Source of the DNA: Candidatus Kaiserbacteria bacterium
Lineage (GTDB): Bacteria > Patescibacteriota > Minisyncoccia > Phycocordibacterales > UBA2100
Assembly (NCBI GenBank): GCA_028286865.1
Contig: JAQBQU010000015.1
Location: 1 to 47,357 of the forward strand
Direction of reading: 5' to 3'
Length of the DNA: 47,357 bases
Both the position numbers and the translations under genes were made by a program. Each line of letters opens with the position of its first letter. Position 1 is the first letter of the stretch. Below the pieces are notes generated by a model. That model saw nothing but the letters and a program-made list of their open reading frames with translations, made no database searches and had not been told where the DNA came from. Shown piece after piece: positions 1-47,357 of this stretch.

Positions 1-696
1 GAACATTCGACCCAAGTCGTACCGCCGGAGGCCCTGACACGGCTTCTGTGTGAGGTCACGATCGTGGCCGGTATCCTTGCCAACCTCTCCGATGACATGC
101 GACATCTTCAGCGGACGGAGATCGGAGAAGTGGGAGAGGCGTTTGAAGCGGACCAGGTCGGCTCGTCGACAATGCCGCAGAAACGCAATCCGATTAACTT
201 CGAGAACGCGAAGAGCTGCTGGAAGATCGTCGCACCTCGGATCGTTACCGTGTTCATGGATCAGATCAGTGAACACCAGCGCGACCTTACCAACTCCGCC
301 TCGGCGCGAACGTATGGTGAGATCGTCGCGTATGTCGTCTCGATGGCGAAACGCCTGACTCGCACTATGAGCAAGCTCTCCGTCGATCACGACAGTCTCA
401 CGCGCAACCTGGCGTTGCAAAAAGGGGCGGTAGTCGCGGAGCCACTCTACATTCTTCTCGCGGCGCTCGGGCATCCCGATGCTCACGAGAAAGTGCGCAC
501 GCTCACGCTCGAAGCACAACGTACGGCGATGCCACTCGAAGAAGTGGTGGCTGCTGATGAAGAGATGACCGGGTTCATGGAAAAAATGACGCCGCGCCAA
601 CGGCAAATACTTTCCACCCCATCTCTCTACGTCGGCATTGCGGGTCCGAAGGCCGTAGCCGTCGCACAAAGATGGAAGCAGGAACTTGGACTGTAG
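1..696 (+). CDS. purB: Adenylosuccinate lyase, C-terminal part (5' truncated by window edge)
   Basis: Frame open from base 1; fumarase/aspartase signature GSSTMPQKRNPINFENAKS. Confidence 0.85.
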   Translation, partial: EHSTQVVPPEALTRLLCEVTIVAGILANLSDDMRHLQRTEIGEVGEAFEADQVGSSTMPQKRNPINFENAKSCWKIVAPRIVTVFMDQISEHQRDLTNSASARTYGEIVAYVVSMAKRLTRTMSKLSVDHDSLTRNLALQKGAVVAEPLYILLAALGHPDAHEKVRTLTLEAQRTAMPLEEVVAADEEMTGFMEKMTPRQRQILSTPSLYVGIAGPKAVAVAQRWKQELGL

Positions 697-708
697 TCCG
701 TGTTCCGA

Positions 709-742
709 GGGCGATGCCGGCATGCCGGCATCGCCTCTCTTT
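709..742 (+). terminator. Rho-independent terminator after purB
   Basis: 26-bp perfect palindrome GGCGATGCCGGCATGCCGGCATCGCC followed by TCTCTTTTT. Confidence 0.8.
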
Positions 743-1357
743 TTAGCGTATTTTAGCGACAACGCGGACAGGAGCCGCCTCGGCTTCGAGCTTGGCCGGG
801 AGTGCTATGACGTCGAACTCCTTCCCTATCAATTCTTCCAGATTCGTCAGGTTCTCGATGATGAGAATATCTTTTCCGAGCAATATTCTATGCGTATGAA
901 AAGGTGGACGGTCGGGGCTCGGCATGTCCATTCCGACTATTGATACTCCAGCCGCGACCAATACCTCTGCCGCCTCAGGCGTTATCTCCGGATGTTTGTC
1001 GTAATAATCAGGGGTACGGAATTTTTCGGAAAATCCGGTAAGAAAAAGGACGATATCGCCTTTCTGAAGTGCGCCGTTCGCGAGCGCGTCAGCGCCAATA
1101 CTTGCAGCTCCCCGAACATCTATCAACACTCCCCTGCCGAAGAATTTATCTGCCACGAAATCGGTGATGCGCTTCCCGCCATCGAGCATATGAAGAGGCG
1201 CATCGATGTGCGTGCCTACGTGCATCGCGGTATGGAGCAGATGGTCCACATACCCTGCCGAGGCAATGTCGGCGATCTGTTTCAGTTCCGACTTCGGGTC
1301 GCCGGGATCCACCGGCATGTCGTCGGTGAATGAGAGTGTGAGATCGATATAAGTCAT
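743..1357 (-). CDS. Cyclase family protein (kynurenine formamidase-like)
   Basis: HVGTHIDAPLHM motif and N-terminal DLTLSFTDDMPVDPGDP typical of the cyclase family. Confidence 0.8.
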   Translation of the reverse strand: MTYIDLTLSFTDDMPVDPGDPKSELKQIADIASAGYVDHLLHTAMHVGTHIDAPLHMLDGGKRITDFVADKFFGRGVLIDVRGAASIGADALANGALQKGDIVLFLTGFSEKFRTPDYYDKHPEITPEAAEVLVAAGVSIVGMDMPSPDRPPFHTHRILLGKDILIIENLTNLEELIGKEFDVIALPAKLEAEAAPVRVVAKIR

Positions 1358-2811
1358 ATGTTATTTTCTTCAGCAGCTCGCTTTTCGTTCATGCGATGAA
1401 TGCTGTCCACAGAGATTTCCGAGATCGCACCAGGACGGAATCCCAACTGTGCGTGCCCGCCTGCTATGGCGAAAGTGTCGGTACGAGCTATTTTACCGGA
1501 GCGTTCGATATCATCTACATCAAATAGAGGATCGCCTTCGCCCGGAAGAATGGTTATTTGAATACCCAACCAGCGAAGCCGTTCGATAATAGGGAGCATA
1601 TCTGCCCAACTTATCGCATCGGCAATGTGAAGTGCTTCGCTGAGTCCTCCCTTCGCGCCGATCTCTTTCATCTCCGGAGAGAAATCGGCATACATTGCTT
1701 TGTCCTTATTTAAGGTAAGGTCCATTTCTCCGAGCTCAGAGAGGGCCTTAGAAATTTTGCCAGGCGTAGGTATCCGGTCCAAAAAAGTCGGCGACTTCTC
1801 GCCGATTTGTTCGAGCACCTGCTTACCATGCTTGCTTGAATTAACCACTGTAGAAGCCAGCCGTCTTACGTAGCGCACCTTTGAATTCACCGAATCGACG
1901 ACATCCGCCGGTATGAACTGTTTGAGCCGGAGAAGAAGCTCCGGATCGGTCGTATGAGTAAGGCCGGCCGGATTGATAAGAACGATATTCCTGAATTTTT
2001 CCGGTGCGGCATCGGCTGCAATAAGCGTACTTATGGCGCCGAATGAGTACCCGATGACATCAAATTTTGTGGGGCGTTCGAATATCTCTTTCTCGCCCTC
2101 CTCCATCGCCCGCAAAAGCGCGGTTGCATGTACTTTGGAGTAAACAGGGACATCTTCCCCGAATTTCTTATCCGGATCGAAGTTTTTACTGTTCGTAGGT
2201 ACGGCATACGTCATGACAGAATGCCCGAGTTCGGCAAGCCCGATCGCATTTCTTCGTGTCGCACGAGGCCCGACGGTATATCCCGGCGCGATCACGATCG
2301 GCACGTCATCCTCAGGCGGCCTCATCTCTTTCACCTTCGCCCTGTCTATCGCGTGGACCGAAAATTCTTCGCCTGTCGGCGTTAATCTCGTCTGCCACTC
2401 CTGTGCATACTGACTGTTGAGAACTTTACGCGTCGAGCGCAATTCCATAACGCGCTGAAGCAACGGCTTGATGCGTCTTATTTCTCGGAGCCCTTCGATA
2501 GGGTCACCCTCCTCCTCGTCCATTTCAATATTATTGATCTCGTCTATAAGCTCCGGCAGATTGACCGGCTCGCCATCATCTGCGGGGATCGTGGGATCAG
2601 CATTCGGGCTTGCGTCGGGATCCGAGGGGTCATAGCCCTGAAAAAGTTCTTCCTTTTCGAGTCGCCAAATGATCTGTTGGTACGTTGGCAATTCACGAAT
2701 ATCGTCTGCGAATGAATTCTCCGGCGCACGCTCCATTTCGGATGACTGAGCCCTGGGCCTTCTCGAAGCTGATTCGAACATATACCGAAGTATAAACGAA
2801 AAAACGCCCAT
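1354..2811 (-). CDS. Alpha/beta hydrolase-like protein
   Basis: GYSFGAIST nucleophile elbow; the ORF-track start at 2907 lies in tRNA-Ser, likely start MGVFSF at 2811. Confidence 0.65.
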   Translation of the reverse strand: MGVFSFILRYMFESASRRPRAQSSEMERAPENSFADDIRELPTYQQIIWRLEKEELFQGYDPSDPDASPNADPTIPADDGEPVNLPELIDEINNIEMDEEEGDPIEGLREIRRIKPLLQRVMELRSTRKVLNSQYAQEWQTRLTPTGEEFSVHAIDRAKVKEMRPPEDDVPIVIAPGYTVGPRATRRNAIGLAELGHSVMTYAVPTNSKNFDPDKKFGEDVPVYSKVHATALLRAMEEGEKEIFERPTKFDVIGYSFGAISTLIAADAAPEKFRNIVLINPAGLTHTTDPELLLRLKQFIPADVVDSVNSKVRYVRRLASTVVNSSKHGKQVLEQIGEKSPTFLDRIPTPGKISKALSELGEMDLTLNKDKAMYADFSPEMKEIGAKGGLSEALHIADAISWADMLPIIERLRWLGIQITILPGEGDPLFDVDDIERSGKIARTDTFAIAGGHAQLGFRPGAISEISVDSIHRMNEKRAAEENNI

Positions 2812-2835
2812 AAAGGACGTTCTTTCGCTGGATGC

Positions 2836-2921
2836 GGAGAGAGAGGGATTTGAACCCTCGAGACCCTTACGAGTCTGCCGGTTTTCGAAACCGGTGCCTT
2901 CGACCACTCAGCCATCTCTCC
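2836..2921 (-). tRNA. tRNA-Ser(CGA)
   Basis: GGAGAGA/TCTCTCC acceptor stem, long variable arm, anticodon loop TTCGAAA, GGTTCAAATCC T-arm. Confidence 0.92.
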
Positions 2922-3110
2922 GAAGGAGGTGCACAATTGCGCACCTCCGCGATTACTCAGGACAATGTCCCAAGATCGGATGCCTCGCGCAAAGCGCTGA
3001 CATCTAACGATCTGACCGTTCAATACGATAGCATTTTTTTGCCAAGTGACCAAAAAAAACGTATGATAAGCGCGCCTTTGGCCTCATCCCATGAGGGATG
3101 TCAAAGCGAA

Positions 3111-3185
3111 GGCCCCATCGTCTAACGGTTAGGACGCCGGCTTTTCAAGCCGTTAATCGGGGTTCGATTCCCCGTGGGGTCACCA
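3111..3185 (+). tRNA. tRNA-Glu(TTC), CCA encoded
   Basis: GGCCCCA...TGGGGTCACCA, anticodon loop TTTTCAA, T-arm GGTTCGATTCC. Confidence 0.95.
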
Positions 3186-4671
3186 GTTCAGTTTTCTCTG
3201 CGTCTTTAGTGCCATTCATCGCGTAAACAAGGGACATTTTACCGGTTCCAAGTTTTTTCCCATCAAACGTCAGTTTTTCAGGAAAGACCTGTTTTTGGAA
3301 ACGAATACGGTGCTCTGGTAGGTCACTTAAGCCCAGCCATGTCTTTGCGCTCTGCCTCACGAATGAGAAGCAATAATCGAGCGCCTCTTCCATGCTGAAC
3401 TCTTCAATGCGCTTCTCTTCCAGTAACAGCTTCTTCTGCTGGATTTTCAGGTTTATAAATGTCTTCTGTTCCTTAAACTCTGTTTCGCTATATACGCCTG
3501 TTCGGTGCATATCGAATACGCGTTGTCGCTCTCCCTCGAGCACTTCAACTTCTTTACGGATCCGTGCATTATCACTGTCTAGTTTTTTGTAGTTTGACTG
3601 CCACACATCCAATACAATGGCTTTAAAAAGCTTTTCATATTTTGCATCCGGACTTATCTCCTGGAGATGCTCGACGAAGTTCTGCTCAAATGTTTCTTTG
3701 GGTATATGTGCCGCGAGTGGGCAGTTCTGCTTTTGATGGTGATAGTAAGGATATTTAACACCCTTACGACCGGTCGGCGCACTAGCAGTGATTGTTGTGC
3801 CGCATGCGGTGCACGAGACGAACTTCTTCAGTGGGAATGTGGGATTAACTTTACTTCGCTTATTGTGTCTTGATCTGCTGCGTGTACTAGGCTGACATTT
3901 CCAAAAGAGTGACTCGTCTATTATTGGCGCAAATGTTCCATGTACTTCCAGACCCAACCCTTTTATGAGTCCATAATAGATCGGATTGCGAAGGATCTTC
4001 TCCATGAGTTGCATGCCCGGTCTCCTGTCTTTCCTTGTACGCATGCCACGTCGTTCCAGATACTGTGCTAACGATCGAAAGGTATGCGTTCCGTTTGAGT
4101 ATTGTTCGAATAGCTCACGAATGTACGGCGCGACATCATCATCTATGACGAGGTTGCCTCCTTTGAATAGTCGCTTATAACCGAGAGGCGCAGCCCATAC
4201 CCATTCGCCTCGTTTTACTTTCTCAACCATGCCACTTCTACTACGAGCCGATCGAACGTTATTGTCGAACTCTGCAAAAACAGAAAGCATGCCCTCCATG
4301 GCTTTGCCAACGGGATCATCACTAATTGGCTCACTAACTGAGCGCAGCTCGGTCCCATATCTTTTTAATACCGCTCTTGTTGCGTGATGGTCTGCCTGGT
4401 TTCTAGCAAACCGATCAACCTTGTGCACTATGAAGAAATCTACTCGCTGCTTCTTATCTGAACAAAATGCTAGGGCCTTCTGGAACTCGGTTCTATTTGC
4501 CGTCTTCGCCGACTCTCCCTCTTCTACATAAATCTGTAAGACTCTTATGCCTTCACGCTCGGCATATTCCTTGCACAGCCGCTCTTGCATGGCCAAACTC
4601 GTGCCTTGCACCTGTTCTGCCGAAGAGACGCGAGAATAGATTATTCCGGTATTCTGACGGTCAGTTTCCAT
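3145..4671 (-). CDS. Serine recombinase/integrase (resolvase N-terminal domain, recombinase domain, zinc ribbon)
   Basis: IIYSRVSSAEQVQGTSLAMQ..., HKVDRFARN, Cys pairs CTACG...C; C-terminal 11 aa TPRGIEPRLTA is antisense to tRNA-Glu. Confidence 0.9.
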   Translation of the reverse strand: METDRQNTGIIYSRVSSAEQVQGTSLAMQERLCKEYAEREGIRVLQIYVEEGESAKTANRTEFQKALAFCSDKKQRVDFFIVHKVDRFARNQADHHATRAVLKRYGTELRSVSEPISDDPVGKAMEGMLSVFAEFDNNVRSARSRSGMVEKVKRGEWVWAAPLGYKRLFKGGNLVIDDDVAPYIRELFEQYSNGTHTFRSLAQYLERRGMRTRKDRRPGMQLMEKILRNPIYYGLIKGLGLEVHGTFAPIIDESLFWKCQPSTRSRSRHNKRSKVNPTFPLKKFVSCTACGTTITASAPTGRKGVKYPYYHHQKQNCPLAAHIPKETFEQNFVEHLQEISPDAKYEKLFKAIVLDVWQSNYKKLDSDNARIRKEVEVLEGERQRVFDMHRTGVYSETEFKEQKTFINLKIQQKKLLLEEKRIEEFSMEEALDYCFSFVRQSAKTWLGLSDLPEHRIRFQKQVFPEKLTFDGKKLGTGKMSLVYAMNGTKDAEKTELVTPRGIEPRLTA

Positions 4672-4673
4672 AA

Positions 4674-4865
4674 TTAAACATTACCGTTATTTTTGTCAGA
4701 AGGTAATGACCCAACGGGAGACTTGGAACCATGCTTCTTGGTCCAGTAAACATCGAACGCAAGCTGCGCTGCGAGATAGAGAGAGGTGGTAACTTCTTGA
4801 AAATCAGCCTCGCTTAAAGCCGCGAGTTCTGGATCTATTTTAATTATTTGTTGACGAGAAAGCAT
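4674..4865 (-). CDS. Small hypothetical protein upstream of the recombinase
   Basis: MLSRQQIIKIDPELAAL...; stop lies 2 bp before the recombinase ATG; upstream part of the listed ORF overlaps a terminator. Confidence 0.55.
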   Translation of the reverse strand: MLSRQQIIKIDPELAALSEADFQEVTTSLYLAAQLAFDVYWTKKHGSKSPVGSLPSDKNNGNV

Positions 4866-4889
4866 ACCGCAATCAAAGTTGCGGGGTGC

Positions 4890-4935
4890 TGACAAAAAGC
4901 TGCCATCCACCCCACATAGTGAGATAAATGGCAGC
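4890..4935 (-). terminator. Rho-independent terminator (minus strand)
   Basis: AGCTGCCAT...ATGGCAGCT 9-bp stem followed by TTTTTG on the minus strand. Confidence 0.6.
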
Positions 4936-5044
4936 TACTCAATGATGCCTGCCTAGCGAGGTTCCGAGGCCTCGATGTTCGCTTCGTGGGAGCTTAGACC
5001 CAGAGCGTCTCAATCCAACATGATCGAGTCGGTGTTTTTGGGAA
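4890..5044 (-). ncRNA. Candidate small non-coding RNA (~150 nt) between a -10-like box and a terminator
   Basis: Minus-strand TATAAT at 5055-5050; no good ORF; internal pairing CGAGG/CCTCG and AGAC/GTCT; terminator at 4890-4935. Confidence 0.35.
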
Positions 5045-5089
5045 CGCTAATTATACATCTCCTGAATTAGTACAACAGGGTCAGTTATC

Positions 5090-5548
5090 CTACTTTTCCA
5101 CAACCCGTTCCTTTGCCGTCCATCCGGACATTCCGATATTATCTTGATCGGCTTCGTTGACGCCGCTAACGATCCTTACCTGTGTGAGAAGAGCAGATAT
5201 ATCTAGAACTTTAACTACGGTCCCATTACCTACACAGAAGAGCCCGTTATTCGTTAGTCGCATCGCACCGGTAGCATCTTGGGCGATCATGGCTTTTGTA
5301 TATTCCTCGTATATGTCTACACTTGGTGCGAGGCATATCGTGTGACCCGGGCTAGCATCGTTTGCCAATCGCAAATATCCGGTTTCGCCTGGAGTACGAG
5401 ATTGCCACACGATTTTATCTAAATCTTCCTGCATTGTTCCGGCCATTAGCGACGGACCAACATTCAATGCAATTCCAGCCAGAAGTACTACACCGGCCGC
5501 GATTAAAAGAAACAGCCATGGGCTTTTGCCGTGAGCTTTTTTATCCAT
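5090..5548 (-). CDS. Hypothetical single-TM protein
   Basis: N-terminal MDKKAHGKSPWLFLLIAAGVVLLAGIAL anchor; exported-looking C-terminal domain. Confidence 0.6.
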   Translation of the reverse strand: MDKKAHGKSPWLFLLIAAGVVLLAGIALNVGPSLMAGTMQEDLDKIVWQSRTPGETGYLRLANDASPGHTICLAPSVDIYEEYTKAMIAQDATGAMRLTNNGLFCVGNGTVVKVLDISALLTQVRIVSGVNEADQDNIGMSGWTAKERVVEK

Positions 5549-5585
5549 ATTATCTTGATCGGACTTTTAATAACCTGCGACGGGC

Positions 5586-5616
5586 AAACAAAAAGCCCAT
5601 CACATGGGTGAGGGCT
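5586..5616 (-). terminator. Rho-independent terminator in the leader of the 5090..5548 gene
   Basis: Minus strand AGCCCTCACCCATGTGATGGGCTTTTTG. Confidence 0.7.
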
Positions 5617-5725
5617 TGCGCCCTCCACACCAGTTTCCCGATGTGGCCGATCAAGACACCCCCATATGATGGGTTTTCAGGCCTTGATCGGACTTTTCAC
5701 CATGCCCGCCTTAGACGGGTTTAGG
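5586..5725 (-). promoter_or_regulatory. Candidate structured leader / attenuator
   Basis: Ordered hairpins CCGATCAAG...CTTGATCGG, CCACA...TGTGG, GAGGGC-GCAA-GCCCTC, the last overlapping the 5' arm of the terminator stem. Confidence 0.45.
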
Positions 5726-5899
5726 CTACTTGCTCGCTATTGCAGAGCACGTACAGCATACCCTGCACAGGCACGTTTTTCCATTCGCCGTGTGTCGAAA
5801 CGTGTGGGCTCACGTTGAAAAATAAAGCACACTTGAACTACGCCAGCTGATTAGGCGCAATGACGCAACGTGAGGCGTTTTAGGCCAATCGTGGCTACT

Positions 5900-6427
5900 T
5901 TACGCCGATAGCTTGAGGTCAATCAGTCGATAGGTCATTGCTTCTCTACTTACCTTATATCGCTCTGCCAAGTAGGATATCTTCTCATCCAAATGCATTA
6001 GTTCTTCTTTCCTAAGTAACGAAAAATCTTCAAGCAAATGTTTCGCTGGCATTAATAGTGCTGCTGCAAACTTATTAGCCTCAATCTCTGAGCGAGTTCT
6101 AACGAGATTATGTTTGTTGTCTCTAAAAGCAATCTCTGCGTTTGTGCCAGGATAATCTACGAATGCTTTCTTAGTTTTATGTAAAAAATAGTGTCCTAGT
6201 TCATGGGCAATCGTGAAGCGTTGTCTTGGGTGCGAGTCGTTACTGTTTACCCCGATGAAAGAATTATCCGCCTTTCGTAATAGAAAACCTGAAAAGTCAT
6301 CTGAAGGAGCTCGTCCAATATTTATTCCGCATTTTTGCGCAATCTCATCAACCGGTACAGGTGGTTCTTTCACTTTGTACTCGTTCAAAATATCTAATAC
6401 TGTTTCTTCAATCATTTTTGAGATCAT
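5900..6427 (-). CDS. ImmA/IrrE family metallopeptidase
   Basis: FTIAHELGHYFLH (HEXXH) and NKFAAALLMPA. Confidence 0.88.
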   Translation of the reverse strand: MISKMIEETVLDILNEYKVKEPPVPVDEIAQKCGINIGRAPSDDFSGFLLRKADNSFIGVNSNDSHPRQRFTIAHELGHYFLHKTKKAFVDYPGTNAEIAFRDNKHNLVRTRSEIEANKFAAALLMPAKHLLEDFSLLRKEELMHLDEKISYLAERYKVSREAMTYRLIDLKLSA

Positions 6428-6428
6428 A

Positions 6429-6782
6429 TCATTTTACGGTCTTGAAACATCTACTAGCCCAGTCCTCAACACGCACATCTTCTTTCTTCAGTAAATCAAT
6501 ATCAGAGTGGCTGAGACTATGCTTCTCAGCAGTCTTGGGAAAAAAACGATCGACAGGGCAATTGAAAAGGGTGGCAAGCTTCCAAAGCATTACTGCAGTG
6601 ATCTTGTTTCGACCGTTTTCGATATGACTCAGGTTTGTTCGGTCCATCCCGAGCTCAGTTGCCACAGTCTCTGCACTGAGATTACGCAGGTCACGGATCT
6701 CGCGGACCTTGCGACCAATGAAGGCATTGATCTCATCTTCAGCCTCCTCTCTAGTGGTTATTTTAACCGCTGTTTTTTTCAT
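6429..6782 (-). CDS. XRE-family HTH transcriptional regulator
   Basis: VREIRDLRNLSAETVATELGMDRTNLSHIENGRNKITAVMLWKLA. Confidence 0.9.
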   Translation of the reverse strand: MKKTAVKITTREEAEDEINAFIGRKVREIRDLRNLSAETVATELGMDRTNLSHIENGRNKITAVMLWKLATLFNCPVDRFFPKTAEKHSLSHSDIDLLKKEDVRVEDWASRCFKTVK

Positions 6783-6936
6783 AGGATCCGGGAAGTGGGA
6801 TAAGTCGTTACAGTTCGTAGTCTAAAGTTACAGATGGTCACGTATGTTACCGATAATCACGTTGCGGTGTTACGTATGCGCAGGATACCATATAAGCAGT
6901 GGTACGCACCACATTATTAACGTAGAGAATTGCATT

Positions 6937-7107
6937 ATGACCAAGTACAAACCTGGAAGCACAGCCAAGGTCTCGGGCCAATACGAGATTATCGGAACAC
7001 GAGGCGGGCACACCGGAACCGAGAGAACAGTTACCAAGGGAGAACCTTTGCCGCCAACTCCACGAAGCGGGCAGACGTATCGTTTGGCCGATAAGACGAA
7101 GCATTAA
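6937..7107 (+). CDS. Small YjzC-like protein
   Basis: MTKYKPGSTAKVSGQYEIIGTRGGHTGTERTVTKGEPLPPTPRSGQTYRL; ATG at 6937 rather than 6844. Confidence 0.55.
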   Translation: MTKYKPGSTAKVSGQYEIIGTRGGHTGTERTVTKGEPLPPTPRSGQTYRLADKTKH

Positions 7108-7111
7108 TAAT

Positions 7112-8038
7112 ATGATCCTTCAAAAAAAGCGAATACGTAAGCTCGGGCCAAATGTCCCATTCCTGAAGCCCGGAGAAGTAGTAGTGATAGGTATACGCGA
7201 CCTCGATCGCTTTCCCGATCAGCTAACTAAGATCGGGCTTGGTGCGGATGTGCAGCCCGGAAGTTCCATACTGCCGGCCGGCCGTTTCGGACCGATCAGT
7301 GAATATAATGCGGACGGAAGAGTTGTCGTTCACAAGGATCAGCCAATGGAGACTGCATATCGATGGAGGGAGTGGACATGGACCGAGTGGCATGGCCGCG
7401 ATGCCGTTCAGAACTCAAAGTTCGTTGACGTTCCATACAAGAGATACCCTCGCAGCCATATCGATGCGATTGGAGTAGAGCTTAGTGTCTTTGCGGACAC
7501 GTCGGGCGCACTGATAATCACTGCACCCGCCCTGACACACACGCCAGAGAATGGAGAGTTGCTGCTGCACACGATTAATCTGATGCTGGAGATATTCGGA
7601 GAGTGTCACTTCTTCACCGAGAACCTCGAACAAATCATCAAGGTTCCGCTCAAGAGATTGAACTGGCAGCTGCTTCCTCCAGGAGAACGACCATGGAATA
7701 CCTTGCGGCAAGAACTCAGCTCCGTAGTGGATGCAGCTCCGGATGGTAAACGTGTCATCATCGAGCATCGGCTCGAAACGATAAATAAGTACAGCCCAGG
7801 CTTCGCTGCGGTGGGAAATGGCGGCTTCAGTGGCTATGTTGTGCTCGGCTTCCCTGAGAAGAACATGTACGTCTTAGAGAGCCTGCTCTACGGAAATGCA
7901 ACGTACGTACTGGGCACGGACTGGGAGGATCTCTCGCGTATGAGTAAGAAAGAGATCTTAGACGAGCAGCGACATCTCGGGAGGATAATTCATCGCGAAG
8001 GCTGGGAGAAGAACATGCGGAAAACTCTGACGACTTAG
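7112..8038 (+). CDS. Hypothetical protein, 308 aa, unknown function
   Basis: Long ORF directly downstream of the YjzC-like gene; no catalytic motif recognised by eye. Confidence 0.7.
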   Translation: MILQKKRIRKLGPNVPFLKPGEVVVIGIRDLDRFPDQLTKIGLGADVQPGSSILPAGRFGPISEYNADGRVVVHKDQPMETAYRWREWTWTEWHGRDAVQNSKFVDVPYKRYPRSHIDAIGVELSVFADTSGALIITAPALTHTPENGELLLHTINLMLEIFGECHFFTENLEQIIKVPLKRLNWQLLPPGERPWNTLRQELSSVVDAAPDGKRVIIEHRLETINKYSPGFAAVGNGGFSGYVVLGFPEKNMYVLESLLYGNATYVLGTDWEDLSRMSKKEILDEQRHLGRIIHREGWEKNMRKTLTT

Positions 8039-8502
8039 CTGGATCGAGCCGCGGATCTGACTGTGACTGTGCGGGATATGCGACTGATCTCTTCTTTGAG
8101 TTCGATCTCATTCTCGCTCCTATTCTCAAAGACTCCCGTTTGCAGCTCTGCACGTAACAGCGCTACTTCTAACTGAGCAACTAACTTTATAGCCGCGAGT
8201 CGGTCTTTAAATCCTATGTCGCGACCCTTATACGCAATGGTTGTTAGATCTTTAATGAACTTTTGATATTGTTTGCGCACTTCAGCGATCCGCTCCTCCA
8301 CACGGGGCCGATCCGCTAACCCCTGTGTCAGGGTAATGCGATTTTCATTCATTATGCGAGCGACGTATTTGTCACTGATCGACCGGCCCGTGCTGTCCTT
8401 TATGATTGTCTGCATGCTTCGTATTGAGACGAGCGGATCGTTTGCAAGCGCTTCGGAAATAATACCGGAGAGAAAATGGCGCTGCTGAGGTAAGACTTTC
8501 AT
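8035..8502 (-). CDS. Hypothetical protein, possibly DNA-binding
   Basis: Helical, charged 155-aa ORF converging on 7112..8038 with 4-nt overlap. Confidence 0.55.
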   Translation of the reverse strand: MKVLPQQRHFLSGIISEALANDPLVSIRSMQTIIKDSTGRSISDKYVARIMNENRITLTQGLADRPRVEERIAEVRKQYQKFIKDLTTIAYKGRDIGFKDRLAAIKLVAQLEVALLRAELQTGVFENRSENEIELKEEISRISRTVTVRSAARSS

Positions 8503-8687
8503 GGTGTCGTAGTATGTCGTACTTCAGTGAATGTAATGGTTCTAACTCCTATAGGTAGTCAGTATGCGCGACCGTTTCGCTCATTCTTTGAGCGATTACT
8601 ACGTCTTTGCCAAGTGATTGCCACGCGACCAGTTCAGCTACGAGCTGGTTCCAATTCTGTCCCACTTGGGTCACAAATTACAGAACA

Positions 8688-8712
8688 AACCTGCGCTGCC
8701 GCAGGTTTTTCT
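8688..8712 (+). terminator. Possible Rho-independent terminator
   Basis: AACCTGCG CTGC CGCAGGTT TTTCTG. Confidence 0.5.
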
Positions 8713-8732
8713 GAATTTGGGAAGACGGAGCG

Positions 8733-8870
8733 ATGTTTCGTTTGCGAGCGAACCCTCGGATGCGGACTGGAGAATTCTTGCTCGATGCAGCAAGAATTAT
8801 GTGGCTCACGGGTAAAGCGCAAAATTACGCCAGACTCAATTCCCGGGTCAATGAGTTACGAATTTACTGA
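8733..8870 (+). CDS. Short hypothetical protein (45 aa), below the ORF-track cutoff
   Basis: GGAG upstream of ATG; MFRLRANPRMRTGEFLLDAARIMWLTGKAQNYARLNSRVNELRIY*. Confidence 0.4.
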   Translation: MFRLRANPRMRTGEFLLDAARIMWLTGKAQNYARLNSRVNELRIY

Positions 8871-9291
8871 GGCTGTTATCCACGAGCGTGTCTTTTTTTG
8901 GATCAAAAATACTGTCGCCGTCGTCCATATAATATACCGCTTCATAATGGCCGCCGGGTACAGTCGGTCTCAGTAGAGGAACCTTGCTTTCTCTGTAAGT
9001 TCCCATATGAAATAGTTTTGCACCGAGTATGCGCACGCCATCTCCGTCTCGGATCGCAACCCATACCAAGTCGGGTACCGAGTAAACACTTACAATAGTG
9101 GTGGTGCCTGCGGACTGATCAAGCGCGGAAAGCCCAGCATCTTCTACTGCCTGCCTGCCCGTCGCGTCAGGATATACAATTTCAGGTTCTTGATGCTTCG
9201 GGAAGGTTATTGCCGGACCATACGCCCAGAAAGCAACTCCTAAAGTTGCCACGCAACATATTCCCAGCCCGATCTTCAATCTTCTGGACAT
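8848..9291 (-). CDS. Membrane-anchored protein, paralogue of 13658..14164
   Basis: N-terminal TM; WVAIRDGDGVRILGAKLF...KVPLLRPTVPGGHYEAVYYMDDGDSIFDPKKDTLV. Confidence 0.65.
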   Translation of the reverse strand: MSRRLKIGLGICCVATLGVAFWAYGPAITFPKHQEPEIVYPDATGRQAVEDAGLSALDQSAGTTTIVSVYSVPDLVWVAIRDGDGVRILGAKLFHMGTYRESKVPLLRPTVPGGHYEAVYYMDDGDSIFDPKKDTLVDNSLSKFVTH

Positions 9292-9358
9292 TGCCGGAAT
9301 CTTACCATTAGATCAGAAGTCTGTTTGAGCCTTTCCCGACAGCTGTTGGTAACGCAGG

Positions 9359-11122
9359 TCAACTCGCCCGCTTGCCGTGGAGGAGCATTTCTACCGCGTG
9401 GTCCATTGAGCCCGCCTGGGTCACTTCCCCGCCATTGACGAAGAATATCTCGTCGGCGTTCTCTATCGTGTTGAGGCGGTGTGCGATGATGACGCGCGTC
9501 GTTTTCGCCGGAAGTTTTTTGAGGATGTCTTCGAGCAACTGTTCGGTGACCGTATCGATGTTAGCTGTCGCTTCGTCGAGAATGAGGAGTTCCGGATCAC
9601 GGAGCACGGTGCGCATGAATGCGATGAGCTGCTTCTGGCCGAGCGAAAGCGCGTCGCCCGAGGTCGCCACGGGGGCCTCAAGCCCGCCGTCGAAGCGCAC
9701 GAGCAGGCTTTCGAGCCCCGCATCATGTATCACCTTCTGCAGCTGCTCGTTGGTGTAGTCCTTGTATTCGCTGTTGCCGTAGAGGATGTTGTCGCGCACG
9801 GTACCGGAGAAAAGGATCGGCTCCTGCAGGATGAATCCGATCTTCTTTGTGCGCTCTTCGGCAGAGTAGGTGCGGATGTCGCGGCCGCTCAGATACACGG
9901 TGCCTTCGGAGGGGTCATAGAGGCGCGCCATCAATGACGCGGTCGTGGTTTTGCCGCCGCCCGTCGGACCGACAAGCGCATACGTCTTCCCTGCTTCGAG
10001 CGCGATGTTCACATTGTGCAAAACATCCTTTTCGGGCGTGTAGCGGAATGCGACATTCTTGAATTCGAGCAACGCCTTTGTCTCGATACTGGTCCCGGCG
10101 ACGGGCGGAAGTATCATCATGTCGTTGCGCATCTGAAGGATGGCTGAGATTCGGTCCCATCCGGCGAGCGCCACCTGGAAGTTCGACCAGAGCGCCGCAA
10201 GCTGGCGCAGTGGATTGTAGAAGTTGCTCACATATCCCAGATACCCGATCATAAGACCGAGCGTGAACTGTCCCACGGTGATCAAGTAGAGTCCGTATGC
10301 GAGGACGACAAGCTGTGCGAGATTCGACGAGAATCCGAAGACCGGCGTGAATGTCTGGTTCGCGATACCTGCGCCGATCGCCGTCTTGTAGTTCACGTCG
10401 TTGGCAGTTTGGAAACGCTCACGGAAGAAATCCCGGCGGTTGAACGCCACGACCACCTTGAAATTATTGAGGCTCTCGGCGATCTCAGCAGAGAGACCGC
10501 CTGTCGCGGTAAGAGAGGCCGCATTCTTGCGCTTTACCCACGGAGAGACGATCTGCGTGAATACCAGAAGTGCGAGCGCCGGAGCGAGCGCGGCGAGACC
10601 GAGCTTCAGATTGATGGCGAGCAGGAATATACCGGCACCTATCATGATGACGATCGACCCCACGAACTGCACGAGGGTCTGCGAGAAGAACTGGTTGAGC
10701 TTATCGGTGTCGTTGTTGATACGAGAGATGAGATCTCCCGCTTTATTCGCGTTGAAGAACGCGACCGGGAGTTCCTGAAGTTTTGAGAATATAGTGGTGC
10801 GCAGATTGAACAGGACACGCTGTCCCACGCCACCCATGAGCCGCGTCTGTCCGTAGCTCGTAAAGAGCCCGAGGACGTAGAGGCCGAACAAAATGAAGCC
10901 GAACGTGACGACCCCTCCGTACTGACCCGCGATGATGTACGTGTCCACTACATGCGCGATAAGCAGCGGCGCGAGCAGGTTGATACCGGAATTAGCGAGT
11001 GTCGCGAATGCGGCGAATATAAGGATGTTGCGCTCGCCCGAAAGCAGCGGCCACAGACCGCGCATCGCGCCCCAAGCGCTCAGCTTCGCTTTATTCTGTT
11101 CGGAATTAAGTTCGTAATTCAT
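9359..11122 (-). CDS. ABC transporter permease/ATP-binding protein
   Basis: TM domain + GPTGGGKTT Walker A, LSLGQKQ signature, LLILDEATANID; start MNYEL at 11122. Confidence 0.92.
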   Translation of the reverse strand: MNYELNSEQNKAKLSAWGAMRGLWPLLSGERNILIFAAFATLANSGINLLAPLLIAHVVDTYIIAGQYGGVVTFGFILFGLYVLGLFTSYGQTRLMGGVGQRVLFNLRTTIFSKLQELPVAFFNANKAGDLISRINNDTDKLNQFFSQTLVQFVGSIVIMIGAGIFLLAINLKLGLAALAPALALLVFTQIVSPWVKRKNAASLTATGGLSAEIAESLNNFKVVVAFNRRDFFRERFQTANDVNYKTAIGAGIANQTFTPVFGFSSNLAQLVVLAYGLYLITVGQFTLGLMIGYLGYVSNFYNPLRQLAALWSNFQVALAGWDRISAILQMRNDMMILPPVAGTSIETKALLEFKNVAFRYTPEKDVLHNVNIALEAGKTYALVGPTGGGKTTTASLMARLYDPSEGTVYLSGRDIRTYSAEERTKKIGFILQEPILFSGTVRDNILYGNSEYKDYTNEQLQKVIHDAGLESLLVRFDGGLEAPVATSGDALSLGQKQLIAFMRTVLRDPELLILDEATANIDTVTEQLLEDILKKLPAKTTRVIIAHRLNTIENADEIFFVNGGEVTQAGSMDHAVEMLLHGKRAS

Positions 11123-12863
11123 AAGTACTTGTTGAACGCTGCGAATTATAGATCTGTACGTACTCCGGCGACGACTCCATAAGGCTCTGATGCGTGCCTT
11201 GTGCAAGGACCTCGCCCTCCATGATCAGGATCACCTGGTCGTAGGATTCGATCGGCGCGATCTTCTGTGTGATAGAGACGAGCGTCAGGTCCGGATAGTT
11301 CTTTGAGATGTTCCCCAATATCTTGGCCTCGGTCTGCGCATCGACGCGTGCGGTGAAGTCGTCGAGGAAAAGGATCGTGGGATTGAGCGCCAATGCGCGC
11401 GCGAGCATAAGACGCTGCTTCTGTCCGCCGGAGAGCGATGTGCCGCGCTCGGATACGAGCGTGTCGAGACCCTGCGGGAGCGTATGGAGAAAATCCGCAA
11501 GCTCCGCCGTGTCGATCGCCTTCTGGAGCGATTCATCAGTGACCGTCGTACTGAATGCGATGTTCTCCCGCACGGTGGTATTGAAAAGCACGCTGTCCTG
11601 GAAGACCAGACCGATCTGCGGGTAGAAAGATGCGCGCTCATAGGTCTCGAGCGCCCTGCCGTCATATTCGACGTCGCCATGCTTCGGCACCGTGAGACCG
11701 GTCATCACATTGAGAAGTTGTGTCTTCCCTGCTGCCGTCGGCCCGATGATGGCGGTACGCGTTTTTGGCATGATAGTGAGAGACACATCGCGCAGTGCGT
11801 GTTTTTCTCCATACATGACGGTCACATTCTTCACTTCGATCTTGCCCTCGAGGGTATTCCTCACCGTCCCTTCGTCCTTCTCATCCGGTGCCCGCAGCAC
11901 TTCGTAGATACGACCGTACGATGCGGTCGCCTGTGCGATGAGGTTGCTCATGAATCCGATGATAAGTATCGGGAAGATAAGTATCATGATGTAGCTCATG
12001 AACGCGGCGAACGAGCCGATAGTCATCGAGCCGTTCACGACATAGTAGCCGCCGAGCGTTACCACGATAAGCGACCCCATGCTCGCCACGAACGTGATGA
12101 TCGGGATCATGAAAGAAAAGAGCTTGAGGATGCTGATGCCGAGGTTGCGCGCACGCGTATTGGCACCGCTGAACTTCTTGTGCTCGACGTCGCTCGAGTG
12201 CAGGACACGGATGAGCGCGGCCCCCATGATGCTCTCATTGATCACTTTATTGAGGCGGTCGATGACCTCGCGCGCCTGTAGGAAAAGCGTACGTACCTGT
12301 TTGAGGATCACGAAGAACGTCCCGCCGATCATCGGAATGATCGTGAGGACCGCGAGTGCGAGGCGCCAGTCTATCGTAAGCAATATGATCGCCGCGCCGA
12401 TGATGATGACACCGGAAGAAACGAGGGAGACGACCACTTGGGAGACGAACATTTTCACGGCATCAATGTCCGACGTGACATTGGTAAGCAGCTTCGACGG
12501 ATCACGGTCTTCTATAAAGCGATACCCCTGATGCGAGATCTTATTCACGATGTCGCTGCGCATATCGCGCGCGACCTTCTCTGATACATACGTCTGGAGA
12601 ATGCTTTGCAGATAGGTGAACAAAAAGATGCCGAACGAGAATCCGCCGAATACCACGATCAGGTGTGGCAAATTGCTCGTATGCGTCACGTAGGCGTCGA
12701 TACCGTGCGAGACCAGTTTCGGCAAATAGAGCGTGAGCACGTTGGCTATGATGGCGATGATCGTGAGCCACACCACCCAGGCGCGGTACGGAGCGAGTAT
12801 GCTGAAAATGCTCGGCACGGTAGGTGCCGCGGGTCCTGCTTCAGATGAAGTTGGTTCCGCCAT
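11106..12863 (-). CDS. ABC transporter permease/ATP-binding protein, partner of 9359..11122
   Basis: GPTAAGKTQ Walker A, LSGGQKQR signature, LFLDDFTARVD; stop overlaps start of downstream gene. Confidence 0.92.
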   Translation of the reverse strand: MAEPTSSEAGPAAPTVPSIFSILAPYRAWVVWLTIIAIIANVLTLYLPKLVSHGIDAYVTHTSNLPHLIVVFGGFSFGIFLFTYLQSILQTYVSEKVARDMRSDIVNKISHQGYRFIEDRDPSKLLTNVTSDIDAVKMFVSQVVVSLVSSGVIIIGAAIILLTIDWRLALAVLTIIPMIGGTFFVILKQVRTLFLQAREVIDRLNKVINESIMGAALIRVLHSSDVEHKKFSGANTRARNLGISILKLFSFMIPIITFVASMGSLIVVTLGGYYVVNGSMTIGSFAAFMSYIMILIFPILIIGFMSNLIAQATASYGRIYEVLRAPDEKDEGTVRNTLEGKIEVKNVTVMYGEKHALRDVSLTIMPKTRTAIIGPTAAGKTQLLNVMTGLTVPKHGDVEYDGRALETYERASFYPQIGLVFQDSVLFNTTVRENIAFSTTVTDESLQKAIDTAELADFLHTLPQGLDTLVSERGTSLSGGQKQRLMLARALALNPTILFLDDFTARVDAQTEAKILGNISKNYPDLTLVSITQKIAPIESYDQVILIMEGEVLAQGTHQSLMESSPEYVQIYNSQRSTSTYELRT

Positions 12864-13013
12864 ATCGGCTACAAGCGTCAGTATGGCCTCGACCCGGTGA
12901 CGGTTTCATGAACCTCTGATCGGCTTGATTAAGAATTATGTTAGCACCTTACCTAATCGTGGTCAACGCGCTGATACATTCCTTCTCAGCATGCGGAAGC
13001 GTATGATGCGGAC

Positions 13014-13661
13014 ATGTCACGTTTTCATAAACAGCCCGACTTTTCGGGATCGATAAAGGCGCTCCGTAAGGATACGGCTCTGAGAGCAGTTATCCGCGCG
13101 CACGGGCCGATGGACCTCACGCGATATCACGCCAACTCGCGCGGCATATTCCCTGCCCTCTTACGCTCTATCGTGTCACAGCAGATATCGAGTAAGGCCG
13201 CGGCATCGATACTCGCACGCGTGGTCGCGTTATTTCCGAAGAATAAGCCGACCCCGGAACTGCTCCTGAAAATTCCGTCTCCTAAACTGCGCAAAGCGGG
13301 GCTTTCCGCCGCAAAGGTCACCTACGTAAAGGATCTTGCCAAGAGATGTCTCGACGGCACGGTAGATGAAAAGAAATTTCCCAAGATGACCTCGCAGGAG
13401 ATCATCGATCACTTGGTGCAGGTCAAAGGCATCGGAGAGTGGACGGCGCACATGCTTCTCATATTCACGCTGTACCGGCCCGATATATTGCCGGTCGGTG
13501 ATCTTGCCATCCGCAAGGGCTTCCAAGCGGTGTACGGTCTCAAAGAAATGCCGAACAAGAAAGAAATGGAGCGTATAGCAAAACCGTGGCGTTCTCACGC
13601 CACGGCTGCTTCCTGGTACCTCTGGCGCGTTGCCGACGAGGTCAAGATAAAGAAGGCTTAA
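13014..13661 (+). CDS. DNA-3-methyladenine glycosylase (AlkA-like, HhH-GPD)
   Basis: LVQVKGIGEWTAHMLLIFTLYRPDILPVGDLAIRKG. Confidence 0.9.
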   Translation: MSRFHKQPDFSGSIKALRKDTALRAVIRAHGPMDLTRYHANSRGIFPALLRSIVSQQISSKAAASILARVVALFPKNKPTPELLLKIPSPKLRKAGLSAAKVTYVKDLAKRCLDGTVDEKKFPKMTSQEIIDHLVQVKGIGEWTAHMLLIFTLYRPDILPVGDLAIRKGFQAVYGLKEMPNKKEMERIAKPWRSHATAASWYLWRVADEVKIKKA

Positions 13662-14164
13662 TCTCCGTTCGTCGCGGAGAAAGTGTCGGAAACACCGGTG
13701 ACGAGCGCGTCTGCGTGCATGTCGAATTTCTTGTCACCATTGTCCGCGTACAAGACCGCCGTATAGTTGCTGCCGGAAACGGTGTTGCGCAAGAGCGGGA
13801 CTGATACGTTCTCGTGCGTTCCTGCCGTAAGCCATGCTGCTCCATAGATGCGCATGCTGTCGCGCACTGCGACCCATCCTGCTTTTGCGAGCGTTACCGA
13901 TGCGACCCGCACCGAGTCTCCTGCCGGCTGATCGCCGACCGAAAGCGCTTCGCCCGAAGATGAGACGGTGTTGCCTGAGCCCGAGAGATCGGTCTCGGAT
14001 GCAGCTGTGCCTGTAGTATCAGTCGTGATCGAAGTTCCGGTCGATGTCGCCATCGTGCCCGTACTTGCCGCCGGCTTGCTAAAGAGCCACCACGCGAGCA
14101 ATCCCACCACTACGATCACCGCGACTCCGATAGCTATCTGTGTGTTCCTCTGGTTCGTATCCAT
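13658..14164 (-). CDS. Membrane-anchored protein, paralogue of 8848..9291
   Basis: MDTNQRNTQIAIGVAVIVVVGLLAWWLF anchor; WVAVRDSMRIYGAAWLTAGTHENVSVPLLRNTVSGSNYTAVLYADNGDKKFD. Confidence 0.7.
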   Translation of the reverse strand: MDTNQRNTQIAIGVAVIVVVGLLAWWLFSKPAASTGTMATSTGTSITTDTTGTAASETDLSGSGNTVSSSGEALSVGDQPAGDSVRVASVTLAKAGWVAVRDSMRIYGAAWLTAGTHENVSVPLLRNTVSGSNYTAVLYADNGDKKFDMHADALVTGVSDTFSATNGD

Positions 14165-14232
14165 ATAATATATAAAGCGAATATGCCCCCAGTGTAGGAC
14201 ACCCCTGGCGGGAGTCAATCGCCCATTTGGCG

Positions 14233-14862
14233 CTACAAATTCGGCAGAAAACGAGCTATTTCATCAGCTGAAACAGCACTTTCGCGCAAGATCTTGGGAC
14301 TTTCGCCGGAGACGTCGAGCACTGTGGACGGCGCACGCGCCGGTAATGCTCCGGCGTCGATAACGAGATCGATATTCGCGTCGCCGAGTTGCGCGAGAAT
14401 ACTATCGACATCATTCGCGGGCGGTGCTCCAGCCGTGTTCGCGCTCGTTGCGGTGATCGGGCCGCCGAAGATGCGCAGCAGGTCTATACAAAATTCATTA
14501 TCTGGGATACGAAATCCAAACGTTTCGGGCCCGTTCATGATTCCGGTGTTGAAATTCCTCTTTTGAACAATGAAGGTGATCTTACCCTTGGACAGTTCCT
14601 GCGAAAGCGTCTCGACGATCGGTGGGATGATCCCATATTCGCGGGCCATCGCGATGCCAGAGACTATGGAATGCATTCGCTTTCCCACATTGCGTCCCTT
14701 CACTGAAAATATTTTCATTACTGCCGCGTCGGAAAGCGCATCGGCACCCAGTCCGTAGAGAGTATCGGTCGGAAATAGAACAATGCCACCGCTGCGTAGC
14801 ACATCTGCCGCACGCTGTGCCGCGCTCTCGATACCTGAATCCTTGAGCGAAATGCGCTCCAT
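14233..14862 (-). CDS. tsaC: L-threonylcarbamoyladenylate synthase (Sua5/YciO/YrdC family)
   Basis: GGIVLFPTDTLYGLGADALSDAAVMKIFSVKGR; ATSANTAGAPPANDV. Confidence 0.88.
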   Translation of the reverse strand: MERISLKDSGIESAAQRAADVLRSGGIVLFPTDTLYGLGADALSDAAVMKIFSVKGRNVGKRMHSIVSGIAMAREYGIIPPIVETLSQELSKGKITFIVQKRNFNTGIMNGPETFGFRIPDNEFCIDLLRIFGGPITATSANTAGAPPANDVDSILAQLGDANIDLVIDAGALPARAPSTVLDVSGESPKILRESAVSADEIARFLPNL

Positions 14863-14873
14863 ATAATGATTGG

Positions 14874-14945
14874 TGCGCGATGAGGGAATTGGACCCCCGA
14901 CCTACCCCACGTCAAGGGGTCGCTCTACCACTGAGCTAATCGCGC
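14874..14945 (-). tRNA. tRNA-Val(GAC)
   Basis: GCGCGATTAGCTCAGTGGTAGAGCG..CCCCTTGACGTGGGG..GGTCCAATTCCCTCATCGCGC. Confidence 0.93.
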
Positions 14946-15050
14946 ATTGAACAAATGAGTTCCTGACGTGCGCTACCTGAAAGTATCATTCACCGAGGTA
15001 ACGACGCATGAACTGGCACAGTTTACCAAAAAAACCTCTCTTCGCCAGTC

Positions 15051-16841
15051 TTATTCCTCGCTCAAAAATCCTCCCGCCTGGATGTTCCAGAGCTTGCGAT
15101 ACAAGCCGTCTGATGCGATGAGCTCCATATGCGTACCATCCGCTTCCACAGCTCCCTTTTCAAGTACGATAATGCGGTCCATTTTCATAATAGTAGAGAG
15201 TCGGTGCGCGATCACCAGCACTGTCTTTCCTTCCATCAGCACCTGGAGCGAATCCTGAATATATCGCTCGGACTCGGAGTCGAGACTCGACGTCGCCTCG
15301 TCGAGAAGGAGGATGGGTGCACGCTTGAGTATCGCGCGTGCGATGGCGATGCGCTGGCGTTCTCCGCCGGAGAGTCTCACTCCGCGCTCGCCAACGAACG
15401 TGCCGTACGCTTCCGGAAGCTGCGAGATAAATTCATGACAATGCGCGAGCTTTGCCGCCTCCATCACCTCCTCATCGGTCGCGTCACGGTGACCGTAGCG
15501 GATATTTTCCAAAAGTGACCGATGAAAAAGTATTGGCTCTTGCGGCACGAAGGCAATCGCGTCGCGCAACGATTCTTGTTTTACCTTCTTGATGTTTTGC
15601 CCGTCGATCTCGATCGAGCCATCGTCTACATCATAGAGTCGAAGCAGGAGTTTCGTGATGGTGGATTTCCCGGCGCCACTCGGTCCGACGAGCGCCACTT
15701 TTTCTCCTCCTCTGATCGAGAGGTTGAGGTCATTGAGGATGGGGCGGGCTTCGTTGAATTGGAAATTCACGCCCTTAACATCGATCTTCCCCTCAGAGAT
15801 CTGCAGGTCTTGCGCCCCCTCGACATCTTTGACCCCGTGCGGTGTCTGCATGATATGCACCATCTCGCCGGCGTCAGCGAATCCGTCGTACACGCGGCGG
15901 AGCTCACGGGTTATTGAATTGAGATTATCGAAGATTCCGAGGAGGTATGACTGGATCAGGACGAAATCTCCAACGGTCAAGAGGCCCCGCTCCCAGAAAC
16001 GGAACGCACCGTAGAGCAAACTCACATTGATGAGCACCATGAGAAATCCTTGGGCGCCCCAAATGTAGTCGTCGGCCACCCATGAACGCAGCGTGATCTT
16101 CCGCCATTTGCCGACCGCGTGCGCGGTATTTTCGTGCTCATGCTCGGCACCCGAGAAAATGGTTATCGTATTCTGATTCGATATCGCATCCGCAAAGGTA
16201 CCTGCAAGGGCGCTGTCTTCTTCCGCACGCTGCGCACGGATCGGCTGACGTAGGCGGGATACGTAAATCTGGAATGCGGCGAAGAGTACCGCCCACGCGC
16301 CGAGCATAATGCCGAGCGCGTGATTGCGAACAAAGAGTATTGATACGGCACCGACGACGTAGAGAATGGTCGGAATGAACGATGCGGCAAAACTGTCGAA
16401 GAGTGTTTCGAACGACCCTGCGTATTTGCTGATGCGACGAGTAAGCGTTCCGGCGAACTGAGATATAAAGAATTGGTACGAATGCTTGATCAGATAATCG
16501 AACGCATCGATGTAGAGAGTGCTCATCGCGCGGGCTTCAATATATATGGTGGAGATCGACAGCGCACGGCGCAGCAGCCACACAATGAGTCCGATGCTGC
16601 CGATCCAGAGGATGGTCACGATGAGCTGATGCTCCGTCTGTGCGGTCGGCGTATTAGACGAGATTATGTTGAAGAACTGACGCAGGAACAGCGGCGCGAT
16701 CAGGTTCGCCACCTGAAGAGCGACCGTTGAGAGCATGACGATCGTAAAGAGCGGCCATTCCCGCTTGAGCTGCTTTGCGTAGAAGAAGATGACCTGCAGT
16801 GGCCCGGCGGATTTCTTTTCTTTGGGTGCGACTCGTTTCAT
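15051..16841 (-). CDS. ABC transporter permease/ATP-binding protein
   Basis: GPSGAGKST, LSGGERQRIAIARAIL, LLLDEATSSLD. Confidence 0.92.
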   Translation of the reverse strand: MKRVAPKEKKSAGPLQVIFFYAKQLKREWPLFTIVMLSTVALQVANLIAPLFLRQFFNIISSNTPTAQTEHQLIVTILWIGSIGLIVWLLRRALSISTIYIEARAMSTLYIDAFDYLIKHSYQFFISQFAGTLTRRISKYAGSFETLFDSFAASFIPTILYVVGAVSILFVRNHALGIMLGAWAVLFAAFQIYVSRLRQPIRAQRAEEDSALAGTFADAISNQNTITIFSGAEHEHENTAHAVGKWRKITLRSWVADDYIWGAQGFLMVLINVSLLYGAFRFWERGLLTVGDFVLIQSYLLGIFDNLNSITRELRRVYDGFADAGEMVHIMQTPHGVKDVEGAQDLQISEGKIDVKGVNFQFNEARPILNDLNLSIRGGEKVALVGPSGAGKSTITKLLLRLYDVDDGSIEIDGQNIKKVKQESLRDAIAFVPQEPILFHRSLLENIRYGHRDATDEEVMEAAKLAHCHEFISQLPEAYGTFVGERGVRLSGGERQRIAIARAILKRAPILLLDEATSSLDSESERYIQDSLQVLMEGKTVLVIAHRLSTIMKMDRIIVLEKGAVEADGTHMELIASDGLYRKLWNIQAGGFLSEE

Positions 16842-16874
16842 ATCACCAGTATCTCACGGCGCAGGAATATGTAC

Positions 16875-18671
16875 TTAATCCTGAAGGAATCCTCCCGCTT
16901 GATGCCTCCACAATTCGGAATAAATACCGCTGCCGGCGACGAGCTCCGCATGCGAACCTTCCTCCATTATTTTGCCCTGATCGATCACGATAATTCGGTC
17001 CATTTCGCGCAGTGTCGAAAGGCGGTGCGCGATCGCGATCACGGTCTTCCCTTGCATGAGTTCGTGCAATGCTTTCTGTATCTCTACCTCACTCTCGCTG
17101 TCGAGCGCGCTCGTTGCTTCGTCGAGAAGTAATATCGGCGAGTTCTTAAGGATGGCGCGCGCTATCGCGATGCGCTGGCGTTCACCGCCGGAGAGCTTCA
17201 CTCCACGTTCGCCGACGAGGGATCCGTAGCCCCCGGGCAATCTCGCAATGAAATCATGTGCTTGCGCCAAAGTAGCCGCATGGATCACCTCCTCTTCGGT
17301 CGCGGTCGGATTACCGTAGGCAATATTTTCTCGAATCGAACGGTGGAACAACAACGGCTCCTGAGGAACGACCGATATCGCATTTCGTAAGCTCTCCTGG
17401 GTGACCGACGCAATATCGGTCCCGTCTATGGTGATAGCACCGCTCACAATATCGTGATGATGCAAGAGCAGCCGCACAAGCGTCGATTTGCCGGCGCCGC
17501 TGCGACCCACCAGACCCACGCGCTGCCGCGCGGGTATGACGAGCGAAAGATCTTTGAAAACGATCCTGTTGTCATAGGCGAAGGTGACCGAGTCGAATTC
17601 GATCTGCCCCTCAGCTGCTGCCAGCGCGACTGCATCAGGACGATCAGGTATTTCGTGAGGCTCAAGGATCTCTTCCAGAGATTCCTGTACCTCGCCGATC
17701 GTTTCTGCGAACGAATTTAAATGCGAACCGAGAAATACGAGCAGGCCTTCGATGCGGAAGATGAGCGTCACCACAAGAATGATGTCGCCTACCGAGACGA
17801 TCCCGATCTTCGCAAAATACACCGCAGCGAACGCCATCGCTCCACCGAACAGTGTCTGCAGCACACCGTTGAGCACGAGCACCCACTCACCGAAGTGCCA
17901 GTTGCGCAGTCCTGCCTGGCGTCTGTTCTCGACCATGCTCTTGATCCGCTCGATCTCAAAGAGGCGCCGAGCATATTCTTGCATCGCTGTGATATTCGAA
18001 AGCAGATCGACCGTTGATCCGTTTATGACTGTCTCGAGTTTCTGCGCATTGGACGAAAGTGGCACGCGCATTCGGGAGAAAAAAACGTTAACGCCAAGTG
18101 CCACCAAGACCCAGAGCGAAAATATCCATGCCAAGAGCGGGTTGGCGAAGTACGCTATCACGAAGCTCGCCACGACCGCGACGGCCAGATCTAGAAATTG
18201 CCACAGCGTACTTTCTACCATCTGGCGTGTCCCGCTCGCGGCATGCGTGATCTTATTGGCGAGCGACCCGGCGAAGCGATCGGAAAAATACGCGCGCGAG
18301 TGAAGCGTTATATACGCGGTGAGCGAATACCGCGCAGTGGCGCGACCTCCCGTCGCCCATAAGGAGCCGGCGAACCCGCTCACACGTATCGCCAGTTGCC
18401 CGGTGAATAATACGAACACATATGCACCGCATGCCAAGAATATCGGCCCGTATCCGCCGTCCGGTAACGCCGCAACGCTATTGGCAAGCATTTTGAATAC
18501 GAACGCGACCATGGTGTACAGGGTTGAGCCGACGATGACTGCACAGATCGCGACCAGTGCCGGTTTCCAATGCGGTCGCGAAACGAAAAGAAAAAAACGG
18601 AACGGATTCGTCGTCATCGGAATATCGCTGCGCCAGGTATCTGGCGGGGCTTTGACGGGTATCAATTTCAT
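16875..18671 (-). CDS. ABC transporter permease/ATP-binding protein
   Basis: GRSGAGKSTL, LSGGERQRIAIARAIL, LLLDEATSALD; likely start MKLIPVK at 18671. Confidence 0.9.
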   Translation of the reverse strand: MKLIPVKAPPDTWRSDIPMTTNPFRFFLFVSRPHWKPALVAICAVIVGSTLYTMVAFVFKMLANSVAALPDGGYGPIFLACGAYVFVLFTGQLAIRVSGFAGSLWATGGRATARYSLTAYITLHSRAYFSDRFAGSLANKITHAASGTRQMVESTLWQFLDLAVAVVASFVIAYFANPLLAWIFSLWVLVALGVNVFFSRMRVPLSSNAQKLETVINGSTVDLLSNITAMQEYARRLFEIERIKSMVENRRQAGLRNWHFGEWVLVLNGVLQTLFGGAMAFAAVYFAKIGIVSVGDIILVVTLIFRIEGLLVFLGSHLNSFAETIGEVQESLEEILEPHEIPDRPDAVALAAAEGQIEFDSVTFAYDNRIVFKDLSLVIPARQRVGLVGRSGAGKSTLVRLLLHHHDIVSGAITIDGTDIASVTQESLRNAISVVPQEPLLFHRSIRENIAYGNPTATEEEVIHAATLAQAHDFIARLPGGYGSLVGERGVKLSGGERQRIAIARAILKNSPILLLDEATSALDSESEVEIQKALHELMQGKTVIAIAHRLSTLREMDRIIVIDQGKIMEEGSHAELVAGSGIYSELWRHQAGGFLQD

Positions 18672-18722
18672 CGCGCAATTGTAGCTGTAAAGCACATTAC
18701 GCGCTATTCTGTGGCTGAAACT

Positions 18723-19892
18723 ATGAAAATCCTGAGCATAGAGACAAGCTGTGATGAGACCGCTGTCTGCCTCTTAGAGGCGACCGGCGATTTTGACGCG
18801 GATTTCTCATACAAAGTGCTCGGTAATGCACTCTTTTCCCAAGCACATCTGCATGCCCAGTACGGCGGTGTCTTCCCCAATCTTGCCAAGCGCGAGCATG
18901 CCAAAAATCTCGTACCGCTTCTTGAAGAAGCCCTTCGCCAAGCGTCGGCCTTGTCCGCGTCAGCTGCTCAGTCACTCCAAGGGGTCCCCTTGGAGTCACT
19001 TCAGGCATCGCTCGCGCGCGAGCCTGAATTGCTTGAGAAAATAATTCCATTCATCGAGTCGTACCAAAAGCCCGACATTGATGCTATCGCCGTGACCTAC
19101 GGCCCCGGACTCGAACCTGCGCTCTGGGTCGGTATCAATTTCGCTAAGGCGCTCTCATATGTATGGAACGTCCCGCTTGTGCCGGTGAATCACATGGAAG
19201 GTCACGTGATGATGTCGATGGTCCAAAATGGAGCGATGCGCGGCTTCGAATTCCCTGTGCTCTCGCTTCTTATTTCGGGCGGTCACACGGAGCTCATTCT
19301 TTCGCGTGAGTGGATGAAATACGAACGCATCGGAGAAACCCGCGATGACGCCGCGGGCGAGGCATTCGACAAGGTCGCGCGGCTCATGGAGCTTCCCTAC
19401 CCGGGCGGTCCCGTCATCTCCCAACTTGCCGCCGAAGCCCGACTCCAAGGGGTCCCCTTGGAGTTGAAATTCACGCCGCCGATGCTCAATTCAAAAGATT
19501 ATGACTTTTCTTTTTCGGGACTGAAGACGGAAGTGCGCAAAGTCGTCGAAGCTGCTCAACCACTCACCGATGATAAGAAAAAAGAGATCGCACTGGCATT
19601 CGAAAATGCGGTCGCGCATGTGCTCGTTCATAAAACCATTAAAGCGGTCGAGGAATTCGATGTGCATACAGTTGTCGTCGGTGGCGGTGTCTCGGCCAAC
19701 TCCTTCATCCGCTCCGAACTCGCCGCCAAGCTCGCACAGCGCGACGCATCCGCATCACTTCTCGTCCCCGCCCCCGAATTCGCGACCGACAACGCGCTGA
19801 TGATCGCGATCGCGGGATATTTCCATGCACTTCGAAAAGATTTTGCACAGCCGGAAGCAATTTCAGCGACCGGCAATCTGAGACTCGAATAA
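18723..19892 (+). CDS. tsaD: tRNA N6-adenosine threonylcarbamoyltransferase
   Basis: MKILSIETSCDETAV; NHMEGH; MLNSKDYDFSFSGLKTEV; GGGVSANSF. Confidence 0.95.
   Translation: MKILSIETSCDETAVCLLEATGDFDADFSYKVLGNALFSQAHLHAQYGGVFPNLAKREHAKNLVPLLEEALRQASALSASAAQSLQGVPLESLQASLAREPELLEKIIPFIESYQKPDIDAIAVTYGPGLEPALWVGINFAKALSYVWNVPLVPVNHMEGHVMMSMVQNGAMRGFEFPVLSLLISGGHTELILSREWMKYERIGETRDDAAGEAFDKVARLMELPYPGGPVISQLAAEARLQGVPLELKFTPPMLNSKDYDFSFSGLKTEVRKVVEAAQPLTDDKKKEIALAFENAVAHVLVHKTIKAVEEFDVHTVVVGGGVSANSFIRSELAAKLAQRDASASLLVPAPEFATDNALMIAIAGYFHALRKDFAQPEAISATGNLRLE
18974..18996. repeat. 23-bp perfect palindrome inside tsaD, copy 1
   Basis: ACTCCAAGGGGTCCCCTTGGAGT. Confidence 0.95.
19442..19464. repeat. 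23-bp perfect palindrome inside tsaD, copy 2 (identical to copy 1)
   Basis: ACTCCAAGGGGTCCCCTTGGAGT, same reading frame as copy 1. Confidence 0.95.
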
Positions 19893-19897
19893 CAAAA

Positions 19898-19919
19898 GCC
19901 GCGGAGTTTCCCCCGCGGC
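19898..19919. terminator. Bidirectional terminator between tsaD and the convergent phosphatase gene
   Basis: GCCGCGG AGTTTCCC CCGCGGC flanked by A-rich and T-rich sequence. Confidence 0.7.
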
Positions 19920-19942
19920 CTTCTATTGTTCTCTCGATCCAT

Positions 19943-20686
19943 CTAAAGGGTCCGGACTTTTTCGATCAATGCCCCGAGCGCCGTGTTCGAGTACAACGGA
20001 CGATCGATCTCCTCCCAGGAGCCAAAGTGGGGATCCTTACACGGAACCGTGAGACGCCGATCCCAGCCGCTCGTGCTCCTTTTATATTCGATCAAAACAC
20101 CGTTGGAGAGATCGCCGCGGGTGTCTTTGTACGAACCAAAATCCCACGAACACTTACCGCCCATGATGATGCGATCAACTACCCGGATCACATGACCGTG
20201 ACAGACAACAAGAGAACGATCCGTGAGTGATTCAAAGAACGGCCTGGCTCGCGTGTCGAGATCCAGGAACGATTCTCCGCGCTCAACCCGATATCGATAA
20301 TTGTCGCGGGAATGACGCTGCTGTTTCGATTCATCGAGTAGCGCTGCAGCCTCGTCCGGCTTCATTGAATTTAGGATGCCGCTGTCTTTTTCGCAGATGC
20401 GATCTTCGACTTCCCAACGCGCACCGAGAATATCGAGCAATCGCGATGTGCGCATCGCGCGTAAGTAAGCGGAGGTGATATGACGCGTGAAGCTGAGACC
20501 ATGCTCTTTCAGCCATTCGCCGGTGGCAATCGCCTGCTCTACACCAGCGGGCGTCAAGTCGTGTAGCGATGATGGCTTACTGATCACAGCATCATATGCA
20601 TCCGCTTGACCGCGCGCATGATTCCGCTCGGCAGCGTTGTTATCCGCTTCCATGTGACGCAAAAGCGCAAAGTATTCACAATTCAT
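19943..20686 (-). CDS. Histidine phosphatase family protein (phosphoglycerate mutase-like)
   Basis: FALLRHMEAD (RH motif) and SLVVCHGHVIRVV. Confidence 0.75.
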   Translation of the reverse strand: MNCEYFALLRHMEADNNAAERNHARGQADAYDAVISKPSSLHDLTPAGVEQAIATGEWLKEHGLSFTRHITSAYLRAMRTSRLLDILGARWEVEDRICEKDSGILNSMKPDEAAALLDESKQQRHSRDNYRYRVERGESFLDLDTRARPFFESLTDRSLVVCHGHVIRVVDRIIMGGKCSWDFGSYKDTRGDLSNGVLIEYKRSTSGWDRRLTVPCKDPHFGSWEEIDRPLYSNTALGALIEKVRTL

Positions 20687-20859
20687 TTCCGCTCCTTATT
20701 TCAGAGGGCCTCTTTTGAACCTACTACAGGAGGTGAGTCAAAGCAATCGAGACCTTTTATGAGCCTAGAAACAAGCACCTAATGCTGTTAGATTCAGAAA
20801 AACTATCTAACCCTCACGGCCATGGGTAAAATTTCTTTATACCTCTAGCTTGAGAAGGT

Positions 20860-21327
20860 TCAGGATTTAAACATGTCTCGATCAAGCCCGCCTTTCTTGT
20901 CTATTTCATATACGGCGAGACCATGTTGGGTTGTGGCTGCTATAAGCACAACACTTTGCCCGTCCTCAAGTTTCTGAAGGGATATGTAAGAAACTCCACC
21001 TTCTTTCTTTTCCACTTTATTAAACTTTGCGTCATCGGGAACGGTAGCTTTACCAAATGTTCTCCTTATATACTCTATGCACTTTCCTTGTACCTCATCG
21101 GGAACTTCCGCCAAGGTGACCGGTAGGCCTTCGCGCATATATATGCTCTCTGCCCACGAGTCTGCGGTGTGGTTCATACCTGCCTCCTCTTCTTCGCTCC
21201 CGAATGGTCTGTATGACGCAATTCCTCGGATCTTATCTTCAAGCTGTGCTGTTTCTGCCGCTATCCTAACGTCATTGATACGTCCTTTTTCATCGTTATA
21301 AGGTCGCGGTTTAAATTCTTCTGACAT
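20860..21327 (-). CDS. Hypothetical protein
   Basis: 155-aa ORF in otherwise empty interval. Confidence 0.5.
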   Translation of the reverse strand: MSEEFKPRPYNDEKGRINDVRIAAETAQLEDKIRGIASYRPFGSEEEEAGMNHTADSWAESIYMREGLPVTLAEVPDEVQGKCIEYIRRTFGKATVPDDAKFNKVEKKEGGVSYISLQKLEDGQSVVLIAATTQHGLAVYEIDKKGGLDRDMFKS

Positions 21328-21397
21328 AAAGGAACGATATCATGGGGGCATTCTGTGCCAGAAGACACCTGGGTATAACATATGCTAATCTGGCCCA

Positions 21398-23617
21398 ATG
21401 GAGCCATCGAAAGCACCGCAGCCATTCCTGAGCCCCTATAATTCTATCGACAACGAGCCGAGAATCCGCGCGCTCTGGGAGGACTCTAAATATGCAAATC
21501 CGGACGTGTGTATCGAAAAGGGCGTAACTGCCTCTGATGCCGAGCCGTATACGATCGTGCTTCCCCCGCCGAACGTCACGGGTACTTTGCACATGGGCCA
21601 CGCTGCCATGCTCGCGATCGAAGACATCCTCATCCGCTACCAACGCATGCGAGGGAAAAAGACGCTCTGGGTACCGGGGACGGATAGCGCCGCGATCGCG
21701 ACACAATCGAAAGTCGAGGGTGATATATATAAGAAAGAAAAACTCTCACGCCACGATCTCGGCCGCGACGAATTGATGAAGCGCATCGACGCATTCACCG
21801 AAGAGAGCAAGAATACGATCATCGAACAAGTGCAGCGCATGGGCTCGTCTCTCGATTGGAGCCGCTACGCATACACGATGGATGCTCCACGATACAACGC
21901 GGTCATGACGGCGTTCGTCCGCATGTACGAAGCCGGGCTCATTTATCGCGGTAACCGCATCGTGAATTGGGATCCGAAATTGCAGACGACCGTTTCTGAC
22001 GAAGAGATCGAGCATGTGGAGCAGAAAGATCCCTTTTATTACTTCCAATACGGCCCGTTCGTGATCGGCACGGTACGTCCGGAGACGAAATTCGGAGACA
22101 AATACGTCGTGGTACATCCCGACGACGAGCGCTACGCAGAGTACTCGCACGGCCAGCAGCTCGAACTCGAATGGATCAATGGGCCTATCGTAGCAACGGT
22201 GATCAAAGACGAGGCCGCGAATATGGAGACCGGGACCGGCGCCATGACCATCACTCCTGCTCACTCCGCTATCGACTTCGAGATAGCGCAGCGCCACAAG
22301 CTCGACGTGGAACAGGTGATCGACGAGCGCGGCATACTCCTTCCTATCGCAGGAGAATTCGCGGGACAGCACATCAAGAAGGCGCGTTCGATGATCGTGG
22401 CGAAGCTTCACGAAAAGGGCCTCGTTGTGAAGATAGACGAGAGCTACACTCACAACGTCTCGACTAATAGTCGCGGCGGCGGCACGATCGAGCCACAGAT
22501 CAAGCTCCAGTGGTTCGTCGGCGTGAATAAAGAATTCACCATTCCCCACTCCGAGATACCCGGCATTCAATCGGGCTCAAAGACTACGCTCAAAGAGGTC
22601 ATGCGCGCGGCGGTCGCGAGCGGAGCGACGAAAATTAATCCGGAGCGCTTCGAGAAGATCTATTTCCACTGGATAGAGAATCTGCGCGACTGGTGTATCT
22701 CGCGTCAGATCTGGTTCGGTCATCGCATCCCGGTGTGGTACAAGGGCGATGAAATATATTGCGGTACTGAGGCGCCCGAGGGCGAGGGCTGGGAGCAGGA
22801 CCACGACACGCTCGATACCTGGTTCTCATCGGGACTGTGGACCTTTTCTACTCTCGGTTGGCCGGACAAGACTCCCGACCTCGAGACATTCCACCCGACA
22901 TCGGTCCTCGAGACCGGATACGACATCATCTTCTTCTGGGTCGCCCGCATGATACTCATGTCGGGATTCCACCTCGGCCAGGTCCCCTTCAAGCAGGTGT
23001 ACCTGCACGGGCTTGTCCGCGACGGCCAGGGCCGCAAGATGTCGAAAAGCCTCGGCAATATCATCGACCCGCTGACCATGATCGAAAAGTATGGTGCCGA
23101 CGCAACGCGCCTCTCGCTTATTATCGGAGCCCAGCCGGGTAACGACCTCAAGCTCGACGAGAACCGCGTGCGCGGCTACAAGCACTTCGCCAATAAGCTC
23201 TGGAACATCACCCGCTTCGTGCTTGAGAATGCCGACGCCTCATCGCTTACGGCTACGCTTACTGATGCGGATAAAGCGCTCGTCGCGGAAGCGAAAGAGC
23301 TCGCACAGACCGTCTCGGGCAATATCGACACCTTCCGCCTCGATCTCGCCGGAGACGCCGTGTATCACTATGTGTGGGACCGTTTCGCCGCGCAGATCAT
23401 CGAAGAGACCAAGCCGGTCCTGAAACTGTACGAAGGCGAAGAAAAAGCATCGAAGCAGCGCATGCTCTACGAGATACTCATCCTTTCGCTCAAACTCCTT
23501 CATCCGTTCATGCCGTTCGTGACCGAAGCCATCTGGCAGGAGCTTCCTGAGAAAGAAACCGATCTCCTCATGGTAGCCAAGTGGCCAGTTCAACCAACCG
23601 GAGCAAGTAGCATCTGA
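21398..23617 (+). CDS. valS: Valyl-tRNA synthetase
   Basis: LPPPNVTGTLHMGHA and GRKMSKSLGNIIDP; class I aaRS. Confidence 0.96.
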   Translation: MEPSKAPQPFLSPYNSIDNEPRIRALWEDSKYANPDVCIEKGVTASDAEPYTIVLPPPNVTGTLHMGHAAMLAIEDILIRYQRMRGKKTLWVPGTDSAAIATQSKVEGDIYKKEKLSRHDLGRDELMKRIDAFTEESKNTIIEQVQRMGSSLDWSRYAYTMDAPRYNAVMTAFVRMYEAGLIYRGNRIVNWDPKLQTTVSDEEIEHVEQKDPFYYFQYGPFVIGTVRPETKFGDKYVVVHPDDERYAEYSHGQQLELEWINGPIVATVIKDEAANMETGTGAMTITPAHSAIDFEIAQRHKLDVEQVIDERGILLPIAGEFAGQHIKKARSMIVAKLHEKGLVVKIDESYTHNVSTNSRGGGTIEPQIKLQWFVGVNKEFTIPHSEIPGIQSGSKTTLKEVMRAAVASGATKINPERFEKIYFHWIENLRDWCISRQIWFGHRIPVWYKGDEIYCGTEAPEGEGWEQDHDTLDTWFSSGLWTFSTLGWPDKTPDLETFHPTSVLETGYDIIFFWVARMILMSGFHLGQVPFKQVYLHGLVRDGQGRKMSKSLGNIIDPLTMIEKYGADATRLSLIIGAQPGNDLKLDENRVRGYKHFANKLWNITRFVLENADASSLTATLTDADKALVAEAKELAQTVSGNIDTFRLDLAGDAVYHYVWDRFAAQIIEETKPVLKLYEGEEKASKQRMLYEILILSLKLLHPFMPFVTEAIWQELPEKETDLLMVAKWPVQPTGASSI

Positions 23618-23637
23618 TTTCTTTTGAAGAGTGAGCG

Positions 23638-23727
23638 GCAGTGCTTTTTACCGTGTGCGCAGGCCCGACGGGGCCGAGATCCAGCGCTGCCTGAGCACAG
23701 GCAGATAGCGACGGTAAAAAGCACTGC
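23638..23727. repeat. Structured ~90-bp hairpin element A (three-way-junction fold)
   Basis: GCAGTGCTTTTTACCGT ... ACGGTAAAAAGCACTGC 17-bp perfect arms; inner GGCCC-GACG-GGGCC and CTGCCTG-AGCA-CAGGCAG. Confidence 0.9.
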
Positions 23728-23751
23728 TCGAACGTACGCTATAATCTCGGG

Positions 23752-24462
23752 GTGGAAGCCTATTACCCTATACTGGCAGCATTAGCAGGAGGTCTGCTCC
23801 CGGCACTCGCCTGGCTCTGGTTCTGGCGTCGTGAAGATTCGCGCCATCCTGAGCCGCGCCGACTGATAGCACTCGCCTTTTTCGGCGGCATGGTCGCCGT
23901 CGCAGTGGTCATCCCCATCGAGAAATTCGTACAGCCCTACGCGGGCGATGTCGCGTGGTTGCCGCCGATGACGCTCCTTTTCATCGCGTGGGCCTTTATT
24001 GAGGAGATAACTAAATTCCTCGCCGCATACGTGACCGTCTTGCGTCGCGCCGAAGACGATGAGCCCATCGACCCGGTCATCTATATGGTGACGACCGCGC
24101 TCGGCTTTGCTGCGGCAGAGAATACGCTTTTCCTGCTCTCTCCGCTCGCCGGCTCCACGGTATTCCAGACACTCATCACGGGTAATCTGCGCTTCGTCGG
24201 AGCCACCCTACTTCACGTACTCTCATCCGCAGTGATCGGCTTGGCCCTAGCACTCGCCTTCTACGCCAAGCGCAATGTAAAGCGTCGCTACGCATTCATC
24301 GGCGTCCTGTTCGCGGGCATCGTGCACAGCATTTTCAACTTTTTCATCATCAATACAGCAGAGGAGCACCTGCTGCGCACCTTCGCCTTCGTATGGGTCG
24401 GCATCATCGTACTTCTGGCAGTACTCGAATTCGTGAAGCGTATCAAGCCACGGTGGACATAG
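23752..24462 (+). CDS. PrsW-like intramembrane metalloprotease family protein
   Basis: Multi-TM; AFIEEITKFLAAYV and HSIFNF; GTG start. Confidence 0.8.
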   Translation: MEAYYPILAALAGGLLPALAWLWFWRREDSRHPEPRRLIALAFFGGMVAVAVVIPIEKFVQPYAGDVAWLPPMTLLFIAWAFIEEITKFLAAYVTVLRRAEDDEPIDPVIYMVTTALGFAAAENTLFLLSPLAGSTVFQTLITGNLRFVGATLLHVLSSAVIGLALALAFYAKRNVKRRYAFIGVLFAGIVHSIFNFFIINTAEEHLLRTFAFVWVGIIVLLAVLEFVKRIKPRWT

Positions 24463-24500
24463 CCCTTGCACGCGAAATATATACGGTATAATAAATCGGT

Positions 24501-24983
24501 ATGGCCAAGAAATCATCCTTCTTCTCCAAGATCACCGGCTCTTCGTCGAACGACCAGTACGATGAATTCTTCGACGACGCCCCGGTTCAGAGATCTGCCG
24601 ACACCGTGAGCGTGAATGCGCGCGACAACACCTGGGCTCCGGAAGACTCTGCCGGAGGTGAGCTTGCCGTCGACGTGTACCAGACCCCTGATGCCATCGT
24701 CGTAAAGGCGCTCGTGGCGGGCGTACAGCCCGGCTCTATCGATATCTCGCTCACCCGCGAGATGCTCACCATCTCCGGCACGCGTGAAGACGAGCGTGAA
24801 GTCCAGGATGAGGGTTACTTTCAGCGCGAACTCTACTGGGGGTCATTTTCCCGCACTATCCTGCTTCCCGAAGAGATCGACGTGGATCTCGCTGAAGCCA
24901 CCGAAAAACACGGCATCCTCATGATCCGTTTGCCTAAAATAAATAAGAAACGACAAACTAAATTAAAGGTCAGAAGTCGTTAG
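24501..24983 (+). CDS. Hsp20/alpha-crystallin small heat shock protein
   Basis: VDVYQTPDAIVVKALVAGVQPGSIDISLTREMLTISGTREDE. Confidence 0.92.
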   Translation: MAKKSSFFSKITGSSSNDQYDEFFDDAPVQRSADTVSVNARDNTWAPEDSAGGELAVDVYQTPDAIVVKALVAGVQPGSIDISLTREMLTISGTREDEREVQDEGYFQRELYWGSFSRTILLPEEIDVDLAEATEKHGILMIRLPKINKKRQTKLKVRSR

Positions 24984-25001
24984 TATTTGTATCCCCGGGG
25001 T

Positions 25002-25026
25002 CCCCAGCACTTGCTGTTGGGGTTTC
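25002..25026 (+). terminator. Rho-independent terminator after hsp20
   Basis: CCCCAGCA CTTGC TGTTGGGG TTTCT. Confidence 0.7.
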
Positions 25027-25030
25027 TCAT

Positions 25031-25060
25031 CAGACCAAGCTCAAGGTCCGCAGCCGCTAG
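25031..25060 (+). pseudogene. Displaced second copy of the hsp20 3' end
   Basis: CAGACCAAGCTCAAGGTCCGCAGCCGCTAG encodes QTKLKVRSR*, identical peptide to the functional gene end at 24954..24983. Confidence 0.85.
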
Positions 25061-25141
25061 ACCCCTCGCTTGACCGTATCCCAGCCTCACCGTAGGCTGT
25101 TCTTTGGGCGGCATATGCCGCATTCAAAACGGGAGGCTGCA

Positions 25142-25825
25142 ATGACGTATAAAGGCACGATGCGTACATTGCGGGCGATCCCAAATGTACTCACCGGCGG
25201 GCGCGTCGCGGTTGCGATGCTCATCCTCTTTGTGTCTTCGTGGGAACTCGTTGCTCATCAGGTTGATCTCCTGCGCCCCTTCAGATTGTCGAGATGGTTC
25301 GACCTGAACTGGTGGTACATGTTTTTGTCCCTCGTCGGGGCTATCAGCGACGCACTCGATGGCTTCCTGGCACGGCAATTTAAAGAACACGGATGGGAAA
25401 CGCCGTTCGGTCGCAAGTGGGATCCGTTTGCAGACAAGGTGTTCATGTTCGTACTGATGGGAGTGATCCCGCTGTGGCTCGATGCCGGTTACGAATTTCT
25501 GGCCGGCTACGTGCTGTTAGCATTGTTCATCAGTTGGTATTCTTGGCAAACCTCACGTATGCGCTGGGAGGGCCTGATAGAATCTGCCAACTTCCCCGCA
25601 AAAGTGAAGACGTTCGCTCTCATGTTCTCACAGCTTCTATTCATGGCGCATATCGCACATGAAAGTCTGCCGAAGATGGTCAGCAAGTATGAGGTCGCCA
25701 TCTTTACCGTCGCTACGGCGCTCATGATCATCGCGACCATCTGTTGCGTCTTTGCGATCCGCGACTACTACAAGCAGGCCGGGCTGATGATCCGGCAACG
25801 TCAAAATACGACTCGCCCCACCTAG
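25142..25825 (+). CDS. CDP-alcohol phosphatidyltransferase family protein
   Basis: SDALDGFLAR...GRKWDPFADK motif; TTGACC-17-TAGGCT promoter upstream. Confidence 0.8.
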   Translation: MTYKGTMRTLRAIPNVLTGGRVAVAMLILFVSSWELVAHQVDLLRPFRLSRWFDLNWWYMFLSLVGAISDALDGFLARQFKEHGWETPFGRKWDPFADKVFMFVLMGVIPLWLDAGYEFLAGYVLLALFISWYSWQTSRMRWEGLIESANFPAKVKTFALMFSQLLFMAHIAHESLPKMVSKYEVAIFTVATALMIIATICCVFAIRDYYKQAGLMIRQRQNTTRPT

Positions 25826-25845
25826 GGGCGAGTCGATCTACTTTT
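25810..25845. terminator. Terminator hairpin
   Basis: GACTCGCCCC ACCTA GGGGCGAGTC, 10-bp stem. Confidence 0.65.
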
Positions 25846-25856
25846 ATACCCGACTT

Positions 25857-28808
25857 CTATTTCATCAAGCGCCGTAGTGCGCAGAATTCGCAGTCTTTGT
25901 CATCGCAGGTCGCATTCCAGAATGCGAGGTCTCGGATCTCATTTGAGACGCGCTCGATCGTGCCCTTCAGCAGAACGAGTTCTTCGTCGGGTATCTCGAA
26001 CTGCTCACAATGATATTTCCCTCGCTCATCGGGCTGCAGAAAGTCGAGGTGCGCGCCGCGGAAGGAGTAGCGTCCGTCGAGATCCAGCAGGAGCCGGTAG
26101 AAGACGAGCTGACGGAAATATGCCGGCCCTGTTTCGTCCTGCGTGAGTCCGAGTATCGCATTGCGGGTCTTCGGTTTGCCCGTCTTATAATCCGCCACCC
26201 ACGCCTTATCGTTCTCCAGATCGATTCGATCGAGAATGCCGCGCAATATGACCGCGCCGTCTCCCTCGAACTTGAGCGAGGTCTGGATCTTGTACTCGGT
26301 CTTGGTCGTCTTGGGGAATCGCGCAGCAGCCTCGGCATACCAGCCGGTGAGGAACTTCTCCCCGCGCTCCTGTACCTCAGCGAGCTCTTTGCGCGAGAGC
26401 GGCAGGCGCGCGAGTGCCTCGTCGAACCACTTCACGAGCAGTGCCGCACTCACCTCCTTACCTTCTTCACGGCAATTGAAGAGCTTTCGCAATGCGGCGT
26501 GCGCTGCGGTGCCGAACATCATTTCCTTGGTCGGCGTCACCGGGATGCGCACCAGATTGTTATAAAAGTATTCCCACGGACACTTGAGATAATTATTGAG
26601 CGCCGTCACCGAGAGTCCTTGCTGATCGAACAGCTCGCGCAGATATTCCGCTTCGGGCGCCGATGCGCGCACCGGTTTCGAGAGCGCCGCGAGCGGTCGG
26701 TACGACCCGACGAAATCATCCACCGGCATCTCTTTGATGAGCGCCGGCTTGATGTCTTCGAGCAAGCGGCTGCGCAATCGCTCGCGCCCTCCCTCTGCGG
26801 CGACCGAGTACGATACCGCGACCGAAAGCTTGCCGCGCGTGAGCGCCACATAGAGCAATCGGCGCTCGTCTTCATCACCACCCGTCACTCCGGCCTGCGG
26901 AAGCATGAAGAACTGCTGCGACTTACGGCCTCCCCATACGCCGTCGGTCACATTGGCGATATAGACGAACTCGAACTCGAGCCCTTTGGCACGATGCGAT
27001 GTCATAAGCCGCACAGCTCCCGCGCGCGGTGCCGCACGCTTTTCTTTGCTCACTGATACGCCGTGCTCTTCGAGCAGGTCGAGGTCTGCCGCGAGCTGAG
27101 AGAGCGAATAATCGGGTTTTCCTGCTGAGAGCGTCTCGATGTCGCGGATGAACCAGCCTATCTTCTCGAGAAGCTCGATCGGGTGCTCCGTACCGAGCGC
27201 ATACGCCAGAAAGCCCGATTCACGGATCACGCGCTCAATGATGCGCGGTACCGAGCCCTCGCTCATCGCCCAGGCGTGGAGCGATGCATGGAGCGCGAGC
27301 GCCTCTTTCACATGAGAAACACTTGCGGCTTTGAGATACGCCTCACTGGCAAGAAGATCGGTGATCGCTATCTCCTTCTCGCGCGCATAGCGCGATATCT
27401 TGTACGCATCCACCGGGTACGGCCACACGAAATTGATATGGATGAGCGGAAGCAGCGCCTCGCTGTCGCCAAGTCGCGCGATCGAATACAAGAGTGTGAT
27501 CAGTCGGCGGATCTCCGGGTCGTGCAGCGCATTCTCACCGGATTCGATCGAGGCAGTGACGCCCTGACCTTCGAGCGCCAGGCGCATCGGGTCGGCCTCT
27601 CTGTTGGTGCGGAACAAGACCGCGACCGATGACGCCTCGACCCCTTCGTCGATGAGCCGCTTCACGTCTTTTGCTATCCAGGTGCGCTCCATCTCCGCGT
27701 TCGGGAACGCCCGCAGCTCAATAGCACTTGAAATATTCGCTTTCGAGACGAGTTCCGCATGCGTGCCCGATGCCGAGACGAGCGAATGCGACGCGTCGAG
27801 AATTTCTTGCCCGGAGCGGTAGGACTCGGTGAGTGTGATCAGCTTCGCCCCCGGAAAGAGCCGTTGAAAATACGCGAAGTTCTCAAGGCTCGCGCCTTGG
27901 AAACGATAGATCGCCTGCTTCTCGTCGCCCACGACGAAAAGATTCGGCTGCTCGTGGAACCCCGAGAGCAGTTCGAGCAGGCGATTCTGCGCGGCGTTGG
28001 CGTCCTGGTGCTCATCGGCCAAAATGTAGAGCGATTCTTCCTGCAGACGAAGCAGGAGATTCTTGTCGCGCTCGATCGCTCCCACCACCTCGACTATCAT
28101 GTCGTCGAAATCGTACTTCATGCGCTTACGCATCTCTTTCTCGTATTGGTCGAAGACCTCCGCAAGCTCCGCGGAGCGTTTCAGGAGCTTATCCGTGCGT
28201 TGATGCTCGCCTTTCATCTTGCCCTTGTGCGGACCTTTCTCGTGATAGAGATCGGGCAATGCATCAAAGGCTTCGCGCTCACGGCCGATGAATTCCTTGA
28301 ACGCGGCAGGCAGGATGTTCTCGCGCTTCACTTCGGAGATGGACTTGAGGATATCCTGCAAAAAGAAGAAGGGGCTTCCAAAAGTGCGCACCTGTTCCCA
28401 ATCGCCTTTTTCGATGATCTTGCGGATTATATCGATGCGCTCGACGTCCGATATCGGCTCGGAGCCGATGATGCGCGGGAACTCATCGGGATAGCGACTG
28501 ATGACGTCCTGACAATAACCGTGGAAGGTATGGATGCGTACCCGGTATCCCGCCGTGCCCACGATATCCGCGAGGCGTTTGCGCATATTCGCTGCGGCGG
28601 CTTCGGTAAATGTGAGCGCCAGAATACCGTCGGGCGGCGTATCGGTCTTTTTGAGGATGTTCGCGATACGGAGCGTCAGGATATGGGTCTTTCCGGTGCC
28701 CGGCCCGGCCACCACCATCACCGGCCCCTCGATCGCTTCCACCGCCTCTTTCTGAGCCGGATTAAGGCCGCGGAGCAACGTCTCGAAGGAAAGCACGGGC
28801 TTTTGCAT
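25857..28808 (-). CDS. UvrD/PcrA-like superfamily 1 helicase with C-terminal PD-(D/E)XK nuclease domain
   Basis: LNPAQKEAVEA..VVAGPGTGKTHIL; ADEHQDANAAQ; C-terminal ILDRID..WVADYKTGK. Confidence 0.92.
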   Translation of the reverse strand: MQKPVLSFETLLRGLNPAQKEAVEAIEGPVMVVAGPGTGKTHILTLRIANILKKTDTPPDGILALTFTEAAAANMRKRLADIVGTAGYRVRIHTFHGYCQDVISRYPDEFPRIIGSEPISDVERIDIIRKIIEKGDWEQVRTFGSPFFFLQDILKSISEVKRENILPAAFKEFIGREREAFDALPDLYHEKGPHKGKMKGEHQRTDKLLKRSAELAEVFDQYEKEMRKRMKYDFDDMIVEVVGAIERDKNLLLRLQEESLYILADEHQDANAAQNRLLELLSGFHEQPNLFVVGDEKQAIYRFQGASLENFAYFQRLFPGAKLITLTESYRSGQEILDASHSLVSASGTHAELVSKANISSAIELRAFPNAEMERTWIAKDVKRLIDEGVEASSVAVLFRTNREADPMRLALEGQGVTASIESGENALHDPEIRRLITLLYSIARLGDSEALLPLIHINFVWPYPVDAYKISRYAREKEIAITDLLASEAYLKAASVSHVKEALALHASLHAWAMSEGSVPRIIERVIRESGFLAYALGTEHPIELLEKIGWFIRDIETLSAGKPDYSLSQLAADLDLLEEHGVSVSKEKRAAPRAGAVRLMTSHRAKGLEFEFVYIANVTDGVWGGRKSQQFFMLPQAGVTGGDEDERRLLYVALTRGKLSVAVSYSVAAEGGRERLRSRLLEDIKPALIKEMPVDDFVGSYRPLAALSKPVRASAPEAEYLRELFDQQGLSVTALNNYLKCPWEYFYNNLVRIPVTPTKEMMFGTAAHAALRKLFNCREEGKEVSAALLVKWFDEALARLPLSRKELAEVQERGEKFLTGWYAEAAARFPKTTKTEYKIQTSLKFEGDGAVILRGILDRIDLENDKAWVADYKTGKPKTRNAILGLTQDETGPAYFRQLVFYRLLLDLDGRYSFRGAHLDFLQPDERGKYHCEQFEIPDEELVLLKGTIERVSNEIRDLAFWNATCDDKDCEFCALRRLMK

Positions 28809-28885
28809 GTATCGAGTATATCACCGACACTTTTTTGGCAGCTCGGTCGGGAGTATACTCATTACATTACTCTCATCACATTTCT

Positions 28886-29431
28886 ATGAAAAACAACTGG
28901 ATCATCTGGCTCGTCGCGCTCATTATCATCGGCGGAGGCATCTGGTATTTTGCCGCACCAAAGACCGCTGCATCGCCTAATACGGGTGCCGGGATCAATG
29001 GTTCGGCCAATCAGGGCAATCTTGGCGGGACCGACACCGGCGTCGTACAGCAGCCGGGTGCCGACGGCCAGGAAGATCCGGTCATCGGGTCGAACCTTGC
29101 GCTCGGTCTCGACGGCAGTGCGAGCAACAAGCATCTCATCGCGTACAACGGCATGACCGTATATATCAACGCGCAGGATATGACATCGGCGAGCACCTGC
29201 ACCGATGCGTGCGCCGTCACGTGGATGCCGTACATCGTCTCCCCTGTCGATAATATTCACCAGCTGCAGGCGGGTGTTTCGGGTACTGTAGGCACGACCG
29301 TGCGCGCCGACGGCCAGCTCCAGCTGACCTACAACGGTCATCCGCTCTATTTCTACTCGGGGGATACCGCAAGCTCAGACACCAAGGGCAACGGTGTCGG
29401 CAATGGCCAGTGGTCGACCGTACAGCCGTAA
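28886..29431 (+). CDS. Membrane-anchored COG4315-type repeat protein
   Basis: TM anchor; GMTVYINAQDMTSASTCTDACAVTWMPY and NGHPLYFYSGDTASSDTKGNGVGNGQWSTV. Confidence 0.8.
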   Translation: MKNNWIIWLVALIIIGGGIWYFAAPKTAASPNTGAGINGSANQGNLGGTDTGVVQQPGADGQEDPVIGSNLALGLDGSASNKHLIAYNGMTVYINAQDMTSASTCTDACAVTWMPYIVSPVDNIHQLQAGVSGTVGTTVRADGQLQLTYNGHPLYFYSGDTASSDTKGNGVGNGQWSTVQP

Positions 29432-29451
29432 ATAGCGCCTCGTGAGGTCGG

Positions 29452-29477
29452 CGGCCGGGCTACTGCCCGGCCGTTTT
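29452..29477 (+). terminator. GGCCGGGC-type terminator 1
   Basis: CGGCCGGGC TACT GCCCGGCCG TTTTC. Confidence 0.85.
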
Positions 29478-29484
29478 CGTTGGC

Positions 29485-29512
29485 TTGGACAAGCAAAAGA
29501 GGCTGATATAGA
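29485..29512 (+). promoter_or_regulatory. Promoter TTGGAC-N16-TATAGA
   Basis: Same box and spacing as at 30641 and 31656. Confidence 0.6.
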
Positions 29513-29541
29513 GTCTAAGGAGAACCACAGGAGGTTACTCC

Positions 29542-29907
29542 ATGAATGTCGCAGACATTCCGGCTTCGAGCGATATCGGCTCTTCACGGCTGATGGCGAA
29601 ACTCGCCGTTATGCTCAATACGGCAGTTGACGGCAAGAGATTCACCCACTCGGCGCCCATCGAAGGGATGCGCGTATCGGGACGCATATTCTCGGTGGGT
29701 GCACACCACGATATGGTGCCTTTCCACCAACCCAACTCGGCCGAGGACGTCGCCGACGAACTGATGGCGCTCACGGACCAGGACGGCGCCCGATATGATC
29801 CCGCTTCGGGTAATATCGGAGAATACAGAGGATGGCGGATAGCGACCACCTTCCTCGAAGGCAATCCCGCCGCGATCGCGTGGGCCACCTGGTGCTCCAA
29901 CGACTGA
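29542..29907 (+). CDS. Hypothetical protein, 121 aa
   Basis: Own promoter, AGGAGG RBS and terminator. Confidence 0.65.
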   Translation: MNVADIPASSDIGSSRLMAKLAVMLNTAVDGKRFTHSAPIEGMRVSGRIFSVGAHHDMVPFHQPNSAEDVADELMALTDQDGARYDPASGNIGEYRGWRIATTFLEGNPAAIAWATWCSND

Positions 29908-29912
29908 CGAAT

Positions 29913-29943
29913 GCGGCCTGGCTCCTCGGAGCCCGGCCGCTTC
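29913..29943 (+). terminator. GGCCGGGC-related terminator 2
   Basis: GCGGCCTGGCTCCTCGGAGCCCGGCCGC then TTC. Confidence 0.7.
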
Positions 29944-30033
29944 ATCTTTGACATAGACAAAATTGCGTGGGGGTATACCATATTCGCAGCGCCCGTGTAA
30001 AAAGGGCTTTCGTAAAAAACTGAGGAAACGACC

Positions 30034-30237
30034 ATGAGCACAGCCAACCGGTTTCTAGCAGCCATGTTGGTGTTGGGTGGCATTTGTATGGGTCAGTTCT
30101 TTTTCGGCCCTTCTCCCAGCATCAACGGTCTTCGTGAAGGTGTCGCTCAGCTTGGTGCGGGAATGCTGCTTATCGGCATCCTGGGCATCATGATGAATTG
30201 GTGCCACATCAAGCAGACGTCGGACTTCCACCAATAA
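30034..30237 (+). CDS. Small hypothetical membrane protein (2 TM)
   Basis: MSTANRFLAAMLVLGGICMGQFFFG..GAGMLLIGILGIMMNW; GAGGAAA RBS. Confidence 0.6.
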   Translation: MSTANRFLAAMLVLGGICMGQFFFGPSPSINGLREGVAQLGAGMLLIGILGIMMNWCHIKQTSDFHQ

Positions 30238-30263
30238 TCCTTCGGGCTACCCGAATACATTGA

Positions 30264-30291
30264 GGCCGGGCATCTTGCGAGATGCCCGGCC
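30264..30291. terminator. GGCCGGGC-type terminator 3
   Basis: GGCCGGGCATCT TGCG AGATGCCCGGCC. Confidence 0.75.
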
Positions 30292-30314
30292 GAATTACTT
30301 TTTATACTCGCCTC

Positions 30315-30587
30315 TTATGCGGCGGTCTCTTGCGCTTTGAGTCGGTCATGTTCTGCGAACACGAGCGACAAGAACGTGAAGATCACGAACGCCGCCCATG
30401 CCGGTGGTCCGAACCATTCGAACCCTGGAATGAATAGATACTTTGCGTACCACGTGGCTGCGACGATCTCCCCGAAAAAGATGATCCCAAGGGATCGCTC
30501 TATCCATCCGTGGGCCTTCAGTGCCGCGATGCCGCCTACAATAGTGCAGGCCACATAGACGGCGAACCCGATATTTGTCGCCAGCAT
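30315..30587 (-). CDS. Small hypothetical membrane protein
   Basis: Hydrophobic 90-aa ORF, GGGAGG RBS, divergent promoter GAGACA-N16-TATAAT. Confidence 0.6.
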   Translation of the reverse strand: MLATNIGFAVYVACTIVGGIAALKAHGWIERSLGIIFFGEIVAATWYAKYLFIPGFEWFGPPAWAAFVIFTFLSLVFAEHDRLKAQETAA

Positions 30588-30640
30588 GTGTATCCTCCCT
30601 GCCTTATAAAGTCATCTGCTGCCGCGATTATACGCATATT

Positions 30641-30668
30641 TGGACAAATGTCTCGATACCGTATACCA
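30641..30668 (+). promoter_or_regulatory. Promoter TTGGAC-N16-TATACC
   Basis: Upstream of the 30706 gene. Confidence 0.6.
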
Positions 30669-30705
30669 TCGCGCGAGCACCCTGATCACCTGCACTGGAG
30701 CGCCC

Positions 30706-31035
30706 ATGAGAAACTTTGACCCCGATACGATCGCTATCGCGGCTATCAAGACCCTCGCACTCGTGCGAGAGCGTCGCCCCGGTATCGAGCCTTACCGGTT
30801 CGTGGGCCACGGCGAGGCCGCCGGGACCTGCCCCGTGAGCACGGAGGGACGCATTGCCGATGCTCTCTACACGCTCGAAAACATTCCCAGCCAGATCAAG
30901 CGGGACATGGTCGATAAGGCCTTCTACGCACTTGCCGCCGCACAGACCATGCTCTGGGTCGTCGGTGTTTTCATCGGCGACGAGATCGGCACGATCAACG
31001 AAGCTGCCGATAAGGCGACATTTTCGATGGCATGA
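30706..31035 (+). CDS. Hypothetical protein, 109 aa
   Basis: MRNFDPDTIAIAAIKTLALVRERRP...; own promoter. Confidence 0.6.
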   Translation: MRNFDPDTIAIAAIKTLALVRERRPGIEPYRFVGHGEAAGTCPVSTEGRIADALYTLENIPSQIKRDMVDKAFYALAAAQTMLWVVGVFIGDEIGTINEAADKATFSMA

Positions 31036-31202
31036 AACTCAAACCGTACATGGAGGATGACTTGGGCTCACGCACGATAAAGAAGGTTCCGCGCCGGCGG
31101 CCACGCGCTTCGAGAAAGCGGCGCGCGTCAAAAGCCGGGGTGCCGCAAGGCATGTTCGTTCGCGCCGGCGGCACCAGCATCTATCTGCACAACAGCGGCT
31201 GA
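31032..31202 (+). CDS. Short basic hypothetical protein (56 aa), coupled to the upstream gene
   Basis: ATGA overlap of stop and start; MKLKPYMEDDLGSRTIKKVPRRRPRASRKRRASKAGVPQGMFVRAGGTSIYLHNSG*; terminator follows. Confidence 0.5.
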   Translation: MKLKPYMEDDLGSRTIKKVPRRRPRASRKRRASKAGVPQGMFVRAGGTSIYLHNSG

Positions 31203-31217
31203 CACATTCGTCAGCTG

Positions 31218-31250
31218 AACGGCCGGGCTCAAGCGCCCGGCCGTTTTCTT
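31218..31250 (+). terminator. GGCCGGGC-type terminator 4
   Basis: AACGGCCGGGC TCAAGC GCCCGGCCGTT TTC. Confidence 0.85.
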
Positions 31251-31323
31251 TTATGAAAGCCTATTGCGACCTCCATCATGTGATAGGATTTTGTTAGGTT
31301 TCATACAAGCACTGGAGGCTGAT

Positions 31324-31581
31324 ATGACGATCAAGATCGTTGATCTCCTGCAAGCGCAGACGAAACGCACGAATGAAAGTTCCCGACAGATCACAAGCGC
31401 GATCTGGACCGCTGCGTTCACTGTGGCATATGAACGGGTCCTCGATCACCATCCTGAAGCGCGGACCGAAGAGGACCGATTTGATCTCGCAACACGATTT
31501 GCCGCAAGTTCACTTCGCGAAGCCGCCCGCGACATGCAGCAAAGTCCTCCCGCCCAAATTAGCTCCTATTCGCTGACCTAA
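31324..31581 (+). CDS. Small hypothetical protein (85 aa)
   Basis: GGAGG RBS; followed by terminator 5. Confidence 0.6.
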   Translation: MTIKIVDLLQAQTKRTNESSRQITSAIWTAAFTVAYERVLDHHPEARTEEDRFDLATRFAASSLREAARDMQQSPPAQISSYSLT

Positions 31582-31621
31582 TCGACGACGGACTGACCTG
31601 CAACTGGTTCGCAAGTGAAAG

Positions 31622-31655
31622 AACGGCCGGGCCTCAAGCGCCCGGCCGTTTTTCT
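31622..31655 (+). terminator. GGCCGGGC-type terminator 5
   Basis: AACGGCCGGGC CTCAAGC GCCCGGCCGTT TTTC. Confidence 0.85.
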
Positions 31656-31683
31656 TTGGACAAACGATGCAGACGGGTATAGC
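31656..31683 (+). promoter_or_regulatory. Promoter TTGGAC-N16-TATAGC
   Basis: Upstream of the 31713 gene. Confidence 0.6.
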
Positions 31684-31712
31684 ATTTCTGTAGCCGGTTT
31701 CAGGGGGTATCC

Positions 31713-31985
31713 ATGACTCGCAAACAAGAGAAGATCATCGCGTACGGCACGGGGATATTGGTGGGGACACTGATCATCACCGTCACTGTTCTATTGGCTC
31801 AGGAATCTGCACAGTCGATCACGATGCTGTCGCTTGCCATGCTGGGGATCGTCGCCGGTATCGCGGCAGGTCTCGGATTCGGCGCATACACGACCTACCT
31901 ACTTCTGCTCCAACATTTTAAAGTGATCGAACTTCCACCGCGTCCGGGGGCATCTCGCCCTCGGACCGTTTCTTTGCTGACATAG
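31713..31985 (+). CDS. Small hypothetical membrane protein (2 TM)
   Basis: GILVGTLIITVTVLLAQ and ITMLSLAMLGIVAGIAAGLGFGAYTTYLLLL. Confidence 0.6.
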   Translation: MTRKQEKIIAYGTGILVGTLIITVTVLLAQESAQSITMLSLAMLGIVAGIAAGLGFGAYTTYLLLLQHFKVIELPPRPGASRPRTVSLLT

Positions 31986-32009
31986 GACGATCCTATGTAT
32001 GATGATGCG

Positions 32010-32234
32010 ATGCATATCAAAGTGAGGGTAAAGACGGGAGCGAAGAATGAGAGCATCAGGAAGGTCTCCGACGATCACTACGAGATATCGGTCCGCGAGA
32101 AGCCGGAGGCCAATATGGCCAACAAACGCGTCCTCGCACTCATGGCGCGGGCTCTCAACCTCCCCGCCGCTCGCATCCGCATTACCAAAGGCCACCATTC
32201 CCCCTCCAAAATCCTCTTGGTAGACACAAAATGA
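32010..32234 (+). CDS. DUF167 (YggU-like) family protein
   Basis: MHIKVRVKTGAKNESIRKVSDDHYEISVREKPEANMANKRVLALMARALNLPAARIRITKGHHSPSKILLVDTK. Confidence 0.85.
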   Translation: MHIKVRVKTGAKNESIRKVSDDHYEISVREKPEANMANKRVLALMARALNLPAARIRITKGHHSPSKILLVDTK

Positions 32235-32357
32235 ACCCAGGTATAGGATGCCCGAGGAATACCAATCCCAGTCGTGATGACTGGTCGTCGGCGTAAGCCG
32301 AATAAGGGCAGCCGTCTCTCCTGCCGTACCGAGAGACTGATGAACTGGGAGGTCGTG

Positions 32358-32858
32358 ATGACCGCCGCTATCGATCGTTTTAACGTCTTCGATCCGAAGC
32401 TTTTGGAAGCACTGCAGCTCATTTCTGATCCGACCCAAACGGTGTGCAGGCACATTGATAGAGGTCAAATATCGGGCAAATTTGATCTGCACAACGCAAT
32501 CTTCCCGCCCACCGGCTTCCACCGGAACGACGTGCCCATGCGTGTTCGTTTCCAAATGGAGGGCTACCTCAATCACGAGCTTGACCTCATGATACTGATG
32601 TACGCCGACACGATGAGTGGGCCATTTTCTTGCCTCGGCCTGATCAGTCACGACCAGCACGCCGGGATGAAAGAGGTCATATCGTTCCCGAGCGACTACA
32701 CCATGCAGTTCATTGGGATCAAATACAATCCGAATTCTCGCGAAGGAAAGATCTTCATCCCCAAGGACACATATCGACTCCTGGAAGTGAAGTACTCGGA
32801 GGACCTGTATCGTATCCGCGTTGCCGCGCTCAACGCCATCAAAACCGTCTCTAACTAG
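32358..32858 (+). CDS. Hypothetical protein, about 167 aa
   Basis: MTAAIDRFNVFDPKLLEALQLISD...; ORF track extends to GTG 32274. Confidence 0.6.
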   Translation: MTAAIDRFNVFDPKLLEALQLISDPTQTVCRHIDRGQISGKFDLHNAIFPPTGFHRNDVPMRVRFQMEGYLNHELDLMILMYADTMSGPFSCLGLISHDQHAGMKEVISFPSDYTMQFIGIKYNPNSREGKIFIPKDTYRLLEVKYSEDLYRIRVAALNAIKTVSN

Positions 32859-32873
32859 TTCGCCAATTGAAGG

Positions 32874-32906
32874 AACGGCCGGGCTCTCGCCCGGCCGTTT
32901 TGTTTG
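32874..32906 (+). terminator. GGCCGGGC-type terminator 6
   Basis: AACGGCCGGGC TCTC GCCCGGCCGTT TTGTTT. Confidence 0.85.
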
Positions 32907-32909
32907 AAT

Positions 32910-32959
32910 AAAGGCCACCGTTCCCCTCCGAAATCCTCTCAATTGACTCCCGTTCATGA
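32910..32959 (+). pseudogene. Displaced second copy of the DUF167 gene 3' end
   Basis: AAAGGCCACCGTTCCCC-TCCGAAATCCTCT vs AAAGGCCACCATTCCCCCTCCAAAATCCTCT at 32187; one-base gap restores KGHRSPSEILSIDSRS*. Confidence 0.8.
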
Positions 32960-32977
32960 AGGAGTAGCATCTAGGGT

Positions 32978-33709
32978 ATGCAATACTCCTACGATAAGGC
33001 TTCGGTGCAAATTGAGTTTTGGTTGGTGACAAAGTCTGATCTAAAGAGATTGTACGAATTCTTTCAAGGTAGGGGGTCGCCAACATTTTCCTTAGAGACT
33101 TTGAGCGGTGACAATCGCGAGTATGACTCATTCGCCGAATTTGAATCTGATTTGGAGGTGCTCTTGGCGGACAGAGAAACGGTTACGCTTATACATGTTG
33201 GATGCTCAGAGACAACGGCCAACTGGAGAAAGCATGCGTGGATAAGTATTGGGTTTGAGTCCAATATGGCCCATTTTCATGTAACGGGGAATGATAAAAA
33301 AAGAGAACTGAAAGATTGGGTAGAAGCAACTTATTCCGGTATTCAGAAGCTCGCGGGGCTCTTTGAAATAGAGGACGAAGACCTCCGTCGATTTATAGCG
33401 CCCGAGTACGATCCACCTAATCCGAAAATAATTTTTGATCCTCTGGAAAATATACGCCGTGCTTATGAGGCCACCAAGACTCCTATTGTTCCACCGCCGG
33501 AATCAGAACATGTACCTCAAATTATTCAGATAGTTACGCCGAAAAGTAGTCGGTTTAGCATGGTCACAAATAATGCGACTCTATCAATTATAATCGCCTC
33601 TATTATTCTTTTTGGCGGCGCTTACTGCGTTTACAGAATATTTGGTGTAGACCCATCTAACCTTTCGTCTGCAGGACCTGTAATTGCTGCGACTAGTACC
33701 ACTGAATAA
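32978..33709 (+). CDS. Hypothetical protein with C-terminal TM segment
   Basis: ATLSIIIASIILFGGAYCVYRIFG; AT-richer than neighbours. Confidence 0.65.
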   Translation: MQYSYDKASVQIEFWLVTKSDLKRLYEFFQGRGSPTFSLETLSGDNREYDSFAEFESDLEVLLADRETVTLIHVGCSETTANWRKHAWISIGFESNMAHFHVTGNDKKRELKDWVEATYSGIQKLAGLFEIEDEDLRRFIAPEYDPPNPKIIFDPLENIRRAYEATKTPIVPPPESEHVPQIIQIVTPKSSRFSMVTNNATLSIIIASIILFGGAYCVYRIFGVDPSNLSSAGPVIAATSTTE

Positions 33710-33740
33710 ATATCCTCATAGGGCAGCTTGCGATTCAACC

Positions 33741-33766
33741 AAAAGGACCCCTTTCGGGGTCCTTTT
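33741..33766. terminator. Bidirectional terminator
   Basis: AAAAGGACCCC TTTC GGGGTCCTTTT. Confidence 0.9.
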
Positions 33767-33768
33767 GA

Positions 33769-35052
33769 CTAGTAGCTGCGGAGTTGTTTGGCTCGTTCGT
33801 GGAAGCGAATGCGCTCGAGGGCCTTTGCCTCGATCTGACGGATGCGCTCGCGGGTCACGCCGAATTCTCGTCCCACTTCTTCGAGTGTGAAGCAGATTCC
33901 CTCGTCGGTGAGGCCGTTGCGCATTTCGAGGATCTTGCGCTCCTTCGGACTCAGCTCGTCGAGGATGCTAAGCATCTGTTCTGAAAGGATGCGGCGGGAT
34001 GCGTCCATATCTGGTGATGAAATGGTGTCGTCGGCGATGAACGAGCCGAGTGTTGAGCGCTCGTCATCGTCTTCACCCACCGGAGATTCAAGCGAGACGG
34101 TGTCCTGATTGATCTTCTGAATGGTGTAGATCTTCTCTACTTCGATACCCATTTCTGCGGCAATTTCTTCCGGCAGCGGATCACGGCCCAAGTGCTGCGA
34201 GAGTTCGCGCACTTTCTGCTTGTATTTGGCGATAGTTTCCACCATGTGCACCGGAATACGGATGGTGCGGGACTGGTCGGCCAAGGCACGAGTGATGGCC
34301 TGGCGGATCCACCAGGTGGCGTAGGTCGAGAACTTGTAGCCCTTGGTGTAGTCGAACTTATCCACGGCTTTAAACAAGCCCAGATTCCCTTCCTGAATGA
34401 GGTCCAAAAGGGTCAGATCAGGGCTACGATTGACGTATTTCTTGGCGATCGATACCACGAGGCGGAGGTTGGAGCGGGCCAAAATACCGCGGGCCTCGTC
34501 GTCGGCGAGGAGAATGCGCTTGGCGAGCTCCTTTTCCTGATTGCCGTTAAGCAGCGGATACTGACCGATCTCGCGCAGATACATTTGTACCGAGTCGTAG
34601 GTAGAATCCGAGCGGCGGTTCTGAAGCTTTTTCTTTTCGAGAATGAGGTCAGCAGAATTATCTTCGAGCATTCCCCCGCCTTCGAGCACGTCGATACCGG
34701 CGGAGCTAAAGCGCTCGTACATTTCTTCGAGTAGGTCCACATTGTCTTCGATCGTCGGAAATTCACGGATGATCTCGTCGTAGGTCACGTAGCCTCGTTC
34801 GCGGCCGAGTGTGATGAGTGCCTCTACCTTCACCTGCAATTTTCCTTTGATGAGGGTCGGCGTCGAAGCGAATTCTTTGTCCTTGCGGATCACGCGCTTG
34901 CCGGTTTTGACCGGTTCCATCGGAAGCTGCTTGCGCGCAGCGCGCGCAGTGGCGGAACTGCGGCTCGCAGTGCGTCGCACCGGCTTAGCCACGCGAGAAA
35001 TTTTCGCGGTCTTTTTTGCAACGACTTTCTTTTTCTTTGGTGTTTTTGACAT
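33769..35052 (-). CDS. rpoD: RNA polymerase primary sigma factor
   Basis: [55 protein letters not shown]; start MSKTPKKKK at 35052. Confidence 0.95.
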
Positions 35053-35176
35053 GAAGATTTTGGTGTATGAAAAAATATACGGCAAAACAGCCCCGCCGTT
35101 GCGGAAGCTGCTCACATTGTTCTATAGTACGCACTTGGGGACCCTTTTATTTCATCGGTGCGTATGTCGAGGCATC

Positions 35177-36889
35177 TTACACCTGTTTGTGCTGCTGCGC
35201 AATCTGGGCTGTTAATAACTTCGTCTCCTCCATAAGGCGAGCCATTTCGGCCTCATTCCCTTCGGCTTCGGCGTCTTTGAGTGCGACGGTCGCCCGGTAG
35301 AGCTTCAGTGCCAGATCCTCCTTGCGCATGACGCTCAGGAGCTGTTCGGCCTCAGTCTCCATATTGCTGCCTCCCCCGTGAAGCAGCTCCGCACCGAAGC
35401 GCATTGATTCGCGGTCGTTATCCGGCAGTGCCTCGAGCGCCGCAAATGTATCCGTGCCCAGTATGCGCTCGAGTTCGGTCGCATATATATCCACCTTGAT
35501 GCCGGGTCGTGGAAGCGATTTCTGCCAGATCAAGAATGCATACGCCTGTCGCGCACGATCGGCCTTCGGAGAATTCGTTGGACTCGGTGCCTTCACCGCA
35601 CTCGGCGGTGTTTGTTTGAGTACCGGCACATGCGGGACCTTGTTATACGCATCGGTCACCGCTTCGACCGACACACCGAGCCGCTTGGCGATGAGCTGGA
35701 GATATTGCTCACGCTCGATCGGGCTCTGTACGTCGCTGATGAACGGGAGCACGACCGCCTCTACATTGCGACGGAACCGATCAGGCTGCTTCGCGTGTTC
35801 CTCAAGCACATCAAGTAAGAACGTGATGATGTCTTTGGAGTCGCGGATAGCGGCACGCCACTCTTCCGGGTCTTTGAGGATCAGGTCTGCCGGATCGAGG
35901 CCTGAGGGAAGCTTGGCGACCTTCACATTGAGGCCCCCTTGAAGTGCCGCGCGCGCGGCTTTGCCGGCTGCTTTGATCCCCGCCTCATCGGCATCGAGCG
36001 CGAGCACGAGATTATCGGTCACCCGCTTGATAAGGCTTGCATGCTCCTGGGTAAAGGCGGTGCCCGATACCGCCAAGGTATTGGCCCAGCCCGCCTGGTG
36101 GCTCGCCAGAAGGTCCATTTGGCCCTCCACGAGGATGGCGAAATTGTGCTTTCGTATGGCCATTTTTGCCTTATCAAAGCCGTAGAGGATGCGGGATTTA
36201 TGAAAAAGCGGTGTCTCAGGACTATTGAGATATTTAGGCGCCTCAGGGGAAGCGTCGGCGCCGAAAATACGGCCCGAGAATCCAATGATGCGTCCGGCGC
36301 TGTCGCCTATCGGGAACATGATGCGGTTGCGGAACTTATCGTTCATCCCGCGCTCGGTCTTCTTGCCCATGCCGGCGAGTTCTATCTCCTTTTCTGAATA
36401 ACCCTTCGTTTTGAGATAGTCACACAATTCACTCCACGAATTCCCCGCCCAGCCCAGGCGGAAGAGCTGGATAGTGTCTTCTTTCATACCGCGCTCGGTC
36501 AAATACTTCCGCGCCGCATCATTCATCTTTCCTGCATAGAAAATGGTCGCGACTTCAAGCAGCTCGAAGAGCCGGTCACGCTCATCGCGCTTCTCCGGCT
36601 TTTCGAACACGAGCGGCACGCCCGCTTTTTCTGCAAGCACTTTGAGCGCACCTTTGAAGTCGAGCCCGTCGATCTCTTGTACGAATGTAAAAATATCGCC
36701 ACCGACACCGCAACCGAAGCAGTGATACGTGCCGCGTTCGGGAGATACGTGGAACGAAGGAGTGCGCTCGGCATGGAACGGACAGCGGGCGCGTAAGGAT
36801 GTTCCCGCGCGTTCGAGCTTTACGTACTGCCCCACCACGTCCACGATGGAAAGCTTATCTTTGATCTGTTGTACTGTATCCCCAGCCAT
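35177..36889 (-). CDS. dnaG: DNA primase
   Basis: CPFHAERTPSFHVSPERGTYHCFGCGVGGD zinc finger; LVEGQMDLLASHQAG; start MAGDTVQQ at 36889. Confidence 0.95.
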   Translation of the reverse strand: MAGDTVQQIKDKLSIVDVVGQYVKLERAGTSLRARCPFHAERTPSFHVSPERGTYHCFGCGVGGDIFTFVQEIDGLDFKGALKVLAEKAGVPLVFEKPEKRDERDRLFELLEVATIFYAGKMNDAARKYLTERGMKEDTIQLFRLGWAGNSWSELCDYLKTKGYSEKEIELAGMGKKTERGMNDKFRNRIMFPIGDSAGRIIGFSGRIFGADASPEAPKYLNSPETPLFHKSRILYGFDKAKMAIRKHNFAILVEGQMDLLASHQAGWANTLAVSGTAFTQEHASLIKRVTDNLVLALDADEAGIKAAGKAARAALQGGLNVKVAKLPSGLDPADLILKDPEEWRAAIRDSKDIITFLLDVLEEHAKQPDRFRRNVEAVVLPFISDVQSPIEREQYLQLIAKRLGVSVEAVTDAYNKVPHVPVLKQTPPSAVKAPSPTNSPKADRARQAYAFLIWQKSLPRPGIKVDIYATELERILGTDTFAALEALPDNDRESMRFGAELLHGGGSNMETEAEQLLSVMRKEDLALKLYRATVALKDAEAEGNEAEMARLMEETKLLTAQIAQQHKQV

Positions 36890-36928
36890 GTCGTCATTAT
36901 GCCCTTGGCAGTAGTAGAATGCGAGTAT

Positions 36929-37213
36929 ATGGAAAAGATGCCCCAAAAAGAGAGCGGCGCAGACAGAAATCGTCGGCTTGGGCAGATGGGTGCCAATGCG
37001 GATACGCAACTCAACGAGATATACGCGAAGAAGTATGAAGAGGCTGCGGCGTTGGCCCGAGATCGTATGCTTCAACTTGAGGGAAAATTAAACGAAGTGA
37101 CTGATGAAGAATCTAGACAAAGTATTTTGAGACAAATCGAAGAGGAAAGAAGTCATATTGAAGAAATGAACAGTGAGGCCGGACACCGCCGGACAGACAA
37201 CAAAGAAAGTTAG
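36929..37213 (+). CDS. Small coiled-coil-like hypothetical protein
   Basis: MEKMPQKESGADRNRRLGQMGANADTQLNEIYAKKYEEAAALARDRM...; divergent from dnaG. Confidence 0.5.
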   Translation: MEKMPQKESGADRNRRLGQMGANADTQLNEIYAKKYEEAAALARDRMLQLEGKLNEVTDEESRQSILRQIEEERSHIEEMNSEAGHRRTDNKES

Positions 37214-37285
37214 TCAGCCAAAAACTCGGAATCGCGATTCAGCTAGTGCCCTTGGGGTACTCCTTTTCACATATAAAAAGCAAAA

Positions 37286-37306
37286 CCCGGGCGAACGCCG
37301 CCCGGG
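37286..37306. terminator. Terminator hairpin
   Basis: CCCGGGC GAACGCC GCCCGGG. Confidence 0.6.
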
Positions 37307-37330
37307 CCTTGTAACTTCGCGCGTCAATCT

Positions 37331-37618
37331 TCAGGCTGGCACGGCTTTTATGCCAAGAGAGTCGTCGAATAAGACGTTCATAGCTGTGCCGGCGCCGCGG
37401 ATCTCCTGCATGAGATGCTTCAGCGGAAAGCCGCTATCTCGAGCCGCCCAGATCAGCCGATCGACGATCAGGGTCGGTGGCGAGGAAAGTATGGCCCGTC
37501 GCTCCCTGGCACTGACGGCACTCACCAGTTCGCGGACGACCGTACTTCCGTCAGGGATCGGTCGACGCTTCAATTGCGCCCATAGCCTCGTATGCATGTC
37601 GAACATCAAATCCTCCAC
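37331..37618 (-). CDS. Small hypothetical protein (95 aa)
   Basis: Bounded by terminator hairpins on both sides; GGAGG upstream. Confidence 0.5.
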   Translation of the reverse strand: MEDLMFDMHTRLWAQLKRRPIPDGSTVVRELVSAVSARERRAILSSPPTLIVDRLIWAARDSGFPLKHLMQEIRGAGTAMNVLFDDSLGIKAVPA

Positions 37619-37665
37619 TGCCTCATTGCTTCCACAGTCATATCACGTCATGCACAAAAGCGAAA

Positions 37666-37685
37666 CCCGGCTGTGAAGCCGGGTC
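37666..37685. terminator. Terminator hairpin
   Basis: ACCCGGCT GTGA AGCCGGGT. Confidence 0.6.
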
Positions 37686-37710
37686 TATACGCACGTGAAC
37701 AAAGAGCTGA

Positions 37711-38130
37711 TCAGCCGCCGAGGGCCCTACGGATCTCGAGGGTCAGGTGATCGCACTGGATCTCGGCGAGGTCTTGCTTACCGACGTAGTCCGTCATATA
37801 GACCGCGATCTTGCCGGTGTCGTCCTCGATCCTGGGTACCCAGATCGCCAGCTTGGCGCCGCACGGCAGATTGAAGAAGTAGAGCGCTTGGCCCACAGTC
37901 TTGTCATCCGTCTCGGGATGACTCTGGAAGTCGTGGTAGAACGACGCCGTCCGGATCGCCGAATGCAGCGCGTGCAGATTGCGGCGCTCGTCGTGCTTCT
38001 TCTGGATGTGATCGACGTTCTTTACCGTGATCGGCGTCCCCCAATTTGTCAGGCGTTTGCCGGACTTGGCGGTGAAAACGCTGCGTTTGGGCACCGGTGC
38101 CGCGGAGTCCGTGAGAGCTACGTTCATCAT
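37711..38130 (-). CDS. Hypothetical protein, 139 aa
   Basis: ORF with upstream minus-strand TTGACA-N17-TATCCT. Confidence 0.55.
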   Translation of the reverse strand: MMNVALTDSAAPVPKRSVFTAKSGKRLTNWGTPITVKNVDHIQKKHDERRNLHALHSAIRTASFYHDFQSHPETDDKTVGQALYFFNLPCGAKLAIWVPRIEDDTGKIAVYMTDYVGKQDLAEIQCDHLTLEIRRALGG

Positions 38131-38207
38131 GTGCTACTGCCTCGTCTTGAAATGACCTTGATTGGCCACTAAAAGCAGAGGATATGCCTCATTCTTCTGC
38201 CTGTCAA

Positions 38208-38243
38208 AGCAAAAAGCCGCCCAACGGGGCGGCTTTTTGCGAG
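38208..38243. terminator. Terminator after rpoC
   Basis: CAAAAAGCCGCCC AACG GGGCGGCTTTTTG. Confidence 0.9.
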
Positions 38244-38259
38244 AATAAGCGAGTGCTTA

Positions 38260-41200
38260 TTATTCTGTTGCCTGCTGCATCTCCCCCGCTTCTGCGGCAA
38301 AGTCTGCTTCCATCTTTGCGATCATCGCGTGCTTCTTGGAGCCCTTGAAACCGGTACCCGATGGGATCAGGCGGCCGATGATGACGTTCTCCTTGAGACC
38401 GATGAGGCGGTCGATAGAACCCGATACTGCTGCTTCGGCGAGCTTGCGCGGTGTGTTCTGGAACGAGATCGCCGAGAGGAACGATGCGCGTGTGAGCGAG
38501 ACTTCGGTGATCCCGAGCAAAAGCTGTTTGGCCTTTGCCGGTTCCTGACCGGAATCCTTCATCGCGCGGGTAAGGCGCTCGAACTCGAAGTCCGAGATGA
38601 TCTCGCCGGCAGAGACACCGGTGTCACCGGAATTGGTGACCGAGACACGTGAGAACATCTGCTTCACGATGATCTCGAGGTGCTTGCGGGATGTGGACAC
38701 ACCCTGGAGCTCGTAGATGCGTGTGATCTCGTTGATGATGTATTCCTGAGCGCGCTCTTTGCCGCCGAGGAGGAACATCTCGTCGAGGTCCGCAGATCCG
38801 TCGGTGAGGTAATCACCCTTCTCCACTGCCTGGCCGACCTTCACGATGATGGTGCGGTTCGGGTGGATACGGAATTCGGATTCTTTCTTAGCAGCCTTGG
38901 CGGTCTTCGCGGTCGTCGCTTCGGTCGGAAGGATCATGATGACCGTTTCCTGACCATCCTTGATGATGTCAGAGACCGTACCCGATACACGAGCGAGTGT
39001 TGCAGGAAGTTTCGGCATGCGGCATTCGAACACTTCTTCGACACGTGGCAGACCCATCGTAATGTCGCCGCCTGATTGCGCGACGCCTCCGGTGTGGAAT
39101 GTACGCATGGTCAGCTGTGTACCCGGTTCACCGATAGCTTGAGCGGCGATGACGCCGACTGCCTCTCCCACATCAATGAGTTCGCCGTTGGTGAGGTCGA
39201 CGCCGTAGCACTTCTGACAGACACCGCGAGCGACCTTACAATTCATAGGGCTACGGACGATAACCGCATCCACGCTCATGTCCTCTTCGACTGCTTTCGC
39301 ATCGTCGCGGTTGAGCATGTGATTGCGCTTGAATGCGCCGGCATCAGCTGCGAGTACGCGGCCGTTGAGACGATCCGAGAATGATCCGCCGATGTTCTCT
39401 TTGCCCGGGCGCTTGATCTCGACACCTTCCTTGGTTCCGCAGTCTGCTTCGAGCACGACCACATCGTGGGCGACATCGAAGAGGCGGCGTGTAAGGTAAC
39501 CGGCGCGCGCGGTGTTGAGCGCGGTGTCGGCAAGACCCTTACGAGCTCCGTGAGTCGAGATGAAGTATTCGATCGGAGTAAGTCCTTCCTTGAGTGAAGC
39601 GGTGATCGGGAATTCGATGATCTCTCCGCGCGGGTTGGTGATGAGTCCCTTCATGCCCACCATCTGATGAAGCTGAACGACGGAACCGCGCGCACCTGAT
39701 GTGATCATGTCGTGCACCGGTCCCATCTTGTCGAGAGCTTCGACGACATGCTTACGCAAGTCACCGGATACCTTCGCCCAGATGTCGATGGTAGCGCGGC
39801 GGCGTTCGTCTTCAGTGAGAAGTCCGTTATCGAAGTTCTCCTGTTCCTTTGCCGCAGCTTCATGTCCGGCCTTGAGCATTTCCTGCTTCACTTCCGGGAC
39901 AATGACGTCGGAGATTGACCACGTGATGCCGGCGTAGGTCGCATAACGGAAGCCGAACTTCTTTATCGCATCGAGGATCTTCGGGATGCCTTCGAGTTTG
40001 TAGTGGGTCACGAGATTGTGTACGAGTGCGCCCATGCGCTTGTTCGTGATCTCTTCGTTCATGTATGGGAAGTCGGTCGGAAGGACTGAGTTGAAGAGCA
40101 AGCGTCCGACGGTCGTTTCGAAGATCTTGCCTTCAAACTGTTCGTACTTCTTGCTGTCGCCCGGAAGGACCAAGATCTTCGCGCGAAGATCGATCGCACC
40201 GAAATCGAATGCGGTGATCGCAGCGTTGGTCGTCGGGAATGTCTTCTTCTCTCCCTTGAGACCATCGACTGACTTGGTCATCCAGTAGCAGCCGAGCACG
40301 ATGTCGAGCAGCTTCGAAGCCACGACGACGTCGCCTGAGCCCGGCTTGAGGATGTTCTTATTGGCGGACATCATCATCTTCGCTTCCATCTGAGCCGCTT
40401 CTGAGAGCGGGACGTGGACGGCCATTGCGTCTCCGTCGAAGTCTGCGTTGTATGCAGGACAGACGAGCGGGTGCACCTGGATCGCGTTGCCTTCGATGAG
40501 TACCGGGCGGAATGCCTGGATCGACTGGCGGTGAAGTGTCGGAGCGCGGTTGAGAAGCACGTGCTTGTCTTTGATCGCCTCTTCGAGGATCGGCCAGACT
40601 TCCGGTGCCTCATCTTCGATGAGTCGTCCTGCGCCGCGGATGTTGTATGCGAGTTCGCGGGCCAAGAGTCCCTGGATCACGAATGGGCGGAAGAGTTCGA
40701 GCACCATGTGCTTCGGAAGTCCGCATTCGTCGAGTGCGAGGTCAGGACCGACGACGATGACGGAGCGTCCTGAGTAGTCGACGCGCTTACCGAGCAAGTT
40801 CTGGCGCAAGTAACCGTGCTTACCCTTGAGGTAATCAGCGAGGGATTTGAGCGCGCGGCGGCGGCCTCCGAGGATGCCGAGTACGCCTGCACCACGACGC
40901 ATTGAGTTGTCGAGCAGAGCGTCAACAGCTTCCTGCAAGATGCGCTTTTCGTTGCGGAGAATGACCTCCGGCGCGTGGATCGCAAGCAATCGCTTGAGGC
41001 GGTTGTTACGGTTGATGACACGGCGGTAGAGGTCGTTGAGGTCAGAGGATGCGTGGCGGCCTCCTTCAAGGGCGACCATCGGACGCAATGCCGGTGGAAC
41101 GACCGGAAGACGGGTGAGGAACATCCATTCCGGACGGACGTCAGCGCGCTTGAGTGCCTCTGCGAGGCCGAGGCGCTTGCGGAGCTTATCCTTATCAGCT

Positions 41201-41943
41201 GCACCGGACTTTTCGTAATCCTCGCGGACCTTCTTGATGAACGTATCGAGATTGATCGATTTGAGGATCGTGTGGAGTGCTTCGGCACCGATAGCAGCGC
41301 GGAACATTGCTCCGTACTTCACGGCAAAGAGGTGGTATGCGGCTTCGTCGAGGACGACGCCTTCTTTGATCGATTCGATCTCTTTCTTCGCCTTAGTCGC
41401 CTTCTCCTTGAGCTCGGTCTTCACTTCAGCTGAAGCGGCAGACTTCGTCTTCTGGGCGAATTCGAGTTCGAGATCTTTGAGAAGTCGTGCGCGCTCCTGT
41501 TCGTTGACCGAAGTCACGATGTAGCCGGCGAAGTACACCACCTTTTCTACTTCTGCAGCAGAGAGGCCGAGCATCAAAGCGATGCGTGACGGGATGCCGC
41601 GGAGGAACCAGATGTGTGCGACCGGTGTTGCGAGGTCGATGTGACCCATGCGCTCACGGCGCACGATGGCACGGGTGATCTCCACTCCGCACTTTTCACA
41701 GACGATGCCTCGGAAGCGGATACCTCGGTATTTGCCGCAGTAACACTCGTAATCCTTCTCGGGACCGAATACGCGCTCGTCGAAGAGACCGTTCTTCTCA
41801 GGACGCTGGGTGCGGTAGTTGATGGTCTCCGGCTTTGTGATCTCACCGTATGACCATTCCGTCATCCTGTCAGGCGAGGCGAGTCGCATTGCGACCGCTT
41901 CGAACTCTGCTGGGATCATGTCTTTCTTTTTCTGTTGTGGCAT
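38260..41943 (-). CDS. rpoC: DNA-directed RNA polymerase subunit beta'
   Basis: NADFDGDAMAVHVPLS; zinc site CYCGKYRG..CEKCGVEIT. Confidence 0.97.
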   Translation of the reverse strand: MPQQKKKDMIPAEFEAVAMRLASPDRMTEWSYGEITKPETINYRTQRPEKNGLFDERVFGPEKDYECYCGKYRGIRFRGIVCEKCGVEITRAIVRRERMGHIDLATPVAHIWFLRGIPSRIALMLGLSAAEVEKVVYFAGYIVTSVNEQERARLLKDLELEFAQKTKSAASAEVKTELKEKATKAKKEIESIKEGVVLDEAAYHLFAVKYGAMFRAAIGAEALHTILKSINLDTFIKKVREDYEKSGAADKDKLRKRLGLAEALKRADVRPEWMFLTRLPVVPPALRPMVALEGGRHASSDLNDLYRRVINRNNRLKRLLAIHAPEVILRNEKRILQEAVDALLDNSMRRGAGVLGILGGRRRALKSLADYLKGKHGYLRQNLLGKRVDYSGRSVIVVGPDLALDECGLPKHMVLELFRPFVIQGLLARELAYNIRGAGRLIEDEAPEVWPILEEAIKDKHVLLNRAPTLHRQSIQAFRPVLIEGNAIQVHPLVCPAYNADFDGDAMAVHVPLSEAAQMEAKMMMSANKNILKPGSGDVVVASKLLDIVLGCYWMTKSVDGLKGEKKTFPTTNAAITAFDFGAIDLRAKILVLPGDSKKYEQFEGKIFETTVGRLLFNSVLPTDFPYMNEEITNKRMGALVHNLVTHYKLEGIPKILDAIKKFGFRYATYAGITWSISDVIVPEVKQEMLKAGHEAAAKEQENFDNGLLTEDERRRATIDIWAKVSGDLRKHVVEALDKMGPVHDMITSGARGSVVQLHQMVGMKGLITNPRGEIIEFPITASLKEGLTPIEYFISTHGARKGLADTALNTARAGYLTRRLFDVAHDVVVLEADCGTKEGVEIKRPGKENIGGSFSDRLNGRVLAADAGAFKRNHMLNRDDAKAVEEDMSVDAVIVRSPMNCKVARGVCQKCYGVDLTNGELIDVGEAVGVIAAQAIGEPGTQLTMRTFHTGGVAQSGGDITMGLPRVEEVFECRMPKLPATLARVSGTVSDIIKDGQETVIMILPTEATTAKTAKAAKKESEFRIHPNRTIIVKVGQAVEKGDYLTDGSADLDEMFLLGGKERAQEYIINEITRIYELQGVSTSRKHLEIIVKQMFSRVSVTNSGDTGVSAGEIISDFEFERLTRAMKDSGQEPAKAKQLLLGITEVSLTRASFLSAISFQNTPRKLAEAAVSGSIDRLIGLKENVIIGRLIPSGTGFKGSKKHAMIAKMEADFAAEAGEMQQATE

Positions 41944-41960
41944 AGAAATATGATGAGTTA

Positions 41961-44900
41961 TTAAAGTTCCGGAGATGTCTCGAGGAATTCGATGTCAATT
42001 CCAAGTCCGCGCAAATGTCTGACCAAAACATTGAACGTTGCTGGTGTGTTCGTCTCCTGGATGCGCTTGCCTGACACGATCGCGTCGAATGCAGCGGAGC
42101 GGCCCAAGATGTCGTCGGATTTGATGGTGAGAATTTCACGGAGCGAGTATGCGGCGCCGTAGCCCAAGAATGCCCATACTTCCATTTCTCCGACACGCTG
42201 ACCGCCGTTCTGCGCTTTGCCTCCGAGCGGCTGCTGTGTGGTGAGCGAGTACGGACCGATAGAGCGCATGTGGATCTTGTCTTCCACCATGTGGTGCAGC
42301 TTGAGCATGTACATGACTCCGACTGATACCGGCTGAGCAAATGGCTCACCGGTGCGGCCGTCGAAGAGCGTGCGCTTACCGGATGGATCAACGCCTGCTT
42401 TCTCAAGCTCTGAGCGTATCTCCTTTTCGGTCGCACCCGCAAATGACGGGACGATCGCCTGGTAGCCGAGCATGTCTGCCGCGAGGCCAAGGTGAAGCTC
42501 AAGGATCTGACCGAGGTTCATACGTGATGGCACGCCCAAAGGTGTGAGGATGATGTCTACCGGATTGCCGTCCTTATCGAATGGCATGTCTTCTTCGGGC
42601 AAGATGCGTGAGATCACGCCCTTGTTGCCGTGACGACCGGCAAGCTTGTCGCCCACTGAGATCGTGCGGAGCTGTGCGACTTCGATGTGCACGCGCTTGA
42701 TCACACCGGATTCGAGCTGATCGCCGAGTTCGCGCGAGAATACTTTGACGCCGATGATGCGTCCGCGCTTGCCGCCTTCCATGCGAAGTGAGGTGTCTTT
42801 CACGTCCTTCGCCTTTTCGCCGAAGATCGCGTGCAAGAGGCGCTCTTCTGGAGTGAGCTGTGTCTCTCCCTTCGGAGTTACTTTGCCGACGAGGATGTCG
42901 CCCGAGCGCACTTCTGCGCCGATGCGGACAACGCCGTCTTCATCGAGGTTGCGGAGTTTGAATTCTGAAACGTTCGGAATGTCGTGGGTCGTGACCTCGG
43001 CACCGAGCTTGGTGTCGCGGACGACGCAGACGAACTCTTCCATGTGGATCGAAGTGAATCGGGCCTCCTTCGCGAGCTTTTCAGAGATAACGATGGCGTC
43101 TTCGAAGTTGGCTCCGAACCATGGCAAGAACGCGACACGGACGTTCTGACCGATCGCGAGCTGACCGCCGACGGATGTCGAGGTATCAGCAAGCACGGTT
43201 CCTTTCTTCACATCGTCGCCGACCGAAACGATCGGGCGCTGGTGGAAGGTGGTGAATCCGTTGGTACGCATGAAGTTGACGAGCGGATATTCTTTGGTCT
43301 TTCCTGCCTCGTTCTTGACCTTGATCATCTGTGCGTCCGAGTGCGTTACCTCGCCTGCTTCTGCGGCGATGATGAGACGTCCGGAGTCACGTGCCGCTGC
43401 CGATTCGACGCCGGTGGCGACGAATGGAGCATCAGGTACCACGAGCGGCACTGCCTGCTTTTGCATGTTCGAACCCATCAGTGCGCGGTTTGCGTCGTCG
43501 TTTTCGACGAATGGGATCATGGCCGTTGCCACTGAGAACGGCTGGTTGGTCGCGACTTCCATGAAGTCGATGTCTTCGCGGCCAACGAGCGTCGGCTTGC
43601 CCTCTTTGCGGACGCCGACGAATGTGTCGGTGATGCGTCCGTTGTCATCGCGGGTCGTCGCAGCGTGCGCGATCGCATACTGTTCTTCTTCGATCGCGTT
43701 GAGGTAGACGATCTCTTTCGTGATGACTCCCTTTTCTACCTTAGCGTACGGAGTTTCGATGATGCCGAATTCGTTCGGTCGGGCATACAGTGACATGTGG
43801 AGCACGAGGCCGATGTTCTTACCTTCCGGTGTGTGGATCGGACAGACGCGGCCGTAGTGAGATGAGTGCACGTCGCGCACTTCGAGGCCCGCGCGCTCGG
43901 ATGTAAGTCCGCCGCGACCGAGAGTGGAAAGTGTGCGAAGGTGTTCGATCTCGTCGAGGGTGTTGTACTGCTGCATGAGCTGAGAAAGCTGGTCGGTCGT
44001 GAAGAATTCACGGATCGCAGCCTGGAACGGGCGCGGATTCACGAACGAGACCGGGGTCGTCGTCTCGGGATCAACCATCGCCATACGGTCCTGGATGTTG
44101 CGCTTCATACGAGAAAGGCCCACGCGCATGCGCTGCTCGAGGAGCTCGCCTGCGAAACGGACGCGGCGGAAGCCCAAGTGGTCGATATCGTCTGCGGCAG
44201 CCTCAGGATTCACATTCGATTCCGCGATGTGCGTGATGATACGGATGACGTCTTCGAGCGTGAGGGTGACATTGGTGAGATCGGTCTCCTTCGTCGGAAG
44301 GCCGAATCGGCGATTGAAGTGGAAGCGACCGACACGTGAGAAGTCGTAGCGATCCGGAGAAAGGATCGAATCCACGTGATCGCGGGCGGTGTCCCCCGTC
44401 GCAATGTCGCCGTCGCGCAAGCGGCGGTAGATCTCTACATATGCTTCCTCAGGAGTGTGCGCGTGGTCCATGCCGATCGATGCCGCAACTGCTGCGCGAG
44501 CAGGTTCCGACTTGGCAAAGCGCTTGAGGATCTCTTCGTCGGTGTGGAGGCCGAGCACGCGCAAAAGCGACGTGATCGGGAAACGGCGCTTGCGGTCGAT
44601 CTTCACATACATCGCACCGTCCGCGTCGGATTCGATCTCGATCCAGACACCGCGTGCAGGAATGATCTTCGCAGCGAAGTAGTTCTTGCCCTTATAAGGA
44701 ATAGATTCAAAGAAAACACCGTATGAGCGTGCGAGCTGAGGCACTACGATGCGCTCGACGCCGTTGATGATGAAGGTGCCGTGTGCGGTCATCCAGGGGA
44801 AGTCCGCGAGGAAGATCTCCTGCTCTTTTTCATCGCCGGTCGTTTTGTTCTTGAGCTTGACCACCATCGAGAGCGGGGTCTCGTAGGTCTTCATCATGCG

Positions 44901-45140
44901 CTTTGCATACTGCTCGTCCCAGCGGAGTTCGCCAAACGTGAATTTGACGAGCTTGAGCTCGAACTTCTTCTTAGAGTGGTCGGTGATCGGAGAGAATTCC
45001 TTGAACACGCGTTCAGCACCGCCTTCTACGAAGTCGGTGAATGACTTGATCTGAGATTCCACCAGCGATGGAAGCTTGACCAACGGTTCTCGGAACTTTC
45101 CAAAATACTTCTGCGGGCGAACCTTGGGAGTTTTTGCCAT
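41961..45140 (-). CDS. rpoB: DNA-directed RNA polymerase subunit beta
   Basis: GDKLAGRHGNKGVISRILPEEDMPF; VCPIHTPEGKNIGLV. Confidence 0.97.
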   Translation of the reverse strand: MAKTPKVRPQKYFGKFREPLVKLPSLVESQIKSFTDFVEGGAERVFKEFSPITDHSKKKFELKLVKFTFGELRWDEQYAKRMMKTYETPLSMVVKLKNKTTGDEKEQEIFLADFPWMTAHGTFIINGVERIVVPQLARSYGVFFESIPYKGKNYFAAKIIPARGVWIEIESDADGAMYVKIDRKRRFPITSLLRVLGLHTDEEILKRFAKSEPARAAVAASIGMDHAHTPEEAYVEIYRRLRDGDIATGDTARDHVDSILSPDRYDFSRVGRFHFNRRFGLPTKETDLTNVTLTLEDVIRIITHIAESNVNPEAAADDIDHLGFRRVRFAGELLEQRMRVGLSRMKRNIQDRMAMVDPETTTPVSFVNPRPFQAAIREFFTTDQLSQLMQQYNTLDEIEHLRTLSTLGRGGLTSERAGLEVRDVHSSHYGRVCPIHTPEGKNIGLVLHMSLYARPNEFGIIETPYAKVEKGVITKEIVYLNAIEEEQYAIAHAATTRDDNGRITDTFVGVRKEGKPTLVGREDIDFMEVATNQPFSVATAMIPFVENDDANRALMGSNMQKQAVPLVVPDAPFVATGVESAAARDSGRLIIAAEAGEVTHSDAQMIKVKNEAGKTKEYPLVNFMRTNGFTTFHQRPIVSVGDDVKKGTVLADTSTSVGGQLAIGQNVRVAFLPWFGANFEDAIVISEKLAKEARFTSIHMEEFVCVVRDTKLGAEVTTHDIPNVSEFKLRNLDEDGVVRIGAEVRSGDILVGKVTPKGETQLTPEERLLHAIFGEKAKDVKDTSLRMEGGKRGRIIGVKVFSRELGDQLESGVIKRVHIEVAQLRTISVGDKLAGRHGNKGVISRILPEEDMPFDKDGNPVDIILTPLGVPSRMNLGQILELHLGLAADMLGYQAIVPSFAGATEKEIRSELEKAGVDPSGKRTLFDGRTGEPFAQPVSVGVMYMLKLHHMVEDKIHMRSIGPYSLTTQQPLGGKAQNGGQRVGEMEVWAFLGYGAAYSLREILTIKSDDILGRSAAFDAIVSGKRIQETNTPATFNVLVRHLRGLGIDIEFLETSPEL

Positions 45141-45162
45141 GTACTTTGCATGTAGCGTTTTA

Positions 45163-45178
45163 CCGTCTGCGCAGACGG
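45163..45178. repeat. 16-bp perfect palindrome in the rpoB leader
   Basis: CCGTCTGCGCAGACGG. Confidence 0.8.
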
Positions 45179-45214
45179 AGAGAACGTTATATGTGAGTTA
45201 CGGTTATTAAAATT

Positions 45215-45238
45215 GTACGAATTGACGACTATTCGTAC
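45215..45238. promoter_or_regulatory. Inverted repeat upstream of rpoB
   Basis: GTACGAAT-N8-ATTCGTAC. Confidence 0.6.
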
Positions 45239-45353
45239 ATTTGTGCACACTTCTTTGCCTTAAAAGCGCTTTCGTAACTCAATCGGGCTTGGGAGCAAAT
45301 GTAAAAACAGTATATATGAATATGCTATGAGCGTCAAATCGGCTCAAAACAAA

Positions 45354-45378
45354 GGCCCGGCACTGCTGCGGGGCCCGA
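45354..45378 (-). terminator. Possible terminator (minus strand)
   Basis: GGCCC CGCAGCAGTGCC GGGCC TTTGTTTT. Confidence 0.5.
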
Positions 45379-45411
45379 TGAAACGTCAAATTACTGCGAC
45401 GATGCGCAAAA

Positions 45412-45624
45412 TCAGGACGCTTGTCTAGTCCTCTGGCCCCGCAAACAAGGGGGCGTCTCTTCGGGTGGACCGAGGCGCGCACCCGGATTCCGCGCCAACT
45501 CTTGGCGCGCCGCCTCGACGGCTTCCGGATCCGAGCCGGGGATATACGGCCCTTCTTCAGAGTGACTTCGTGCCGAACCGTTCGGCGGTGAACGTACGAC
45601 CACACCCGGTCTGCTATGCCTCAT
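45412..45624 (-). CDS. Small hypothetical protein (70 aa)
   Basis: ORF upstream of a terminator-like hairpin; an overlapping ORF 45279..45605 is the alternative. Confidence 0.3.
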   Translation of the reverse strand: MRHSRPGVVVRSPPNGSARSHSEEGPYIPGSDPEAVEAARQELARNPGARLGPPEETPPCLRGQRTRQAS

Positions 45625-45703
45625 TTTTCAGTTTCTCCGTTGGGTTTCTAGTTTTGAGGTACGAAATACGAGGTCCCCAGAGAAGCCTATACCTCTGCCA
45701 AAA

Positions 45704-46360
45704 TTACTCAAGACGCCCCTTCATCTTCTTCCACTCATCGATCTTGGCGTGATTGCCCGAAAGAAGCACCTCCGGCACCTTATATTTCTTTTTTTTCCAG
45801 GTAAGCACTTCGGGACGGGTGTATACCTCCGGGCTCGACACGCGACTTCTCTCGAGCGACTCCGCTTTGCCCAATACATCGGGAACAAAGCGCGATATCG
45901 CATCGATCATGGTGGCCGCAGGAAGTTCTCCGCCAGTGAGCACGAATGGGCCGACGGTGACCTTGCGAGCTTTCAGTATTTTCTCGACACGCGCGTCAAC
46001 GCCCTCGTAATGCCCGCAGATAAAAACGATATCTTTCTTTTTTGTAAGACTCTGTGCCATTGATTCATCAAATTGCTCCCCATCGGTCGAGAAAAAGATA
46101 ATTTCTACATTCTTTTTCTTCCCTACCGCCTTTGCCACAGCTTTGAGCATAGGCTCGGGGCGCATGACCATGCCGGGACCACCGCCGTACGGACGGCGAT
46201 CTACGCGCACGTCTTGCGTGCGGTCACCATCGATAAAATCTTTTGGATTGTAAAAAGCGACCTTGATCTTCTTCTTCTCCTGCGCTCGCCCGAGTATCGA
46301 GGTATTGAGATACGGCTCAATAGACTCAGGAAATAATGTAACGATATGAAAATGGATCAT
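45704..46360 (-). CDS. trmD: tRNA (guanine-N1)-methyltransferase
   Basis: MIHFHIVTLFPESIEPYLNTSILGRA; RRPYGGGPGMVMRPEP; ICGHYEGVDARV. Confidence 0.95.
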   Translation of the reverse strand: MIHFHIVTLFPESIEPYLNTSILGRAQEKKKIKVAFYNPKDFIDGDRTQDVRVDRRPYGGGPGMVMRPEPMLKAVAKAVGKKKNVEIIFFSTDGEQFDESMAQSLTKKKDIVFICGHYEGVDARVEKILKARKVTVGPFVLTGGELPAATMIDAISRFVPDVLGKAESLERSRVSSPEVYTRPEVLTWKKKKYKVPEVLLSGNHAKIDEWKKMKGRLE

Positions 46361-46385
46361 AGTATTTCTTCGTACGGAGCGAGGT

Positions 46386-46475
46386 CAGTGCGGTATTTGG
46401 GAGACCCCGCAGGGCTTGGCCCGAGGACAGTACTTTTTTCAGCAGAAAAAAGTTGTTCTCCCAAATATCGCACTG
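46386..46475. repeat. Structured ~90-bp hairpin element B (three-way-junction fold)
   Basis: CAGTGCGGTATTTGGGAGA ... TCTCCCAAATATCGCACTG; inner GGGC-TTG-GCCC and ACTTTTTTC-AGCA-GAAAAAAGT. Confidence 0.9.
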
Positions 46476-46487
46476 CCGAGCGTAGCT

Positions 46488-46850
46488 TTACTGGGCCTTG
46501 AGATCCGTGATGATGTCATCCATCGTCGTGTCGCGGACATACGGTTCTGATGGAGCAGAATCAACTGCGGCGCCGGGCTGGTTGCCTGACGGACGGCGCT
46601 CAGATCCCTCCGGCTCTTCGATCTTGAGGTTCACGCGGGCATCGTTCTTCATACCGACGACGCGAAGCACGGTGCGGATCGCCTTGGCGGTCGCGCCCGA
46701 GCGTCCGATGACCTTACCCATGTCTTCCTGATTGACCGAAAGAGTGAGAAGGACTCCCATCTCATCAACGACACGGTTGATCTTTACATCTTCCGGCTTG
46801 TCAACGAGGGCCTTGATAACGTATTCCAAAAATTGCTGATCGTTTTCCAT
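46488..46850 (-). CDS. KH-domain RNA-binding protein (KhpA/YlqC-like)
   Basis: FLEYVIKALVDKPEDVKI..MGKVIGRSGATAKAIRTVLR. Confidence 0.9.
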   Translation of the reverse strand: MENDQQFLEYVIKALVDKPEDVKINRVVDEMGVLLTLSVNQEDMGKVIGRSGATAKAIRTVLRVVGMKNDARVNLKIEEPEGSERRPSGNQPGAAVDSAPSEPYVRDTTMDDIITDLKAQ

Positions 46851-46932
46851 AACAGTATTTTCTATCTCGTAATCGTCTTATTACTGTACAACAAATGCAC
46901 AAAGCGCCCAAGGGCGCTTTTGCATAAGGTCA

Positions 46933-47343
46933 TTACTGAGCAGGAGTCTCTTCAGGAGCGGCTTCTGCAGGTGTTTCGACAGCAGCTTCTTCAGCCGGTG
47001 CCTCTGTAGGTGTTTCGGCAGGAGTTTCTGCGGCTGCCTCAGGTGCAGCTTCGACTGCTGGAGCTTCAGGAGCAACGAACTTAGGAAGTACGTTGATCTT
47101 CTTGCCCTGGATCGTGCCGGCTGATACGAGCATGTTGTGGACGGTGTCGGATGGCTGAGCGCCGACCGAGATCCAGTACTTCACGCGCTCGTCGTTGATC
47201 TTGCGCTCCTTGGAGCGAGGATTATACGTGCCCACGATCTCTGTAAACTTTCCTGTCTTTGGGCCTTCGGTGTGTTCGACAACAATAATACGGTAAGACG
47301 GCAAGTTAATGCGTCCGATGCGCTGCAATCTGATTCTTAACAT
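46933..47343 (-). CDS. rpsP: 30S ribosomal protein S16 with low-complexity C-terminal extension
   Basis: MLRIRLQRIGRINLPSYRIIVVEHTEGPKTGKFTEIVGTYNP; PDERV-like KINDERVKYWISVGAQPSDTV. Confidence 0.95.
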   Translation of the reverse strand: MLRIRLQRIGRINLPSYRIIVVEHTEGPKTGKFTEIVGTYNPRSKERKINDERVKYWISVGAQPSDTVHNMLVSAGTIQGKKINVLPKFVAPEAPAVEAAPEAAAETPAETPTEAPAEEAAVETPAEAAPEETPAQ

Positions 47344-47357
47344 TCGGGCACTTTAGC

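Follow-up and report, generated by a model that had tools for sequence, protein, structure and literature searches.

A multi-copy family of strand-specific three-way-junction hairpins in Candidatus Kaiserbacteria and its relatives

Integron attC sites keep their structure while their sequence varies, and it is one strand of the site that folds; that strand is antisense to the gene, whose stop codon comes shortly before the site. REP elements, as described in PMC3733652, are 20-40 bp long and carry a GTAG or CGTC tag; they are intergenic and multi-copy, tend to lie past the ends of coding regions and between genes running the same way, sometimes form opposed pairs, and flank RAYT genes. The REP palindrome is kept through complementary changes, according to PMC2817692. 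The account in PMC2229807 gives ERIC/IRU, RUP and Correia/NEMIS-like MITEs as non-coding intergenic repeats of ~100-200 bp with long stem-loops.

Here, we analyze two intergenic elements, A and B, in a stretch of 47,357 nucleotides from a Candidatus Kaiserbacteria bacterium (the window; contig JAQBQU010000015.1 of assembly GCA_028286865.1). The two are copies of one large multi-copy family of ~100-base hairpins, found between genes in many ultra-small Patescibacteria. The family is apparently undescribed: literature searched by title and abstract opening yielded no description of it, and one may exist elsewhere.

Elements A and B

Element A lies between valS and a PrsW-like gene, and its folded strand is sense to both, which is the minority arrangement in the family. 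It is recognized by a covariance model (R2, described below) from whose training set it is absent. Its features are as follows.

21398-23617, + strand: valS, the 5' neighbor
23625..23740, + strand: whole element A (R2 match, 74.0 bits, E = 8e-17)
23630..23635, + strand: left foot AGTGAG (family consensus AGCGAG), a conserved block read from the sequence
23638..23654, + strand: 5' arm of stem P1, GCAGTGCTTTTTACCGT, 100% complementary, the stem being present in computed folds
23662..23675, + strand: hairpin 1, GGCCC-GACG-GGGCC, with CGCA before and GAG after (sequence and fold; helix 2 of the covariation analysis)
23687..23704, + strand: hairpin 2, CTGCCTG-AGCA-CAGGCAG, with the conserved AGCA loop (sequence and fold; helix 3 of the covariation analysis)
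23711..23727, + strand: 3' arm of stem P1, ACGGTAAAAAGCACTGC (inverted-repeat match)
23729..23734, + strand: right foot CGAACG (family consensus CGAGCG), a conserved block read from the sequence
23752-24462, + strand: PrsW-like gene, the 3' neighbor

From arm to arm (23638-23727), A folds with an energy of -58.8 kcal/mol (z = -5.2), and 0 of 200 shuffles were equally stable. Element B occupies the gap between trmD and the KH-domain gene khpA, with its folded strand antisense to both genes, the majority arrangement.

45704-46360, - strand: trmD, one neighbor
46373..46488, + strand: whole element B (R2 match, 106.6 bits; B is within the training set)
46378..46383, + strand: left foot AGCGAG, a conserved block read from the sequence
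46386-46475: B from arm to arm, a three-way junction
46386..46404, + strand: 5' arm of stem P1, CAGTGCGGTATTTGGGAGA (19-nt arms, 95% complementary)
46412..46422, + strand: hairpin 1, GGGC-TTG-GCCC (sequence and fold)
46432..46453, + strand: hairpin 2, ACTTTTTTC-AGCA-GAAAAAAGT (sequence and fold)
46457..46475, + strand: 3' arm of stem P1, TCTCCCAAATATCGCACTG (19-nt arms, 95% complementary)
46477..46482, + strand: right foot CGAGCG, a conserved block read from the sequence
46488-46850, - strand: khpA, the other neighbor

The fold of B also departs from its dinucleotide shuffles (z = -6.1). An earlier note, made from the letters alone, had described A as 17-bp perfect arms enclosing two hairpins and B as the same fold built from different paired stems. 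The arms are indeed perfect (23638-23654 and 23711-23727), both hairpins of A are present in the sequence and in the fold, and A and B are both three-way junctions belonging to one family. The agreement between their flanks that the note pointed out corresponds to the conserved feet AGCGAG and CGAGCG of the conservation profile.

No promoter-like or terminator-like site was found at A or B, and no T-run follows the hairpin. An intrinsic terminator at either locus was rejected on the grounds that there is no T-run and no terminator-like site was called. Compared with the 4227 families of Rfam, neither element gave a match at gathering level, in line with the note, which had not recognized a described family in them; at E up to 10, B had none and A only sub-threshold chance matches. 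Elsewhere in the window, positions 5610-5727 (- strand) match the Rfam LOOT RNA (RF03000) with 86.9 bits.

Across the genus, the khpA-trmD gap holds the A/B family in some species and other hairpins elsewhere, and in two it is 9-16 bp long. The hairpins in other species (L199, L205, L206, L213, L218, L221 and L227) are long and unlike the A/B family, and several are built from short iterated words (TAGCG, CTAG, TTGTAAA).

Copies, covariation and the folded strand

The first 12 copies came from a model-free palindrome scan and have the same helix order with different stems. In the source genome, scanned by stretches that covered all but a few short contig tails, 14 inverted repeats have an arm score >= 14 with 40-75 nt between the arms, versus 1, 0, 0, 0 and 0 in five dinucleotide shuffles. 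A joint MAFFT alignment of both types misplaced the 3' arms, so the types were modeled by way of R1, a covariance model trained on eight type-B copies, and then R2, trained on 85 matches. R1 matches 44 of the 52 genomes of the genus, and R2 finds 14 clear copies in the source genome. A covariance-model search of the genome and its relatives, which the earlier note had proposed, thus turned up many further copies. Within the order, matches at E <= 0.001 occur in 138 of 297 genomes and 75 of 165 genera, the highest counts being at least 12 copies per genome, and a phylum-wide draw gave matches in 22 of 380 genomes, mostly of the same order and also in a distant family (f146). Sequence records containing the type-B core carry the names Ca. 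Kaiserbacteria and Nomurabacteria, apart from one labeled as an uncultured bacterium. An exact-pattern search of viral contigs for this core was empty, so a phage source is unsupported.

The copies are intergenic and lie near gene ends, often with a stop codon 7-14 nt away; some stand directly before start codons, and some form opposed adjacent pairs (L124, L147, L309 and L311). Where the neighbors are co-directional, the folded strand is antisense to them in 26 cases and sense in 4; usually it is the strand that serves as their template.

Several other sequences were encountered during these searches. Loose flank-pattern searches returned mostly chance matches, together with a different palindrome type in G032 and G034 (L063-L065) that has no R1 match. 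Partial or diverged cores with an AGCA-type hairpin occur at L074:11573-11628, L079:19161-19202, L083:8454-8495, L083:9242-9362 and L113:16707-16764, and some of these adjoin apparent tRNA gene ends. One copy (L120:1501-1672) has ~50 extra bases within hairpin 2. A repeated module, TTTGGYATTTCCTCGC...GCTCGGTCACAG, is found at L068:2537-2575, L105:18296-18336 and L109 near 3715 (- strand), and adjoins the left side of two family copies.

The oriented layout of the family is AGCGAG, P1, CGCAG, hairpin 1, CGAG, hairpin 2 with its C AGCA G loop, P1' and CGAGCG. In most copies of the genus the feet abut the stem, and conservation falls off outside them; they are absent from the G186 copies and from nearly all G097 copies. 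Among 85 sequences, 94.0% of cells are paired versus 56.7% after shuffling, the covariation score is 0.905 versus 0.203 +/- 0.009, and two-sided changes occur at 31 of 32 pairs. Sliding the partners by 1-3 columns lowers the score to below 0.16. Because A6 and A8 are model-fitted alignments, their pair counts lean towards the fold; the slide and shuffle controls share the same alignment. The selection on fold that the earlier note had read from just A and B is borne out by this strong covariation: the copies form a family with a three-way-junction fold under selection for its shape.

One defined strand folds, which for both A and B is the + strand of the window. Scoring G.T and A.C alike at interior isolated pairs, we counted 84 G.T and 21 A.C in 105 copies (p = 4e-10). 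The excess is 38:12 where the folded strand is antisense to its neighbors and 13:1 where it is sense, 18:5 and 38:13 in the highest-scoring subsets, and 23:7 outside the genus. Because it holds whichever way the neighboring genes run, the strand rich in G.T is the one that folds; transcription-linked mutation would track gene orientation and therefore does not explain it. Tandem G.A/A.G pairs are likewise found 11 times on the folded strand and 0 times on the other, and in this genus the GCGAG/CGAGC feet could close the base of the structure by such pairs.

Presence at orthologous loci and the changing arms

Source-genome loci were compared with their orthologs in G009 or G028, with flanking DNA only ~67-86% identical. 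Counterparts of the source-genome copies are present at three loci in G009 (L104, L105b and L069) and one in G028 (L077), and other copies are missing at the orthologous genes, including A in G028. To judge by the sequence comparison, these differences fit mobility, and some of them may be losses. The empty sites in related species are too diverged for reading an exact target site or a target-site duplication, which in ERIC-type MITEs is typically TA.

At two non-homologous loci of the source genome (L090 and L109), an identical inner block is enclosed by different paired outer stems, and at one orthologous locus (L105b versus L228) the outer arms have changed on both sides with the inner part alike. 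In G186, five copies have an identity of 0.95 in the core, 0.94 in the inner 10 bp of the stem and 0.33 in the outer arms, yet each pair of outer arms is a perfect or near-perfect inverted repeat of ~20 bp or more. The outer arms of the G097 copies are largely common to them (0.69; CTGTCCGGGGAAAATTC).

With these TIR-like shared arms, the G097 copies (L317-L325) resemble a MITE carrying the family core. Another repeated core, GGGTTAGCGAGTCTTCGAGCGCTTT, sits atop inverted-repeat arms that are near-perfect but differ from site to site (L334 ~655-715, L355 and L356 in G186; L350 in G121). This core contains the words AGCGAG and CGAGCG and is unrelated to that of A and B.

The G186 arms, unrelated yet perfect, are not accounted for by a fixed sequence that simply transposes, and they are the least explained of our results. 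Their candidate origins are pre-existing palindromes, creation of arms at insertion, and fast evolution in place with correction; in G121 the empty sites are too diverged for reading the state of the arms before insertion. It is conceivable, if rather doubtful, that a mobile core recognized by its shape alone targets or creates perfect inverted repeats around itself, each insertion having site-specific arms. If true, such a core would have a sequence-independent way of spreading.

Candidate explanations and described systems

The explanation that we favor, and give somewhat better than even chances, is a strand-specific small non-coding hairpin that acts at the DNA level, is mobile and is spread by a putative trans-acting factor. 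One strand would fold into the long P1 stem of ~20 bp, the three-way junction, whose conserved linkers are CGCAG and CGAG, and a pair of short hairpins, with a conserved C-AGCA-G loop on the second. The putative factor would recognize the shape of the folded single strand by its core and foot, and not by the sequence of the stem, probably while the DNA is transiently single-stranded, and may spread or maintain the hairpin between genes by analogy with RAYT for REPs and IntI for attC sites. Selection on shape, possibly helped by a process in which one arm of the hairpin serves as template for correcting its partner, would keep the stems paired as their letters change. That DNA rather than RNA is the folding molecule, that a factor acts in trans and that one arm corrects the other are what we infer from these patterns; since fold selection is strong even where a copy does not seem recent, the hairpins might also have a resident function at their respective loci.

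The earlier note had left a structured RNA and a mobile hairpin side by side. Copies of a structured non-coding RNA, duplicated round the genome, would have their folded strand transcribed and a junction that binds protein or ligand. Strong covariation, a fixed tetraloop and a three-way junction whose linkers are conserved are what one sees in structured RNAs, the one-strand tolerance of G.T and the tandem G.A pairs are also compatible with RNA, and at some loci (the carA leader in L077/L235, and A) the folded strand is the mRNA strand. We nevertheless favor a mobile hairpin, given that the strand that folds mostly serves as template for the flanking genes, being antisense to both neighbors and often within ~15 nt of a stop codon, and that presence at the same gene varies between species. 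There is, moreover, no conserved promoter-like motif upstream of the left foot, with none at A or B, and no Rfam match. A function as RNA thus fits less well than a DNA-level hairpin, and we regard the structured RNA as unlikely, though the main rival. A terminator or stabilizer hairpin at the 3' end of the upstream gene's transcript would suit the many copies lying 7-14 nt past a stop codon, as well as the khpA-trmD gap, where different hairpin types occur by species as if a hairpin were useful there. Such a transcript, however, would mostly carry the strand on which the wobbles are A.C mismatches, the opposite of the selected one; the hairpin is not followed by a T-run at A or B, whereas the genome has many palindromes of the ordinary terminator type, and some copies directly precede start codons. 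We therefore consider this reading quite improbable.

Mobilization as REP elements by RAYT (Y1 tyrosine) transposases is largely refuted and strikes us as very improbable, even though 45 of 52 genomes of the genus have RAYT-like or other Y1 transposase genes and the intergenic position and opposed pairs recall REPs and BIMEs as PMC3733652 presents them. No Y1/RAYT gene was found in the source assembly (~90% complete) or in the 100%-complete G137, where ten elements match at E <= 0.01 and eight of these are confident copies (below 1e-4). Conversely, the Y1-rich genomes G072 and G033 have no element match in the genus scan, and the RAYT genes inspected in G001 (L149), G007 (L180) and G015 (L066) adjoin other, short palindromes. 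Membership was rejected because the family has feet AGCGAG/CGAGCG rather than a GTAG or CGTC tag, no RAYT gene flanked by the element among those inspected, and ~100 bp with three helices; of the REP/RAYT and terminator readings that the note had named for comparison, neither holds. The palindromes near the RAYT-like genes of L149, L180 and L066 are of the GAGGTnnnACCTC type. A conserved core might instead be inserted into long inverted repeats, or generate them at the insertion site, in which case the arms would be host sequence. The G186 copies (core 95%, inner 10 bp 94%, outer arms 33%, with perfect or near-perfect arm pairs), the second, unrelated core of G186 with its own near-perfect arms and, on a smaller scale, L090 and L109 speak for this. 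Against it, the G097 copies largely share their outer arms (CTGTCCGGGGAAAATTC), in most of the genus to which the window belongs conserved feet lie outside the arms, which have a loose consensus there, and arms have changed in place at an orthologous locus (L105b versus L228). We find host arms improbable as a separate account; this process could also be the mechanism behind the mobile DNA hairpin.

As a mobile DNA hairpin, the family would add a repeat that spans an entire order of ultra-small bacteria, most of them uncultivated, whose genomes have very little spare DNA. Its divergent stems and selection for shape on one strand make it a test case for the recognition and spread of single-stranded DNA hairpins, and a covariance model such as R2 could annotate these genomes directly.

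The A/B family resembles REP, ERIC and attC in behavior and fails the defining features of each. With the structured RNAs of Rfam it has in common a three-way junction with strong covariation, and it differs in that A and B match none of those families at gathering level. Like REPs, BIMEs and REPINs, its members are short intergenic multi-copy palindromes with opposed pairs and complementary changes, but they measure ~100 bp, contain a three-way junction, have AGCGAG/CGAGCG as their feet and show no link to RAYT. They are of the same size class as the ERIC/IRU, RUP and Correia/NEMIS MITEs and are likewise non-coding and intergenic with a long stem-loop. MITE copies, however, have sequence in common, including terminal inverted repeats and often TA ends, whereas the stems of the A/B family differ between copies and its two conserved ends are not reverse-complementary; ERIC-type terminal inverted repeats were rejected, as the arms covary and differ, the G097 copies being the exception. 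Strand-specific folding, finally, is shared with integron attC sites, as are a structure preserved under varying sequence and a position close after stop codons with the folding strand antisense. In contrast to these, the conservation profile has no GTTRRRY/RYYYAAC recombination boxes at the ends of the A/B family, its neighbors are ordinary housekeeping genes rather than cassettes, and it is the central three-way junction that is conserved instead.
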